From contig NZ_BBWV01000001.1 of NCBI RefSeq assembly GCF_000974785.1, forward strand, positions 186,001 through 250,000: a stretch of DNA of 64,000 nucleotides, written 5' to 3'. Below the pieces are notes generated by a model. That model was not told where the DNA came from. It was given only the letters and a program-made list of their open reading frames with translations, and did no database searches. Positions 1 to 64,000 of the stretch are shown one piece after another. This DNA comes from Flavihumibacter petaseus NBRC 106054 (GTDB taxonomy: Bacteria; Bacteroidota; Bacteroidia; Chitinophagales; Chitinophagaceae). Numbering within the stretch: the first letter of the stretch is position 1; every line of letters starts with the position of its first letter. A program made the translations under genes and the position numbers.

Positions 1-819
1 TGATTTTTTGGAACCGCAGAACTGGGCGGTGATCGTGTCGGCTCGGTCCAGTTGCTGCCAGCGGCAGGCCAGCTGCATCAGGCCGTAGACGATCCAGAAG
101 AGGGCTGCCATGGCGAGAAACAGGCCGATCAGTGCGGTACCTTCCAACGCATCAAATACATGCCGGTGGAAGGCATCGCAGAAGGCAGTATAGACAATGC
201 ACAGGATGATGGCCTGGTCAAAATACCGCAGTCCCTTTTTGTTCCTGTCCGCAAATCCGCCCCACCAGCGGTGAAGGATCATTCCCGCTATAACAGGAAG
301 CAGCACCTGCAGCAGGAGCTTCACGATCACCGGGCCGAGATCGAGGGAACCGGGGCCGGTCGACAATGCGAGTTGCATCCAGAGCGGCGTAATGAAGATG
401 CCCAACAGGCTGGAAATACTGGCGTTGAAAATAGCTGCGGGTATATTGCCGCCGGCAATAGAAACCATCACCACTGAGGAAGACACTGTACTGGGCAGGG
501 CGGCCAGGAAATAGGCGCCCAGCCAGTATTGCTCGTAGGTTGTTTCGCGGAAAAACGGCCGGACTGCCAGCAGCAGCAAGGGAAATACAACAAAGGTGAA
601 GGTCTGAACGAGCAGGTGCAGGCGGAAGTGGCCGAGACCGGCTTTTAGCTTTTCTGGACCCAGCTTGAGTCCGTACAGGAAAAAAATCACGGATACACCA
701 TAACCTGCCAGCGCTTCCAGCGACCAGGGCCCCTCTCCCAGTCCGCCTTCGGGCCACCATTTGGCCAGCAGGATCATACCCAGCAGCGCCAGCACAAAGG
801 GATCCAGGCCGGTCTTCAT
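1..819 (-). CDS. SLC10A7/YfeH-like (bile acid:sodium symporter superfamily) transporter, 3' end cut off by window
   Basis: The frame opens at ATG 819 and runs to base 1 without a stop, giving 273 visible residues of a protein that is usually about 320-330 long. It is almost entirely hydrophobic, with about seven to eight recognisable membrane segments. Small, polar-bracketed stretches such as LPSTVSSSVVM and GGNIPAAIFNAS resemble the conserved core of the SLC10A7/YfeH branch of the BASS superfamily. An inner-membrane sodium-coupled solute transporter is the likely role; the substrate cannot be told from sequence. The start overlaps the stop of the upstream gene by four bases (ATGA), so the two are probably co-transcribed and translationally coupled. 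Family assignment rests on overall pattern, not on a search. Confidence 0.75.
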   Translation of the reverse strand, partial: MKTGLDPFVLALLGMILLAKWWPEGGLGEGPWSLEALAGYGVSVIFFLYGLKLGPEKLKAGLGHFRLHLLVQTFTFVVFPLLLLAVRPFFRETTYEQYWLGAYFLAALPSTVSSSVVMVSIAGGNIPAAIFNASISSLLGIFITPLWMQLALSTGPGSLDLGPVIVKLLLQVLLPVIAGMILHRWWGGFADRNKKGLRYFDQAIILCIVYTAFCDAFHRHVFDALEGTALIGLFLAMAALFWIVYGLMQLACRWQQLDRADTITAQFCGSKKS

Positions 820-2375
820 ACCTGTTGCCGCTTTTTCCGGTTGGCGAGGGCCTTACGCCGGATAATCTCCTGCACGGGAATTCCTTCCACTTTACTTTCC
901 AGCCAGCTGATCACGTCGAGGTAAGAGAACGTTCGGGTCTCGCGAGGATCGTTTTCGTAAGGTTTGATCTTTTCCAGCAACTTTTTGAATTCAGTTTTAA
1001 GGTCTCCCCCTGAAAACCCGAAGGCTTTCCGGAGGAATCTGAACATTTCTTCTTCCACCACGCTGAGGCTGCCCATTTTCGCCATGAAACGGTAAACGGA
1101 TTTGATCAGGTATTCCAGCAGGTCAAAGTTGCCGAGTTCATAATGGGCGATCAGGTGCAGCAACCGGGCATAACACTGGAGATCGGTGCGCAGGTCAACT
1201 TTCCGGTTGATAATCTTTTGCAGGTAGTCGATCGCTTTCTCATTGTTGCCGCTGCCGAAATACAGGCAGGCGATCTTGTAGTAAAATACCAGGATCCGGT
1301 GCCGGTCGATCTGCAGGCGGTATTCTTCGAGCTTTTCCTCCAGGTAAGGGATCAGTGCCTGGCCTTCCGTGAACGTGCCTTCCAGGAAGTGCAGGTTGAT
1401 CTTGGCCTGTTGCCCGTAGACGAAGGCCTGGATGCGGTTATTGTCATTCGTCTGTACCACGTCCATTTGCTCGGCGGCAACGAACTGTTCCAGGGTTTTG
1501 CGGAACCCGTCTTCGTTGCGGAGGTCGAAATGGGCGCTCAGCAGGTTGTGAAGTCCCTTGATGTATTGCAGTGTTTCTACCTTGATCATCTCCGGGTACT
1601 TGTTGAACTGCTCCACCCACTTGGCGGTATACCGGTAGTACATGAGGAAATCCTGGCGGATAAAAGCATACCAGGTATAGCTCATGTAGGTGTACAACTG
1701 TTCGTAGAAACCTTTGACCTGAACGGATTCGGGAGGCATATGCTGGGCAAAGAAGGCGTCCAGCTCAGCCTCGTCTTCACGATTGCGCGCATGTCCGTGA
1801 CGGATATACCAACTATAGAGCAGAAGAGACAAATTAGAAGTATCATTAATCCGTTGAATCCTCCTGGTCACCTCTTCTGATTCTTTTACGAGTGTTTCGG
1901 CGCGGTTTTCTTCACTACGGGTGATGTGGAGGGCTTCGATCTTCTTTTCAAAAAAAATGGCCTGGATCAGAAAGCTCATCTGGTTATGGGCCCGGGCCTG
2001 TTCCTTGAGCTTGTCAAGCATCTTGAGGCTTTGGAGATAGAGTCCCTTATTGTAAAGGATCCGGGCGTAGCCCATCTGCTCATGTAATTGAATATCAATG
2101 GCTTGATCGTCCCGCAGCAGGCGAAGGCTGCTCAGGATCTGGCGGTACAGGTGAGCTTTGAGGTTGCTCAGCTGAGATTTTTTGATCCCGGGAGTCTTTT
2201 TCAGCAGAATGGCTTCATCGTATTCCTGCATCTTATCGAGAGCGTCAAACAATTCCACCACCTTGAGGCTTTCTGCGGCGGAATTCCGGGTCATATAGAG
2301 CTTGAAATTCCGCTTTTCAGATTTCTCCAGAGACCTGATCAGTTGAAAAAGTGCATCTACAGATCTGTTGGGCAT
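816..2375 (-). CDS. conserved protein of unknown function, helical, TPR-like
   Basis: This 519-residue protein has no signal peptide or membrane segment and is predicted to be mostly helical. It is rich in Leu, Lys, Glu and Tyr, with repeated helix-turn-helix spacing around residues 90-450 that looks TPR-like (for example LYNKGLYLQSLKMLDKLKEQ and YFGSGNNEKAIDYLQKII). I do not recognise a catalytic motif. The N-terminus (MPNRSVDALFQLIRSL) begins at a good ATG. The gene is divergent from leuA across a 161-bp gap and its stop overlaps the start of the downstream transporter gene. A cytosolic scaffold or regulatory protein would fit, but no function is assigned. Confidence 0.7.
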   Translation of the reverse strand: MPNRSVDALFQLIRSLEKSEKRNFKLYMTRNSAAESLKVVELFDALDKMQEYDEAILLKKTPGIKKSQLSNLKAHLYRQILSSLRLLRDDQAIDIQLHEQMGYARILYNKGLYLQSLKMLDKLKEQARAHNQMSFLIQAIFFEKKIEALHITRSEENRAETLVKESEEVTRRIQRINDTSNLSLLLYSWYIRHGHARNREDEAELDAFFAQHMPPESVQVKGFYEQLYTYMSYTWYAFIRQDFLMYYRYTAKWVEQFNKYPEMIKVETLQYIKGLHNLLSAHFDLRNEDGFRKTLEQFVAAEQMDVVQTNDNNRIQAFVYGQQAKINLHFLEGTFTEGQALIPYLEEKLEEYRLQIDRHRILVFYYKIACLYFGSGNNEKAIDYLQKIINRKVDLRTDLQCYARLLHLIAHYELGNFDLLEYLIKSVYRFMAKMGSLSVVEEEMFRFLRKAFGFSGGDLKTEFKKLLEKIKPYENDPRETRTFSYLDVISWLESKVEGIPVQEIIRRKALANRKKRQQV

Positions 2376-2536
2376 CGTAATTCTTCTTTATTAAAATCCT
2401 TGCCAGTATTGGGTTTCAGGGCATCCACCCCCCTTTTAAGGGTGTAAAAAAGCCCTTAATTTGATTTTAACCCCCACCCGACGATTGGTATTTTCGAAAG
2501 ACAGGTTACTGATTTTCACAAACATAGCACACACTT

Positions 2537-3703
2537 ATGGATCAAAAGATTTTCATTTTCGACACCACCCTTCGCGACGGCGAACAGGTACCCGGCTGCA
2601 AACTCAATAAAAAAGAGAAGATCGAGCTTGCCCTTGAGCTGGAAGCGCTCGGGGTGGATATACTCGAAGCCGGCTTTCCCATTTCCTCTCCGGGGGACTT
2701 TGAGGCCGTTCATGAAATCGCCACCCTGCTGAAAAAAGCTACCGTTTGTGGCCTGAGCCGCGCTGTACAGAAAGATATCGAGGTAGCAGGGGAAGCGCTG
2801 AAGCCAGCTGCCCGCAAAAGAATCCACACCGGTATCGGTACCAGCGACTTTCATATTAAATCAAAGTTCAATTCCAATCGCGAGGAAATCCTTGAACGTG
2901 CAGTCAAAGCCGTGAAATGGGCGCGTCAGTTTACCGACGATGTCGAGTTTTACGCCGAAGATGCCGGCCGTACCGCCAACGACTATCTCGCGCGGGTAGT
3001 GGAGGCCGTTATCAAAGCCGGTGCGACTACCGTAAACATCCCTGACACTACCGGGTACTGTCTTCCCCACCAATATGGAGAGAAGATCGCCTACCTCATT
3101 AATAATGTACCGAATGTGGACAAAGCAGTGCTGAGCTGCCATTGCCACAATGACCTGGGTCTCGCCACGGCTAACTCCATTGCAGGGGTGATTGCCGGTG
3201 CACGCCAGATCGAGTGTACCATCAACGGCCTGGGCGAAAGGGCAGGTAATACTTCCCTCGAGGAAGTGGTGATGATCATCAAACAGCATGGTCATCTTGG
3301 TTTCTTCACCGGGATCAACGCCACGCAGCTGAACCCGATCAGCCGCAAGGTTGCAGACACCATGCGGATGCCGGTACAGCCAAACAAGGCAATCGTAGGT
3401 GCCAATGCGTTTTCCCATTCTTCCGGCATCCACCAGGATGGTTTCCTGAAGGATACCACCACCTACGAGATCATTGCGCCTGAAGAAGTAGGTGCTGACA
3501 GTTCGAAGATCGTACTGACGGCAAGAAGCGGCCGGAGTGCCCTGGCCTACCGTTTCCAGAAACTGGGCCACAGCTTCAACCGCAATGATATCGACGCTCT
3601 GTACGAACAGTTCCTGGCAGTAGCAGATACCAAAAAAGAAGTGTACGACGAAGACCTGGAACAACTGGCCAAAGCCTACCAGGCAGCTTCTGTGACTGCA
3701 TAA
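2537..3703 (+). CDS. leuA: 2-isopropylmalate synthase, short form without the C-terminal regulatory domain
   Basis: LeuA condenses 2-ketoisovalerate with acetyl-CoA, the first committed step of leucine synthesis. The 388-residue protein has the DRE-TIM signature [10 protein letters not shown] at residues 8-17, the metal-binding HCHND motif at 202-206 (His202, His204) and [11 protein letters not shown] near 233-243. It ends soon after the barrel and small linker domains. The roughly 120-residue C-terminal LeuA dimerisation/leucine-sensing domain of about 510-residue homologues is absent. Citramalate or homocitrate synthase are related alternatives, but the context (ABC ATPase, then leuB) supports LeuA. 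The next ORF follows after 2 bp. No leucine-rich leader is visible upstream. Confidence 0.92.
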
Positions 3704-3705
3704 AA

Positions 3706-5124
3706 ATGACCGGCATCACCACGATAGGGAATAATATCAACCTGCGGTGGCAGGGCAAATCCATCCTGGACAATATTTCATTTGCCTGGGAGCCAGGCAG
3801 CCAGGTGCTGCTTACCGGTGGCCCTGGTTCAGGAAAAACCCTGCTGACCAAAGCCTTTACGGGTGAATTGTTTCATGAAGGGACCCTGCAGTTCCTCCAA
3901 AACGGGGCGCCCGTAAAACCCAGAGTGATCCGCGTTGAACAGCACTATCACTTTACCAACCGGTCTCATGTAAACAGTTTCTATTACCAGCAACGTTTCA
4001 ACAGCACGGAAGCAGACGATGCCGCGACCATCCGTGAAGAGTTGCTGCAACTGGATCCTGATGCTTCCAAATGGATGCCCATGCTGGAGATGTTCTCCAT
4101 GAGCAGGCACCTCGATGCACCATTGCTCCATCTTTCCAGCGGCGAGCACAAGCGGTTCCAGCTGGTTCGCGCATTCCTCCAGGCACCGCAGATCATGATC
4201 CTCGATGAGCCGTTCACCGGGATGGATGCACATAGCAGGAAACTGCTCACAGATTTCCTCACGGCAAAGGTGGCAGAAGGTATGATGTTCATCCTGATCT
4301 GCCATGCAGATGAAACGCCGGCCTTTATCAATACCGAATTATTTGTTGGACCGGGAAGAATGGCCCTGGGAGATTTCCAGGTTCCCGATGAACTTCAGCC
4401 GGTGCAGGACAGCTTCAACACGCTGATCGATATGGCGGATACCCATATCCGTTACGGCCAGCGTACGATTCTTGAAAACGTGAACTGGACGGTGAAACCC
4501 GGAGAATACTGGTGGCTGAAAGGCGCCAACGGATCGGGAAAATCCACTTTGCTCAGCCTGGTGACGGGAGATAACCCCCAGGCCTATGCGAATAACATGA
4601 AACTGTTTGATCGCCAGCGGGGAACAGGTGAAACCATCTGGGACATCAAAAAGAATATCGGTTTTGTATCGCCCGAACTCCAATGGTATTTCGATCGTAC
4701 CATGACCGTTTACCATACTGTTGCCTCAGGCTGGTTTGATACCATTGGTCTTTTCCGCACCCTGAGTACTGAGCAACATCAGACAGTGCTGCAATGGCTG
4801 CGGGCCTTTGACCTGCTCCCGGAAAAAGATCAACCGCTTTCACTTCTCTCTACCAGCCGGCAACGCCTTGCCCTGCTGGCAAGGGCCATGGTGAAGAATC
4901 CTGCACTCCTGGTACTGGATGAGCCCTGCCAGGGATTGTCTGATGCCCAACAGAAAGCCTTTACGCGCGTGGTGGAAATCCTTTGTGAGGATCCGCTGCG
5001 CAGCATCATATATGTTACCCATTATGAAAATGAACTGCCCGCCTGTATCGATCACCAGATCGCTTTATCCGGAGGTCACGCGATGGTTCAGGAATTTTCA
5101 TCAATGACAACTTTAACAGCATAA
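3706..5124 (+). CDS. double-domain ABC ATPase (ModF-like), no membrane segments
   Basis: This 472-residue protein has two nucleotide-binding domains in tandem. Domain 1 has Walker A GGPGSGKT (38-45), signature LSSGEHKR and Walker B IMILDEPFTG. Domain 2 has Walker A GANGSGKS (273-280), a degenerate signature LSTSRQRLALLARAM and Walker B LLVLDEPCQG. No permease or membrane segment is present in the gene or beside it. The arrangement resembles ModF-type ATPases, whose role is poorly defined; ABC-F translation factors are a less likely alternative because the two domains lack the long charged linker. It sits 2 bp after leuA and 7 bp before leuB, so it belongs to the leucine operon, although no part in leucine synthesis is known. 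Confidence 0.85.
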   Translation: MTGITTIGNNINLRWQGKSILDNISFAWEPGSQVLLTGGPGSGKTLLTKAFTGELFHEGTLQFLQNGAPVKPRVIRVEQHYHFTNRSHVNSFYYQQRFNSTEADDAATIREELLQLDPDASKWMPMLEMFSMSRHLDAPLLHLSSGEHKRFQLVRAFLQAPQIMILDEPFTGMDAHSRKLLTDFLTAKVAEGMMFILICHADETPAFINTELFVGPGRMALGDFQVPDELQPVQDSFNTLIDMADTHIRYGQRTILENVNWTVKPGEYWWLKGANGSGKSTLLSLVTGDNPQAYANNMKLFDRQRGTGETIWDIKKNIGFVSPELQWYFDRTMTVYHTVASGWFDTIGLFRTLSTEQHQTVLQWLRAFDLLPEKDQPLSLLSTSRQRLALLARAMVKNPALLVLDEPCQGLSDAQQKAFTRVVEILCEDPLRSIIYVTHYENELPACIDHQIALSGGHAMVQEFSSMTTLTA

Positions 5125-5131
5125 ACCTGCC

Positions 5132-6247
5132 ATGGAAAAAAACATCACCGTAATTCTGGGAGACGGCATCGGACCTGAGGTAACCCGTCAGGCCGTGAAA
5201 ATCCTGGAAGCGATTGCCAGCCATTACCATTATCATTTTCATTTCCGCTATGCCCTGATGGGCGCGGATGCGATTGACAAAACAGGCAGCCCTTTGCCTG
5301 ATGAAACCATTGAAGCATGCCTGAACAGCGATGCCATTTTATTCGGTGCGATAGGACATCCGAAATATGACAACGATCCTGCTGCCAAAGTGCGGCCGGA
5401 ACAGGGACTGCTGAAACTGCGCAAGTCATTGCAATTGTTTGCCAATATCCGCCCGGTGACCCACTACCCTTCCCTGCAGCATTTGTCACCACTCAAGGCG
5501 GCACTACTCGAAGGCGTGGATATGGTAATCTACCGTGAACTGACCGGTGGTATCTATTTCGGGGAAAAGACCATCAGTGAAGACGGCCAGCAGGCCAGCG
5601 ACAACTGTGTATACAGCATCAGCGAGATTGAGCGGATCGCCCACCTTGCTTTCCAGGCAGCGCGCAACCGCCGTAAAAAAGTAACCCTGGTAGACAAAGC
5701 CAATGTGCTGGAGACCTCGCGGTTGTGGCGCAAGGCGGTGAAGGCCATCGGAGAACAGTATCCGGATGTAACCCTCGATTTTCTGTTCGTAGACAACGCA
5801 GCAATGCAACTGATCCTGAATCCACGGCAGTTCGATGTTGTGCTGACAGAAAACATGTTTGGTGATATCCTGAGTGATGAAGCCAGTGTGCTGGCAGGAT
5901 CGCTGGGACTGTTGCCTTCTGCCTCTGTGGGCAATGGCGGCGCACTGTTCGAGCCCATACATGGTTCTTATCATGATGCAGCTGGAAAAGATATTGCCAA
6001 TCCATTGGGCGCCATACTTTCAGCAGCCATGCTGCTGGATCATTTCGGCGCTCACGAAGCAGCATCCAAAGTGCGGATGGCAGTGCAATGGACACTGGAA
6101 AACGGATTTGTGACCAAGGATATCGACCCGGTGAATTTTTATTTCACCTCCACCATCGGCGAACTGATCGCTGACGTGGTGCAGGATAAGATTCCATTGG
6201 AGCTGCATGCGGAGAATATCCGCCTGCGCAAGTCGACGATTATATAA
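5132..6247 (+). CDS. leuB: 3-isopropylmalate dehydrogenase
   Basis: LeuB oxidatively decarboxylates 3-isopropylmalate with NAD to the leucine keto acid. The 371-residue protein has the N-terminal ILGDGIGPEV motif, RxxxxLFANIRP and YRELTGGIYFGE. The isocitrate/isopropylmalate dehydrogenase signature begins NMFGDILSDEAS at residue 241, followed by GSLGLLPSAS and EPIHGSYHDAAGKDIANP. It starts at ATG 5132, 7 bp after the ABC gene. The genes for the intermediate enzyme (leuC and leuD, isopropylmalate isomerase) are not beside it or anywhere in the window. No terminator follows leuB, so leu transcription may run into the ilv leader. Confidence 0.93.
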   Translation: MEKNITVILGDGIGPEVTRQAVKILEAIASHYHYHFHFRYALMGADAIDKTGSPLPDETIEACLNSDAILFGAIGHPKYDNDPAAKVRPEQGLLKLRKSLQLFANIRPVTHYPSLQHLSPLKAALLEGVDMVIYRELTGGIYFGEKTISEDGQQASDNCVYSISEIERIAHLAFQAARNRRKKVTLVDKANVLETSRLWRKAVKAIGEQYPDVTLDFLFVDNAAMQLILNPRQFDVVLTENMFGDILSDEASVLAGSLGLLPSASVGNGGALFEPIHGSYHDAAGKDIANPLGAILSAAMLLDHFGAHEAASKVRMAVQWTLENGFVTKDIDPVNFYFTSTIGELIADVVQDKIPLELHAENIRLRKSTII

Positions 6248-6287
6248 AAAATATCGTATAGTTCTTTATTTATTCAGGAGACGGCGT

Positions 6288-6295
6288 TATATTCG
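6288..6295 (+). promoter_or_regulatory. possible -7 element for the ilv leader transcript
   Basis: TATATTCG matches the Bacteroidota -7 consensus TAnnTTTG at all but one specified base. It lies 18 bp before the leader peptide ATG, which would give a short untranslated region. No good -33 TTTG is present at the usual distance, so this is only a candidate. Transcription may also enter from the leu genes upstream. Confidence 0.3.
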
Positions 6296-6312
6296 TGATA
6301 ATACACGACTTC

Positions 6313-6411
6313 ATGGCGTTAACCGGAAATATAGTGATCAATCGTTCTGCCAGCAATATTATTGCGGTGGTCCTTGTTGTCATTTCCGGTTCGCAGGAGG
6401 TGGTGTTATGA
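6313..6411 (+). CDS. ilv leader peptide (32 codons, 15 branched-chain residues)
   Basis: ATG 6313 opens a 32-codon frame ending at TGA 6409-6411. It encodes 5 Ile, 7 Val and 3 Leu. Codons 16-24 (6358-6384) read IIAVVLVVI, so eight of nine are regulatory amino acids, and codons 30-32 read VVL. The frame lies directly upstream of an intrinsic terminator and of ilvE-D-B-N-C. This is the defining architecture of ilv-type leader peptides such as enterobacterial IlvL and IlvB leaders. Its role would be to let ribosome speed through Ile/Val/Leu codons report charged-tRNA levels to the transcribing polymerase. It is too short for routine gene calling. Seen: sequence, composition and position. Inferred: translation and function. 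Confidence 0.85.
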   Translation: MALTGNIVINRSASNIIAVVLVVISGSQEVVL

Positions 6412-6463
6412 TGTAAATAATCAACAAGCATATAACGGTCCGCCTCCAAAGAGGCGGACCGTT
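6321..6463 (+). promoter_or_regulatory. transcription attenuator: alternative leader, antiterminator and terminator helices
   Basis: Three mutually exclusive pairings can be read directly. (1) AACCGGAAAT at 6321-6330 pairs perfectly over 10 bp with 6382-6391, enclosing the leader codons. (2) Antiterminator: GGAGGTGG at 6396-6403 pairs with 6440-6447 (one G-U) and GTTATG at 6405-6410 pairs with 6431-6436 (one G-U), about 14 bp around a small internal loop. (3) Terminator stem 6434-6446 with 6451-6463. A ribosome stalled at codons 16-20 leaves the antiterminator arm free. A ribosome reaching the stop codon (6409-6411) covers that arm, so the terminator forms. The geometry matches the classical amino-acid attenuation model. 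Confidence 0.8.
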
Positions 6464-6468
6464 TTTTT
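6434..6468 (+). terminator. intrinsic terminator of the ilv attenuator
   Basis: A perfect 13-bp stem (arms 6434-6446 and 6451-6463, core GGTCCGCCTC) with a CAAA loop is followed by seven T residues (6462-6468). It lies between the leader peptide stop and the ilvE start, so it would stop transcription before the structural genes unless the antiterminator forms. Confidence 0.9.
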
Positions 6469-6505
6469 ATGCCCATGTAACGGCCGTCACCAAAAAAATA
6501 AACAT

Positions 6506-7420
6506 ATGGGTAACTACGTAAAAGGAAACAATTATTATAACCAGGATACCTTCCTGTACCTCAACGGCGCTTTCGTAAGAGCAGCGGACGCGAAGATGGA
6601 CCTGTACAGCCAGTCGCTTCATTATGGCTATGCCGTATTTGAAGGGATCCGTGCCTATCGCACCGAATCGGGCGAGACGCGCATTTTCAAGGCGACAGAG
6701 CACTATGATCGTCTCGCCAATTCAGCAAGGCTGGTCAACCTCCCTTACCGGTTCGACAACAAAACGCTGATCGACGCCACTTATGAACTCCTGGAGATGA
6801 ATATGCTGCAGGACGCTTATATCCGCCCGGTCGTATTTGCTCCGGCGAACATGAGTTTCCTTCCCAATACCGATTCCAACATCACGATCCAGGTTTGGGA
6901 AATGCAGCCTTTCCTGGGAGACCGCCTGTTGCGGGTGATGAGTTCCTCCTTTGAACGGCCTAACCCTCGCGGTTTCCATATAGAAGCAAAAGCATCCGGA
7001 CACTATGTGAATTCGCTGCTGGCCAGCCAGGAAGCCAAAGCCAAAGGATTTGACGAGGCCTTGCTCAGCGATATGAATGGCTTTATTGCAGAAGGCCCCG
7101 GTGCCAATATGTTCTTTGAGCGTGACGGTAAACTATATACCCCCTCTGCAGGCAATATCCTTCCAGGCATCACCCGCGCTACGGTGCTGGAGATCTGTGC
7201 AGCGGAAGGCATTGCAGTAGAAGAAGGCAAATTTAAAATGTCGGAACTGAAAACTGCCGATGCGGCATTCTTCTGTGGCACAGCCGCGGAAGTGATCGGC
7301 TGGGAAAGCATCGACAACTACCAGTTTCCGAAGCCCTGGGCACAAACGCTGAGTGCGCACGTCCAGAAGGTTTATAAATCCTGGGTAACCGAAAAATCAA
7401 CAGCAACCATTAGTCAATAG
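6506..7420 (+). CDS. ilvE: branched-chain amino acid aminotransferase
   Basis: IlvE is a PLP class IV aminotransferase that transfers the glutamate amino group to the keto acids of Ile, Val and Leu. The longer open frame extends back to 6362 through the leader and terminator. ATG 6506 is chosen because it follows the hairpin, has an A-rich upstream context and starts the usual MGNYVKGN N-terminus, giving 304 residues. Visible features are [11 protein letters not shown], the PLP lysine in EAKASGHY (Lys162) and the class IV segment [13 protein letters not shown]. It is the first gene of the ilvE-D-B-N-C operon under the attenuator and is followed by ilvD after 8 bp. Confidence 0.93.
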
Positions 7421-7428
7421 ATAAATTT

Positions 7429-9114
7429 ATGTCCAACCCACTGAACAAATATTCGCGCACCATTACACAGGACCCCACACAACCTGCAGCCCAGGCAATG
7501 TTTTACGGCATTGGTCTTACTGACGATGATCTTAAAAAAGCTCAGGTCGGAGTCGTCAGCATGGGATATGACGGCAACACCTGCAACATGCACCTGAATG
7601 ACCTGGCTAAAGTGATCAAACAGGGCATCTGGGATGAATCGCTGGTCGGTCTTATTTTCAATACCATCGGTGTGAGTGACGGTATGAGCAATGGTACCGA
7701 TGGCATGCGCTTTTCGCTGGTGAGCCGTGATATCATCGCTGATTCCATCGAAGCAGTTTGCGGTGCGCAGTATTATGACGGCCTGATTGCCGTACCGGGT
7801 TGTGACAAGAATATGCCGGGTTCCATCATCGCGATGGGAAGACTGAACCGTCCTGCCATCATGGTATACGGCGGTACTATTGCACCAGGTCATTACAAGG
7901 GACAGGACCTCAATATTGTTTCTGCGTTTGAAGCATTGGGTCAGAAGATCGCCGGACAATTGTCTGAAGCAGATTTCAAGGGAATCGTGAAAAATTCCTG
8001 TCCCGGTGCCGGAGCCTGTGGCGGCATGTATACGGCCAACACCATGTCTGCAGCCATTGAAGCATTGGGCATGAGTCTTCCCTATTCATCTTCCAACCCG
8101 GCGCTGAGCCAGGAAAAACAGGACGAATGCCAGGCTGCGGGGAAGGCGATCAGGTTGTTGCTGGAAAAAGATATCAAGCCACGGGACATTATGACCCGCG
8201 AGGCTTTTGAAAATGCACTGGTACTGATCACCATCCTGGGCGGATCTACCAATGCGGTGCTGCATCTTATCGCCATGGCCAAAAGTGTGAATGTTGAGCT
8301 CACACAGGATGATGTTCAGAAAGTGAGTGACCGCATACCCGTACTGGCAGATCTCAAGCCCAGTGGAAAATATATGATGCAGGACCTGCACCATCATGGT
8401 GGTGTGCCTGCAGTGATGAAATATCTGTTGAAAAAAGGCCTGCTGCATGGTGACTGTCTCACTGTTACCGGAAAGACCCTGGCAGAAAACCTGGCAGACG
8501 TTCCTGAAATTGATTTTGCTACCCAGCAGATCATCCTGCCGATGGAAACGCCGATCAAGGCTACAGGGCATTTGCAGATCCTATATGGTAACCTCGCTGA
8601 AGGCGGAAGCGTTGCCAAGATCAGCGGTAAAGAAGGAGAAAGCTTTACCGGTCCGGCACGCGTGTTCGACGGCGAGCAGGAACTGATTGCCGGCATTGAA
8701 AGCGGCCGGGTCAAAAAGGGCGATGTGGTGGTGATCCGCCAGGTAGGTCCCAAAGGCGCGCCGGGCATGCCCGAAATGCTGAAGCCTACCAGTGCCATTA
8801 TTGGTGCGGGCCTGGGCAAATCAGTTGCCCTGATTACAGATGGCCGGTTCAGTGGCGGAACCCATGGTTTCGTGGTGGGACATATCACCCCGGAAGCATA
8901 CATGGGAGGAACGATCGCACTGGTTCAGGACGACGATACCATTGAGATAGATGCGAAGACCAACCGCATTGACCTGAAGGTGAGCGACGATGAAATCGCG
9001 CGCCGCCGCGAAGCGTGGAAACAGCCCGCACTGAAAGCAACCAAAGGAATTCTTTTCAAATATGCCCAGTCGGTAAAGGACGCCAGCCAGGGCTGCGTAA
9101 CCGACGAAGCATAA
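7429..9114 (+). CDS. ilvD: dihydroxy-acid dehydratase
   Basis: IlvD dehydrates 2,3-dihydroxy-isovalerate and 2,3-dihydroxy-3-methylvalerate to the keto acids. The 561-residue length is normal. Iron-sulphur and active-site motifs are present: PGCDKNMPG (Cys125), [18 protein letters not shown] (Cys191, Cys197) and the C-terminal [19 protein letters not shown]. The start at 7429 lies 8 bp after ilvE, and ilvB follows after 11 bp. No defect is seen. Confidence 0.95.
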
Positions 9115-9125
9115 AACCTATTATC

Positions 9126-10874
9126 ATGAGCACAGCAACAGCAGCATCAGCAGAACCGAAAAAACACACAGCCATTCCGGCCACCACCACCATCAGTGGC
9201 TCGGTTGCGGTACTGGAGGCATTTATTGCGGAAGGCGTTGACACCATCTTTGGTTATCCGGGTGGCGCTATCATGCCGATTTATGATGCCTTGTACGATT
9301 ATACGGAGAAACTCAATCACATCCTGGTGCGCCACGAACAGGGTGGCATTCATGCGGCGCAGGGATATGCCCGCACCTCCGGAAAAACCGGTGTGGTATT
9401 CGCTACGAGCGGCCCCGGTGCGACCAACCTGGTAACCGGACTGGCCGACGCGATGATCGATTCTACCCCACTGGTTTGCGTAACCGGCCAGGTATTCGCT
9501 CATCTCCTGGGAACGGATGCCTTCCAGGAAACCGATGTGATCAATATCACCACCCCGGTCACCAAATGGAACTACCAGGTAACAGATGCAAACGAGATCC
9601 CCCATGTGCTGGCCAAGGCATTTTACATTGCCGGCAGCGGCCGTCCCGGACCCGTGCTGATCGACATCACCAAGAATGCACAGCTGCAGCAGTTTGCCTA
9701 TGAAGGATATAAGAAATGCGATCACATCCGGAGCTACCGGCCGAAGCCGCTGGTGCGCAAGGAATATATCCGCCAGGCGGCTGACCTGATCAACCAGGCC
9801 AAAAAGCCATTTGTGCTGTTCGGACAGGGAGTGATCCTCGGGAAAGCAGAACAGGAATTCCGTGCCTTCATTGAAAAGTCGGGTATTCCTGCAGCATGGA
9901 CCATCATGGGCCTTAGTGCACTGGCTACTGACCACCCGCTGAATGTTGGCATGCTTGGTATGCATGGCAACTATGGTCCAAATGTGCTGACCAACGAATG
10001 TGATGTACTGATCGCGATCGGGATGCGCTTTGATGACCGGGTAACCGGCAGGCTGGATAAATATGCCAAACAGGCCCAGGTGATCCATCTCGATATTGAT
10101 CCCGCAGAGATCGATAAAAACGTCAAATCGACCGTTCCGGTGTGGGGTGATTGCAAGGAGACGCTTCCCCTGCTGACCGAACTGGTTGATCAGAAAGTGT
10201 ATCCGCAATGGCTGGAAAAGTTTCATGACTACCGCAAACAGGAAGAAGAGCAGTGCATTCAGCCGGAAATGCATCCCGAAGGGGAAGTGATGACGATGGC
10301 AGAAGTATTGGATGCACTGAACGAGCTTACCGGCGGTGATGCCGTGATCGTTACGGACGTGGGCCAGCACCAGATGGTGGCGTGCCGGTATGCAAAATTC
10401 ACGCAGAGCAAAAGCAATATCACTTCCGGTGGACTGGGAACGATGGGATTCGGATTGCCGGCTGCAATCGGTGCAAAATATGGTGCTCCTGAACGCCAGG
10501 TAGTAGCCATCATCGGAGACGGCGGCATCCAGATGACAATCCAGGAACTGGGAACGATCATGCAATTCGGTGCTGCGGTGAAAATCATTATCCTCAACAA
10601 CCAGTTCCTGGGCATGGTAAGACAATGGCAGCAACTGTTCCATGACAAGCGCTATTCCTTTGTGAACATTACCAGTCCTGATTACATCGCGGTTGCCAAA
10701 GGCTATTATATCGAAGCGCAGAAAGTGGAAGTAAGGGAGCAATTGCGCGGAGCCCTGAAACAGATGCTGGATCATGATGGCGCCTATCTGCTGGAGATCA
10801 TGGTAGGCAAGGAAAACAATGTATTCCCGATGGTTCCACAGGGCTGCAGCGTAGCGGAAATCCGGTTAAAGTAA
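9126..10874 (+). CDS. ilvB: acetolactate synthase, large catalytic subunit
   Basis: This is a thiamine-diphosphate enzyme that makes acetolactate or acetohydroxybutyrate, the first step common to the Val/Leu and Ile branches. The open frame extends to 9015 inside ilvD, but ATG 9126 just after the ilvD stop is the sensible start and gives 582 residues. Catalytic Glu71 lies in VRHEQGG. The ThDP motif begins GDGGIQMT at residue 464 and runs to the asparagines of IIILNNQFLGMVRQW. Pro- and Gly-rich substrate-loop motifs such as PGGAIMPIYDAL are intact. The small subunit ilvN follows after 15 bp. A long open frame on the opposite strand is a shadow. Confidence 0.95.
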   Translation: MSTATAASAEPKKHTAIPATTTISGSVAVLEAFIAEGVDTIFGYPGGAIMPIYDALYDYTEKLNHILVRHEQGGIHAAQGYARTSGKTGVVFATSGPGATNLVTGLADAMIDSTPLVCVTGQVFAHLLGTDAFQETDVINITTPVTKWNYQVTDANEIPHVLAKAFYIAGSGRPGPVLIDITKNAQLQQFAYEGYKKCDHIRSYRPKPLVRKEYIRQAADLINQAKKPFVLFGQGVILGKAEQEFRAFIEKSGIPAAWTIMGLSALATDHPLNVGMLGMHGNYGPNVLTNECDVLIAIGMRFDDRVTGRLDKYAKQAQVIHLDIDPAEIDKNVKSTVPVWGDCKETLPLLTELVDQKVYPQWLEKFHDYRKQEEEQCIQPEMHPEGEVMTMAEVLDALNELTGGDAVIVTDVGQHQMVACRYAKFTQSKSNITSGGLGTMGFGLPAAIGAKYGAPERQVVAIIGDGGIQMTIQELGTIMQFGAAVKIIILNNQFLGMVRQWQQLFHDKRYSFVNITSPDYIAVAKGYYIEAQKVEVREQLRGALKQMLDHDGAYLLEIMVGKENNVFPMVPQGCSVAEIRLK

Positions 10875-10889
10875 TCAACAATCAACAAC

Positions 10890-11477
10890 ATGAAACAGGA
10901 ATTCACCATCACCGTATATACTGAGAACCAGATTGGTTTACTCACGAGGATCGCTATTATCTTTTCACGGCGGAAAATCAATGTGGAAAGCCTTAACACC
11001 TCTCCTTCCGAGATCGAGAACATTCACCGTTTCAATATCGTGATCAATGAAACGGAAGAAGTGGTAAAGAAACTTTGCCGCCAGATTGAGAAGCAGGTGG
11101 AAGTACTCAAAGCATATTACAGCAGCAATGATGAGATCATCTGGCAGGAACTGGCTTTGTACAAAGTGCCTACCGATCAGGTTGCCGAGAAGGTTCAGGT
11201 AGAGCGTTTGCTGCGCCAGTACGGCGCCCGCGCGGTAGTGATCCGTACAGACTACACGGTATTTGAAGCCACAGGTCACCGCGAAGAAACAGATAAGCTC
11301 ATTGAGATCCTCGGTGAATATGGACTGATCGAATTTGTACGGAGTGCGCGCGTGGCGATCATCAAGAACTCCAAGGGATTCCATGACAAAATCAGGGAAT
11401 TTGAAAAGCAGGAGCCCGGTGAAGAAGTGGTGGAGAACGAGTACCTCGACAAGAACGAAAGCATTTTCAGTATGTAA
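10890..11477 (+). CDS. ilvN: acetolactate synthase, small regulatory subunit
   Basis: This 195-residue protein begins with an ACT domain (residues about 3-75: FTITVYTENQIGLLTRIAIIFSRR and INVESLNTSPSE). Such domains bind the feedback inhibitor valine in IlvN/IlvH. A second ferredoxin-like domain follows, as in IlvH (about 160 residues), plus a longer acidic C-terminal tail (EKQEPGEEVVENEYLDKNE) that is typical of neither short form. It activates and confers feedback sensitivity on IlvB, its immediate upstream neighbour. Confidence 0.92.
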   Translation: MKQEFTITVYTENQIGLLTRIAIIFSRRKINVESLNTSPSEIENIHRFNIVINETEEVVKKLCRQIEKQVEVLKAYYSSNDEIIWQELALYKVPTDQVAEKVQVERLLRQYGARAVVIRTDYTVFEATGHREETDKLIEILGEYGLIEFVRSARVAIIKNSKGFHDKIREFEKQEPGEEVVENEYLDKNESIFSM

Positions 11478-11533
11478 TCTCAGCCCTCAAACAATACATC
11501 AATAAAAATTCAAACATTCTCAAAAATTGCACA

Positions 11534-12583
11534 ATGGCTAAATTAAATTTCGGCGGCGTTGAAGAAAATGTGGTAACCCGCGAAGAGTTCCCCCTGGCAA
11601 AAGCACAGGAGGTTTTAAAGAATGAAACCGTTGCGGTTATCGGCTATGGCGTACAGGGACCTGGCCAGGCATTGAACCAGCGAGATAATGGCATCAACGT
11701 AATCGTTGGCCAGAGAAAAAATTCCAAAACATGGGACAAAGCCATCGCCGACGGTTTCGTTCCCGGTGAAACACTTTTTGAAATTGAGGAAGCACTGGAG
11801 CGCGGCACCATCATCTGCTACCTGCTGAGTGATGCTGCACAGATTGCCCTGTGGCCTACAGTTAAAAAGCACCTGACCAAAGGAAAGGCTTTGTATTTCT
11901 CTCACGGATTTGGCATCACCTTCAACGAGCAGACCGGCATTATTCCGCCAGCTGACGTGGATGTTTTCCTGGTTGCGCCGAAAGGAAGCGGTACTTCCCT
12001 GCGCCGGATGTTCCTGCAGGGCCGTGGCCTGAACAGCTCTTACGCTATCTTCCAGGATGCTACCGGCAAAGCCCGTGAGCGCGTTGTTGCCCTGGGTATT
12101 GCAGTAGGAAGCGGTTATCTCTTCGAAACCGATTTCAAAAGAGAAGTATATTCCGATCTGACTGGCGAACGCGGAACCCTGATGGGCGCGATCCAGGGAA
12201 TCTTTGCTGCACAGTACCAGGTACTGCGTGACAAGGGACATACGCCAAGTGAGGCATTCAATGAAACAGTTGAAGAGCTGACACAATCACTCATGCCGCT
12301 GGTTGCTGAAAACGGTATGGACTGGATGTATGCCAACTGTTCTACTACTGCACAACGTGGTGCGTTGGACTGGTGGAAGAAGTTCCGTGATGCAACCTCT
12401 CCGGTATTCAAAGAATTGTATGAGAGTGTAGCTACCGGAAAAGAATCACAGCGTTCCATTGATTCCAACAGCCAGGAAGATTACCGCGAGAAGCTCGATG
12501 CAGAACTGAAAGAACTGCGTGAAAGCGAAATGTGGCAGGCCGGCAAAACCGTGCGCAGCCTTCGTCCGGAGAATCAGAAATAA
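11534..12583 (+). CDS. ilvC: ketol-acid reductoisomerase
   Basis: IlvC performs alkyl migration and NAD(P)H reduction of acetohydroxy acids. The 349-residue protein has the Rossmann motif VIGYGVQGPGQ (Gly37 onward), the nucleotide-specificity loop VGQRKNSKTW, the catalytic histidine region YFSHGFG and VAPKGSGTSLRR. The C-terminal knotted domain includes EKGH-type residues in LRDKGHTPSEAFNETVEE. It is the last gene before a strong terminator. The 56-bp gap after ilvN is A/T-rich without a clear promoter. Confidence 0.95.
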   Translation: MAKLNFGGVEENVVTREEFPLAKAQEVLKNETVAVIGYGVQGPGQALNQRDNGINVIVGQRKNSKTWDKAIADGFVPGETLFEIEEALERGTIICYLLSDAAQIALWPTVKKHLTKGKALYFSHGFGITFNEQTGIIPPADVDVFLVAPKGSGTSLRRMFLQGRGLNSSYAIFQDATGKARERVVALGIAVGSGYLFETDFKREVYSDLTGERGTLMGAIQGIFAAQYQVLRDKGHTPSEAFNETVEELTQSLMPLVAENGMDWMYANCSTTAQRGALDWWKKFRDATSPVFKELYESVATGKESQRSIDSNSQEDYREKLDAELKELRESEMWQAGKTVRSLRPENQK

Positions 12584-12595
12584 ATCATCACTATT

Positions 12596-12629
12596 AAAAC
12601 CGGCTGGTTGGTTTCAGCCGGCCGGTTTT
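12596..12629 (+). terminator. intrinsic terminator after ilvC
   Basis: A 12-bp stem (AAAACCGGCTGG at 12596-12607 with 12618-12629, one G-U pair) has a 10-nt loop. Its right arm ends in TTTT. It separates the ilvE-D-B-N-C unit from ilvA, which begins only 16 bp later. Confidence 0.8.
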
Positions 12630-12645
12630 ATCCCAGCTTACCGAA

Positions 12646-13896
12646 TTGAACACATCACTTTCCATACCACTTGATTTTCAGCAGGCGGCTATCCGGCTGA
12701 GGAAGGTCATCCGCAAAACCCCGCTGACCTACAACCATAACCTGAGCCGCCGGTATAACTGTAATGTATACCTGAAACGTGAGGACCTGCAGGTAGTGCG
12801 CAGTTATAAACTCCGCGGGGCCTACAATATGATGAGCAGCCTTCCTGTGGCACAATTACAGCAGGGAGTGGTTTGCGCCAGTGCGGGGAATCATGCGCAG
12901 GGATTCGCTTACAGCTGCCGGCAGCTGAAGGTGAAGGGAGTTGTGTTCATGCCGATTATCACCCCCAACCAGAAAGTTCAGCAGACAAGAATGTTCGGTG
13001 AAGACTGGATCGAGATCAGGCTGGTGGGGGATACTTTCGACGATTGTGCAAATGCCGCAAAAGCTTATACGGAATCTCACGGAATGACATTCATTCCGCC
13101 TTTTGATGATGAAAAGATCATTGAGGGACAGGGCACTGTAGGATTAGAGATCCTGGAGGACCTGGACAAGATCGATTATGTTTTTATACCGGTGGGGGGC
13201 GGCGGACTGAGTGCCGGGATCGGCGCCTACCTGAAAACCTATTCACCGGGTACCGGGATCATCGGCGTGGAGCCAGAGGGCGCACCCTCCATGCAGGCTG
13301 CTCTGCACCATGGGGGGCCGGTGACCCTGGAAACCATTGAGCGCTTTGTAGACGGCGCTGCCGTAAAACGGGTAGGTGATAAAACATTCGCCATTTGCCG
13401 GGAAGTACTGGACGATATGCTGCTGGTACCGGAAGGAAAGATCTGCTCCGTGATCCTTCGCCTGTACAACGAGGACGCCATAGTGGTGGAACCTGCTGGC
13501 GCTTTGTCCATTGCGGCATTAGACCAGTATGCAGACCAGATCGCAGGAAAGACTGTTGTTTGCGTGGTGAGTGGCAGCAATAATGATATTGACCGGATGC
13601 AGGAGATCAAGGAGAGATCCCTTCAATATGAAGGGTTAAAACACTATTTCCTGATCCGGTTTGCCCAGCGCCCGGGAGCGCTGCGGGAATTTGTAAATAA
13701 TGTGCTGGGGCCGACAGATGATATCACCCGATTCGAATACATTCAAAAGCACAATAAGGAAAGTGGCCCGGCACTGGTAGGAATTGAACTTCAGCAACCG
13801 GATGATTACCCCGTTCTCCTGGAAAAACTGCAACGTTATGGATTCACGTTCACCGAGTTGAACAAAGACGACAATCTCTTTGGCTATTTGGTGTAA
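12646..13896 (+). CDS. ilvA: threonine ammonia-lyase (biosynthetic threonine deaminase), one ACT-like domain
   Basis: IlvA deaminates threonine to 2-oxobutyrate, the entry to isoleucine. The PLP lysine is Lys55 in RSYKLRGAY. SAGNHAQGFAY and the glycine-rich phosphate loop PVGGGGLSAGIG are present. At 416 residues it matches short IlvA proteins with one C-terminal ACT-like regulatory domain (after about residue 325: YFLIRFAQRPGALREFV) rather than the two of E. coli IlvA. The start is TTG 12646; no ATG exists in frame for about 60 residues and the sequence from TTG carries normal N-terminal homology. It lies outside the attenuated operon because of the preceding terminator, and its promoter is not evident. 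Confidence 0.93.
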   Translation: MNTSLSIPLDFQQAAIRLRKVIRKTPLTYNHNLSRRYNCNVYLKREDLQVVRSYKLRGAYNMMSSLPVAQLQQGVVCASAGNHAQGFAYSCRQLKVKGVVFMPIITPNQKVQQTRMFGEDWIEIRLVGDTFDDCANAAKAYTESHGMTFIPPFDDEKIIEGQGTVGLEILEDLDKIDYVFIPVGGGGLSAGIGAYLKTYSPGTGIIGVEPEGAPSMQAALHHGGPVTLETIERFVDGAAVKRVGDKTFAICREVLDDMLLVPEGKICSVILRLYNEDAIVVEPAGALSIAALDQYADQIAGKTVVCVVSGSNNDIDRMQEIKERSLQYEGLKHYFLIRFAQRPGALREFVNNVLGPTDDITRFEYIQKHNKESGPALVGIELQQPDDYPVLLEKLQRYGFTFTELNKDDNLFGYLV

Positions 13897-13953
13897 TGTG
13901 AATTAATTGTTGTATATTCATAGCGTCGCTTGCTAATATATTGAATTCCATAT

Positions 13954-13973
13954 AGGGAAACGGCCCTTTTTTT
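13954..13973 (+). terminator. weak terminator-like hairpin after ilvA
   Basis: A 4-bp stem (AGGG/CCCT) with loop AAACGG is followed by seven T residues. The stem is short, but the T-run and its position 57 bp after the ilvA stop and 29 bp before gltB suggest a weak stop. Confidence 0.35.
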
Positions 13974-14001
13974 GAATAATTTCTAAACTGCATTATCAAC
14001 G

Positions 14002-17000
14002 ATGGCAAGCAACATGGGTTTGTACGACCCCTCCTTTGAGCGCGACTCCTGTGGTATCGGTTTCGTAGCAAATATCAAAAGCCATAAGTCTCATCAGATC
14101 ATCTCAGATGCCCTGACGGTATTGGAGAACATGGAACATCGCGGCGCCTGCGGTTGTGAGAACAACACGGGCGATGGTGCGGGAATCATGATCCAGACAC
14201 CTCATGAATTCTATTTTGATGAATGTGTGAAGCTGGGCATTCACCTTCCCGCTTATGGCCGCTACGGTGTGGGTATGATATTTTTTCCGCGCGAGATCCG
14301 TCTCCGGGAAGAGTGTCGCGATATTTTCAACCGGTCAGCAGAAAAGCTGGGACTGGAGATCCTGGGATACCGGAAGGTACCTGTGAATACAGAAGGGATC
14401 GGTCCCACCGCGCTGAGCGTTGAACCTGAAATGGAACAGGTTTTTGTGGCCTGTCCTGATCACATCAACCAGCCGGAAGATTTTGAAAGAAAGTTGTTTA
14501 TCCTTCGCAATTACGCGAGCCATACCATTCTGAACACTGTAAAGAAGGATGCCATCGGGTTTTACCTGGCTTCCCTTTCCTACAAAACCGTGGTGTACAA
14601 GGGTCAGCTGACCAGCAACCAGGTTCGTGGGTATTTCCCTGACCTGAGCGACAAGCGGATGGTCAGCGCCTATGGCCTGGTCCACTCCCGTTTTGCGACC
14701 AATACATTCCCCTCCTGGAAACTGGCACAGCCGTTCCGATATATCGCCCATAACGGTGAGATCAATACCGTACAGGGCAACCTGAACTGGCTGCGTACCG
14801 GTGAAAAGAGTTTCGCATCCCCCTACTTTTCCAAAGAGGAAATGGATATGCTGCTGCCCATTGCCACCGATGGTCAGAGTGACTCCGCCAGCCTCGACAA
14901 TATGATCGAACTGCTCACCCTGTCGGGCCGTTCGCTTCCACATGTAATGATGATGCTGATCCCTGAAGCGTGGGATGGCAATGACCTGATGGATCCGGTG
15001 AAGAAAGCGTTTTATGAATTCCATGCTGCCTTTATGGAGCCGTGGGATGGTCCCGCTTCCATTTCATTTACAGACGGCCGGATCATTGGGGCGACGCTTG
15101 ACAGGAATGGCCTTCGCCCTTCCCGTTATTGCGTTACCACGGATGACCGGGTGATCATGGCATCAGAGTCAGGTGTCTTGCCGGTTGATCCTTCCATCAT
15201 TAAGGAAAAGGGACGCCTGCAGCCCGGCAAGATGTTCGTGGTTGACCTGGAGCAGGGAAGAATTATCAGTGATGAAGAATTGAAAAGCCAGATCTGCAGT
15301 CAGAAACCTTATGCAGAATGGCTGAACAAATATAAGATCCGCCTGGAGGAGCTTCCGGAGCCCCGGGTTTCCTTTACGCACCTCGAGCACGACCAGGTAT
15401 TCAAGTACCACAAAGCATTTGGCTATTCTACTGAAGACCTGGAAAATCTCATTGCACCAATGGCTGTGGATGGTAAGGAACCCATCGGATCAATGGGTAC
15501 CGATACGCCGCTGGCAGTACTGAGCGATCAGCCGCAGCACCTCAGCAGCTATTTCAAACAGCTCTTTGCGCAGGTAACGAACCCGCCAATCGATCCTATC
15601 CGGGAAAGGCTGGTGATGTCGCTGGCTACATTCGTAGGCGGCAACAGTAACCTGCTGGTGGAAGAGCCCCTTGCAGCGCACAGTGTAGCCCTGAAACAAC
15701 CAGTGCTGAATAACCACGAGCTGGAGAAGATCCGCAGTATCGATACCGGAATCTACCAGGCGAAAACCCTGCAGTGTTATTTCCGCGCAGACGGCAAACC
15801 CGGATCGCTGCAGAAGGCACTTGACCGTCTCTGCCGCTATGCGGTGGATGCCGTACAGGATGGCTTTGAAGTGCTGATCCTGAGTGACCGCGCGATCGAC
15901 AGCGATCACGCGCCCATTCCTTCATTGCTGAGTACAGCGGCGGTGCACCATCACCTGATCCGCAAGGGTTATCGTGGCCAGGTGGGGCTGGTAGTGGAAG
16001 CCGGTGATGTCTGGGAAGTACATCATTTCGCCTGCCTGATCGGTTTTGGCGCAACAGCCATCAACCCGTATCTCGCTTTATCGAGCATCCGTGACATGCG
16101 CCTGAACAACCAGCTGCAAACTACACTTGAGCCCGATTACCTGAAGAAAAATTATATCAAGGCTGTCTGCGACGGTTTGTTGAAAGTGTTCTCCAAGATG
16201 GGCATTTCCACCCTGCAATCCTACCAGGGTGCCCAGATCTTCGAGATCATTGGGCTGAACCGCCAGGTGGTGGACAAATACTTTACCGGTGCTACTTCAA
16301 GAATTGAAGGCATGGGACTCGACGAGATCGCCCGCGAAGCACTCGCCAAGCATTTTCTTGCCTTCAGCCGGAAAGATATCCCTGTGGATCGTCTGCCGGT
16401 TGGTGGCGTCTATCAGTGGAAGCGGAAAGGTGAGTTTCACCTGTTCAATCCGCAAACCATTCATGCGCTTCAATATGCTACCAGCATGAATGACTATGCG
16501 AGCTTTAAGAAATACAGCAAACTCGTGAACGAGCAGGGTGACAAAGCCGCTACGCTGCGCAGCCAGCTGCAATTCAAGAGCAACCGGCCATCTATCTCCA
16601 TTGATGAGGTGGAACCCGCGTCCGAAATCATGAAACGATTTGCAACCGGTGCCATGAGTTTCGGTTCAATCTCCCATGAGGCGCATTCCACACTGGCGAT
16701 CGCCATGAACAGGATCGGCGCGAAAAGCAATACCGGGGAAGGTGGTGAAGATGAAATGCGGTACAACGCGCTCCCCAACGGAGATTCCATGAGGAGTGCG
16801 ATCAAGCAGGTAGCATCAGCCCGTTTCGGGGTGACCAGCCATTACCTGACGATGGCAGATGAACTGCAGATCAAAATGGCACAGGGCGCGAAGCCTGGTG
16901 AAGGCGGACAGCTCCCCGGACATAAAGTGGATGACTGGATTGGTAAAGTACGACACTCCACGCCAGGTGTGGGCCTGATCTCTCCTCCCCCGCACCATGA

Positions 17001-18516
17001 TATTTATTCAATCGAGGATCTTGCACAGCTCATTTTTGATCTGAAGAATGCCAACCGTGCCGCCAGGATCAGTGTAAAACTGGTAAGTAAGGCAGGCGTT
17101 GGAACCATCGCTGCCGGTGTGGCAAAAGCCAAATCAGATGTCATCCTCATTGCAGGATTCGATGGCGGTACCGGTGCTTCTCCCATCAGCTCTATCAAGC
17201 ATGCAGGACTTCCATGGGAACTCGGTCTTGCCGAATCTCATCAGACACTGGTGCGCAACAAACTCCGCAGCCGTGTGGTACTGCAGGCAGATGGTCAGAT
17301 GAAGACCGGTCGTGATATTGCCATCGCTACCCTGCTGGGTGCGGAAGAATGGGGCGTTGCCACTGCAGCCCTTGTTGTAGAAGGTTGTATCATGATGCGC
17401 AAATGCCATCTCAATACCTGCCCGGTTGGTGTGGCTACCCAGGATCCCGAATTGCGAAAGCGCTTCAAGGGTAACCCGGATCATGTTGTGAATTTCTTCC
17501 AATTCATTACCGAAGAATTGCGCGAGATCATGGCTGAGCTCGGCTTCCGCACGGTGAATGAAATGGTGGGCCAGGTACAGTTCCTGGAAGCAAGAACAGA
17601 TTGCAAACACTGGAAATACAAAAACCTCGATCTTTCTCCCATCCTCTATAAAGAACCCGGATCCTTGTATACCGGCCTTTACAACCAGGAACAGCAGGAT
17701 CATGGAATGGCAGAAGTACTCGACTGGAAACTGCTCGATGCCGCGAAACCTGCGCTGGAACACCAGCAGAAAGTATTCGCCCATTTCGAAACGAAAAACA
17801 CAGACCGGACCATCGGAACGATTCTCTCCAACGAGATCTCCAAAGTACACGGTGCCAAAGGTTTACCGGAGGATAGCATCCATTTCAAACTCACCGGTAC
17901 AGCCGGACAAAGTTTCGGTGCATTCAACACAACAGGTGTAACCCTTGAACTGGAAGGAGATGCCAATGACTATTTTGGCAAGGGACTCAGCGGTGCCAAG
18001 CTGATCGTATATCCATCCCTGTTGGCAGGATTTGTACCGGAAGACAATATCATCATCGGCAATGTTGCGTTCTATGGTGCGACATCCGGCAGGGCGTATA
18101 TCCGCGGAAAGGCAGGTGAACGTTTTGCTGTAAGGAACTCCGGTGCAACGGCGGTAGTGGAAGGTGTGGGTGATCACGGTTGCGAATACATGACCGGCGG
18201 TAAGGTGGTGATCCTTGGAGATACAGGAAGGAACTTCGCTGCCGGTATGAGTGGCGGCATTGCCTATATCTATGACGTAAAAGGAAATTTTGCTGAAAAC
18301 TGTAACCAGGAAATGGTTGACCTGGATCCCGTTAACCAGGAAGATGCGGCTGAGCTGAAAGAAATGATCCTTCAGCACTATCAGTACACCGGAAGTACGG
18401 TGGCGCAGTTCATCCTGAAGGATTTCGACAACCAGCTGAATAATTTTATCAAAGTCTTCCCCCGCGATTACAAAAAGGTACTGTCTGAAAAGAAGGCCAT
18501 GGTGGTAGACAAATAA
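14002..18516 (+). CDS. gltB: glutamate synthase, large (alpha) subunit
   Basis: GltB converts glutamine plus 2-oxoglutarate into two glutamates. The 1504-residue protein has all expected domains. The N-terminal glutaminase domain has a short propeptide before the nucleophile Cys17 (RDSCGIGF). A central domain, the FMN-binding synthase domain ([15 protein letters not shown]) and the C-terminal beta-helix domain ([13 protein letters not shown]) follow. The 3Fe-4S cysteines are at 1129, 1135 and 1140 ([12 protein letters not shown]). gltD follows after 54 bp of A/T-rich sequence with repeated TTTCAAA units. The product glutamate is the amino donor for IlvE, encoded just upstream. Confidence 0.96.
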
Positions 18517-18570
18517 AGATTCAGACAGCAACAATTTCAAACCTCATTTCAAATTTTCAAATTTCCCGCA

Positions 18571-20073
18571 ATGGGTAAACCAACAGGATTTTTAGAGTTC
18601 ACCAGAGAGCTCCCGGGCAAGCGGCCGGTTGCAGAAAGGGTGAAAGATTATAATGAATTCGTGCTGCGTTATTCAGATGAAAAACTGAATCAGCAGGCGG
18701 CACGCTGCATGGATTGCGGCATTCCTTTTTGCCATAATGGTTGTCCCCTGGGCAACGTGATCCCGGAATTCAATGATGCCGTATACCGGCAGAACTGGGA
18801 AGAAGCATATGATATTCTCAGCTCAACGAATAATTTCCCTGAGTTCACCGGAAGGATTTGTCCCGCGCCCTGTGAAACTGCCTGTGTGCTGGGTATTAAT
18901 CAGCCGGCCATCACCATTGAAGAGATCGAAAAGCATATTATCGAGATCGCCTTTGAGAAAAGGCTGGTGAAGGCAAGGAAGCCGAATATGCGGACGGGCA
19001 AGAAGATTGCTGTAATCGGTTCCGGTCCGGCCGGACTGGCAGCTGCGGCCCAGCTGAATTATGCCGGTCATTCCGTTACCGTTTTTGAAAGGGACGAGAA
19101 ACCGGGTGGACTGTTGCGATATGGTATTCCGGATTTCAAGCTGGAGAAATGGGTGATTGATCGCCGGATTGCCCTGATGGAAGAAGAGGGTGTGGTATTT
19201 CGTTGTCATGCCAATGTTGGCGTAAACGTGAAGGTAAATGACCTGTTGCGTGAATACCAGGCAATTGTTCTTGCCGGCGGCTCTACAGTGCCGAGGGATC
19301 TGACGATTCCCGGGCGTGATGCTAAAGGCGTGCACTTTGCTATGGAGTTCCTGAAGCAGCAGAACAAGCGGAATGAAGGCGCAGATCCGCTGGCTCATCC
19401 CGGAATTGAAAGCAATGTAGTTGCCGAGAATATCCTCGCTGATGGCAGGAATGTAATTGTTATTGGTGGTGGTGATACCGGAAGCGACTGTGTAGGTACT
19501 TCTAACCGACATGGCGCAGTTTCCGTGACGCAGTTTGAGTTGCTTCCCAAGCCGCCTGAATCCAGAACGCCATTTATGCCCTGGCCAACCTATCCCATGT
19601 TGTTGAAAACGTCTACTTCCCACGAGGAAGGGTGCGAAAGGCACTGGGCGGTTGCCACCAAGGAGTTTGTCAAAGATGAGCAGGGAAACCTGAAAGCCCT
19701 GAAAGTGGTGGACCTGCAGTGGACCGCCAGTGCGGATGGCCGCCCGGCCCAGTTTGCGGAAGTGGAAGGAAGTATCCGGGAACTGCCTTGCGAGCTGGCG
19801 TTGCTGGCGATGGGATTTGTTCATCCGTTGCAGAAGGGCCTGCTTGACGAGCTGGGAATTGAACTGGATGAGCGGGGTAATGTGAAGGCAACTGAGAAAG
19901 CTTACCAGACGAATATTGCCAAGGTTTTTGCAGCGGGTGATATCCGTAGGGGTCAGAGCCTGGTGGTATGGGCCATCAGTGAGGGCCGGGAGTGCGCCAG
20001 AAAGGTGGATGAATTCCTGATGGGGCAGTCCCTGCTGGAAACCAAGGATGCTTCATTGACAGTGGCAGTATAG
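18571..20073 (+). CDS. gltD: glutamate synthase, small (beta) subunit
   Basis: This 500-residue FAD/NADPH oxidoreductase feeds electrons to GltB. N-terminal cysteine motifs CMDCGIPFCHNGCPLG and CPAPCETAC bind the iron-sulphur clusters. The FAD site is VIGSGPAGLAAAAQL, the NADPH site is VIVIGGGDTGSDCVG, and the C-terminal FAD segment is KVFAAGDIRRGQSLVVWA. Length and motifs are standard and the gene is intact. A strong terminator follows the stop. Confidence 0.95.
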   Translation: MGKPTGFLEFTRELPGKRPVAERVKDYNEFVLRYSDEKLNQQAARCMDCGIPFCHNGCPLGNVIPEFNDAVYRQNWEEAYDILSSTNNFPEFTGRICPAPCETACVLGINQPAITIEEIEKHIIEIAFEKRLVKARKPNMRTGKKIAVIGSGPAGLAAAAQLNYAGHSVTVFERDEKPGGLLRYGIPDFKLEKWVIDRRIALMEEEGVVFRCHANVGVNVKVNDLLREYQAIVLAGGSTVPRDLTIPGRDAKGVHFAMEFLKQQNKRNEGADPLAHPGIESNVVAENILADGRNVIVIGGGDTGSDCVGTSNRHGAVSVTQFELLPKPPESRTPFMPWPTYPMLLKTSTSHEEGCERHWAVATKEFVKDEQGNLKALKVVDLQWTASADGRPAQFAEVEGSIRELPCELALLAMGFVHPLQKGLLDELGIELDERGNVKATEKAYQTNIAKVFAAGDIRRGQSLVVWAISEGRECARKVDEFLMGQSLLETKDASLTVAV

Positions 20074-20106
20074 CAGAACAGATATATTTATTTTAATATA
20101 TAAATG

Positions 20107-20133
20107 AAAAAGCGGCTTTTGCCGCTTTTTTTT
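20107..20133 (+). terminator. intrinsic terminator after gltD
   Basis: A 10-bp stem (AAAAAGCGGC with GCCGCTTTTT) has a TTTT loop and continues into eight T residues. It begins 33 bp after the gltD stop. The matching A-run makes it potentially bidirectional. Confidence 0.9.
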
Positions 20134-20444
20134 ATGCATTTGATTTTTTTCAAAAAATAGCACCTGTTTATATGTTTTGTTGATGAAAGCGAAGAGGCCA
20201 ATGGAAGGGGAAGCATCCGGCCTTTTTTTATGGCTAATCAAAGTATTGATAATCAAATGACTGTGAAGGTTCTTCCGGAGAATTATAAAACATTGGACAG
20301 GGAAGGTTTATCGGGTTGTATAACTATTATATTATATTTTATCCTATGTGAATATTTACGGCTATTTAACTGAAGTTTAATAACTAATTTAGGTTAGACG
20401 TTTAAGATTACTGTTTTTTATTATGTTCATTAAAACCAACTGAA
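20134..20444. other. 311-bp gene-free interval upstream of amt
   Basis: This A/T-rich stretch holds no convincing gene. A second, weaker hairpin (AGGCC about 20196 with GGCCT about 20219, followed by seven T residues) may be another terminator. A 47-codon frame at 20230-20373 shows no recognisable features. I found no sigma-54 (TGGCAC...TTGC) box and no exact TAnnTTTG promoter. The amt promoter presumably lies in the very A/T-rich part from 20320 to 20430. Confidence 0.5.
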
Positions 20445-21842
20445 ATGAGTAAACTGACAACCAAACAGGTTGCCCCCTTTCTGGTTCTGGCAGCAGTAGC
20501 AATTGCCGCTCTTTTTGCCCCTACCCTGCCGAACTTCGATGACGGAGGTAAACTGTACAATTCAGCCGACATTGCGTGGATTATAGTAGCAACAGCGCTG
20601 GTGTTTCTGATGACCCCCGGTCTCGCCTTCTTTTATGGCGGCATGGTACACAGAAAGAATGTTATCTCAACCATGATCAAGAGTGTAGTAGCTGCCGGAG
20701 TGGTAAGTATTCTCTGGATTGTAGTTGGCTTCAGCCTTTGTTTTGGCGATTCAATCGGTGGTGTTATCGGCAACCCCGGAACCTTTGCCTTTTTCAAAGG
20801 CGTCACTTCCGGTGCTCCCTGGAGCCTGGCCCCGACTATCCCCCTGGCCCTGTTTTCTCTATTCCAGTTAATGTTTGCGATCATTACACCCGGATTGGTG
20901 GTTGGCGCTGTTGCAGAACGCATCCGCTTTACTGCCTATATCCTGTTCATTGCATTGTTCAGCCTGCTGGTGTATGCCCCCATTGCACACTGGACCTGGC
21001 ATCCGGAAGGATTCCTGTTCAAAATGGGCGCTCTTGACTTCGCCGGTGGTACCGTGGTACATATCTCAGCCGGTTGTGCTGCCCTCGCAGGTGCACTGGT
21101 GCTGAAACGCCGCCAGGTTCACCTGGAACACAAAGAAATTCCTCCTGCCAACATTCCATATGTACTGATCGGTACAGGTCTGCTGTGGTTCGGCTGGTTC
21201 GGCTTTAACGCTGGTTCTGCCCTGGGCGCCAATGCACTTTCTGTTTCTGCCTTCGGTACAACCAACACAGCCGCTGCTGCCGCAGGTCTGAGCTGGATGT
21301 TCTTTGATGTTGTTCGCGGTAAAAAACCTTCTGTACTGGGATTCTGTATCGGTGCCGTAGTTGGCCTGGTAGCCATTACCCCGGCAGCTGGTTTCGTAGC
21401 GATTCCGCAAAGTATCTTCATCGGCGCCGCTGCCGCAATCATCTCTAACCTCGCCGTTTACTACAAGCAAAAATCAAGTCTTGATGACACCCTGGATGTA
21501 TTTCCCTGCCATGGTATCGGTGGTATGGTTGGTATGCTGATGACTGGTATATTCGCTACCAAGGCTGTTAACAGCGCTGGTGCCGATGGCCTTTGGTTCG
21601 GCAACGCGGCATTCTTCTTCACACAGGTGAAAGCGCTCGCCATTGTAGTTGCCTACAGCTTTATCGTTTCTTACGGCATCTTCAAATTCATCAACTTCAT
21701 TCTTCCGCTGCGCGTTAGTTCTGAAGAAGAAGAAATCGGGCTGGACGCTTCCCAGCACAATGAAAAATACCTGCAAGGCACCTTGCTGCTCCACAAAAAC
21801 GGCAAATTACAGGAAGAAGAACTCGAAACTTCCGGAGTATAA
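20445..21842 (+). CDS. amt: ammonium transporter (Amt family)
   Basis: This 465-residue inner-membrane channel moves ammonium/ammonia. After an N-terminal hydrophobic segment come about eleven membrane helices. The pore twin histidines are His206 (VVHISAG) and His356 (CHGIGGMVGM). Family motifs GLAFFYGGMVHRKN and LLWFGWFGFNAGSALG are present. A soluble tail of about 40 residues (EEEIGLDASQHNEKYLQG) follows. No P-II regulator gene (glnB/glnK) adjoins it, unlike many amt loci. The next gene on the same strand is an outer-membrane porin, suggesting a two-membrane uptake pair. Its neighbours gltBD assimilate the ammonium. Confidence 0.94.
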   Translation: MSKLTTKQVAPFLVLAAVAIAALFAPTLPNFDDGGKLYNSADIAWIIVATALVFLMTPGLAFFYGGMVHRKNVISTMIKSVVAAGVVSILWIVVGFSLCFGDSIGGVIGNPGTFAFFKGVTSGAPWSLAPTIPLALFSLFQLMFAIITPGLVVGAVAERIRFTAYILFIALFSLLVYAPIAHWTWHPEGFLFKMGALDFAGGTVVHISAGCAALAGALVLKRRQVHLEHKEIPPANIPYVLIGTGLLWFGWFGFNAGSALGANALSVSAFGTTNTAAAAAGLSWMFFDVVRGKKPSVLGFCIGAVVGLVAITPAAGFVAIPQSIFIGAAAAIISNLAVYYKQKSSLDDTLDVFPCHGIGGMVGMLMTGIFATKAVNSAGADGLWFGNAAFFFTQVKALAIVVAYSFIVSYGIFKFINFILPLRVSSEEEEIGLDASQHNEKYLQGTLLLHKNGKLQEEELETSGV

Positions 21843-21938
21843 TCTATCAGGAACCGGGCTGTTGCTGACACAGCAGTCCGCCTTCCTTCTCTATCTGCTA
21901 CCCGGAACCGGCTGACACCTGTTCCTGTAACAGAAAAA

Positions 21939-21982
21939 GGTACAGCTGGTATAAAAGCCTCTGACAAAGCTTTTGCTGTACC
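21939..21982 (+). promoter_or_regulatory. two-tier RNA hairpin between amt and the porin gene
   Basis: GGTACAGC (21939-21946) pairs with GCTGTACC (21975-21982). Inside it AAAAGC (21953-21958) pairs with GCTTTT (21969-21974). The stems stack on the 3' side with a 6-nt bulge on the 5' side, giving 14 bp in total. It ends 29 bp before the porin ATG and is followed by CTTCTCTTT rather than a clean T-run. It could be a partial terminator, a processing site or a leader structure that sets the amt:porin ratio. Confidence 0.45.
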
Positions 21983-22011
21983 CTTCTCTTTAACACTTAA
22001 AATGCTATACA

Positions 22012-23124
22012 ATGTTACAAAAAATATTTGCAACAGGCTTTGCTATGGCCTGTGTAGTCTCGGGATTCACACAAACGATTGATACTGCTGCAACAGCTCC
22101 CGCACCGGTTGCTGAAGCACCAGAAGAAAAAAAACCCTTCGTAACTTTCTCAGGATCAGCTGATGTTTACTATAAATACAATTTCGGAAAATCAGCTTCC
22201 AACAATTACACCAGTTTTACCGGAACGCATAACAGCTTTGCTCTCGGCATGGCCAGCATCAAAGCAGAACACAAGGGTGACAAAGTTGGCATGGTAATCG
22301 ACTTAGGATTCGGTCCCCGTGCAAAGGACTTTGCCTACAATGATGAAGGCATTACCCAGGCAATCAAACAATTGTATATCAGTTACTCCCCTGCCGATTG
22401 GGTAAAGTTCACCGCTGGTACATGGGCCACCCACGTTGGTTATGAACTGGTTGATCCCCAGCTGAATCGTAACTACAGCATGTCTTACATGTTCACCAAC
22501 GGCCCGTTCACCCACACCGGTGTTAAGGCAGAACTGACAAAAGGTAAAAGTGGTTTGATGTTGGGTGTATCCAACGCAACGGATTACCGGATTCCCCCGG
22601 CTGACCAGATCAATAAGAAATTCTTCATCGCACAATACAGCTACGCTGCCAGCGACAACCTCAAATTCTACCTGAATTATGTGGGTGGGGAGGCACCGGA
22701 TACTTCCAAATCAAACCAGTTTGATCTCGTGATCACCGGCAAGATCAGTGACAAGTTCAGTGTTGGTTATAACGGAACAGTTTGTTCCATCAAAACCTGG
22801 GACGGTGAGAAAAACCTGGATGGTAAATCCTGGTGGGGATCAGCGCTCTATTTCAACCTCGACCCTAAACCCTGGTTTGGTTTGACACTCCGCACGGAAT
22901 ACTTCAGTGACAAGAATCAATTCAAGATCCCGGTTCCTTCCACAGCAACTGAAGGAGCCAAAGTATTTGCAGCAACACTTTCAGCCAACTTCAAAGCAGG
23001 TGGATTTACTTTCATCCCGGAATTCCGACTGGATAATGGCAGCCAGGAAATCTTCGTAGATGGAGATGGTGCCCCTAAAAAATCTACCGCGAGTCTGTTA
23101 TTCGCAGCTATATATAGCTTCTAA
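22012..23124 (+). CDS. outer-membrane beta-barrel porin (OmpL/BBP2-like) linked to amt
   Basis: The 370-residue protein starts with a signal peptide (LQKIFATGFAMACVVSGFTQ) and a Pro/Ala-rich spacer. The rest has alternating hydrophobic and aromatic beta-strand patterns (FSGSADVYYKYNFG, FTAGTWATHVGYELV) and ends in aromatic Phe (LLFAAIYSF), as outer-membrane barrels do. It resembles the putative beta-barrel porin-2 (OmpL-like) family. A role in letting ammonium or small nitrogen solutes cross the outer membrane is inferred only from its place 169 bp after amt on the same strand. A terminator follows. Confidence 0.8.
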   Translation: MLQKIFATGFAMACVVSGFTQTIDTAATAPAPVAEAPEEKKPFVTFSGSADVYYKYNFGKSASNNYTSFTGTHNSFALGMASIKAEHKGDKVGMVIDLGFGPRAKDFAYNDEGITQAIKQLYISYSPADWVKFTAGTWATHVGYELVDPQLNRNYSMSYMFTNGPFTHTGVKAELTKGKSGLMLGVSNATDYRIPPADQINKKFFIAQYSYAASDNLKFYLNYVGGEAPDTSKSNQFDLVITGKISDKFSVGYNGTVCSIKTWDGEKNLDGKSWWGSALYFNLDPKPWFGLTLRTEYFSDKNQFKIPVPSTATEGAKVFAATLSANFKAGGFTFIPEFRLDNGSQEIFVDGDGAPKKSTASLLFAAIYSF

Positions 23125-23157
23125 CGCTGTTTCACATATGGCAAGCAATCGTTGAGC

Positions 23158-23184
23158 GTCCCCTGTTTCTACAGGGGACTTTTT
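23158..23184 (+). terminator. intrinsic terminator after the porin gene
   Basis: A perfect 8-bp stem GTCCCCTG/CAGGGGAC with a 6-nt loop is followed by TTTTT. It lies between the convergent porin and ppc genes, 33 bp after the porin stop, and is oriented to stop porin transcription. Confidence 0.88.
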
Positions 23185-23190
23185 ATTATC

Positions 23191-25773
23191 TTATGCACTG
23201 TTGCGGCCTGCATTGATAATGCCGAAAGAACAACGCATTACAAGCTTCTCGTACACTGCTTTCAGGTTACCGGCAACTGTTTGTCCAGCCGCCCCTTCCA
23301 TTTCCCTCACCCGTGTAATGGCAAATTGCTGAATGGTGGTCAGCGGCAACACAATGCGTTCCCGCATCTGCACCGACAATTGTTCCACAGGATAATCTGC
23401 CATCAACTCATTTTTCCCCGAAAGCAGGAACAGATATTTCCTGGTCAGTTCATATTCTGAATAGATCATGTGCCAGATCTCACCGAATGACGGATGATCA
23501 CCAAGATGGGTTGTTAGCGGAAAATAGCATTTGAGCATGGCCATTTCGCAGTTATCAATTAACGTACGGAAAAAGAGGGATTGCTGGTACAGGGCTTTGA
23601 TCTTTTTCCACTCGCCCCTTTTTTCCGCAGCCTGCAAAGCGGTACCAACGCCATAATAACCCGTCACATTCTGCTTCAACTGGCTCCATGCTCCAACAAA
23701 CGGGATCGCACGGAGATCCTTCAGGCTCAGCCTGGTGGCAGAACCTCTTTTTGCGGGCCTTGAACCAATATTGGTCTCTGCATAAAAACGGAGGGGACTG
23801 GCATGGGCCAGATAATCCACGAAAAACGGATGTTCTTTGAGGCTGACATAGGCCTGGTATCCGTCATCTGCCAATTCGCGGAGCAGTGCCTCCTCTTCCG
23901 GCTGAAGTGTTGGTTTACCTGTCGGCCGCAACATTCCGCTGAGTCCGGCATTCAGCAATTGCTCCATATTGTATTGCGCGGAGTCGATGGTTCCGAAATT
24001 GGAACTGATCGTTTGTCCCTGAATGGTAAGCTGGATCTCTTTATTGGAAACATCATTCCCCATTGACGCATAGAACTTCTGCGTCTTTCCGCCCCCCCTG
24101 GCAGGAGGACCACCACGGCCATCAAAAAACAACACATCCACGTTGTATTTCTCTGACAGTTTAGTCAATGCCTGCTTGGCCAGGAGAATGCTGTAGTTTG
24201 CCATCAGGTACCCCCCATCCTTGGTTCCATCGGAGAAACCCAGCATAATGGTCTGGCGATTTCCCCTTTGCTTTAAATGCTCACGGTAAACAGGAAAACT
24301 ATATAATTGCTCCATTATTCCACCAGCATTGTGGAGATCATCGATTGTCTCAAAAAGCGGTACGATGTCGATCGGCAGGGCTTTACTATTCCATCCTCCC
24401 AGGAGGAACAGGCCAAACACTTCCATCACATTACTGGCCTTGTTGCACTGGCTGATAATATACCGGTGGCAACCCGCCTCTCCGTTCAGTTGCTGGATCT
24501 GCCGGATCGCGTCAATTGTTTTCAGTGTGTCGGCATGAATGGGCTCTTTCATAACCACACCTGAAGCCAGCGGCCTGATGGCAGACAAAGCCTCCAGTTT
24601 CTTTCCTTCGTCCAGGTTATCGTACCCATCCTGCAGCACGCCGGGTACAGCCGATAATGCTTTGTAAAAACTCTCATGTACTGAGCTGTCCTGTCTTACA
24701 TCCAGTGCGGCATAGTAAAGACCAAATGCCCGCATCTTCTGAATGAGATTGTCCACCAGGTTGGCAAAAAGCCCGTTGTGCTGGTAAACGAGTGTATCCC
24801 GGATCTGTTTCAGCTGGCTGATCATGTCTTCCGCTTTCAGATCCTGCTGCATGCCTTCTGCGAATACCTCATTATACAACTGCTTTTCCAGCTGCGCGAT
24901 CAGCTGGTCGGTTTCCTTGAAGGTCAGCCGCCGCTTGAGCCTTCGTACATCGATGTAGTAGCTGCGTACAATGCTGCTGCGCAGGGATGCTGCTACCTGA
25001 AGTGTGGTTTCAGCGGTTACAAATGGATTGCCGTCCCGGTCGCCGCCAGGCCAGAAGCCCATCTGCAGCAAAGGCTGTGCGGGATGAATATAAGACTCCA
25101 GTTCGTTTGCGGCATAGGTCAGGATCTTGCCCACAGCGGGGTAAAATACATTATCGAGGTACCACACAAGGCTCATGGCCTCATCATATGGCGTCGGTTT
25201 TTGCTTCTTGAAGAACGGTGTTTTGCCCAATTGCTGGAGGTAAGTATTGACAAGCGTCGTGTTGTTTTCCTGCAACGCTTTACTGAGGTCATTGATAATG
25301 CCTAGAACAGCACCCGGATAAAATTGGGTAGGGTGCGCAGTGAGTACCAGTTTCACACAAAAGGATTCGTCGCCTTCGGCAGGTGTCGTGATCTGCTGAT
25401 CCAGCGCTGCCTTCAACTGCTTCAGGGTACCGGGGCCGGACAAATCATTCACTTTACTGAAAGCGGCATCTTCCAGTGCATCGAACAGTACAACCTGCCG
25501 TTCCACATACTGAACGAACCGGAACAGAAGATCTGTCTGTTCCTGTTCACTGCGGTAGGTTGTATGCATGGAAAAGAACTCTTCCATGATCTGAACGGGG
25601 CTTTTCATCTTTTTATAACCTTCCTCGCAAACATTCAGAAGCATTGACAAAAGGATCCCGGTCTTTTCAATCCGGTGAAAAGGCAATGATGTAAACAGAC
25701 TGTTGTACAGCTGGAATTTCAGTGCAACCTCGCTCTTGAATTGCTGGAGGGCTGCCGTGTCCATACTTGGCAT
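23191..25773 (-). CDS. ppc: phosphoenolpyruvate carboxylase
   Basis: Ppc carboxylates PEP to oxaloacetate, which supplies aspartate for the thrABC pathway encoded divergently next door. The open frame extends to 25845, but the preceding 24 residues look non-coding. ATG 25773 (MPSMDTAALQQ) gives 860 residues, with ATG 25764 as an alternative. Motifs include the catalytic-histidine region VLTAHPTQFYPG, FWPGGDRDGNPFVT, GFSDGTKDGG and the glycine-rich loop GRGGPPARGGGKT. The C-terminus ends NAGRNSA in place of the RNTG ending of E. coli-type enzymes. No frameshift is seen. Confidence 0.93.
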   Translation of the reverse strand: MPSMDTAALQQFKSEVALKFQLYNSLFTSLPFHRIEKTGILLSMLLNVCEEGYKKMKSPVQIMEEFFSMHTTYRSEQEQTDLLFRFVQYVERQVVLFDALEDAAFSKVNDLSGPGTLKQLKAALDQQITTPAEGDESFCVKLVLTAHPTQFYPGAVLGIINDLSKALQENNTTLVNTYLQQLGKTPFFKKQKPTPYDEAMSLVWYLDNVFYPAVGKILTYAANELESYIHPAQPLLQMGFWPGGDRDGNPFVTAETTLQVAASLRSSIVRSYYIDVRRLKRRLTFKETDQLIAQLEKQLYNEVFAEGMQQDLKAEDMISQLKQIRDTLVYQHNGLFANLVDNLIQKMRAFGLYYAALDVRQDSSVHESFYKALSAVPGVLQDGYDNLDEGKKLEALSAIRPLASGVVMKEPIHADTLKTIDAIRQIQQLNGEAGCHRYIISQCNKASNVMEVFGLFLLGGWNSKALPIDIVPLFETIDDLHNAGGIMEQLYSFPVYREHLKQRGNRQTIMLGFSDGTKDGGYLMANYSILLAKQALTKLSEKYNVDVLFFDGRGGPPARGGGKTQKFYASMGNDVSNKEIQLTIQGQTISSNFGTIDSAQYNMEQLLNAGLSGMLRPTGKPTLQPEEEALLRELADDGYQAYVSLKEHPFFVDYLAHASPLRFYAETNIGSRPAKRGSATRLSLKDLRAIPFVGAWSQLKQNVTGYYGVGTALQAAEKRGEWKKIKALYQQSLFFRTLIDNCEMAMLKCYFPLTTHLGDHPSFGEIWHMIYSEYELTRKYLFLLSGKNELMADYPVEQLSVQMRERIVLPLTTIQQFAITRVREMEGAAGQTVAGNLKAVYEKLVMRCSFGIINAGRNSA

Positions 25774-25907
25774 TTTTCGTTGTTTTGGTGCAATAACTGG
25801 CAGCGATCGTCCCCGATTTCGGGCTATGAATATAAGAAAAACCACAAATTTTATAAACTAACACTTGTTATGTCACTCCTGGTGTGTATTTTCATTCCTA
25901 CAAAGTT

Positions 25908-26015
25908 TTGAAAACACAGGTTCAACATATCACCCTTCACTCCACGCAAGCCTCTGCATGCGGGACTGTTGTTTTCATTTCCACCACCACCACAACAACT
26001 ACCACAACCCGTTAA
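25908..26015 (+). CDS. probable thr leader peptide with eight consecutive threonine codons
   Basis: In this frame, codons at 25983-26006 read eight Thr in a row (ACC ACC ACC ACA ACA ACT / ACC ACA), followed by ACC at 26007 only after the frame is checked as the last of the run, then CGT and TAA 26013-26015. Counting every codon from 25983 to 26009 gives nine triplets of the form ACN. The frame also carries Ile before the run (VVFIS). The third-position changes (C, A, T) are silent only in the Thr frame, which argues for Thr coding over the His- or Pro-rich readings. thrA starts 87 bp later. There is no ATG in frame; TTG 25908 (35 codons) or GTG 25884 must serve. That and the unclear terminator lower confidence. 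Confidence 0.6.
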   Translation: MKTQVQHITLHSTQASACGTVVFISTTTTTTTTTR

Positions 26016-26026
26016 GGGTTGTAGTT
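25997..26026 (+). promoter_or_regulatory. hairpin overlapping the end of the thr leader
   Basis: ACAACCC (26004-26010) pairs with GGGTTGT (26016-26022) around the loop GTTAA, which contains the leader stop codon. Flanking AACT/AGTT can extend the stem across a bulge, and TTTT (26025-26028) follows or overlaps it. A competing pair GTTGTA (26018-26023) with TACAAC (26055-26060) exists. The arrangement does not map cleanly onto the textbook terminator/antiterminator model, so only a regulatory structure is claimed. Confidence 0.45.
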
Positions 26027-26102
26027 TTCCATATCATCCATGGGCCTTTGGCTTTACAACAAGGAATAATCTTTCCCCTTCCATCCTAAGTTCATTCAAT
26101 AT

Positions 26103-28547
26103 ATGCAGGTACTTAAATTCGGCGGTACATCAGTCGGTTCTCCGGAAGCCATCCAGGCGGCGATGACCATCGTTCAGGAAAAAATTAAAACAGATCCCAT
26201 AGTCATGGTTGTTTCCGCATTCGGCGGCACCACTGACGCGCTTCTCCAATGCAGTGAAATGGCAGCGGCAGGCAATGAATCCTTTCGCGAACTGATTGAA
26301 GCGATTACGGCAAGACATCTTGACGCTGTCAAGAAGCTGATCCCCATTCAACAGCAGAGCAGCCTGCTCAGTGCAGTCAAAACGCTCTGTAACGAGATAG
26401 AAGATCTTTGTAACGGTATCTTCCTCGTGGGAGAAGTTTCACTTCGCACGCGCGACAAGCTCTTCAGCTATGGCGAGTTAATCTCATCAAAAATTATTAC
26501 TGCCGCTTTCCAGGCGAGGAAGCAACCCGTTGCCTGGTGGGACAGCCGCCTGCTGATCAGGACCGACGCCAGCTTTGGCAATGCACAGGTCGATTTCGGC
26601 CGCACAAATGAATTGTTACGGGATTCCCTCTTTGAACTGCAGGAGCCTCTGGTAGTGATGCCCGGTTTTATTGCAAGCGACGGCAATGGCATCAGCACCA
26701 CGCTCGGCAGAGGGGGATCTGATTACACAGCGGCGATTGTTGCTGCGGCGATCAATGCGCGCCACCTTGAAATCTGGACAGATGTCAGTGGCATGATGAC
26801 GGCCGATCCGCGATGGGTAAATAATGCAAAAGTTATTTCGGCGATTTCTTACCAGGAAGCCATGGAATTGTCCCACTTTGGCGCCAAGGTCATTTATCCA
26901 CCCACCATACAACCGGTGATGAATAAGGGTATTCCGGTATGGATCAAAAACACATTTGCACCGCAGGATGCCGGCACCGTTATTCAGCTTGAAAGTTACC
27001 GGAACGGAGCAGCCGTAAGAGGGATCAGCAGCATCAATCAACTCGCCTTGCTGAGTCTTGAAGGAAGCGGCATGGTGGGCGTACCGGGATTTTCCAGGCG
27101 ACTGTTTGAAGCGCTATCAGCCGAGAATATCAACGTTATCCTGATTACCCAGGGTTCATCAGAACACTCTATCTGCGTGGGTGTGGAAGCATTGTTTGCA
27201 GACAGGGCAAAGGCCGCAGTGGACAGGGCATTCACCAACGAGATCAGCCTGCGGCGCGTAGAGCCGCTGATTGTGGAGAAGGATCTTTCCATTGTCGCCC
27301 TGGTAGGGGAACAGATGAAAAGTCATCCCGGCATCAGCGGAAAGATGTTCGGCGCGTTGGGAAGGAACGGTGTAAATGTGCGGGCGATCGCACAAGGTTC
27401 TTCTGAACGGAACATTTCTGCCGTGATTGCCACCCGTGATGTGAGGAAAGCGATCAACGTGCTGCATGAAGAGTTTTTTGAAACCACCCTTCGGCAGGTA
27501 AACCTGTTTATTTCAGGAGTAGGTAATGTGGGAAGCCGGCTGTTGCAGCAATTGCAGCAACAACAACAATACCTTATTGAACATGCGCGGCTGCAACTGC
27601 GCGTCATCGGGCTGGCTAACAGCAAAAAGATCGTATTCAACGAAGACGGTATCAACCTTTCATCCTGGAAGCAGGCGCTTGAAATGGGTATTCCCGGCAC
27701 TATCAGGGACTTTGTGGAAGGTGCCATTCAACGCAATCTGCGCAATACAGTATTTGTAGATATTACTGCAAGTGAAACAGTAGCCGGGGTGTACCCCTTA
27801 TTGCTGGAGAAGAATATTGCAGTGGTGGCCTGTAACAAGATCGCCTGCTCCGCCCCGTACGCCTATTATGAATCACTTAAAAAGCATGCTCATGACTACA
27901 ACACGGGATTTCTTTTCGAAACGAATGTGGGTGCCGGGCTTCCGGTGATCGGTACGCTGAACGACCTGCTGAAAAGCGGAGACAGGGTGCACCGTATACA
28001 GGCTGTACTCAGCGGCACGCTGAATTTTGTATTCAATCATTATGACGGCACAAAACCTTTTGCTGGTGTAGTGCGGCAGGCGCAGCAGGAGGGATATACT
28101 GAACCTGATCCAAGGCTTGATCTTGGCGGCAAGGATGTGATGCGCAAAATAATGATCCTGGCCCGCGAGGCCGGCGCCCGTCTTGAAATGGAAGACATCC
28201 AGAACGACAGCTTCATGCCGGAATCCTGTATGCAGGGATCTGTTGAAGATTTCTACAAAGAAATGCTTCACCAGGAAAAGCATTTCAGCAATATCTATGA
28301 GCAGGCTAAGCAACGGGGTAACAAACTGAAATTTGTGGCCACATTCGAAAATGGAAAGGCCGCAGTCGGTCTTCAGGAAATTGAACCCGGTCACGATCTG
28401 TATCATCTGTATGGCAAGGACAATATTGTTCTTTTTCATACCGATCGTTATGCACAGCAGCCACTGGTGATCAAAGGTGCAGGTGCGGGAGCTGATGTAA
28501 CAGCATCAGGTGTATTTGCCGACATTCTTCGCGCCACCCTTCATTAA
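26103..28547 (+). CDS. thrA: bifunctional aspartokinase/homoserine dehydrogenase I
   Basis: ThrA catalyses the first and third steps from aspartate to threonine/methionine. The 814-residue protein has an N-terminal aspartokinase (KFGGTSVGS at 5-13, TLGRGGSDYTAA), two ACT domains at about 310-460 (INVILITQGSSEHSI, VNVRAIAQGSSERNI) and a C-terminal homoserine dehydrogenase with Rossmann motif GVGNVGS at 472-478. Between them lies a Gln-rich stretch LLQQLQQQQQYL. Threonine feedback through the ACT domains is expected from the family. thrB follows after 16 bp, and a probable Thr leader lies upstream. Confidence 0.95.
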   Translation: MQVLKFGGTSVGSPEAIQAAMTIVQEKIKTDPIVMVVSAFGGTTDALLQCSEMAAAGNESFRELIEAITARHLDAVKKLIPIQQQSSLLSAVKTLCNEIEDLCNGIFLVGEVSLRTRDKLFSYGELISSKIITAAFQARKQPVAWWDSRLLIRTDASFGNAQVDFGRTNELLRDSLFELQEPLVVMPGFIASDGNGISTTLGRGGSDYTAAIVAAAINARHLEIWTDVSGMMTADPRWVNNAKVISAISYQEAMELSHFGAKVIYPPTIQPVMNKGIPVWIKNTFAPQDAGTVIQLESYRNGAAVRGISSINQLALLSLEGSGMVGVPGFSRRLFEALSAENINVILITQGSSEHSICVGVEALFADRAKAAVDRAFTNEISLRRVEPLIVEKDLSIVALVGEQMKSHPGISGKMFGALGRNGVNVRAIAQGSSERNISAVIATRDVRKAINVLHEEFFETTLRQVNLFISGVGNVGSRLLQQLQQQQQYLIEHARLQLRVIGLANSKKIVFNEDGINLSSWKQALEMGIPGTIRDFVEGAIQRNLRNTVFVDITASETVAGVYPLLLEKNIAVVACNKIACSAPYAYYESLKKHAHDYNTGFLFETNVGAGLPVIGTLNDLLKSGDRVHRIQAVLSGTLNFVFNHYDGTKPFAGVVRQAQQEGYTEPDPRLDLGGKDVMRKIMILAREAGARLEMEDIQNDSFMPESCMQGSVEDFYKEMLHQEKHFSNIYEQAKQRGNKLKFVATFENGKAAVGLQEIEPGHDLYHLYGKDNIVLFHTDRYAQQPLVIKGAGAGADVTASGVFADILRATLH

Positions 28548-28563
28548 ACCAATCAAAGAAAAT

Positions 28564-29484
28564 ATGCCGAATAATACTGTTACCTTAAACTGTCCGGCCA
28601 CTGTGGCCAATATGGTCTGTGGGTTTGATATACTGGGCATGGCGTTGAATGATCCGTTTGACAAGATCACCATTTCACTGAGCGGGGAGCCGGGGATCAG
28701 GATCAATCACACCGATGAATATCATCTCCCTACCGAGCCTTCCAAAAATGTTGCGGGTGTAGCCCTCCTGGAAATGATGCAGTCCATACCCGAACCGGTT
28801 GGCTTTGATATGACCATCACCAAGAATATCAAACCGGGAAGCGGACTCGGTTCCAGTGCTGCCAGCGCAGCCGGGGCAGTAGTCGCTGCGAATGAGTTGC
28901 TGGGCAAACGATTCAATGACGCTGACCTGGTACGATTCGCGATGGCGGGTGAAAAGCTCGCCAGCGGGGTAAAGCATGCAGACAATATTGCTCCTTGTAT
29001 TATGGGCGGGATCACACTGATCAGATCCATTTTCCCGCTTGATATCGTAAGACTGCAGGCACCCCCACTTTTTGTTACGGTAGTGCATCCGCAGATCGAA
29101 GTGAAGACTGCAGATGCGCGTCAGATCCTCCGGAAAGAAGTGTTGCTCAAAAATGCTATCCGGCAGTGGGGTAATATCGCCGGGCTTGTTGCAGGCCTTT
29201 TGCAGGGCGACTATGACCTGATCGGCCGATCGCTTGAAGATGTAATCATTGAACCCGTCAGGAGCATACTGATCCCCGGTTTCGACCAGGTTAAACAGCA
29301 AAGCAGAGAAGCAGGAGCATTAGGCGGTGGAATCAGCGGAAGCGGACCTTCCATTTTCATGCTTAGCCGCGATAAAGCAACCGCTTCACAAATCGCCGGG
29401 CTGATGGAGAATATCTATGAGCGTCTCGGCATCGATTACAAAACTTACATCACCACATTGCGTACCCAGCCTTTGGCTGGTTGA
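28564..29484 (+). CDS. thrB: homoserine kinase
   Basis: ThrB phosphorylates homoserine. It is a GHMP-family kinase with the ATP motif PGSGLGSSAAS at 91-101 and the C-terminal GGGISGSGPSIFML. The open frame reaches back to 28510 within thrA, but ATG 28564 (MPNNTVTLNCPATVANM) matches the normal N-terminus and lies 16 bp after the thrA stop, giving 306 residues. thrC follows after 21 bp. Confidence 0.94.
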   Translation: MPNNTVTLNCPATVANMVCGFDILGMALNDPFDKITISLSGEPGIRINHTDEYHLPTEPSKNVAGVALLEMMQSIPEPVGFDMTITKNIKPGSGLGSSAASAAGAVVAANELLGKRFNDADLVRFAMAGEKLASGVKHADNIAPCIMGGITLIRSIFPLDIVRLQAPPLFVTVVHPQIEVKTADARQILRKEVLLKNAIRQWGNIAGLVAGLLQGDYDLIGRSLEDVIIEPVRSILIPGFDQVKQQSREAGALGGGISGSGPSIFMLSRDKATASQIAGLMENIYERLGIDYKTYITTLRTQPLAG

Positions 29485-29505
29485 GCAACGATACAATCAG
29501 CAACT

Positions 29506-30798
29506 ATGCTATTCAATTCACTCGGCGGCAAGACTGCTCCCGCTGATTTCCGGGAAGCTACCATACAGGGGCAGGCTCCTGATGGCGGACTCTATTTCCC
29601 CGAAAAACTACCGGCGCTAGATGCAGCTTTTCTGAAGGACCTGAAGAAACATTCCCGGGAAGAGATTGCCTTTCGGGTCATACAGCCATTTGTTGGCAAC
29701 ACCATTCCGGAAAATGATCTCCATGAGATCGTATCAGATACCATTGCATTTCCTATCCCCCTTGTAAAAGTCGACGAATCAATAGAGAGCCTCGAGTTGT
29801 TCCATGGCCCCACCCTTGCGTTTAAAGATATCGGTGCGAGATTCATGAGTCGTTGTCTTGGTTATTTTGCCAGGGGCGAAAAAAGAAAGATCACTGTGTT
29901 GGTAGCCACTTCAGGGGATACCGGCGGTGCAGTAGCCAGTGGCTTTCATCATGTGGAAGGCGTTGACGTGGTGATCCTGTATCCTTCAGGAAAAGTAAGT
30001 CCGGTGCAGGAAAAACAATTGACAACACTGGGTGGCAACATCACCGCACTGGAGGTGGAGGGTAATTTTGACGACTGCCAGCGTATGGTCAAACAGGCAT
30101 TCCGGGATGAAGCATTGCGCAAACACCGTTTCCTTACTTCAGCTAACTCCATCAATGTGGCGCGCTGGTTGCCACAGCAGTTTTACTATTTCTTTGCACT
30201 GCAGCAATGGAATGCCGCAACGCCTCCCGTGATAGCGGTACCCAGCGGTAATTTCGGAAACCTTTGCGCAGGCATTATGGCCTGGAAAGCCGGACTGCCG
30301 GTATCGCATTTCATAGCAGCCTGCAATATCAATGATGTGGTGCCCAGGTTCCTTCAGGATGGAAAGTATGTTCCGGAAGCGGCCAGGGCAACCATTTCAA
30401 ATGCCATGGATGTGGGTGATCCCAGCAATTTTGTGCGGATCCTGGAAATCTTTCGTGAAAACCCCGATGGCTTACATCAGATGCTTTCAGCCGTCAGCAT
30501 TACAGACGATGAAACCAGGGCAACTATACGGGAGGTTTACCGGGATCTGAATTACCGGCTTGATCCGCACGGAGCGGTAGGCTATACTGCATTGCACCGT
30601 TGGCTTGGCGATCATGCCGGAGAATCGGGCTTATTCCTGGAAACCGCCCACCCGATCAAATTCCCGGAAGTGGTTGAAGCGGAAACAGGCGAAAAAATAC
30701 CCATTCCGGGCGCTTTGCTGCACCTGCTGGACCGCGAAAAGTCGGCAACGCTGATACCCAACCGATATGAAGTGTTAAGAGATCTCCTGTTTAATTGA
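29506..30798 (+). CDS. thrC: threonine synthase
   Basis: ThrC converts O-phosphohomoserine to threonine with PLP. The 430-residue protein has the PLP lysine Lys107 in GPTLAFKDIGARF, the phosphate-binding ATSGDTGGAVASGF and VPSGNFGNLCAG. It ends the thrABC operon. IlvA, encoded 16 kb upstream, uses its product for isoleucine. No strong terminator follows; only a 6-bp pair (AAGCCG/CGGCTT) is seen in the 51-bp gap before the response regulator. Confidence 0.95.
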   Translation: MLFNSLGGKTAPADFREATIQGQAPDGGLYFPEKLPALDAAFLKDLKKHSREEIAFRVIQPFVGNTIPENDLHEIVSDTIAFPIPLVKVDESIESLELFHGPTLAFKDIGARFMSRCLGYFARGEKRKITVLVATSGDTGGAVASGFHHVEGVDVVILYPSGKVSPVQEKQLTTLGGNITALEVEGNFDDCQRMVKQAFRDEALRKHRFLTSANSINVARWLPQQFYYFFALQQWNAATPPVIAVPSGNFGNLCAGIMAWKAGLPVSHFIAACNINDVVPRFLQDGKYVPEAARATISNAMDVGDPSNFVRILEIFRENPDGLHQMLSAVSITDDETRATIREVYRDLNYRLDPHGAVGYTALHRWLGDHAGESGLFLETAHPIKFPEVVEAETGEKIPIPGALLHLLDREKSATLIPNRYEVLRDLLFN

Positions 30799-30837
30799 TT
30801 TTTAAGCCGCGGTTCTTCCCTGAAAATACAGCCGGCT

Positions 30838-30845
30838 TACCTTTG
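30838..30845 (+). promoter_or_regulatory. -7 promoter element (TACCTTTG) of the two-component pair
   Basis: TACCTTTG fits TAnnTTTG exactly and ends 4 bp before the regulator ATG at 30850. Transcription would start about at the start codon, so the mRNA may be leaderless. The -33 region (TTCTTC at 30813-30818) is a poor match. Confidence 0.5.
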
Positions 30846-30849
30846 CGGG

Positions 30850-31539
30850 ATGGTGAATATTCTCGTAGTGGAAGACGAACCGAGCGTTGCCCTGCTGATC
30901 AGGAAGGGCCTCACTGAAAAAGGTTACATGATCAGCCTGGCCCCTGATGGCCTGACCGGACTCGATATGGCCAGGACCCATCATTTTGACCTGGTGATCC
31001 TGGATATCATGATGCCGGGAATCAGCGGACTGGAACTGTGCGGAAAACTGCGCAGTGAGGGCAACACTACGCCGATACTCATGCTTACAGCACTCGGCAG
31101 TACAGAGAATATTGTAACCGGCCTTGACAAAGGTGCCGATGACTATCTGGCCAAACCATTCAAATTTGCAGAACTGGAGGCGCGGATCCGTGCATTGCTG
31201 CGCCGTTACCAGCCCGAAGATACCGGTGACAAGGCTATCCTTTCTGTAGAAGACCTCGTGATGGATACTGATGCGAAAACGGTGAGCCGATCCGGTAAAC
31301 CAGTACAACTGACTTCCACCGAATTCCGGCTCCTGGAATACTTTATCAGGAATCAGCGGCGGGTACTTAACCGCATGGATATCCTGGAAAATGTATGGGG
31401 TATAGATTTCAACATGACCACCAACGTGGTGGATGTTTACATCAACTACCTCCGGAAAAAAATCGACCAGGACCCTGATTCCAAACTGCTCCATACAGTA
31501 GTAGGAATGGGTTATGTGCTGAAACCTTCCGCATCATGA
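30850..31539 (+). CDS. OmpR-family response regulator
   Basis: This 229-residue two-domain DNA-binding regulator has a receiver domain (residues 1-115) with acidic Asp9, phosphoacceptor Asp52 (VILDIMMPG), Thr in MLTALGS and Lys in DDYLAKPF. A winged-helix domain follows from about residue 130, with RVLNRMDILENVWG and VDVYINYLRKKID. The start codon lies directly behind a consensus -7 element. The stop overlaps the histidine kinase start (ATGA), so the pair is translationally coupled. Target genes are unknown. Confidence 0.93.
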   Translation: MVNILVVEDEPSVALLIRKGLTEKGYMISLAPDGLTGLDMARTHHFDLVILDIMMPGISGLELCGKLRSEGNTTPILMLTALGSTENIVTGLDKGADDYLAKPFKFAELEARIRALLRRYQPEDTGDKAILSVEDLVMDTDAKTVSRSGKPVQLTSTEFRLLEYFIRNQRRVLNRMDILENVWGIDFNMTTNVVDVYINYLRKKIDQDPDSKLLHTVVGMGYVLKPSAS

Positions 31540-32900
31540 GGATACAGGTTAAAACAGCCCTATTGTTCACGGTGATTACTGCCTGCCTGCTGGGGATCAT
31601 GAGCGTAAGTACCTATCTGCTCACTACAAAATTCGTGAACAACGATTTTCTGAAGCGGCTGGAACTCCGGGCAGTGGTGGCATCCAAAGTATTGTTCGAG
31701 CAGGATCACATCAGCAGCAATACCTATGAAGAATTGCGCAAACGCCACCTTGAATATCTCCCCCAGGAAAATGAATACGTCATCCGTACGGACACTATTG
31801 ACAGGAAAAACCAGTGGCTTCCCGGTTCCTACCTCCAGGCAATCCTGTCAGCAGGCGGAAAAACAGTATACCATCACCAGGGCGATGTCGACTATGCCGG
31901 CATACTGTACCACGACGACAACCAGGACTATCTTGTTATCAAGAGCGCGGTGAATGAGTACGGCATCAGCACCAAAAAAAAGATGCGTGATGTCAAACTG
32001 GTGAGTTTTATTTCCGGGGTTTTGCTGGTGTATATCGTAAGCCTGTTTTTTGCAAGAAAGGCCTTTCAACCGGTCAGGGAGATTATCCGGAAATCAAAAG
32101 AGATCAGTGCCTACAACCTCGATATGCGCCTGGAAGAAAGCAAGGGCGCGGATGAAATTGCCGAGTTGACAAAGACTTACAATACCATGCTGGACCGCCT
32201 TGAGACAGCATTTGAAACGCAGAATAATTTTATCAGCAATGCTTCTCATGAACTGAGAACACCATTGACCAGTATCATTGGGGAAGCCGATTGGGCATTG
32301 CAGCAGGAACGCGCACCTGCAGCCTACCAGCAGACCATCCTTGAAATTCAGCAGCATGCAGACCGGCTGAATACAATGGTATCGGCATTGCTGACAATGG
32401 CGCAAAGCGGGTTCAACGGCAAAAGACAGGAATGGGAAAACATTGACCTGCTGGAACTGCTGCAAGAGGCACTCGAATCAGTACGCCGGTTAAATGGCCA
32501 GAATGAATTCAGTGTGGAAAATATCAGCCGGGATGATCAGGCGGAACTGCTGCAGGTATGGGGCTCCCGGAACCTCCTGCTGCTGGCATTGGGCAATATA
32601 ATTTCCAATGCTGTCAAATATTCCCGTCACCGGAAAGTCACTATCAGGATCGGCCGTAAAGGCAATATGGCAGCCATCACCGTCTGCGACCAGGGAATCG
32701 GTATCCCTGACAAGGAAATTGCACATGTTTTCGAGCCATTCTTCAGGGCGAGTAACAGCCAGGAATTTGAAGGGTTCGGTATCGGATTGCCGCTCACCAA
32801 AAACATTGCCCGTATTCATGAGGGGTCGATACTGGTACATTCCAGGCTTGGACAGGGCACTGAGGTCACGCTGCACCTTCCCCTGATTACCAGCGCCTGA
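31536..32900 (+). CDS. sensor histidine kinase
   Basis: The 454-residue membrane kinase has a first membrane helix (about 8-30), an extracytoplasmic sensor region of about 130 residues, a second helix (about 158-175), a HAMP linker and the dimerisation/phosphoacceptor box SHELRTPLTS with His238. The ATPase domain has NIISNAVKYS (N box), CDQGIGIP (G1) and FEGFGIGLPL (G2). It partners the overlapping OmpR-type regulator upstream. The sensed signal is not apparent. Confidence 0.93.
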   Translation: MRIQVKTALLFTVITACLLGIMSVSTYLLTTKFVNNDFLKRLELRAVVASKVLFEQDHISSNTYEELRKRHLEYLPQENEYVIRTDTIDRKNQWLPGSYLQAILSAGGKTVYHHQGDVDYAGILYHDDNQDYLVIKSAVNEYGISTKKKMRDVKLVSFISGVLLVYIVSLFFARKAFQPVREIIRKSKEISAYNLDMRLEESKGADEIAELTKTYNTMLDRLETAFETQNNFISNASHELRTPLTSIIGEADWALQQERAPAAYQQTILEIQQHADRLNTMVSALLTMAQSGFNGKRQEWENIDLLELLQEALESVRRLNGQNEFSVENISRDDQAELLQVWGSRNLLLLALGNIISNAVKYSRHRKVTIRIGRKGNMAAITVCDQGIGIPDKEIAHVFEPFFRASNSQEFEGFGIGLPLTKNIARIHEGSILVHSRLGQGTEVTLHLPLITSA

Positions 32901-32996
32901 AGCTTCTAATCCCGCTCTAATGTACTTCTTAAGGTATTCTAATGCCTTTCTTAGCAGCACCTAATCCGTGAGGGTGAGTTTTGTGGAAAAGAAAAT

Positions 32997-33485
32997 ATGA
33001 AAACAATCCTCATCCCCACTGATTTTTCTGCCAGCTCTTTCGCCGCTGCAGATTACCTGCTCGAAAATCTCGGAAACGAAAAAGTTAATCTCTATTTCTT
33101 CCACGCATTTTCGCTTCCGGAATCTGAACAGGACGTTGTAGATAAAACGGAAAGGCCCCATCTCGCTGTATTGTCTGAGTCTTTCCGCCGGGAGTGCTGC
33201 CGCCTTAAAAACAATCATCCGAACCTTGTGCAGGCGGGTTACCGGTTCCTTTACGGCAACAGCAAAAAGCAACTCCGGAATTTTATCGAATACAACAATA
33301 TCAGTCATTACTTCCTGGCTGATGGACAAAATCTTTCCGCCCTGCATCCCCGCAGTCTTGACCTCAGCGGACTCATCCGTAAAGAACTGGAGCAGGTAGA
33401 AGTGCTCCGCGAGATATACAGCATCCGCCTGCGTACCGGCCGGGTAAGGCAAGAAGAGCCGGCACTCGAAACTGCTTCTTCCTAA
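32997..33485 (+). CDS. short UspA-like protein
   Basis: The 162-residue protein begins MKTILIPTDFSASSFAAADYL, the typical first strand and helix of the universal stress protein fold. The C-terminal ATP-binding G-2x-G-9x-G-S/T motif of UspA is not visible; instead the chain ends in a charged helix and tail (EEPALETASS). It may be a non-ATP-binding or divergent Usp-domain protein. It lies 11 bp before the bestrophin-like gene and is probably co-transcribed with it. Confidence 0.65.
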   Translation: MKTILIPTDFSASSFAAADYLLENLGNEKVNLYFFHAFSLPESEQDVVDKTERPHLAVLSESFRRECCRLKNNHPNLVQAGYRFLYGNSKKQLRNFIEYNNISHYFLADGQNLSALHPRSLDLSGLIRKELEQVEVLREIYSIRLRTGRVRQEEPALETASS

Positions 33486-33496
33486 AAATCTGCAAC

Positions 33497-34414
33497 ATGT
33501 TATTGAAGAAAAATATTCCCTTCAGCTATATCTTTGGCAAGATCAAACACGAACTTGTCTGGATCACGCTGTATGCGGTGCTGATAGTTGTTCTTTACGA
33601 AAATTATCACATCACCAGGATTTCGATCCCGATCGCGATCCCCACCATTCTTGGAACTGTTATTTCCCTGCTGCTTGGATTCAGAAGCAACCAGGCATAT
33701 GACAGGTGGTGGGAGGCACGCCACATCTGGGGCGCGATCGTGAATGACTCACGTACACTGGGCCGGCAGGTGATCAGTTTTACCAGCAACCTGTATGAAG
33801 ATGAAGCCATCCTGAATTTCAGGAAGCGTATTATAAACCGCCAGATCGCCTGGAACTATTGCCTGGGTGAGTACCTCCGGCGCAAGCCATGCCGTCAGTC
33901 GCTGGAAAAAAGACTCAGTACGAGGGACATGGAGTACCTGATCCGCATGGACAATACCCCGGCTGCCATTCTCGACCTGCAGGCCAAAGACCTGAAGATC
34001 GCGCTGGACAAGGGATGGATCAATACTTATCAGCAAATTGAAATAGACCGGACCCTAAGCCGCCTGTGTGATGCCATGGGAAAATGTGAAAGGATAAAGA
34101 ATACGGTGTTCCCAGTAACATACAGCCTTTATATTCACTTCGCGTTGTTGTTCTTTATTGCGCTGTTGCCTTTCGGAGTCATCGAATATTTCGGCTTCTT
34201 TGAGGTCCCGCTGGTTGTGGCCATTGCAGCCAGTTTTCTGCTTATTGAAAAAATGGCCATACACCTGCAGGATCCATTCGAAAGTAAACCGACCGATACG
34301 CCCATGACGGCGATAGCCAACAGCATTGAAAAGAACCTCAAGCAAATGCTTTCGGAAGAAGTACAGGAACGGGAACGGCAAAGGGCAACCGAAAAAGACT
34401 ATTACCTTCTTTAA
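33497..34414 (+). CDS. bestrophin-like anion channel
   Basis: This 305-residue membrane protein has the bestrophin/UPF0187 pattern. The N-terminal segment LVWITLYAVLIVVLYENYHI is followed by IPTILGTVISLLLGFRSNQAYDRWWEAR. This Asn-x-x-Tyr-x-Arg-Trp-Trp-Glu stretch is characteristic. A late hydrophobic pair (HFALLFFIALLPFGV, VPLVVAIAASFLLIEKM) is followed by the conserved DPFE with nearby aspartates. Bacterial homologues are pentameric ion channels. Its stop overlaps that of the convergent peptidase gene. Confidence 0.85.
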   Translation: MLLKKNIPFSYIFGKIKHELVWITLYAVLIVVLYENYHITRISIPIAIPTILGTVISLLLGFRSNQAYDRWWEARHIWGAIVNDSRTLGRQVISFTSNLYEDEAILNFRKRIINRQIAWNYCLGEYLRRKPCRQSLEKRLSTRDMEYLIRMDNTPAAILDLQAKDLKIALDKGWINTYQQIEIDRTLSRLCDAMGKCERIKNTVFPVTYSLYIHFALLFFIALLPFGVIEYFGFFEVPLVVAIAASFLLIEKMAIHLQDPFESKPTDTPMTAIANSIEKNLKQMLSEEVQERERQRATEKDYYLL

Positions 34415-36387
34415 CGGAGATACTTGTCAAACCACTGTATATGGCGCTGGTAGCGGTCTTTCAGATAGCTCGGAACCGTGATGCCATGGTATTGTTTGGG
34501 ATAGATGACCAATTCCGTGGGCACGCCCAGTGATTTCAACGCCTGGTACATTTGCTCTGCACCTGCAACGGGTACGTTAAAATCACTTTCACTTGCCATG
34601 AACAACGTAGGCGTTTTGATCCTGTCGGCTTTGAAAAATGGATAAGATACGGCGATCCATTTTTCAGGTTTCTGCCAGGGAGCGCCAAGTTCCTTTTCGT
34701 ATTGCGTAACATACTGATCGCTTCCATACAGGCTTAACTGCAGCGAACTTCCTGCACCACTTACCGCTGCCTTAAACCGGCTGTCTGTGGCAATAGTATA
34801 ATTGGTGGAGATACCCCCATAACTCCAACCGGCAATACCCATGCGGTTCTCATCCGCCACACCCGTCTGAATGAGGTGATCAGCAGCACCGATGATATCC
34901 ATTACCTCCCTGTTTCCCCAGTCTGCGTAAATAGACCTGATATAATCAACGCCTCTGCCACTGCTGCCGCGGTAGTTCACCCCTGCCACGGCATAACCTG
35001 CAGCTGCATACATCAAGCGGGTGAAATCAAAATCGAATTCATCCTGTCCGACGGGTCCGCCATGGATGAACAGGATCAGGGGCAGACGCTTTCCTTCAAC
35101 GGCATCAGCAGGTGTATACAGGATTCCCGACACTAATGTGCCATCTTTGCTTGTTGAGCGGAATCCCCGGACCTTTGGCAATACCAGGGGTGCCAGGAAA
35201 GAATCCTGCACATGCGTGATCTGTTGCAGTTTTCCGTTTTCAAGCACTGCAAGTTCTGCGGGGCGGTCGGGTGTACTCATCACGGTAATCCAGGCATTAC
35301 GCAATGGGTGATCTTCCAAAGCATAGAAACTTCGCTCTCCTTCGCTGAGTATAGTCACTTTCTTGCCCGCCGTTTCAACTGAGATCACTTTTACCTGCCG
35401 GTCGTCTTCCATGAGCATCACGAGGTTTTTGCCATTCACTGACCAGTGCAGATCGCGAACAGGCCGGTCTGCCTTGTCTGTCATCAGTTGTTTTTCTCCC
35501 CCGGCGGAGGGAACAACCGCAGCCATTTTCTGACCATACATGGTGAACGGTTCATCACTGGAACTCTGCAGATAGGCGATCGATTTACCATCAGGGCTCC
35601 ACAAGGGATCACTATCCTCACCTTTCCAGGTGGTCAGTTGTTTCGCAGGAGCACCAGGACGGTTCTCCATCACGAAAATATCTGTGTTCTCATTTCTGTC
35701 CGGCAGGTCAGAGCGATTGCTTTCAAAGGCAATCTGGTTACCATCGGGACTAAACGTGGCATTGCGTTCGTTATAAATGCCACGGGTGAGGGTGTCCAGT
35801 TTTTTATTGTCGAGTCCAAACAGGTACAGATGGGTTTGTGCGCTGTCGAGATAACCTTCCGTATCCTGCTTGAAATGATAGCGGTTGATGACATAGGGTT
35901 TGCGGATTTTGGTACTGGCTGAATCACTGAAATCCGGGTCTTTGATTGACAGCAGTAGTGATTTGCTGTTAGGTGACCAGTCAAGGTCTTCAATGGAACC
36001 TTTGATGTCGGTCAGCTTTTTTCCTTCTCCTCCCCTGCGGTCAAGCAGGTAAACCTGCCCGGATTTGTCTTCCCCTCTTGTCGCTACAAATGATATGAAG
36101 CGGCCGTCAGGGCTCCACCTGGCCTGGGAAGCCCCGCTTCCGTCAAAAGTCAGCTGTACCTGTTCCTTTCCATCCCAGGATATCATCCACAGATCGGACT
36201 TGTTCTTGTCTTTTGCACTGTCAACAGATTGCAGTGTAAACAGCACCCACTTGCCGTCGGGAGAAACTTTCGGGCCTGACGGTTCCTGGAGGCGATATAC
36301 GTCAGAAGGTCGCAATGCTCTTTTCGTTTGTGCATCAAGGGTAAAAACCGACAACATACCCGCAAAAAGACAAGTTAGGAGTTTCAT
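34411..36387 (-). CDS. secreted S9 family (prolyl oligopeptidase-like) peptidase
   Basis: A signal peptide (MKLLTCLFAGMLSVFTLDAQ) precedes an N-terminal beta-propeller of WD40/TolB-like blades (WSPDGRFISFVA, FSPDGNQIAFES, WSPDGKSIAYLQ). An alpha/beta hydrolase domain follows with the nucleophile Ser522 in GWSYGG, Asp in SESDFNVPV and His in QYHGI. ATG 36387 is preferred to an upstream TTG because it starts the signal peptide directly, giving 658 residues. It would cleave short peptides in the periplasm. It is divergent from the D-aminoacylase gene, only 38 bp away. Confidence 0.9.
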   Translation of the reverse strand: MKLLTCLFAGMLSVFTLDAQTKRALRPSDVYRLQEPSGPKVSPDGKWVLFTLQSVDSAKDKNKSDLWMISWDGKEQVQLTFDGSGASQARWSPDGRFISFVATRGEDKSGQVYLLDRRGGEGKKLTDIKGSIEDLDWSPNSKSLLLSIKDPDFSDSASTKIRKPYVINRYHFKQDTEGYLDSAQTHLYLFGLDNKKLDTLTRGIYNERNATFSPDGNQIAFESNRSDLPDRNENTDIFVMENRPGAPAKQLTTWKGEDSDPLWSPDGKSIAYLQSSSDEPFTMYGQKMAAVVPSAGGEKQLMTDKADRPVRDLHWSVNGKNLVMLMEDDRQVKVISVETAGKKVTILSEGERSFYALEDHPLRNAWITVMSTPDRPAELAVLENGKLQQITHVQDSFLAPLVLPKVRGFRSTSKDGTLVSGILYTPADAVEGKRLPLILFIHGGPVGQDEFDFDFTRLMYAAAGYAVAGVNYRGSSGRGVDYIRSIYADWGNREVMDIIGAADHLIQTGVADENRMGIAGWSYGGISTNYTIATDSRFKAAVSGAGSSLQLSLYGSDQYVTQYEKELGAPWQKPEKWIAVSYPFFKADRIKTPTLFMASESDFNVPVAGAEQMYQALKSLGVPTELVIYPKQYHGITVPSYLKDRYQRHIQWFDKYLR

Positions 36388-36425
36388 ATCCTCCAAAATA
36401 CCTAAGTTTAAGCAAACTGCCTTTC

Positions 36426-37919
36426 ATGCATAGACAATTCTTGTTGTTTCTCTTCCTGGCGAGCGGCCAGCTGCTGTTTGGCCAGTATGATATCCTGATC
36501 ATTAACGGAAAGATATACGATGGTACAGGCAACTCCTGGTACTATGGCGATATTGCTGTATCTGGTGGCAGGATACAACGGATCGGCAAACTCACCAATG
36601 CCAGCGCAAAAGACACTATAAACGCCAAAGGCCTGGCTGTAGCGCCGGGATTCATTGATGTACATGGCCATATTGAAACCGGCATTTTCAGTCAGCCGAC
36701 AGCTGACAATTATATTTATGATGGCGTCACTACCGTAATCACCGGTAACTGCGGTGGTTCAGAATCTGACATTGGTGATTTTTTCCGCAGGGTGGACTCG
36801 CTGAAACCTTCCATCAATGTCGCATCCCTTGTCGGCCACAATACAGTACGCAATGCCGTAATGCAAAGAGAAAACAGGGCGCCCCGTCCGGAAGAATTAC
36901 AGGCGATGGAAAAATTGGTGGACCAGGCGATGAAAGCGGGTGCAGTTGGCCTCAGTACTGGTCTGATTTATATTCCTGGTGCATACGCCAAAACTGAGGA
37001 AGTGGTGGCGTTGGCAAGAGTTGCAGGTTATGATAACGGTGTATACGCGTCTCATATCCGCAATGAGGAAAGCCAGGCTGCAGAAGCCGTAACAGAAGCG
37101 ATCAATATTGGCATTGAAGCGGGAATTCCCGTTCAGATTTCTCACTTTAAGGTTAGCGGAAAAGCGAATTGGGGAAATTCCAGACAGACACTCGACCTGG
37201 TGAAAGCAGCCCGCAGTAATGGTTACGATGTCACCATCGACCAGTATCCCTATACCGCGAGCTCCACCAATCTCGGCGTCAGGCTTCCGGATTGGGCCTT
37301 TGCAGGTGGTAACGACTCGTTTATGGCCAGACTGAAAGATCCCGGGACGAGAGCCCGTATCAAAAAGGAAATGTTGCAACAGCTTGCTGACTACAAGTAT
37401 AAGAACTATTCTTACGCTGTAGTGGCGAATTATTCAGCTGATACCGGTTATAACGGGAAAAGCATTACCGAAATCAATGCGCTGAAAGGAAGGAAAAAGA
37501 ACAGGAATGAGGAAGCAGAAACCATCCTCGACATGATGGCCGGTGGCGGCGCACAAATGATTTATCACGGGATGGATGAAGGTGATGTAAAATATATCAT
37601 GGGTTATCCCTTTTGCATGGTGGGTGCCGATGCAGGCGTTCCTGTACCGGGAAAGGGCATGCCGCACCCCCGTGCTTATGGCAGCAATGCGAGGGTTCTT
37701 GGCAAATATGTGCGGGAAGAAAAAGTAATGAGCCTGGAAGAAGCGATCCGCCGCATGACTTCCCTCGCAGCCCGCAAATTCCATCTCAGGAACCGCGGGC
37801 TTTTACAGGAAGGTTTCGCGGCCGACATCGTGATATTTGACCCCGTTACGGTTAGCGACCATTCGGTTTACGTTCAACCCCACCAGTTCTCTTCAGGTTT
37901 CACGTGGGGATCCTGGTGA
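36426..37919 (+). CDS. secreted N-acyl-D-amino-acid deacylase family amidohydrolase, frameshifted near the 3' end
   Basis: The 497-residue product has a signal peptide (LFLFLASGQLLFGQ) and an amidohydrolase fold with metal motif DVHGHIE, GNCGGSES, SLVGHNTVRNAVM, ASHIRNEE and QISHFKVSGK. The gene stops just after QPHQFSSGFTW. The next reading frame continues LVNGQPVLANGKHTGG...GIALKRDL to TAA 37993, which is the normal C-terminus of this family. One missing G in the run at 37906-37909 would restore a protein of about 522 residues. Either a recent mutation or a sequencing error explains this. It probably hydrolyses N-acyl-D-amino acids or related amides in the periplasm. Confidence 0.85.
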   Translation: MHRQFLLFLFLASGQLLFGQYDILIINGKIYDGTGNSWYYGDIAVSGGRIQRIGKLTNASAKDTINAKGLAVAPGFIDVHGHIETGIFSQPTADNYIYDGVTTVITGNCGGSESDIGDFFRRVDSLKPSINVASLVGHNTVRNAVMQRENRAPRPEELQAMEKLVDQAMKAGAVGLSTGLIYIPGAYAKTEEVVALARVAGYDNGVYASHIRNEESQAAEAVTEAINIGIEAGIPVQISHFKVSGKANWGNSRQTLDLVKAARSNGYDVTIDQYPYTASSTNLGVRLPDWAFAGGNDSFMARLKDPGTRARIKKEMLQQLADYKYKNYSYAVVANYSADTGYNGKSITEINALKGRKKNRNEEAETILDMMAGGGAQMIYHGMDEGDVKYIMGYPFCMVGADAGVPVPGKGMPHPRAYGSNARVLGKYVREEKVMSLEEAIRRMTSLAARKFHLRNRGLLQEGFAADIVIFDPVTVSDHSVYVQPHQFSSGFTWGSW

Positions 37920-37993
37920 ATGGGCAACCAGTACTGGCCAACGGAAAACACACTGGTGGCAGAAACGGGATTGCCCTGAAAAGAGATCTTTAA
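37906..37993 (+). other. displaced C-terminal coding tail of the D-aminoacylase gene
   Basis: From the G-run at 37906-37909 the shifted frame reads GILVNGQPVLANGKHTGG then RNGIALKRDL and stops at TAA 37991-37993. VNG...L..GKHTG..xG is the usual end of D-aminoacylases. The tail is therefore part of the upstream gene, not intergenic sequence. Confidence 0.75.
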
Positions 37994-38056
37994 AAAGAGA
38001 CGAAACTTTCGATCATATAAGCAACGTTTACGATGTAATCTGGTGTCTCTCAAAAG

Positions 38057-39484
38057 GTGATTTCCAAGTATCTTTTCCAGGTTGTTATGGTTACCGGTGC
38101 CCTGCTGGCCGCCATGACAGTTGCTGCCCAGTTTGAACTGCCGCCGCTTCAACCGGAACAGGATGCCTGTAACGCTCTCTACCTTTGCGGAAACAGCTTT
38201 TCCACCCCCTATAGTTACCAGGGGCCGGGCAGTAAGGTCGACTTTACTTCCACACCCTGTGGTGGCGAGGAAACCAATTCCATGTACATGATGGTCAAAA
38301 TTGGGGGACCTGGAAAACTGTGTTTCGATATCATTCCCAAAGAACCCGGCGACGACTATGATTTTGCTGTGTTCAACATTACCAACGGCAGTTGCGACAG
38401 GCTCGCCGCTTCCCAGATCGTCAGGTGCAATTTTAATAACAACTTTGATGGAAGCAATGTGGATGGTATCGTTGGCATCAGGAAGGGATATAATGAAACA
38501 AGCGTGCAAGGCGGTACATTTCAGCATTCCTTCCTGAAACCGATCGATGCGCATACAGGTGACACCTACCTGATCATGATCAACAATTTTGGCAATTATG
38601 CCAATGGTGGTCCCAGTCAGGGTTTTACTATCGATTTCTCCCAGTCGGATGCCTTTTTTGATGGCAGCAGGGTACCAACGCTGGAAAAGATAAACAAGAA
38701 ATGTACGGATACCGAACTGACCTTTTCACTGACCCTTCCGGTGAAATGCAGTTCGGTTGCCGCAGATGGCAGCGATTTTCGGATAACCCCGGCAGTTGGC
38801 ATTGCAAAGATTGAACCCCTGAATTGTAATGCCCTGAATGGCTATACCCGCCAGGTGACCATTACATTTTCCAATCCTCCGGCACCGGGTAACTATATGT
38901 TACATGTACAAAAAGGCAGTGACGGCAACTCAGTGGTGGACCTGTGCGACCATGAAGCAGAAGAAGCGACACTTCCTTTCACTATACCCCGCCAAATCAC
39001 GCCGGGATTTCTGATGGCTGATACGGTGAAGTGTTCTTATGAACAGGTATGGGTGGGACCAACCGCAATCTTTGAATCCTATAAATGGAGCACCGGGGAA
39101 ACGACACCCACTATCCTGGTCGATCTACCGGGAAAATATCAGCTGAATGTCATTGATTCCAATGCCTGTACTGCCGTTGCGGAGATCAATGTGAAAGATT
39201 CGACTTGTCCGGAACACATTTTTGTTCCCAATGCTTTCAGTCCCAATGGTGATGGCCTGAACGATAAGCTCAAGGCGATCTTCCAGGGGGACGCGCGAAA
39301 TTTTCAGTTCAGCGTTTTTGACCGTTGGGGTAAAAAAGTTTATGAAACAACTGATATTCATAAATACTGGGACGGAACTGTGAACGGCACCCCCATGCAG
39401 CAGGGCACCTATGTCTGGTATTGCAGGTATGTGCTGTTCAGAAAGCATGAAATGAAGCGCGGCACTGTGCTGCTCATACGATAA
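38057..39484 (+). CDS. type IX secreted protein with gliding-motility-type C-terminal domain
   Basis: This 475-residue protein starts at GTG 38057, which gives a complete signal peptide (ISKYLFQVVMVTGALLAAMT). A stop lies just upstream in frame, and the next ATG (38087) would truncate the signal. The middle (residues about 30-390) is beta-rich, with a cysteine-containing domain of no clear family. The last 85 residues begin IFVPNAFSPNGDGLND and include FSVFDRWGKKVYET and QQGTYVWYCRY, the type B sorting/gliding-motility CTD recognised by the type IX system. It is exported to the surface; its function is unknown. Confidence 0.87.
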   Translation: MISKYLFQVVMVTGALLAAMTVAAQFELPPLQPEQDACNALYLCGNSFSTPYSYQGPGSKVDFTSTPCGGEETNSMYMMVKIGGPGKLCFDIIPKEPGDDYDFAVFNITNGSCDRLAASQIVRCNFNNNFDGSNVDGIVGIRKGYNETSVQGGTFQHSFLKPIDAHTGDTYLIMINNFGNYANGGPSQGFTIDFSQSDAFFDGSRVPTLEKINKKCTDTELTFSLTLPVKCSSVAADGSDFRITPAVGIAKIEPLNCNALNGYTRQVTITFSNPPAPGNYMLHVQKGSDGNSVVDLCDHEAEEATLPFTIPRQITPGFLMADTVKCSYEQVWVGPTAIFESYKWSTGETTPTILVDLPGKYQLNVIDSNACTAVAEINVKDSTCPEHIFVPNAFSPNGDGLNDKLKAIFQGDARNFQFSVFDRWGKKVYETTDIHKYWDGTVNGTPMQQGTYVWYCRYVLFRKHEMKRGTVLLIR

Positions 39485-39514
39485 TCACGATCGGGATGTA
39501 CATGAGCCAACAAA

Positions 39515-39541
39515 AAAGGGAACCTTAAATAGGTTCCCTTT
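39515..39541. terminator. bidirectional terminator between the T9SS gene and rpoB
   Basis: A perfect 11-bp stem AAAGGGAACCT/AGGTTCCCTTT surrounds a 5-nt loop. Seen from the minus strand the stem runs into six T residues, making it a good rpoB terminator; on the plus strand TTTGATTTTA follows. rpoB transcription therefore ends here and does not continue to an rpoC gene. Confidence 0.85.
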
Positions 39542-39562
39542 GATTTTATATCAGGTCATTTA

Positions 39563-42500
39563 TCAATCGAATTTCAGATCGAGACCAAGACCTCTCAACT
39601 CATGAATCAATACGTTGAAAGACTCTGGAACACCTGCTCTCGGAATATTGTCGCCCTTAACGATCGCCTCATAGGTCTTCGCGCGGCCGATAATATCATC
39701 CGATTTGATGGTAAGCAGCTCCTGGAGGATGTTGGATGCACCATACGCTTCCAGTGCCCAAACTTCCATCTCACCAAAACGCTGACCACCGAACTGTGCC
39801 TTACCACCCAGCGGCTGTTGTGTGATGAGACTGTATGGTCCGATTGAACGGGCGTGCATCTTGTCGTCAACCATGTGATGCAGCTTGATCATGTAGATGA
39901 TACCCACGGTAGCTTTCTGGTGGAAGCGATCACCGGTTTCACCATCATACAGGTGGGTGTGACCCATCATCGGAATACCTGCTTTGGAGCAATACTGTTC
40001 GATCTCGTCGGTTGTAGCACCATCAAAGATCGGTGTTGCGAACTTCACACCAAGTTGCTCACCGCACCAACCGAGAACGGTTTCATAGATCTGTCCAAGG
40101 TTCATACGACTTGGTACACCCAGCGGGTTCAACACGATATCCACCGGCTCACCATTCTCAAGGAACGGCATATCTTCCGCGCGTACGATCTTGGCAACGA
40201 TACCTTTGTTTCCGTGACGACCCGCCATCTTATCACCCACCTTCAGTTTACGCTTCACAGCGAGATAAACCTTGGCAAGTTTCAATACACCGGCCGGAAG
40301 TTCGTCACCGATGGAGATATTGAATTTCTCCCTCTTGTAACGGCCCAGTTCTTCGTTGTATTTAATGCTGTAGTTATGCAGCAGGATGTTGATCTGGCTA
40401 TCAGTTTTCTCGTCGCTTGTCCAGCCCAGCGGGTTAATGTTCAGGTAGTCAAGTCCTGCCAGGTTCTTGGCAGTGAATTTGGCACCCTTGCCGATCTGTA
40501 CTTCGCCGAAGTTGTTGCTTACGCCGGCTGAAGCTCTTTCTTTCAGCAATGTCTGCAATTTGCTCAGGAGTACTTCCTGGAGGTCAGCAGTATTTTTCTC
40601 GTGCACTTTTTCTACTTTTTCCAAAGCAGCTTTTTCACGCACTTTACCGTTCTTGTCTTTCTTCGCACGCTGGAACAGTTTCTTGTCGATTACCACACCT
40701 TCAACACCATTCGGCGCTTTGAGAGAAGCATCTTTCGCATCACCGGCCTTGTCACCGAAGATGGCACGGAGCAGTTTCTCTTCAGGAGTGGGATCGCTTT
40801 CACCTTTAGGAGTGATCTTACCGATCAGGATATCTCCTTCCTTCACGTGGGCGCCAATCCGGATGATACCGTTCTCATCGAGATCCTTGGTAGCTTCTTC
40901 AGAAACGTTCGGAATATCGGGAGTCAGTTCTTCTTCACCGAGCTTGGTATCGCGAACTTCCAGTTCGTACTCAGAGATGTGGATAGAAGTGAAGAGGTCT
41001 TCACGAACTACTTTTTCATTGATCACGATGGCATCCTCGAAGTTGTAACCTTTCCAGGGCATGAACGCCACTTTGAGGTTGCGGCCCAGGGCGATTTCGC
41101 CACCCTGTACTGCGTATCCTTCGGTGAGGAAGTCTCCTTCTTTCACCTGCTGGCCTTTCTTAACGGCAGGCTTCAGGGTGATAGAAGTTTCCTGGTTGGT
41201 CTTCTGATATTTTGTAAGGCGGTAAACCACGAGGTCTTCCTCGAAACTTACCAGTCTTTGTTCGTCGTTCCGATCGTAACGGATATGAATTTCGTTACCA
41301 TCAACATATTCCACCACACCATTTCCTTCAGAGAGGATCTGAACGCGTGCGTCACGGGCAGCTTTTGCTTCCAGACCGGTTCCAACAAATGGAACCTGGG
41401 GCTTGATCAGCGGTACAGCCTGACGTTGCATGTTTGATCCCATCAACGCACGGTTGGCGTCATCATGCTCCAGGAAGGGGATCAGAGATGCACTGAGACC
41501 CACGATCTGGTTCGGCGCTACGTCCATATATTCAACATCACCTTTGTCGAGGATCGGGAAATCACCGGTTTCGCGGCTGATTACCTTTTCTTCCACAAAC
41601 TCACCTTTTTCGGAGAGCGGTGTATTGGCCTGGGCGATCTTGGCAGTATCTTCTTCTTCAGCACTGAGGAACGTAAGCTCCTTCATGTTCACTTTGCCAT
41701 GGTCAACCTTGCGGTAAGGTGTTTCGATAAAGCCCATCTCGTTGATCTTCGCGTGAACGCAAAGGGTGGAGATCAGACCGATGTTCGGACCTTCCGGTGT
41801 CTCAATGGTACAGAGACGGCCATAGTGGGAGTAGTGTACGTCACGTACTTCGAATCCGGCACGTTCCCGGCTCAAACCACCTGGTCCGAGCGCCGAAATA
41901 CGACGCTTGTGGGTGATTTCAGACAAGGGGTTTGTCTGATCGAGGAACTGGGACAACTGGCTGGTTCCGAAGAAGGAGTTGATTACGGAAGAAAGCGTAC
42001 GGGCATTGATGAGATCCACCGGGGTGAATACTTCATTGTCGCGAACGTTCATTCTTTCGCGGATGGTACGGGCCATACGGGCCAGACCAACACCAAACTG
42101 AGCATAGAGCTGCTCTCCCACTGTACGTACCCGGCGATTGCTCAGGTGATCGATGTCGTCGATCTCAGCCTTGGCATTCGTAAGGCGTACCAGGTATTTG
42201 ATGATCTCAATGATATCTTCCTTGGTCAGTACTTTATGGTCAAGGGGATAATTGAGGTTGAGTTTACGGTTGATTTTGTAACGGCCAACTTCACCGAGGT
42301 CATAACGTTTGTCGGAGAAGAACAGCTTGTCGATGATACCACGGGCAGTTTCGTCATCCGGAGCATCAGCACCGCGCAACTGGCGGTAGATGTGCTGAAC
42401 GGCTTCGAGTTCGCTGTTGGAAGTATCCTTGTTAAGGGTGTTGTAGATGATGGCGTAATCTCCACCAACGTCTTCACGCTGCAGGAATACACTTTTCACA

Positions 42501-43366
42501 TCCATATCAACGATCATTTCGATCGCTTCTTCATCAAGGATGGTATCACGCTCGAGCACCACTTCGTTCCGCTCGATGGACACAACCTCTCCGGTATCTT
42601 CATCAACGAAATCTTCCACCCAGGTACGCAGCACCCTTGCAGCGAGTTTCTTACCCAGGTATTTCTCCAGGGCTTTCTTTTCACCTTTTACTTCGTCGGC
42701 CATGCCGAAAAGTTCGAGGATGTCTTTATCCGTTTCAAATCCGATAGAACGCAGCAGCGTTGTAACGGGAAATTTCTTTTTGCGGTCGATGTACGCATAC
42801 ATCACGTTGTTGATGTCTGTTGCGAATTCCATCCAGGCACCTTTGAAAGGAATTACCCTTGCAGAGTAAATCTTGGTACCGTTGGGGTGAATGGACTGAC
42901 CGAAGAATACACCGGGTGAACGGTGCAACTGGGATACAACCACGCGTTCAGCACCATTGATCACAAAGGTGCCTCTCGGCGTCATATAAGGGATATTGCC
43001 CAGGAATACGTCCTGAACGATAGTCTGGAAGTCAACGTGTTCTTCGTCGTTACAGCTCAGGCGGAGTTTTGCCTTGAGCGGAACGGCATAAGTGAGACCG
43101 CGCTCCATACATTCTTCAATAGTGTAACGGGGCGGATCGATAAAGTAATCCAAAAACTCCAGTACAAAGATGTTCCGGGTATCGGTGATGGGAAAGTTCT
43201 CCTTAAATACCTTAAACAGGCCTTCGTTGTTACGTTTGTCGGGAGTGGTTTCTAACTGAAAGAAGTCTTTAAACGATTGAATCTGCACTTCCAGCAGGTC
43301 AGGCGCTTCAGCAAGGTGCTTAATCTTGGCAAAGCTGATCCTGGAGTTCACTTTTGTTGAAGACAT
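39563..43366 (-). CDS. rpoB: RNA polymerase beta subunit, encoded alone
   Basis: RpoB forms half of the RNA polymerase catalytic centre. The open frame reaches 43429, but ATG 43366 ([12 protein letters not shown]) is the usual start and gives 1267 residues, typical for Bacteroidota. All hallmark segments are present, including the rifampicin region [20 protein letters not shown] followed by [28 protein letters not shown] and the C-terminal [14 protein letters not shown]. Residues equivalent to E. coli Gln513, Asp516, His526, Arg529 and Ser531 are wild type. The gene lacks the normal partners: no rplK-A-J-L upstream and no rpoC downstream. It has its own promoter and terminator. Confidence 0.97.
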
Positions 43367-43523
43367 ATGTATTTTAAACCGGTTTTTTATTTTGATATAC
43401 TCATCTCCTGCCTGCTCCTCATCACGCACATCAACTTCCGATCGATCTGATTTGCAGGAAATTACGAATAAATGGCCATTTGCAAATTCCCGTGGACAGT
43501 TCAGAATATATGAAAACGGAGGG

Positions 43524-43554
43524 CAAAGTTAAGGATTTTCCTTGGTTTGCAAAA
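43524..43554 (-). promoter_or_regulatory. rpoB promoter (-33 TTTTG, -7 TAACTTTG)
   Basis: On the minus strand, TTTTG (43554-43550), an 18-bp spacer and TAACTTTG (43531-43524) fit the Bacteroidota pattern TTTG...TAnnTTTG. Transcription would begin near 43517, leaving an untranslated leader of about 150 nt before ATG 43366. It supports rpoB as a separate transcription unit. Confidence 0.55.
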
Positions 43555-43586
43555 GAAATTGGCCCCCAGGCCTGCCACTTGCCGGG

Positions 43587-44912
43587 CTACCAGCCCAGGT
43601 TCACCCGTCCCAGCATCCATCCGGCAACCTCCACCCCTTCCTTATACCCGTTATCTATGGCCGGCCGGTAATGGATCCCGCCATACAACCTGGAAATCGC
43701 TGCCTCTTTGCTGGCTTCCTCAAATGACCGGAACTGCCTGGACGGTAAGCCAAACGGTACTTCGGTGTCATCGGTGAAGGCTACCTGATCGCCAAAAACT
43801 TTGGTAAGTACCACGCTGGCTGCTGCAGATACCACACTATGTCCGCTCGAGTGCTCAGGGAAAGGCGGGGTTTGCAACAGCGGTCTCCAGGATTCATCCA
43901 TATAGGCATTAATATAGGTTTCCGGACGGATAAGCTGGCTGTGATACTTTTCCTCCCAGCAACTGATAAAACCCTCAAAAATGACCATTGCCGTCGCTGT
44001 ATAGGCCTTTGAGGTGGTAAACAGGTCTGCTCCCTTCATCCTGCTGACCAGGCCGGCAATCTGCATCCAATGCCCCCCGGGTGAGATCTTCTTGGTGGCA
44101 TAATTAAGATGCCCCTGGGTATTCAGAAAAAAGGGATTGCAGTCCCAGAAAAGGGCAATCTCTCTCTGCTCCTTTGTCAGCTGCTTGCTGATCGTATAAA
44201 CTTCTTCCGCCAGCTGGTAAAAGGCGCTGCCCTTTTCCTTACTGAAAACGGTTGCGGGGGCTGGCCTGAATTGGGAAGCGCTGTCCATTGTCAGCGGCCG
44301 GATCATCCGCCAGTTCGGCTCCACTGCGGCCATATAACCCGGGGGAGTTGGTAGCCACGCCCCGGGGTCCTTTTTATAACTGTACCGGCGCATCTTTCTT
44401 GTCTCCTTATAATGATCGCGGCCAGACCATGCCAGGATACTGTCCGCCACCAGTTTGCCGGCCGCCAGGGAAGCGGACAAAGACTTTCCCTTTTTCAGTC
44501 CCGATCCGGCAATCGTCTTCAGGTGGTCCAGGGAATCTGTAAAAACCTTCTCGGAGAAAATCAACTGCTTCCCCGTCAGTTGGAAAGCATACAAGGCCGC
44601 AATTACCGGATCGATCCTTGCAGTATCCGGAAATTGGATCCGGGGATAGTCCATCACCTGCCCCTGCAAATTTTTCAACGATGGTGAAAAATGCGCCAGG
44701 CATTCATAGGCAGCCATGTGTGTATATGCGTAAACCCGGCTTGCGACCGGGGGAGAAAATATATCATGCACCATCACATCGGTAAGTGCCTGATGAGCCC
44801 TGTGCAGCAACGCAGTTCCATTCACGTCATTCTTTTTTGGCGTTTGGGTCCTTGCAGCACCGCCAACCAACAATAATACCGGCAACAGCCAGCGATTGAT
44901 ACTCAATTTCAC
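43587..44912 (-). CDS. vanadium-dependent haloperoxidase-like protein (PAP2 fold), exported
   Basis: The 441-residue protein has a signal peptide (LLPVLLLVGGAARTQ). Its C-terminal half shows the vanadate/phosphate-binding set of the PAP2/haloperoxidase superfamily: Lys322 and Arg329-Pro330 (KYHSQLIRP), Ser356-Gly357-His358 (HSSGHS) and Ser407-Arg408...His414...Asp420 (SRLYGGIHYRPAID). Haloperoxidases bind vanadate through the last His and use hydrogen peroxide to oxidise halide; phosphatases of the same fold are the alternative. The usual PSGH is SSGH here. It is the last gene of a four-gene coupled set and its start overlaps the upstream FG-GAP gene by 4 bp. Confidence 0.85.
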   Translation of the reverse strand: MKLSINRWLLPVLLLVGGAARTQTPKKNDVNGTALLHRAHQALTDVMVHDIFSPPVASRVYAYTHMAAYECLAHFSPSLKNLQGQVMDYPRIQFPDTARIDPVIAALYAFQLTGKQLIFSEKVFTDSLDHLKTIAGSGLKKGKSLSASLAAGKLVADSILAWSGRDHYKETRKMRRYSYKKDPGAWLPTPPGYMAAVEPNWRMIRPLTMDSASQFRPAPATVFSKEKGSAFYQLAEEVYTISKQLTKEQREIALFWDCNPFFLNTQGHLNYATKKISPGGHWMQIAGLVSRMKGADLFTTSKAYTATAMVIFEGFISCWEEKYHSQLIRPETYINAYMDESWRPLLQTPPFPEHSSGHSVVSAAASVVLTKVFGDQVAFTDDTEVPFGLPSRQFRSFEEASKEAAISRLYGGIHYRPAIDNGYKEGVEVAGWMLGRVNLGW

Positions 44913-47900
44913 TTGTTAATTTTCAGCAGTTCCACCGGGCCGTCATTACGGGCGGCCAGTATATAAGATGTTCCGGTTCCGTTTTTGATCAGGGACAATC
45001 TCCTGACATCGCCGCCCAGGTAAAGCGCTGTGGTGGCAGGATCAACCGCCTCAAATTTCCTCGGACCTTTGGGTTGTAGCAGGCAACCGAGACTGGCATC
45101 GGACTGACCGGTAGTTACACGGTAAGCTTCAAAATTGCCGGCCAGTAACAGTTCCCTGGTACCGTCCTGGTCGAAGTCTTCATATACCGCGCCGTTCACA
45201 GCCGAAAACTGGGCTTCCACCGGTAATGCATCAAATACAAAACGGTTACTTCCCTGGTTCCACAAAATACCGGATGCCATCTGATTACATTGTAACCGGA
45301 TGGCCTGTTTCATTTTTGCCTTCGGCACAATCTGGTCAACAGTTACATCAGCATAGTCCTTGTAATACACAAATCGCTTACGCAGGGGAGTCACCTGCTC
45401 CAGCAACTCATCTCTTGAGGCAACAGGAAAAGATTGTCCCTGGATATAATAGCTCAGCAACGGCTCAAGTGTTCCGTTATCATCTATGTCAACCGCAACC
45501 AGGCGCGCAGGTTCGGCTACCGTGGCTTTCATCTGCATGTTCATTCCACAGTTCCCCAGCAGGAGATCTGTCTTGCCATCCCCGTCAAAATCTCCGGCAT
45601 ACATCGAACGCCACCACCCTGATCCGGCTTCCCCGATAGGCTTTGCATTTTTATCCAGTTTGCCCCGGTGGTTCCCAAACACCTGTACTGTCATCCAATC
45701 GCCTGCAACCACCAACTCCGGAAATTCGTCGCCATCCAGGTCTGCAAATGCAGCACAGGTTATTGCCCCGGGTGACCAGTTTGCTGCTATTTCATGGGTG
45801 ATGTCTGTGAAACTTACTTTACCGTTTTGTGAATCGTTGCGAAGCAGCCAGGAAGGTGCCGTCTGCGGATACATACCCGGTGTGTAGAATCCGCCCACGA
45901 ACAGGTCCAGGTCTCCATCACGGTCAATATCACCAACAGCAACTGTTTGTTTGGAAGACAACATGGCAGGAAGCGCGTCAGTCAGCCTGGTAAACCCTCC
46001 TTTTCCGTCATTGATATAGAGCCGGTCCTGGTATTCCGGAGATTGATCCGCGTATTCATTGCCACCGCTCACCACATACAGATCCGGGTCGCCATCTTTA
46101 TCGACATCAAAAAATATGGCGTTGACATCTTCGGCACTGGAGTCAGCAATCCATGGCTGTGCTCCGGCCCGCACAAACGCTCCGTCACTCGTCTGCAGGT
46201 ACAATACCCCCTCCTGCCCGATCGCACCGCCCAGGAAAACATCCGGTCTGCCATTTCCGTCAACATCCGCAGCGGCCAATGCCGGCCCCTGCCTCGACAG
46301 CATTTGCGGCAACAATACTTCGTCTTTGAAATCAATAAAACTGTTCTCGCGGTGAACAAAATCAAGTCCTGATTTTGCTGTCGCAGGTGAAAAAAGACCA
46401 GTACTCATTGCAGCTGCGACAGATGAAATAGTTTTTCGGCTATTGGGCTGCGTTAGTGTGATCGTTTGCGCAGTGGCAATAGCAGTAATTAAGGTATCGG
46501 AACCATCCGGCCAGATAACGCGCAGGGATTGCAGTTTTTCATTGTTGCCGGTTCCGAAAATCGTTTCCCCGCCTATTGTACTTTGATAACCGCGAACTGT
46601 ATACAATTCCCGGTATTGCTTTTTCCCGTCACCCGTGGTCAGCTCAAGCCGCGTTCCCAATGCCGGGGCAAAGCCATTGTGGCTTCTGCAGATCACTTTC
46701 AGGAAATGTTTGTTATTGCCGTTGTTCCGGTAAATGGCCACCGGATCATTGTTGTTGCAAATCACGATATCAAAGTCTCCGTCGTTATCGAAATCGGCAA
46801 CCGCCGCAGCACCGGAAATGGCAGCCTGTGTTAGTCCCCAGTTTTTCGTCTGGTCGGTGAAATGAAGACTGCCTTCATTCCGGAAAATATAGTTCGGAAG
46901 CTTGTTGGATGGCATCTGCCTTACCAGGGCGGCGGTTTTAAATTCTTCTTTTCCTTCTTTAACTGCGGCAAACTTGGCATCTGCTACTGTGTACTTCATG
47001 AAATCCATGTCTGTATAGTCACGGAGATAACCATTGGTGACCAGCAGATCGTTCCAGCCGTCGTTGTCGAAATCTACCATCAGTCCCGACCAGCTCCAGT
47101 CTGTATTGGAAACGCCGGCAAGCTGACCGATCTCACTGAACCGGAGATTACCGCTTTCATCAACACCCTGGTTCAGCTGCAGCATATTACGCATTTGCTG
47201 TTTGTAATACCCGCTGTCCAGCAACAGGTGATATTGATCGTATTCATCCGGGCCTTTCAGCATTTTCTGGCGGTGGTTTCCTTCAGGAAGCATATCGAGG
47301 GTCAGGATATCCGGCCGGCCATCATTGTTGATATCGGCGATATCCGCTCCCATGCTGTATTTGGAAATATGTGCGAAAGATTTTTCAAGACTTTCGGTGA
47401 AGGTTCCGTTTCGGTTGTTCCGGTAGAAACAGTCCTTCTCCGTATAATCGCTTGTAGTATAAATATCCGGCCAGCCGTCTTTATCAATATCGGAAACGAC
47501 TACCGCCAGTCCAAAGTTCAGTGCATTGTTGATGATGCCAGCCTGTTGTGTCACATCGGTGAATGCAGGTATGCCATTTATGGATCCCTCATTCCGGAAC
47601 AACCTGTTACCAAATCCTGCGTGAGGTGTTGCCCTGATTTTTCTGGTATTCAGGAAGGGATTGTACGTGTGATTGGAATGATTGAGCAGGAACATATCCA
47701 GGTCACCGTCCCTGTCATAATCCAGGAATGCGGCTTGTGTACTTTGGGTGCCTGGTGCATCGAGACCATAGGCCTTTGCCATCTCCTTAAACACAGGAAT
47801 TCCGTTTTGAATGCCCTGGTTGATGAACAATTCATTGCTTAGCTCCTCAGGCGAGGCGTATTTGCCTGAATGACACAGGTAAATATCGGTCAGACCGTCT

Positions 47901-48268
47901 CCATTCACATCAGCAATACAAACACCAGTGGCCCAGCGGCCATTGCCGGCAGTTTTGGACGCGGCGGTAATGTCAGTGAACGACATGCCACCTTTGTTCA
48001 GGTACAGCTTCGATGGGGTCATATTGCCGGAGAAGTAAATATCCGGCAGACCATCATTATTGAAATCACCGATTCCGGCACCCGCACCATTATAGAGATA
48101 TTCATAACGGAATACATTAAGTGAATCATCCTCAGTGACGCGGTTGATAAAATCAATCCCGGTTTCGCGGGAACTCATCAAACTGAACAAAGGAGCCTGA
48201 GCGTGGGCGCCTCCTGCCAGCATCAGCAGGAGTGTTACCAGTTGCCCTATGACCGGACGCTTGATCAT
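44909..48268 (-). CDS. large FG-GAP/VCBS repeat protein with ASPIC/UnbV domains, exported
   Basis: The 1119-residue protein starts with a signal peptide (LVTLLLMLAGGAHAQ). Repeated calcium-binding FG-GAP blades follow (GIGDFNNDGLPDIYFSG, CIADVNGDGLTDIYLCH, DIDKDGWPDIYTTSDY and more). An ASPIC/UnbV segment lies at about 540-610 (ALGTRLELTTGDGKKQYRE, TIFGTGNNEKLQSLRVIWPDG). A second propeller set (VDKDGDPDLYVVSGG, AFADLDGDEFPELVVAGDW) fills the C-terminal half. Such proteins are secreted binding scaffolds of unclear ligand. It overlaps both neighbours by 4 bp, so it is made together with the monooxygenase-like and haloperoxidase-like proteins. Confidence 0.88.
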   Translation of the reverse strand: MIKRPVIGQLVTLLLMLAGGAHAQAPLFSLMSSRETGIDFINRVTEDDSLNVFRYEYLYNGAGAGIGDFNNDGLPDIYFSGNMTPSKLYLNKGGMSFTDITAASKTAGNGRWATGVCIADVNGDGLTDIYLCHSGKYASPEELSNELFINQGIQNGIPVFKEMAKAYGLDAPGTQSTQAAFLDYDRDGDLDMFLLNHSNHTYNPFLNTRKIRATPHAGFGNRLFRNEGSINGIPAFTDVTQQAGIINNALNFGLAVVVSDIDKDGWPDIYTTSDYTEKDCFYRNNRNGTFTESLEKSFAHISKYSMGADIADINNDGRPDILTLDMLPEGNHRQKMLKGPDEYDQYHLLLDSGYYKQQMRNMLQLNQGVDESGNLRFSEIGQLAGVSNTDWSWSGLMVDFDNDGWNDLLVTNGYLRDYTDMDFMKYTVADAKFAAVKEGKEEFKTAALVRQMPSNKLPNYIFRNEGSLHFTDQTKNWGLTQAAISGAAAVADFDNDGDFDIVICNNNDPVAIYRNNGNNKHFLKVICRSHNGFAPALGTRLELTTGDGKKQYRELYTVRGYQSTIGGETIFGTGNNEKLQSLRVIWPDGSDTLITAIATAQTITLTQPNSRKTISSVAAAMSTGLFSPATAKSGLDFVHRENSFIDFKDEVLLPQMLSRQGPALAAADVDGNGRPDVFLGGAIGQEGVLYLQTSDGAFVRAGAQPWIADSSAEDVNAIFFDVDKDGDPDLYVVSGGNEYADQSPEYQDRLYINDGKGGFTRLTDALPAMLSSKQTVAVGDIDRDGDLDLFVGGFYTPGMYPQTAPSWLLRNDSQNGKVSFTDITHEIAANWSPGAITCAAFADLDGDEFPELVVAGDWMTVQVFGNHRGKLDKNAKPIGEAGSGWWRSMYAGDFDGDGKTDLLLGNCGMNMQMKATVAEPARLVAVDIDDNGTLEPLLSYYIQGQSFPVASRDELLEQVTPLRKRFVYYKDYADVTVDQIVPKAKMKQAIRLQCNQMASGILWNQGSNRFVFDALPVEAQFSAVNGAVYEDFDQDGTRELLLAGNFEAYRVTTGQSDASLGCLLQPKGPRKFEAVDPATTALYLGGDVRRLSLIKNGTGTSYILAARNDGPVELLKINK

Positions 48269-49599
48269 TCAGATTTGAGATTAATATTTTCATCACCTGG
48301 CTGATAGGGAACGAAGATGACCATCAGCGTCATCATTTCATCAGTCGTTTTCATATCGCCTCTTGAGAAAATGGTTTTCGGCGGACTATTCGGGTTGAAG
48401 GGGTTGTCTGCTGTGTTGTCATAGGTCCCTTCAATATGTATCACAGAGCCTTTGGGTATCCTCACAGGTTTTTCAAAGCGGTAAACTTCCTGCCAGCGGA
48501 AATCCCAGTCAGGGATGTTTACGAGCCTCACGGTGTCTTTCGCCGGGGTGATCGCGTAGGCTTTAAATACTTTTCCGATAAGATGCATATGGGGCCAAAC
48601 GTAGAGCAGGGATTGGTCTTCGTTCGGGTTACTGACATCCAGGGTAAAGGTTTGTTTTTCGTTGGCCTTGATGTAAAAGATCGGATCGATCTGACCTTCG
48701 CCGATACCGCCGGAACCAAAGCTGACCACTTTGACAGGCCGTTTCACTTTAGTTTTCTTAAAGAAAAGGTTTACTCCACCGCGGAAGGTTTCGTTTTCCG
48801 GAATGGGGCTGAAATGCACGGTCATCAGGATGACGCCGCGCTTGGGCATTACCCAGCCGAAGTCGCCGGGATATGATTCATACCGGGCACCGGGAATCCA
48901 GCCACCGTAATACGTGATCGTCTTACGATATGGCTGATACTGATCAAATAGACGGCGGTTGCCGTCGGTGAGGTTAACAAGGGGTACGGATTTGCTCATG
49001 TCGATGCTTTCATCCAGTACGGGGTGGATGGCATAATTCACATGATGCACCAGTTTTTTATTGTTGGCGATGAACTCAATGGCCTCCACATTGAAAGAAT
49101 CCTTGAGTTCAAAGGGAAGTTTGAAGATTACGTACTGTTCATAATTGCCGCCGGAGATGACAAAGCTGTCAGACATCTGCAGGACCATATCCGGTTTCCT
49201 GGGATAGGTAGTTCCGGTCACAATATTTTGCTCGGGAGCAGGCGTCCCTGACTTGCGTTTGCCGGCGGGTGCTTTGGCATCCACCCACTGAACGATTTTC
49301 TGAATGTCTTTATCGGAGAGGGACCTGTCATTGGCGAAGTGCACGTAGCTGTTATCCGCTTTCCAGGGTGGCATAAAACGCGATTGTACAACATCGCGGA
49401 TAAAGCTGGCTCTTTTGGCAACGTCCTGGTAGGTGAGCAGTGAAAAGGGACCGGCTTCCCCGGGCTTGTGGCAGGGCGCGCAGTTGGCCATGATGATGGG
49501 TTCGATATCGTCGTAATAGGTTGGCGTCTGGGTGTATGCAACCGCACAAAGGAACAGACTGCCAAAGAGCGTAATTAGTTTGGAATGCAGCGTCTTCAT
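48265..49599 (-). CDS. cytochrome c - copper type II monooxygenase-like fusion, periplasmic
   Basis: The 444-residue protein has a signal peptide and then a haem-c site CAPCH (Cys40, Cys43, His44) in the motif CAPCHKPGEAGPFSLLTYQD with MPPW at 76-79. The C-terminal part carries the ligand set of peptidylglycine/dopamine-type copper monooxygenases: His185-His186 (LVHHVNYAIHP), His262 (TVHFSP), His337-x-His339 (WPHMHLIGK) and Met422/423 (TTDEMMTL). These would bind the electron-transfer and catalytic coppers. Hydroxylation of an unknown substrate with haem-delivered electrons is inferred. It starts 6 bp after the redoxin gene and overlaps the FG-GAP gene by 4 bp. Confidence 0.85.
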   Translation of the reverse strand: MKTLHSKLITLFGSLFLCAVAYTQTPTYYDDIEPIIMANCAPCHKPGEAGPFSLLTYQDVAKRASFIRDVVQSRFMPPWKADNSYVHFANDRSLSDKDIQKIVQWVDAKAPAGKRKSGTPAPEQNIVTGTTYPRKPDMVLQMSDSFVISGGNYEQYVIFKLPFELKDSFNVEAIEFIANNKKLVHHVNYAIHPVLDESIDMSKSVPLVNLTDGNRRLFDQYQPYRKTITYYGGWIPGARYESYPGDFGWVMPKRGVILMTVHFSPIPENETFRGGVNLFFKKTKVKRPVKVVSFGSGGIGEGQIDPIFYIKANEKQTFTLDVSNPNEDQSLLYVWPHMHLIGKVFKAYAITPAKDTVRLVNIPDWDFRWQEVYRFEKPVRIPKGSVIHIEGTYDNTADNPFNPNSPPKTIFSRGDMKTTDEMMTLMVIFVPYQPGDENINLKSE

Positions 49600-49605
49600 C
49601 TTGGT

Positions 49606-50184
49606 CTAGAATTCATTGATCAGGCAACCTTTGGGAGCGGTTTGTTTCACCTGGATCGGTTGATGGGTGATATATTGGTCAATTGCTGTTTTGAGGTATT
49701 CATTTTCCGGGCGGAGTTTTTTTCTGCCCAGCGTTACAACCCAATCATCGATTGCTCCCCGGTAAAGGCTCCAGCCGTCGGGGTCAAGCAGTATCGCTTC
49801 GGGAGTAACAGTAGCTTTAAGATAGGATGACAGTTTGAATTTCGGATCGATCACTACCGGAAAATCGATGTGGTATTTGGTCATGTAGCCTATTATTTCC
49901 TCGTCGGAATAAGCGGCGCCGGGAATAATGCCGATCATCTGCACGCGGGAGGAGTAAGCGTCATTGATTTTTTGCAGGACCACCCCATAATTTTTGCAAA
50001 GGGGACAATCGGGGGAGAGAAAAAGGAATGCGACAGCTTTATGGTCCTGAAAAAGCGTTTTACCTGTGCCTCCGGCAACGATGCGCAGCTTCATCTGCTG
50101 CATGACCCGGAAACTAAAAGTCTCCTGGGCGCTGGCAGCAAGCGCGCAGCTAAAAATCAGAACAAGCAGGCAGTATCGCAACAT
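49606..50184 (-). CDS. exported redoxin/thioredoxin-fold protein
   Basis: This 192-residue AhpC/TSA-redoxin type protein has a signal peptide (YCLLVLIFSCALAASAQ). The active site is SPDCPLCKNY (Cys60, Cys63), with cis-Pro region TVTPEAILLD and YRGAIDD. Its C-terminus ends in GCLINEF. That ending and the RGxIDD element resemble redoxins found beside haem-c/copper-monooxygenase genes in other phyla. It could maintain thiols or deliver copper or electrons to its downstream partner. It begins the coupled four-gene set, just past a strong terminator. Confidence 0.85.
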   Translation of the reverse strand: MLRYCLLVLIFSCALAASAQETFSFRVMQQMKLRIVAGGTGKTLFQDHKAVAFLFLSPDCPLCKNYGVVLQKINDAYSSRVQMIGIIPGAAYSDEEIIGYMTKYHIDFPVVIDPKFKLSSYLKATVTPEAILLDPDGWSLYRGAIDDWVVTLGRKKLRPENEYLKTAIDQYITHQPIQVKQTAPKGCLINEF

Positions 50185-50199
50185 GGTACAATTTAAGAA

Positions 50200-50228
50200 T
50201 AAAACCCCGGCAGGGGCCCGGGGTTTTA
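50200..50228 (-). terminator. strong hairpin between susD-like gene and the redoxin operon
   Basis: An 11-bp stem TAAAACCCCGG/CCGGGGTTTTA encloses a 7-nt loop. On the minus strand it reads into GGGGTTTTATTCTT. It lies 20 bp after the SusD-like stop and 15 bp before the redoxin start, so it should end or strongly reduce read-through from susCD. Confidence 0.85.
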
Positions 50229-50248
50229 TATCGTCACGAGAGAATCAA

Positions 50249-51847
50249 TTAGGGTTTATCCCACCAAACACGGCCGAAGGCGTCGCTTGGTGTCTGCCCA
50301 AAGTTTGGATCCTGAGCCATTTCTGAATATGCCGCTGCCTGATTTTCATACAGAAGGCTTGTGGTTGGCAAAATCTGAAGGGAAGCTCTTCTGGCCAGTG
50401 GCAGGACTGCTCCGTTGCTCTTTAATACCGTCCAGGGCAATACAGATGTAGAATTGGGGAAACCTGTCCGCTTCCACCATGCCCAGCCTTCAAATGGATT
50501 CCGGAAGAAATCCAGATAAGCTTGTACGGCGATCAGTTCGGTTGCTTTGGCTGCATCAAACTTAACGTCAGCTTTGGCGTAATAAGCGTCCTTTTCACCT
50601 TCGGTTACTGGCACATAATCGGGAACCTCTGCCAGCCTGGCTTGCTGATTGTAAAGATCAATTGATGCATACACGCCATTCTTGTACCAGGTTTCAGCAT
50701 CTGATCCTGCGATATTACGGGCAGCCAGATCTGCACGGATAAAGCAATATTCTGCATAGGTCAACAAGGGATAAAATCCGGTACCCTTTCCAGGATCGCC
50801 ACCGTTATACGCATAGTTTGGTGTAAACATGCGGTGTTGCAATTGGGACAGTGTGTCCGGCGTAGAATACAGTGGACGGTTAGCTGCAAGTTGTGCATCG
50901 TCTGGGCTGGTAAAACTTCCTACATATTCGCCGTCTTTGTTGGTGCGGTAGAACATGCGGAGACGTGGATCTTCATTTTCTTTCATGAACTCCAGCACCG
51001 GACGGCCTGCTGCAAATCCAGTGGGATTGAAGTTGCCACCGGCATCAGCGAAAGTGGGCCCAACTTTTAACATCCATGAATCTGCTATTGACTCCATTTG
51101 CATCGGATCAGCCAGCACCTCGTTCGCAATAGTGGTCAGGGTGCCTGGATCAGCTTTCATCAACCTCAGTGCAATTTTTAACCGAAGCGCGTTTCCGGTA
51201 CGAATCCACCGGGTTACGTCACCGCCAAAAAATGGATCATTCCTACCCAAAGCAACCTGATCACCCGCGTTAGCCTCCAACGCTGCTACTGCACCCTTGA
51301 TAAGGGCATCAGCCTGGGAAAAGATCGCTTGCTGGTCATCATAAACCGGGGTAAGCGTTCCACCGTAACGGGCCTGGAAGGCCTCGCTAAAGGGTATGCT
51401 GCCATTGATGTCGCTCACGTAAAAACCATAATAAGCAAACAAGATTTCGCTGATCGCCTTAATATTCGTATAGGAAGCTTTTTGATCTTCAGGCAGGCTC
51501 TCGATTATTTTGAGAGCATCGACAACTGCATAACCTACATCACCAAAAAATCGTCCATAACGATAGTTGAACTGCGCTCCCGGTTCTGTAAAACCGGATC
51601 CGTTTCCAGCGGCTTCTGTAGTATACTGTAGCCAACCATTAAGCCTGCGATAAACATCATAATAGTACTCAAAATCATTGACCACACTGGTAGAAGCTCG
51701 CAGGAACTGGTCTTCGGGTTTTAGTTCGTAAATAGTTGTCGGAGAAATGTTCTCTTCTACGAACGCTTCTTTTTTACAGGAAGCTGCTATAAACGTTATT
51801 GCAGCGCCTAGTAAAAAATACTTATATAGTTTATTAGCTCGTTTCAT
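50249..51847 (-). CDS. SusD/RagB-like outer-membrane lipoprotein (SusD-like_2 type)
   Basis: The 532-residue protein carries a lipoprotein signal ending ITFIAASC (lipid Cys about 24). It has helical TPR-like SusD architecture, with NGWLQY, RIRTGNALRLKIALRLMK-type (WIRTGNALRLKIALRL) and PFEGWAWWKRTGFP segments. These resemble the SusD-like_2 group. It would sit on the outer face and cap the TonB-dependent SusC-type channel encoded 24 bp upstream, delivering substrate. No glycosidase genes are nearby, so the cargo need not be a glycan. Confidence 0.88.
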   Translation of the reverse strand: MKRANKLYKYFLLGAAITFIAASCKKEAFVEENISPTTIYELKPEDQFLRASTSVVNDFEYYYDVYRRLNGWLQYTTEAAGNGSGFTEPGAQFNYRYGRFFGDVGYAVVDALKIIESLPEDQKASYTNIKAISEILFAYYGFYVSDINGSIPFSEAFQARYGGTLTPVYDDQQAIFSQADALIKGAVAALEANAGDQVALGRNDPFFGGDVTRWIRTGNALRLKIALRLMKADPGTLTTIANEVLADPMQMESIADSWMLKVGPTFADAGGNFNPTGFAAGRPVLEFMKENEDPRLRMFYRTNKDGEYVGSFTSPDDAQLAANRPLYSTPDTLSQLQHRMFTPNYAYNGGDPGKGTGFYPLLTYAEYCFIRADLAARNIAGSDAETWYKNGVYASIDLYNQQARLAEVPDYVPVTEGEKDAYYAKADVKFDAAKATELIAVQAYLDFFRNPFEGWAWWKRTGFPNSTSVLPWTVLKSNGAVLPLARRASLQILPTTSLLYENQAAAYSEMAQDPNFGQTPSDAFGRVWWDKP

Positions 51848-51871
51848 TTCTTCAAAAATTTGATATTATTA

Positions 51872-54800
51872 TTAGAACGCTGCATTAACGTTAAATCCGA
51901 GGCTTCTTACGAAAGGATATCCGCCGTATTCAGCAAATGCCGCTGAGCGGTTGCTGTAGATACTTTCTGGGTTAACGCCACCTTCTGTAGTACGGTACAA
52001 ATAAGTCAGGTTTCTTCCCACGAGGGATACCCGCAGGTTATTACATTTGATTTTGTTGATCATTCTGGCTGGAAAGCTGTATCCGATGGACACTTCGCGT
52101 AAAGCAACCCAGGAATTCTCGAAGATGGAATACTCGCGGATACCAGATGACCACTGAGACAGGTTCTCGTAGTAGTGATACGCCGGAATGGCTTTCAGCA
52201 ATCCCTGATCATAAGCCTCTTTATAGGTCATACCACCCAGGTCAACCGTTTGGCCAGCTGAATTGGTCGCTGTAATTCCATCCTTCATAACACCTTCCGG
52301 AATAATTCCGTCATGACGAACCACACCATTGGCATCTGTATAAGTAACACCGCCAGAAGCTTCGTCACGGCCAAAGAGTGAATTGGCGAATGAGCCGTTA
52401 GCTGAACCGTATTGGTGTGTGGCTGACGCCATCAGGCCACCAATCTTCGCATCGATCTGAACATTCAGGAAGAAATTCTTATAATTAACGGTTTGTGTTG
52501 TTCCTGCAAGGAAATCTTCCAGGATGTTTCCGAGTATCCGTTTGGATTGGTCATAATCCTGTGAGCGCATATAAGTATAGTAACCACCGGTACCGGAACT
52601 GGATGTTCCGATCACTTTCTGACCATTAGAGGGGTGATCGATGGGTTTGCCATCAGCATCCTTTTTCTGATAATAAGCATACCCAAATCCGGTTTCAACA
52701 TCCCCCCAGCCACCACCTGCTACGGCTTTGGCTACAACGTCTGCACCAAAGGCAAGTTCGAGATCAATTGAAGGAACACCAGGTGCAATCTCGATGATCT
52801 TGTTACGGTTACGGGTGAAGGTGAAGTTTGCATTCCAGGTCAGATCTTTCGTCCGCACCGGAACTGTAGTCAACAAGATTTCTATACCCGTGTTTTCTAC
52901 GTTTCCGCCATTAACCAGCCGTTTAGTGATTCCACTTTCACTGGGAGTATTCAGTTCGAAGATTTGGTTATAGGTGTTTTTCTTGTACCAGGCGAAGTCA
53001 ATACCCAGGCGATTGCTGAAAAAACGGAGGTCTGCGCCAATCTCAATTTCACGGGTCAGCTGATTTTTCAGATCCTGGTTACCAAGTGTTGAACCATTCC
53101 AGCCGTAAACTGACTGATTGCCAGTTGTGCTGTTAAAAGTTCCCACCAGTCCATAGTAACCTGTATTATTTGTAACCTGCGGATCGGCATCCAGACCAGT
53201 CCATGAAAGGGCACCTCTTAATTTACCATAAGATAGCGCTTGGAAATTCTTAACTGCCGGTAATTCGGTGAAAATCCAGGCCAAGCCAACACTTGGATAG
53301 AAGTAAGTATAATTACCGTGTCCGTCAGCATAGGTCAAAGTTGAAGACCAGTCGTTGCGACCACTCACGCTGAGTGTAAGCATATTTCTCCAGCTAACAT
53401 CACCATACAGATAAAGGGCGTCTGTTCTTTTCGCGGTTTTTGTAGGGTATGCATCCGTGGTAGCAGGATTAACAGAATTGCTGATGGAAAACTGGCCTGG
53501 AATTTTCAAACCACCATCAGTTTGGGCATTATTATAGAATCCGCCAACATTCTGATAAGTTTCACCACCCAGGGAGAAAGTTGTGGAGAAATCATCAGTA
53601 AGTTGCTTGTTACCATTAAGCAAGGCCTGTATCCTGAATGTCTGATAATCTGAACTTGTCAACTGGTAATTGCCTCCGGTGAAGCCAACACCATTACCAA
53701 GGAATTTCCGCTCATAGTTGTCAGCATAATAATTGGTGTTCGCGCGTACCAATACATCGAGCCAGGAGTTCAACTTAACAGAAAGATCCACGTTGGCAAG
53801 CAAATTGGTCTCTGTCTTTTCGCGATTGTCTTCATTAAGAGTGAAAAACAAGCTACCCAAACGGTATGGGTCATTGATATCAGGATCAACACTGCTTAAT
53901 GCACCGCCTGCAGGATTCGTGTAATGGCTATTATAGTACATTATGTCAACATGCCGTGGCATATAATAAGTAAAAGCGAACAGCGGGTTGTTCCGGCTAC
54001 CCTGACGAATGGGATTATAAGACTTCGTGTTCACATAGTTAACACTGGCATCGATATTTACTGCATTGGATATCTTGTGAGTGGCCCTGAACGTGAAGCT
54101 GTTCCGTTTCATATCGTTGTTGGGCATGATGCTATTGGTGTACAGATTACTGTAAGAAAAACGAAACGTTGTACGTTCATTTCCACCTTCTACTGCAACA
54201 TTGGTATTGATAAACTTACCAGTCTGAAAATAATCCAGCGGGTCGTTGGCTTCCCATTTGATCATGCGGCCATCAAGTTCTTTCACGGTACGGCCATCAA
54301 ACTTGGGACCAAAGGAATAACCGCCCACATTGATATTTGAAATCGGATCAACTATCTCAACACCATTGGCATCTTTTTCGAAAGTAGGGTAAATACCACC
54401 ACCATATTCGTTTTGCAGATCAAGGAACTTGTAAGCATTATCATACATCTCAGAATGTGAAACATTGAGACCAAGGCCCTTACGTGCACGTCCTTTTTTG
54501 GTAGTGATCAGCAGTACACCATTCTGGGCTTTTGAACCATACAAAGCACTCGCTGATGCACCTTTCAATACAGAAACACTTTCGAAATCATCAGAGTTCA
54601 GGTTTTTCATGATGTTTCCGAAATCCGGGTTTTCACCCCAGGAATCGTTTCCGGTAGTTCCAGGCTCGATAAGGATACCATCCATTACGATCAACGGAGT
54701 GTTGTTGTTTCCGGTGATAGACGTGTTACCACGGATACGAATCCGGGAACTGGATTGTGGACCACTCGCTCCCTGTTGAATGCTCACACCGGCAACTTTA

Positions 54801-55240
54801 CCCTGTAAAGCATTCAATACGTTGGCATTGTTTGCACGAACGATCTCGTCACCTTTGATCTCCGTCACAGAAGATGCCAGCTTCCTGGTTTGTTTCCGGG
54901 TACCGAATCCGGTTACTACTACTTCATCAAGATCTTTGGCGTTGGATGCCATTACGATCGGCAGTTCAGATCTGCCTGAAGTAGAAATCTCCTGTGATTT
55001 GAAACCTACACCACTGAATACGAGTGTAGCATCTTTGTCGAGGGTGATCAGGTAGTTACCGGAGTTATCGGTAACGCCACCAGTTCTGGTTCCTTTAATT
55101 ACAAAGGTCACTCCGCTGAGCGGATTGCCCTTATCGTCCCGGACGGTACCTGTAACCGTCTTCTTTTGCTGTGCGAAAACGTAAGCAGATGTTACGCTCA
55201 GCAACAACAGTAGCAGCATTCGAACAGTCGTTCTTTTCAT
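51872..55240 (-). CDS. SusC/RagA-type TonB-dependent outer-membrane transporter
   Basis: The 1122-residue protein has a signal peptide (MLLLLLLSVTSAYVFAQ) and a carboxypeptidase-regulatory-like domain (VTGTVRDDKGNPLSGVTFVI). A plug domain follows with DEVVVTGFGTRKQ, GVSIQQGASGPQSSSRIRIR and SVLKGASASALYGSKAQNGV. The rest is a large barrel ending NAAF. It uses TonB energy to import the SusD-bound ligand. Its start lies 45 bp from the stop of the ROK gene upstream on the same strand, so the two could share a transcript. No sigma/anti-sigma pair or hybrid two-component regulator is present. Confidence 0.92.
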   Translation of the reverse strand: MKRTTVRMLLLLLLSVTSAYVFAQQKKTVTGTVRDDKGNPLSGVTFVIKGTRTGGVTDNSGNYLITLDKDATLVFSGVGFKSQEISTSGRSELPIVMASNAKDLDEVVVTGFGTRKQTRKLASSVTEIKGDEIVRANNANVLNALQGKVAGVSIQQGASGPQSSSRIRIRGNTSITGNNNTPLIVMDGILIEPGTTGNDSWGENPDFGNIMKNLNSDDFESVSVLKGASASALYGSKAQNGVLLITTKKGRARKGLGLNVSHSEMYDNAYKFLDLQNEYGGGIYPTFEKDANGVEIVDPISNINVGGYSFGPKFDGRTVKELDGRMIKWEANDPLDYFQTGKFINTNVAVEGGNERTTFRFSYSNLYTNSIMPNNDMKRNSFTFRATHKISNAVNIDASVNYVNTKSYNPIRQGSRNNPLFAFTYYMPRHVDIMYYNSHYTNPAGGALSSVDPDINDPYRLGSLFFTLNEDNREKTETNLLANVDLSVKLNSWLDVLVRANTNYYADNYERKFLGNGVGFTGGNYQLTSSDYQTFRIQALLNGNKQLTDDFSTTFSLGGETYQNVGGFYNNAQTDGGLKIPGQFSISNSVNPATTDAYPTKTAKRTDALYLYGDVSWRNMLTLSVSGRNDWSSTLTYADGHGNYTYFYPSVGLAWIFTELPAVKNFQALSYGKLRGALSWTGLDADPQVTNNTGYYGLVGTFNSTTGNQSVYGWNGSTLGNQDLKNQLTREIEIGADLRFFSNRLGIDFAWYKKNTYNQIFELNTPSESGITKRLVNGGNVENTGIEILLTTVPVRTKDLTWNANFTFTRNRNKIIEIAPGVPSIDLELAFGADVVAKAVAGGGWGDVETGFGYAYYQKKDADGKPIDHPSNGQKVIGTSSSGTGGYYTYMRSQDYDQSKRILGNILEDFLAGTTQTVNYKNFFLNVQIDAKIGGLMASATHQYGSANGSFANSLFGRDEASGGVTYTDANGVVRHDGIIPEGVMKDGITATNSAGQTVDLGGMTYKEAYDQGLLKAIPAYHYYENLSQWSSGIREYSIFENSWVALREVSIGYSFPARMINKIKCNNLRVSLVGRNLTYLYRTTEGGVNPESIYSNRSAAFAEYGGYPFVRSLGFNVNAAF

Positions 55241-55284
55241 TGCAGTTGTGTTTATGATATTTACTAATTCTACTTCCTTAGGGT

Positions 55285-56499
55285 TCAGATGAGTTCGATC
55301 CCGGTTCCTTTCGATTTCTTCTTTCTCCTATCCTTACCGAAATTTTCCATTACCAGTGCCGCCGCACCCAACAGTTCATCGCGCGCGCCAACAGTGGAAA
55401 TTTCAATTTCAGTGTGCTCTGCCAATCGGGGAATGCTGTGCTCGTTAATCGCCTGTTGAATCGGTGCGCGCCAGAGTTTTCCGGCGCTCGCACCACGGCC
55501 ACTCAAAATGATCAGTTCAGGGTTCAGGATATGGATCAATATGGCGAGACCGCGTCCGATATTGTAACCGATCTCAGAAATGATTTCTATGCAGAATTTG
55601 TCACCTTTCAGCGCCATTGAAACAATGGACTCATAGGCCTCTTCGGGATTCGTATCAGAAAGGTGGCGCAGGTTGGTGGTTTTTCCATTTCTGATACCTT
55701 CTTTAGCCTTTTCAATCAACACCAGTAAAGAGGCCTCAGTCTCGAGGCAGCCGGTTTTGCCGCAGCTGCAGAGCTTATTGCTCGTAAAAATGGGAATATG
55801 GCTGAACTCCCCGGCGAATCCATTATTGCCACGGAACAATTCCCCCTTGATGATAATGCCAAGTCCCACCCCCCAGCTCATATTGACCACCATCACATTT
55901 TTCCGCTTGCGGGCAGCCCCGAACCGGTACTCGGATAAGGCGACCAGGCTGGAATCGTTGTCAATATAAACGGGAAGGTTCAGCCGCTCCTCCAGGAATT
56001 CAGCAATACTGTGTTCGCCAGAGGGGATAAACGAATAATTGATGCCCTTCTCCACATCCACAAACCCGGGCATACCGATTCCTATACCGGCAATGGTTGC
56101 CCCATCAATATGATTTATCTTGATATAATCCTGGATAAGCGCTTCCAGCCCCGAGAGGGCTTCTGGGTTATCTGCCAGCCGGAGGTCATAACGGCGGACT
56201 GGCTTCACAAATTCATGCTCCATATTCATGAGGCCGATCTTCGTGAAAACCTGATCCATGGCCACTGTGAGCACGTAACGCACGTTTTTCTGGAGGGTAT
56301 ACAGCATGGGACGGCGTCCGCCGGTGCTGGGAGCATACCCCAACTCCATAACTTCTCCGTCACGGATCAGTTCGTTCAACAACTTCAGAACAACAGGCAA
56401 ACTCTTCGATAGCTTTTCACTCAAATCGGCACTCGACAGTTGCTTGTTGAAGTAAAGATGTTTCAGGATCCCTTTTTTCAGCAGACCGATTTTATCCAT
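55285..56499 (-). CDS. ROK family transcriptional regulator
   Basis: The 404-residue protein has an N-terminal winged-helix domain (residues 1-75: LSSADLSEKLSKSLPVVLKL and YAPSTGGRRP) followed by a ROK sugar-kinase-like domain. The latter has GIGIGMPGFVD, YIDNDSSLVALSEYRFG, the zinc-binding CSCGKTGCLE motif and GHGGASAG-equivalent LSGRGASAG. The HTH makes it a NagC/XylR-type regulator rather than a glucokinase. Its place directly upstream of the SusC gene suggests it senses a sugar-like ligand and controls the transport genes. Confidence 0.9.
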   Translation of the reverse strand: MDKIGLLKKGILKHLYFNKQLSSADLSEKLSKSLPVVLKLLNELIRDGEVMELGYAPSTGGRRPMLYTLQKNVRYVLTVAMDQVFTKIGLMNMEHEFVKPVRRYDLRLADNPEALSGLEALIQDYIKINHIDGATIAGIGIGMPGFVDVEKGINYSFIPSGEHSIAEFLEERLNLPVYIDNDSSLVALSEYRFGAARKRKNVMVVNMSWGVGLGIIIKGELFRGNNGFAGEFSHIPIFTSNKLCSCGKTGCLETEASLLVLIEKAKEGIRNGKTTNLRHLSDTNPEEAYESIVSMALKGDKFCIEIISEIGYNIGRGLAILIHILNPELIILSGRGASAGKLWRAPIQQAINEHSIPRLAEHTEIEISTVGARDELLGAAALVMENFGKDRRKKKSKGTGIELI

Positions 56500-56688
56500 A
56501 CTCAGCGCGTCTTGGTTGGCTTCTTTTTGAGAATGGTTGACAAGTTAAGAAGACTTTATTAAAATTTAACAAAAGTGTAATTAAAATTTCCGAAAGTTAT
56601 CTACTCAGGCATAATTAATTGTAAATGAATGCCCAATTTACGGGTAGCCATGATAAAGTTCGGGGGACTAATAAAATTGTCGGAAAGT

Positions 56689-57978
56689 CTACTTCTTCCG
56701 GTAGTTTTCAATCCAGCCGGCAATGAAGAGAAAGCAAGCGGAGAAAATACTTAGGATACCCATGTGGGTTGCCACTGTTTTGAGATTGCCATGTCGCAGG
56801 AAAAGATCATTGATGGCATCCAGTGCCCAATACATGGGTGAAGCTTTGGCGAGTTGCTGAAGGCCGGGTGGAAGGATTTCCACAGGCACCCAAATACCTC
56901 CGATCGCCGATAGAATCACTATAGAAATCGCACCAAAGGGCAAGGCCTGATTGGGCGTTTGAAACACCGCTCCAACAAGAAGTCCGTAAGCCGTGGCGGT
57001 AATGGCAATGGCCAGTGCCGTCACCAGCAGCGCGGCGGGCGCCTGGCCCATGACCAACGCCGGCAGGCCGAGATGCGGCAGGATCAGCAGCCCGGCTACC
57101 AGCATCATATAAAATTGTGCCGTTCCCAACAACACATAAAACAACAGTTTGCCCGCCAGGATGGACAGGTACGAACCGGGAACCATCCTGATCCGCATCA
57201 GGCTCCCCTCCTCTCTTTCCCGGATCATATTACCCGAAATCGGCACAATGATGAAGAACAGCCCGAAAATCGCCCAGGCGGGAACGTTATGTTGTACAGA
57301 ATTGCTCGACAACTGCGGCCCTTTCCGGGAACCGGCAGCAAACTCGCGCAGCCGGACGGCCTGTAATTTCTCTTCCAGGTTAAACTGGCTTACCCCGGTA
57401 CTGTCAAGGTCTTCCATCTTCCTGGAAAGCCGCCCCAGGATCATTTCTGCCTGAACCTTGGTCAGCTGTTTGTCCAGCGCATTCAAAAGTGCCGATTTCA
57501 TGGCCTGCTTGGTCACGGGATCGAAATATATTTCCACTGTAGCCTGCCGCGTCGGCCGCTCCGGCAACTTCCCGGCGGCCCCAAGCGACTTACCCAGTTC
57601 ATTGGCGACCTGGTTGGCGCTGTTGACTACTTCTGCAGAAATAGAACGGGGAACGATGATCCCGATCTTATACCGCCCTCCCTGGATGGCAGCCTTTACC
57701 GCAACCGTGTCAAGCGGCCGCCCATCCAGCGAATCTATCAGTCTGAACTGACCAGTCTCTTCCAAACCTTCCCGCAGGTTTTCCGCAAGCTGCCCTTTAT
57801 CTGCATCCAGCCAGAGAATTTCAAAACGGATATGCTGGTATTCGCGGAAAGGGGCGTCCTGGATCAACGCCATGATGATGGTTAGTCCCAGGGGCATCAG
57901 GAACAGCAATACCATACCTGTAATATCCCGGATAAACAGCCGGCATTCATTCCAAAATGTAGCGATGATCTTTTTCAT
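56689..57978 (-). CDS. ABC-2 type transporter permease
   Basis: The 429-residue membrane protein has one N-terminal helix (GMVLLFLMPLGLTIIMALI), a long extracytoplasmic region and a C-terminal block of about five helices (AIFGLFFIIVPISGNMIRERE, LFYVLLGTAQFYMMLVAGLL and others), the ABC2 layout. The ATPase gene ends 2 bp upstream. In flexirubin-type clusters an ABC exporter pair is common, so transport of the pigment or its precursors to the outer membrane is likely. The 189-bp gap behind it separates this cluster from the ROK gene. Confidence 0.88.
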   Translation of the reverse strand: MKKIIATFWNECRLFIRDITGMVLLFLMPLGLTIIMALIQDAPFREYQHIRFEILWLDADKGQLAENLREGLEETGQFRLIDSLDGRPLDTVAVKAAIQGGRYKIGIIVPRSISAEVVNSANQVANELGKSLGAAGKLPERPTRQATVEIYFDPVTKQAMKSALLNALDKQLTKVQAEMILGRLSRKMEDLDSTGVSQFNLEEKLQAVRLREFAAGSRKGPQLSSNSVQHNVPAWAIFGLFFIIVPISGNMIREREEGSLMRIRMVPGSYLSILAGKLLFYVLLGTAQFYMMLVAGLLILPHLGLPALVMGQAPAALLVTALAIAITATAYGLLVGAVFQTPNQALPFGAISIVILSAIGGIWVPVEILPPGLQQLAKASPMYWALDAINDLFLRHGNLKTVATHMGILSIFSACFLFIAGWIENYRKK

Positions 57979-57980
57979 GG

Positions 57981-58715
57981 TCAGTCGCGCAGGGAAATAC
58001 CTGTTAAATGTAGAAATACCTGTTCCAGGCTGGAAAATCCATGGTCCTTCATGAGCAGCCTGGGGTCACCCTGAACCACCAGCTGTCCATGATCCATAAT
58101 GGCCACCTCCCTGCAAAGCTGCTGCGCTTCTTCCAGCAGATGAGAGGTATAAATGATCGAATGGCCTTGCCCGTGATAGTCTTCAAGAAACTGAAGAATG
58201 AGGTTCCGGCTCTGCACATCCACTCCGGCGGTTGGTTCGTCCAGTACCAGCAATTCCGGTTCATGAAGAAGGGATGCAATAATATTAGCCCTCCGCTTCA
58301 TACCACCCGAAAAATAGCGAATGGCTTTACTGCCGGTATGGTCCAGCCCGAACAACTGAAGGAAATGCCTGATCCGTTGCTGCAGGATGGTGCCGGGTAT
58401 CTTGTAAAGCGCCCCTATATATTCGAGGTTTTCCCGCACGCTTAATGGCGGGTATAAAGCAATGGATTGGGGTACTACTCCTATCCTTTTTTTTATCCTT
58501 TCCAGGTCAGTCCGGATATCTGCACCAAGCACCTCTACCGTTCCCGAATCGGGCCTGACCAGGCCACATAATATTGAAATGGTGGTCGTTTTACCGGCCC
58601 CGTTAGGGCCCAGCAACCCTGCAATGGTTGGCCTCGGGAACTCCAGCGATAATCCCCGCAGTGTGGGTTCCACTGCTTTCAGGTAAGTCTTGTGGAGATT
58701 GCTGATACGTAACAT
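57981..58715 (-). CDS. ABC transporter ATP-binding protein
   Basis: The 244-residue protein has Walker A GPNGAGKTT, the Q-loop in VVPQSIALYP, signature FSGGMKRRANI, Walker B LLVLDEPTAGVD and switch His in IYTSHLLEEAQ. It is the partner of the permease encoded 2 bp downstream and lies 9 bp after the BtrH-like gene, within the minus-strand pigment operon. Confidence 0.93.
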   Translation of the reverse strand: MLRISNLHKTYLKAVEPTLRGLSLEFPRPTIAGLLGPNGAGKTTTISILCGLVRPDSGTVEVLGADIRTDLERIKKRIGVVPQSIALYPPLSVRENLEYIGALYKIPGTILQQRIRHFLQLFGLDHTGSKAIRYFSGGMKRRANIIASLLHEPELLVLDEPTAGVDVQSRNLILQFLEDYHGQGHSIIYTSHLLEEAQQLCREVAIMDHGQLVVQGDPRLLMKDHGFSSLEQVFLHLTGISLRD

Positions 58716-58724
58716 GACCAGCAG

Positions 58725-59729
58725 TTAAAGCGTCTTCTTCAGCCGCGTGAAAAAATCTTTCTCCAGGTCGGCCAGGTTGCCAAGCATACCGCCAAGCTCC
58801 TGGTAAGTGGAAAGATTACCTGTGCGGTCTTTCATCACCCGGGCCGCTGCATAGGCAAAGTTTCGCCACGTGTCGCCAATAACGGTCATTTCCTGGGACA
58901 GTTCCTGCAAATCCGGCCGGTTAAGAATAGTTGCAGCTTCCTGGAGAAATGCCGCATACAGAAACCGGAATCCGCCACCGCCAGTACCTATTTCTTCCTG
59001 CATCCGGATAATATTTCCGAGGAACAGGGCTGCTTTCCGGGGTTCCAGCTTCTGCGGATAGGCAGCAACTTTTTTGCCGAGAAAGCGGATGCCATGGTGA
59101 CCAAAAAAAGGCGGGGGCGATTTCAGCATGAAAAAACAGGTCTTTTTCATACCGTTCTGTATGGCAGTTTCAATGCTGTGCCCTTTGCCTGTCTGCACGG
59201 GGAAATACATTTTGCCATTGGGAGCGGGAAAACCTTTGGCGAACCGGGCTTTCTGTAATTCATCAGACGGGATCCTGGTAATGCTTTCCATCACCGGATC
59301 ACTGATGAGATATTCATTGCCATCTTTTCCGTAGGCGATCAGGTTGTGCGCATTGAAATGAAAACGCCATGCCGGAGGAAAATAATTCAGGAAATAAACG
59401 CTGCTTTGCATCCCTACCGGCTGTTGCCGTTGCAGCGCCTCATCCAGCGCAGCCATGCCTTTCTCGGGCCGCGAAAATGATTGTACCTGCATCTTAACCC
59501 CCAATTCACTGCATACTCTTTTGAAAATATATCCGGGCCAGATGCGAAACGTGGTGCCGGGTACACCATTCACTTTTACAAAAGGAAGATGACCGAAAAA
59601 CAGTCCCGCGCCAATACCAAAAACCAATGGTTCAGTAAGTGCCGGGAGGCCATAATGATTTAAAAGGCTGAGTGTAACACCACTCTCGCAATGGGCAGAT
59701 TGCTGATGCTTGAAATTGTCGATGATCAT
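58725..59729 (-). CDS. BtrH-like (papain/C39-like) acyltransferase with DUF4872-type C-terminus
   Basis: The 334-residue protein matches the BtrH N-terminal domain layout: Cys14 in SAHCESG as a probable nucleophile, then FFPPAW-type loop, His in FNAHNLIAYG and Asp in YLISDPV, forming a Cys-His-Asp set. BtrH itself moves an acyl group from a carrier protein to an aminoglycoside. Here, beside darA/darB, an ACP and ketosynthases, an ACP-to-alcohol acyl transfer in flexirubin assembly is a reasonable inference. The C-terminal half is helical and fits DUF4872. It overlaps the small upstream gene by 4 bp. Confidence 0.8.
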   Translation of the reverse strand: MIIDNFKHQQSAHCESGVTLSLLNHYGLPALTEPLVFGIGAGLFFGHLPFVKVNGVPGTTFRIWPGYIFKRVCSELGVKMQVQSFSRPEKGMAALDEALQRQQPVGMQSSVYFLNYFPPAWRFHFNAHNLIAYGKDGNEYLISDPVMESITRIPSDELQKARFAKGFPAPNGKMYFPVQTGKGHSIETAIQNGMKKTCFFMLKSPPPFFGHHGIRFLGKKVAAYPQKLEPRKAALFLGNIIRMQEEIGTGGGGFRFLYAAFLQEAATILNRPDLQELSQEMTVIGDTWRNFAYAAARVMKDRTGNLSTYQELGGMLGNLADLEKDFFTRLKKTL

Positions 59730-60139
59730 GGAACTATGCGGCTATGCTTGAGGTCATCCGGTGAAATATTGAATACCCCGGCATACCGTTGGATGATGTT
59801 GTCTGATAATTTTTTAAAGATGGACGGTCGCAGGTGACGTTTCACCCGGAATTTCCAAAGACCAACGTACTTTGCCAGTGTCGGAAGGTCCATCAGGCTT
59901 TTTTCCATGTAATACGCGATCGGGCTGAGCTCACCCTTCAACACGCGCTGCCTGGTGATTTCGATCTTTTCGTCGATATCGTCCCAGGCCTGGCTCAGGG
60001 CAAGGTTTTCGGCTTCCCAGCCCGTGTATTGGGTGGTACCGTATTTACCGTTCTTATCGGTTACGTACAGCACTTTTACCAGGCTGTTATCTTCTCCGTG
60101 AATGATTTTCTTGTCCTGTGGAACCTGGTCTTTTTCCAT
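59726..60139 (-). CDS. small conserved protein of the pigment cluster, function unknown
   Basis: The 137-residue cytosolic protein has no membrane or signal segment. It is charged and helical in its second half (WKFRVKRHLRPSIFKKLSDNIIQRYAGVFNISPDDL). I do not recognise a family. It lies 4 bp after darB and overlaps the BtrH-like gene by 4 bp, so it is coupled to both. The ISPDDL ending looks like a helix-turn segment but is not enough to call a DNA-binding domain. Confidence 0.7.
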   Translation of the reverse strand: MEKDQVPQDKKIIHGEDNSLVKVLYVTDKNGKYGTTQYTGWEAENLALSQAWDDIDEKIEITRQRVLKGELSPIAYYMEKSLMDLPTLAKYVGLWKFRVKRHLRPSIFKKLSDNIIQRYAGVFNISPDDLKHSRIVP

Positions 60140-60143
60140 AAGT

Positions 60144-61280
60144 TTATACTACGGTGAAATGTGCGTAGATATAGGTAAAGCGCGCGCTCTCCGGGATCAT
60201 CAGCAGCAATGTATCACCTTTTTTCAACTTTCCGGAATGGAACATTTCCTCCAGCATCAGGTATGGGGATACGCTGCCTACATTTCCAACCCTGGTCAGG
60301 TTGGTGAACCATTTTTCCTGCGGGATATGGAGCCCAATCCGGTCCTGTTCCTTAACAATGATCTCCCTGAAATATTCAGAAGAAAGATGGGGAAGGAACC
60401 AGGTAATCTTTTCCGGGGAAAGCTGATGCTTTTCAAACACTTCTTTCATGAAGATGCCGCCGGTCGGAACAATCTTCACTCCCAGGAGTCTTGTATCCTG
60501 TTTAAAGGAAAATATACTCTGGTGTGCCCAGTCTTCAGGTTTGTAATCCGGGAAGCCTGTCAGGTTGCCGTTCGGGCTTCTGACCGCACCATTATACATA
60601 CAGGTGGCAATTTCATTGGCATAGGATTTTACGTCAATGAAATCGATCCTCAGGGAAATTCCTTCTTCATTGGGTTTGTCCTGCAATAAGGCAGCGGCAG
60701 CCCCATCGCTTAACATCCACCTCATGAACTCCTTTTCGAAAGCGATCATGGGGTTGGCGTCAAGCTCTTTCAGTTTTTCTGTTTCCGCATCAAATTTGTC
60801 GTGCCGCAACCAGGTGGAAACCTTTTCAGAAGCAAAGGAGACCGCATTGTTTTTCTCACCGCCTTTCACTGACAGCCACGCATATTTCATAGCCTGAAAT
60901 CCGCTCGCACAGGAACTGCTGATAGACGCGATCTCCACCGGCGGGCACCCCAGTTCGCCATGCACCATGGCGGTATGGCTCGGCAGCAATTGCTCGGGAG
61001 ACATGGTTCCTCCCGTGAGCAGTTCTATATCGTTTTTTGTGATCTTTTCATCGAACAACCCCTCAATAGCCTTCGCCGCCAGTTGTGCATTGGAGTGAGT
61101 GGACTTCCCGGCTTCGTCAATGGCGTAATATCTGCGCTCAATTTTATTGTTGCTCAAAATCTTCACCTTAGCCCTGGAAGGCTTATTATCCACCATGCCG
61201 AGGTAAAGTTCTATCTCTTCATTGCTAACCGGATCATTGGGTAAGAACTTCGACAGCCTGGTAACAAACACATCTCCCAT
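60144..61280 (-). CDS. darB: DarB-type beta-ketoacyl-ACP synthase III
   Basis: The 378-residue ketosynthase III-fold enzyme has catalytic Cys124 (SISSSCASGF), His in LPHLSSEYF and Asn in RVGNVGSVSPY, a full Cys-His-Asn set. DarB joins two fatty-acyl-derived units to form the cyclohexanedione precursor of dialkylresorcinols. The neighbour DarA-like gene, ACP and ketosynthases support the assignment over a housekeeping FabH. It lies 41 bp after darA. Confidence 0.88.
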   Translation of the reverse strand: MGDVFVTRLSKFLPNDPVSNEEIELYLGMVDNKPSRAKVKILSNNKIERRYYAIDEAGKSTHSNAQLAAKAIEGLFDEKITKNDIELLTGGTMSPEQLLPSHTAMVHGELGCPPVEIASISSSCASGFQAMKYAWLSVKGGEKNNAVSFASEKVSTWLRHDKFDAETEKLKELDANPMIAFEKEFMRWMLSDGAAAALLQDKPNEEGISLRIDFIDVKSYANEIATCMYNGAVRSPNGNLTGFPDYKPEDWAHQSIFSFKQDTRLLGVKIVPTGGIFMKEVFEKHQLSPEKITWFLPHLSSEYFREIIVKEQDRIGLHIPQEKWFTNLTRVGNVGSVSPYLMLEEMFHSGKLKKGDTLLLMIPESARFTYIYAHFTVV

Positions 61281-61321
61281 AATTGTTTCTGATTTTTCTA
61301 ATGCAATATTACTATGTCCTA

Positions 61322-62242
61322 CTAAATTACATCCTGCTGAAACTTTACTCCCCGGAAATAGTCCAGCTGCCTCTTAAAGCTTTTCTTTTTGAACAGGCTT
61401 TCGAGTTTGGCAGTCAGTCCGGAAACGGGGGAAAGTACAAATATACCAGTCAGCAGCAATCTTTTAAACAACCGTACCCTGCTCATCCTTTCCGGATTTC
61501 CCCTTTCGCCTTTTTCCCTGATATAAGTGGCGAATTTTCTGAAGTTGGTGATCCCTCTTTTTTCCAATACGATCAGCGTTGGTTTCAGGGACACGGCTCC
61601 GGCTTCCAGTAATTCGGGTTGCAACCGATCATAACCACCAGACAACGCATTATTATAAATTATATTTCCGAAGCGACCGGATGCATTGATATCTTTTGTC
61701 TGCACTCCCGCCTCAGGCAAAAAGCGCCCTGCTTCTTTCTGACCGGTGAAGGTCCACCGGATAATGGTAAACAGCGATATGAGATTGTGATTGGTGTCTG
61801 CGAGTACAATATTACCCACATGCCTTGCACCGATCCTGTTCAGTGCGCCTTTTACACGTTCCTGGGCATTCAGCCACATATTGCGTGAACCGACCACGGT
61901 GATCACCGGCTTTCCTTTCAACGCCGCGGCCTGGCTGCTCTGGAGGAAGCTGGTGGTAGGCACTGACGGAGAAAGGAACCAGGGTTGGTATCCCAGGATA
62001 ACAAGGTCATAAGGAATGTCCGGAATCGTGAAGGGCTGAAGCGGAACGGAGATTTCTTTCACACATTCCGGCATCGCATCAAAGAACTGATCACTGGTCC
62101 ATGGGAAGGGAAAATCATCCACAGGTTTATAAGATACAAAATCGATTCTTGCTTTTCCTTCCAGCGGCGACAGCATATTGTCGAGGATCTGCTTCAACTG
62201 TCCGCTCTGTGTATAGTACAGGACCAGGATATTCAAAGACAT
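61322..62242 (-). CDS. darA: DarA-type dialkylresorcinol aromatase (flavodoxin-like)
   Basis: The 306-residue protein begins ILVLYYTQSGQLKQILD, a flavodoxin-like phosphate loop, and has YDLVILGYQPWFLSPS and KPVITVVGSRNMW. These match DarA proteins, which aromatise the DarB product to a dialkylresorcinol, the phenolic part of flexirubins. It leads the minus-strand operon. A near-consensus -7 element, TATCTTGG, lies about 19 bp upstream (62268-62261). Confidence 0.87.
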   Translation of the reverse strand: MSLNILVLYYTQSGQLKQILDNMLSPLEGKARIDFVSYKPVDDFPFPWTSDQFFDAMPECVKEISVPLQPFTIPDIPYDLVILGYQPWFLSPSVPTTSFLQSSQAAALKGKPVITVVGSRNMWLNAQERVKGALNRIGARHVGNIVLADTNHNLISLFTIIRWTFTGQKEAGRFLPEAGVQTKDINASGRFGNIIYNNALSGGYDRLQPELLEAGAVSLKPTLIVLEKRGITNFRKFATYIREKGERGNPERMSRVRLFKRLLLTGIFVLSPVSGLTAKLESLFKKKSFKRQLDYFRGVKFQQDVI

Positions 62243-62296
62243 GTCTGTTTTTCTAGCGGCCCAAGATAACTAATTCCGTCAAATGATAAATATGGC

Positions 62297-62304
62297 TATT
62301 TTTG
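62297..62304 (+). promoter_or_regulatory. -7 element (TATTTTTG) for the ACP/ketosynthase operon
   Basis: TATTTTTG fits TAnnTTTG exactly, 24 bp before the ACP ATG, in the 86-bp divergent gap shared with darA. The -33 box is poor. Confidence 0.45.
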
Positions 62305-62328
62305 GCCATCCTAAAACAAACGGCCTTC

Positions 62329-62586
62329 ATGGAAGATTTCAAACGTTCTCTTAAATCGCAGATCATTGAAGCCCTTAATCTGCAGGGCATGGAACCTGAA
62401 GAGATAGACGACGCGGCTCCCTTGTTTGGTGAAGGCCTTGGACTCGACAGTATAGATTCACTCGAACTCATCGTATTGATGGAGCGTCATTATGGGATCA
62501 AGATCGAAGATCCCCGTGAAGGCCGGAGGGTGTTTGAGTCAATCAATGTGATGGCCGACTATATCCAGGCGAACAGAAAAAAGTAA
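62329..62586 (+). CDS. acyl carrier protein of the flexirubin cluster
   Basis: The 85-residue ACP has the phosphopantetheine site Ser41 in GLDSIDSLEL. The open frame extends to TTG 62302, but ATG 62329 (MEDFKRSLKSQ) gives the normal length. It presumably carries the growing aryl polyene chain. The ketosynthase follows after 2 bp. Confidence 0.92.
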   Translation: MEDFKRSLKSQIIEALNLQGMEPEEIDDAAPLFGEGLGLDSIDSLELIVLMERHYGIKIEDPREGRRVFESINVMADYIQANRKK

Positions 62587-62588
62587 TT

Positions 62589-63791
62589 GTGCAAAAAATA
62601 TATGTCACCGGGATGGGCATTGTCAGTGCCCTGGGGATAGGAATTGAAGCGAACCGGTCGGCACTACTGGCAAAAAGGTCCGGTATCGGACAGGCGCGCT
62701 GGCTGCAAAGCAGGTTAACGGAACGGCTGCCACTTGGAGAAGTTCCTTTCAGCAATGATGCGTTATGGAGTGCCGCCGGGCTGCAACAGCACCAACCTGC
62801 CGGAAGACAGGTTTTACTCGCACTGCATGCCATGAAAGCTGCGCTTGGGGGGATCAAAGCCGCAGATATTGATCCGCAGATGGGTTTTATCAATGCCACC
62901 AGCGTCGGCGGCATGTCTGACGTGGAAAATATCTATTCCAACCTGATTGACCCTGCAAAGCCCATTCTGAATAACGAACTTGGTGATTCGCTCGATTGTT
63001 CGCAGGGTACAGAATCGCTGGCCAGGATCTTTGGCCTGAAAAGTTATATCACGACCATCAGTACAGCCTGCTCTTCTTCAGCCAACGCCATCATGTATGC
63101 AGCGCGGCTGATCAGCAACGGTCTGATTGATTCAGCAGTCTGCGGAGGCACCGATACACTTGCCCGCTTCACCCTCAATGGTTTCAACAGTCTGAAAAAT
63201 GTAGACGCGCAACCCTGCCGTCCTTTCGATGAGAACCGGAATGGCCTCAACCTGGGCGAAGGCGCTGCCTATCTTGTTCTCGAAAGCGAACAACAGCTGA
63301 AGCGTTCGGGCAGACAGCCACTCGCCTTATTAAGCGGATTCTGCAACTATAATGAAGCCTTCCATCCCACTGCTCCTTCTCCGGAGGGACTGGGTGCACT
63401 GGCAGCCATGCAGGGCGCCATCAAAAAAGCCGGACTGCACCCGGATGATATCTCCTATGTCAATGCACATGGAACAGCGACGCTTAACAATGATATTGCT
63501 GAAGCCATGGCGCTGCAGAAACTTTTCGGAGAAAATATGCCGGCGTTCTCCTCCACCAAATGTTATACTGGACACACCCTTGCCGCAGCCGGTGCCATAG
63601 AGGCAGTTTTTTCCGTGCTGAACCTGCAGGAGGATGAAATCTATCCCGTACTTAATTTCGGGCAACCTATTGCTGCCGCACCCGTCGTACCCGTTACGGA
63701 AGTCCACACCGGAAAAGGCCTTAAACATATTTTAAGTAATTCATTCGGCTTCGGAGGAAATAACGCCAGCCTCCTGTTCAGCAAAGTATGA
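62589..63791 (+). CDS. beta-ketoacyl-ACP synthase (KAS I/II type)
   Basis: The 400-residue condensing enzyme has Cys161 in TISTACSSSANA, His in NAHGTATLNND and His in CYTGHTLAAAGA, so the Cys-His-His triad is intact. The C-terminal NSFGFGGNNASLLF is typical. It starts at GTG 62589, 2 bp after the ACP stop, and overlaps the next ketosynthase-like gene by 4 bp. It would extend the polyene chain of the pigment. Confidence 0.92.
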   Translation: MQKIYVTGMGIVSALGIGIEANRSALLAKRSGIGQARWLQSRLTERLPLGEVPFSNDALWSAAGLQQHQPAGRQVLLALHAMKAALGGIKAADIDPQMGFINATSVGGMSDVENIYSNLIDPAKPILNNELGDSLDCSQGTESLARIFGLKSYITTISTACSSSANAIMYAARLISNGLIDSAVCGGTDTLARFTLNGFNSLKNVDAQPCRPFDENRNGLNLGEGAAYLVLESEQQLKRSGRQPLALLSGFCNYNEAFHPTAPSPEGLGALAAMQGAIKKAGLHPDDISYVNAHGTATLNNDIAEAMALQKLFGENMPAFSSTKCYTGHTLAAAGAIEAVFSVLNLQEDEIYPVLNFGQPIAAAPVVPVTEVHTGKGLKHILSNSFGFGGNNASLLFSKV

Positions 63792-64000
63792 AAGACATCA
63801 TTTACATGAAGTCCGCTTCAGCGGTTTGCGCACAGGACATCTTCCGCAAAGACACAATTCCGGATACATTGGCAACAACCGGCAATAACGTACTTAACCT
63901 CCTCGAACCGGACTATCGCCAGTACTTCTCCATTATGCAGCTCCGCAGGATGAGCAAACTGACGAAGGCCGGACTGGTGACTGCAATTGAAGCGCTACGT
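63788..64000 (+). CDS. ketosynthase-like protein, N-terminal part only (cut by window end)
   Basis: ATG 63788 overlaps the preceding stop (ATGA) and opens a frame that stays open to base 64000, 71 codons. The visible part (SAVCAQDIFRKDT, PDYRQYFSIMQLRRMSK) resembles the N-terminus of ketosynthases that act as chain-length factors in aryl-polyene clusters. The active-site region lies outside the window, so whether it keeps the Cys cannot be seen. Confidence 0.7.
   Translation, partial: MKDIIYMKSASAVCAQDIFRKDTIPDTLATTGNNVLNLLEPDYRQYFSIMQLRRMSKLTKAGLVTAIEALR

Follow-up and report, generated by a model that had tools for sequence, protein, structure and literature searches.

A predicted ribosome-mediated attenuator ahead of the ilvEDBNC operon of Flavihumibacter petaseus, conserved in many Chitinophagaceae

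The interval between leuB and ilvE of Flavihumibacter petaseus NBRC 106054 carries what we take, with a probability of roughly 0.9, to be a ribosome-mediated transcription attenuator of the ilvEDBNC operon, which would sense charged Ile- and Val-tRNA. We favour this reading because its place, the codon signature, the antiterminator, arm swaps between species, covariation of the terminator, the distance from codons to arm, and leaders found ahead of hisG, trpE and pheA all agree. Many related bacteria keep this device, so the leader is a conserved element and very probably a real translation-sensing switch, in a bacterial group for which few such switches are on record. Positions (Table 1) refer to the window, i.e. 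the whole stretch of 64,000 nucleotides that was analysed.

Attenuators of enterobacteria, notably those of E. coli ilvGMEDA and ivbL, combine a leader ORF of cognate codons with a protector, an antiterminator and a terminator. The sequence between leuB and ilvE holds a cognate-codon ORF, a predicted intrinsic terminator and an antiterminator overlapping the end of the ORF. The genes downstream were named from NCBIfam profile matches, and these agree with the original prediction of an ilvE-D-B-N-C order, ilvN being below its cut-off.

Table 1. Features of the ilv leader and its flanking genes in the window
Feature	Position	Strand	Basis and remarks
leuB, upstream gene	5132-6247	+	TIGR00169 above cut-off
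-33 element TTTA, 19 nt 5' of the -7 box	6265-6268	+	commonest form in relatives TTTG
-7 element TATATTCG, 17 nt 5' of the leader start codon	6288-6295	+	Bacteroidota TAnnTTTG type
presumed transcript 5' end; outer protector segment, a complement of the antiterminator arm	6303-6312	+	folds; start presumed
leader peptide ORF, 32 codons	6313-6411	+	translation MALTGNIVINRSASNIIAVVLVVISGSQEVVL followed by stop; codon signature of relatives
protector core 5' arm, pairs with 6382-6394	6316-6330	+	folds
control codons IIAVVLVVI (codons 16-24)	6358-6384	+	translation; codon signature of relatives
protector core 3' arm	6382-6394	+	folds; a ribosome stalling at the final control codons would overlap it
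antiterminator 5' arm GGAGGUGGUGUUAUG, overlaps the leader stop codon	6396-6410	+	folding, shuffles, relatives
antiterminator 3' arm, overlaps the terminator 5' arm	6431-6447	+	folding, shuffles, relatives
terminator 5' arm	6434-6446	+	folding; covariation in relatives
terminator 3' arm	6451-6463	+	folding; covariation; perfect 13 bp with the 5' arm
T7 tract, two T inside the stem	6462-6468	+	sequence
ilvE, first regulated gene	6506-7420	+	TIGR01122 above cut-off
ilvD	7429-9114	+	TIGR00110 above cut-off
ilvB	9126-10874	+	TIGR00118 above cut-off; start codon picked by eye
ilvN	10890-11477	+	NF008864, E 1.4e-31, slightly under its cut-off
ilvC	11534-12583	+	TIGR00465 above cut-off

Translation of the leader ORF reproduces exactly the predicted composition and the predicted run of control codons: 15 of its 32 codons specify Ile, Val or Leu (5 I, 7 V, 3 L). 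No Shine-Dalgarno sequence is visible, on reading the sequence, in its short 5' UTR of about 10 nt. A -7 box is present in 75 of the 85 non-redundant leaders; in 44 of these 75 it is separated by 17 or 18 nt from the start codon, as called by a script that errs in some rows (e.g. L008, L073). TTTG occurs at the same spacing as the putative -33 element TTTA of the window in 31 of the 75 box-bearing leaders, as a raw count. The -33/-7 assignment follows the promoter consensus. Because of the box at 6288-6295, the transcript probably starts near 6301-6303, about 10 nt 5' of the leader AUG; its first bases would therefore be complementary to the antiterminator arm.

The folding energy of the leader (6300-6480) is -71.5 kcal/mol, whereas 200 dinucleotide shuffles give -43.4 (z -7.2). 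The perfect 13-bp terminator with its T7 tract is confirmed at the predicted place. So is the antiterminator predicted to compete with it at the leader stop codon: it is the fold obtained when the terminator 3' arm is left out (-20.3 kcal/mol), with a z of -3.3 when the upstream strand alone is shuffled. The protector had been described as a 10-bp helix (6321-6330/6382-6391). This helix is indeed a perfect complement, but the competing role given to it does not hold: it makes no contact with the antiterminator arm, and a fold computed without the terminator 3' arm contains both. According to the folding model, the part that competes with the antiterminator is an outward extension of the protector (pairs 6316-6318/6392-6394, 6308-6312/6397-6401 and 6303-6306/6403-6406) that the original prediction did not list; the 10-bp core alone does not compete. 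The segment 6303-6411 taken by itself has a z of -4.3, and the extended protector (6303-6330/6382-6406) does fold. For an RNA ending at 6450 with no ribosome, the best static fold is nevertheless the antiterminator with the 10-bp core, not the extended protector. Moreover, the completed terminator wins static folding in every state modelled, even with a stalled ribosome. Static folding alone does not reproduce the states of the model below; in the ilv leader, as in classical attenuators, the order of synthesis must decide among the folds.

The element would work as follows. Transcription would begin at its own promoter, about 10 nt 5' of the leader AUG. On an RNA carrying no ribosome, the 5' end and the early codons would pair with the region past the control codons, so that the antiterminator arm is hidden and the terminator forms. 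With ample Ile and Val, a ribosome translating the leader would reach the stop codon and cover the antiterminator arm, and the terminator would form as well. If Ile- or Val-tRNA runs low, the ribosome would stall at codons 16-24 with its front edge just before GGAGG, and would sit on the protector-core 3' arm; as 6431-6447 emerges, the antiterminator would then form, and the polymerase would read through into ilvE. What the sequences establish is the set of parts with their conservation, the competing pairings and the agreement of the codons with the operon; the start of transcription, translation of the leader, stalling, read-through and the amino-acid response are inferred from these.

With the enterobacterial ilv attenuators this leader shares a cognate-codon ORF, an antiterminator and a terminator, a predicted protector, a stop codon near the antiterminator and the target pathway. 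It differs from them by its 5' UTR of about 10 nt with no visible Shine-Dalgarno sequence, and by a presumed transcript 5' end that can mask the antiterminator arm. The parts are placed as in the classical model overall, as predicted, except that the control codons do not lie in the 5' arm of the protector but border its 3' side.

Conservation was assessed with R1, a covariance model built on the 3' portion of the leader, at a match threshold of E 0.01. R1 matches 177 of 294 Chitinophagaceae genomes, in 70 of 92 genera, and 142 of the 294 fall below 1e-6 (hand count); under strict filters 117 family genomes have no match. The background at this threshold is about 10%, i.e. 31 of 288 non-family genomes, a few of these matches being genuine ilv leaders. 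At the 30 best R1 loci leuB is always upstream, and ilvE is downstream, or ilvD without ilvE (4 of 30). Scored with eight query proteins, the neighbourhoods of 100 loci have as first protein downstream ilvE (72), ilvD (27) or none (1), and as last protein upstream leuB (86), leuA (1) or none (13), many flanks being short. One of these 100 loci (L087/L148, genome G018) has a Chitinophagaceae leader ahead of a gene that is not ilv and is 35% identical to the window ORF at 816-2375; in the leuB-ilvE interval of that genome the script found no leader.

Aligning the leuB-ilvE interval of related Chitinophagaceae had been proposed as a check, and most relatives do keep the Ile/Val codons, the antiterminator and a terminator that covaries. 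The first alignment comprised 20 leaders, after removal of three duplicates (L027, L029, L032) and of three relatives with no interval (L003, L015, L024): in the latter there is no leader, the leuB and ilvE matches being only 13-17 nt apart. In the model alignment (A3), which includes three reverse-strand chance matches, 10 of the 13 terminator pairs show changes on both sides, with 136 such cells versus 36 in shuffles. The core pairs of the antiterminator are kept in 92.7% of the cells of this alignment, versus 51-75% when the strands are slid; they are near-invariant, and only 4 cells have changes on both sides. In some species, e.g. L114 and L136, all three strands changed together (by eye). 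Against shuffles of the upstream strand the median antiterminator z over 100 leaders is -2.8; it lies below -2 in 77 of them and at -2 or above in the other 23.

For the swap test five leaders whose frame or hairpin was miscalled (L065, L096, L091, L140, L112) were dropped, and the remaining 95 were reduced to 85 at 90% similarity. The native pairing is better than the swapped ones in 84 of 85 leaders for the terminator (p=8e-16; a swap equal or better in 1), in 74 for the whole antiterminator (p=1e-10; 11) and in 66 for its distal part (p=1e-8; 19). For the protector the figure is 71 (p=2e-11; 14), i.e. the extended pairing is kept across species on average. These p values ignore phylogeny, while swapping among relatives is in itself conservative.

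The control codons are highly biased. I/L/V fill 719 of 756 core-codon cells (84 leaders, nine codons each, hand sum), or 635 of 672 when the last core codon is set aside, that one being I/L/V by construction in a frame picked for I/L/V content. Their second positions have an entropy of 0.0-0.6 bits versus 0.8-1.8 for the third (84 leaders). Val and Ile dominate and Leu is rare (26 of 756, hand sum), so that Ile and Val are probably what the element responds to first. Of the Ile, Val and Leu codons named in the original prediction, Leu is therefore a small minority in the family.

Counted from the first base of the final I/L/V codon, the GGAGG arm begins at 15 nt in 63 leaders, out of the 82 (of 85) that gave a distance, and at 14 nt in the window. 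The codon table lacks L098, where no arm was found, hence the 84 above. The front edge of a stalled ribosome ends at about this distance. The arm lies in one reading frame in 78 leaders and in another in 6, including that of the window (QEVV instead of GGG). As the arm keeps its place while the frame shifts, the bases are conserved, not the peptide. We also considered GGAGG as a Shine-Dalgarno sequence. This was discarded: leaders of the Flavobacteriales type follow the same logic with an unrelated arm, GAGAAAG pairing with CTTTCTC.

These data bear on whether the product of the leader might itself be functional, either as a small membrane protein or as an arrest peptide that senses a free ligand while still nascent; any stalling would then depend on the peptide and not on charged tRNA. 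The leader peptide is strongly hydrophobic and conserved, as such a function would have it. Core substitutions stay within I/L/V, however (Phe 0, Met 5 and Ala 10 of the 756 cells), unlike those of an ordinary transmembrane segment, and past the control codons the reading frame of the peptide shifts although the RNA arm stays. Leaders ahead of the his, trp and phe genes, described next, also match their own operons by codon content. We thus regard a peptide function as very unlikely, and retain attenuation.

In the same genome, hisG is preceded by a leader MKSFMQHHHHHFLPSR (HHHHH) with a terminator (L228:1218-1331) and trpE by a leader MIFKQHNQWWWHTNSSGVL (WWW) with a terminator (L229:1323-1440; for trpE this genome only). 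A leader MMNHNAFGRFYFYFYFFTSRRPAMLCVRSAN (FYFYFYFF) with a terminator lies ahead of pheA, 163 to 67 nt before the match to the PDT domain (L232). Thirty family genomes were searched per gene, 25 of them having hisG and 23 the pheA domain. A cognate leader with a terminator was found at 22 of the 25 hisG loci (a further one shows a leader without a terminator, and two lack a leader) and at all 23 pheA loci. Controls with exchanged codons gave 0 of 23, and ORFs at 8 of 25, of which 2 with a terminator. All 23 pheA leaders hold both Phe and Tyr codons, which suggests that both amino acids may be sensed. By their sequence, the cognate hisG, trpE and pheA leaders support the view that this genome makes general use of ribosome-mediated attenuation.

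Among the 32 terminators of the window (both strands) three others have a weak I/L/V ORF at 5 of 8, and none at 6 of 8. Ahead of leuA (2376-2536) no Leu leader was seen by eye. At 25857-26015, ahead of an aspartokinase/homoserine dehydrogenase gene (26103), a frame that might be a Thr leader ends in nine consecutive Thr codons; its stop codon falls, by eye, within a small hairpin loop, and there is no ATG and no clear terminator.

R1 transfers poorly outside the family: the best of the 31 outside matches has an E of 1.4e-5 and the other 30 range from 2.2e-4 to 0.01. We read 26 outside loci, of which 4 have a blast match to the ilvE or ilvD of the window; at a fifth (L151) the next gene has its best NCBIfam matches, below cut-off, to the small subunit of acetolactate synthase. 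In Flavobacteriales and others, ilvE is preceded by Ile-rich leaders whose arm and terminator are unrelated ones. A class-wide draw gave a window-type ilvE in 22 of 197 genomes (E 1e-50). Its 20 non-Chitinophagaceae loci include 16 with an upstream I/L/V leader and terminator (L214 doubtful), 11 of them by strict scoring, and 4 with none. When these 20 loci are taken together with 9 further ones, a leader accompanies 31 of 35 terminators upstream of ilvE (23 strict), versus 8 (0 strict) of 51 other terminators of the same loci.

A second model, R2, matches 27 of 396 genomes; some of the cassettes that it detects lie between ilvD and ilvB, others ahead of ilvN or leuA. At L180, L181, L195 and L196 an Ile/Val leader with its terminator is located inside the operon, between ilvD and ilvB. 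Nine loci (L020, L025, L177, L184, L185, L186, L187, L188 and L201) have two complete Ile/Val cassettes in series, ahead of ilvE or ilvN; 14 of the 18 units show an antiterminator z of -2 or less, the exceptions being both units of L025 and one each of L177 and L186. Two loci of the 20-locus draw also have two cassettes (L211 by script, L221 by adjacent R2 matches), while the window has only one. Two leader ORFs in series are likewise described for the tandem attenuators of Salmonella mgtCBR, but those answer to ATP and proline, whereas both cassettes of the relatives carry Ile/Val runs (PMC3641672).

Could the hairpin merely end the upstream leu transcript, the ORF and the alternative pairings being coincidental? 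As leuB is directly upstream, the hairpin would also block read-through from leu. Yet a promoter-like box is found in 75 of 85 leaders, the I/L/V codons and the antiterminator are conserved, and in other families similar cassettes lie between ilvD and ilvB or before the ilvN-like gene of L151. We judge a simple leu terminator highly unlikely beside an attenuator of ilvEDBNC.

A ligand-binding RNA, either riboswitch or T-box, with an incidental ORF, would fit the strong structure of the leader. Against it, neither the window nor any of 13 related loci has an Rfam family at its gathering threshold (below it, the best matches are an sRNA, ncS025, and the leaders for Trp, Thr and Phe), and conservation tracks the codons and the mutually exclusive helices. 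This makes such an RNA extremely improbable, and attenuation by a translating ribosome the reading that we keep.

The original prediction presented leader attenuation as best known from Proteobacteria and Actinobacteria. Vitreschak 2004 reportedly included Bacteroidetes/Chlorobi, and Lopatovskaya 2010 is further prior work. A survey of 2010 added Firmicutes to Proteobacteria and Actinobacteria, beyond which its authors had known of no such system (PMC2965389). Leader-peptide control of an ilv operon is reported for Corynebacterium ilvBNC, which belongs to a different phylum (PMC11857589, PMC10272879). Bacteroidota are not untouched either: a passage on Flavobacterium psychrophilum, of the same phylum, gives strong clues for leader-peptide attenuation ahead of amino-acid operons, but names no operon and gives no sequence family (PMC9723704), and one on B. 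thetaiotaomicron mentions short ORFs reminiscent of it (PMC7366714). The Bacteroid-trp RNA motif (RF01692), a cis-regulatory candidate of Bacteroidetes, concerns by its name another operon, trp, and has no match in the window (PMC2864571). Passages of PMC4833913 and PMC8305728 contain no ilv case in Bacteroidota. No description of a Chitinophagaceae ilv leader was found in a full-text collection that holds few subscription papers. The Chitinophagaceae ilv leader appears to be new; hints of such attenuation in the phylum are already in print.

Taken jointly, these observations can be read, at what we consider even odds, as an old and general attenuation regulon of Bacteroidota (Ile/Val, His, Phe/Tyr, Trp), divergent in sequence between families and alike in design, free of Shine-Dalgarno sequences, with a 5' end that masks the antiterminator and, in several lineages, tandem Ile/Val cassettes acting as successive gates. 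These tandem cassettes provide a natural test of serial gating. The leaders explain many very short ORFs ahead of biosynthetic operons, and a covariance model now covers an element that Rfam does not recognise. Leader-peptide attenuation needs a ribosome close behind RNA polymerase. The leaders of Chitinophagaceae and the divergent ilv versions of other Bacteroidia therefore make this coupling directly testable in the phylum; if the general regulon is true, ribosomes would track RNA polymerase closely in a group where this is hardly documented.
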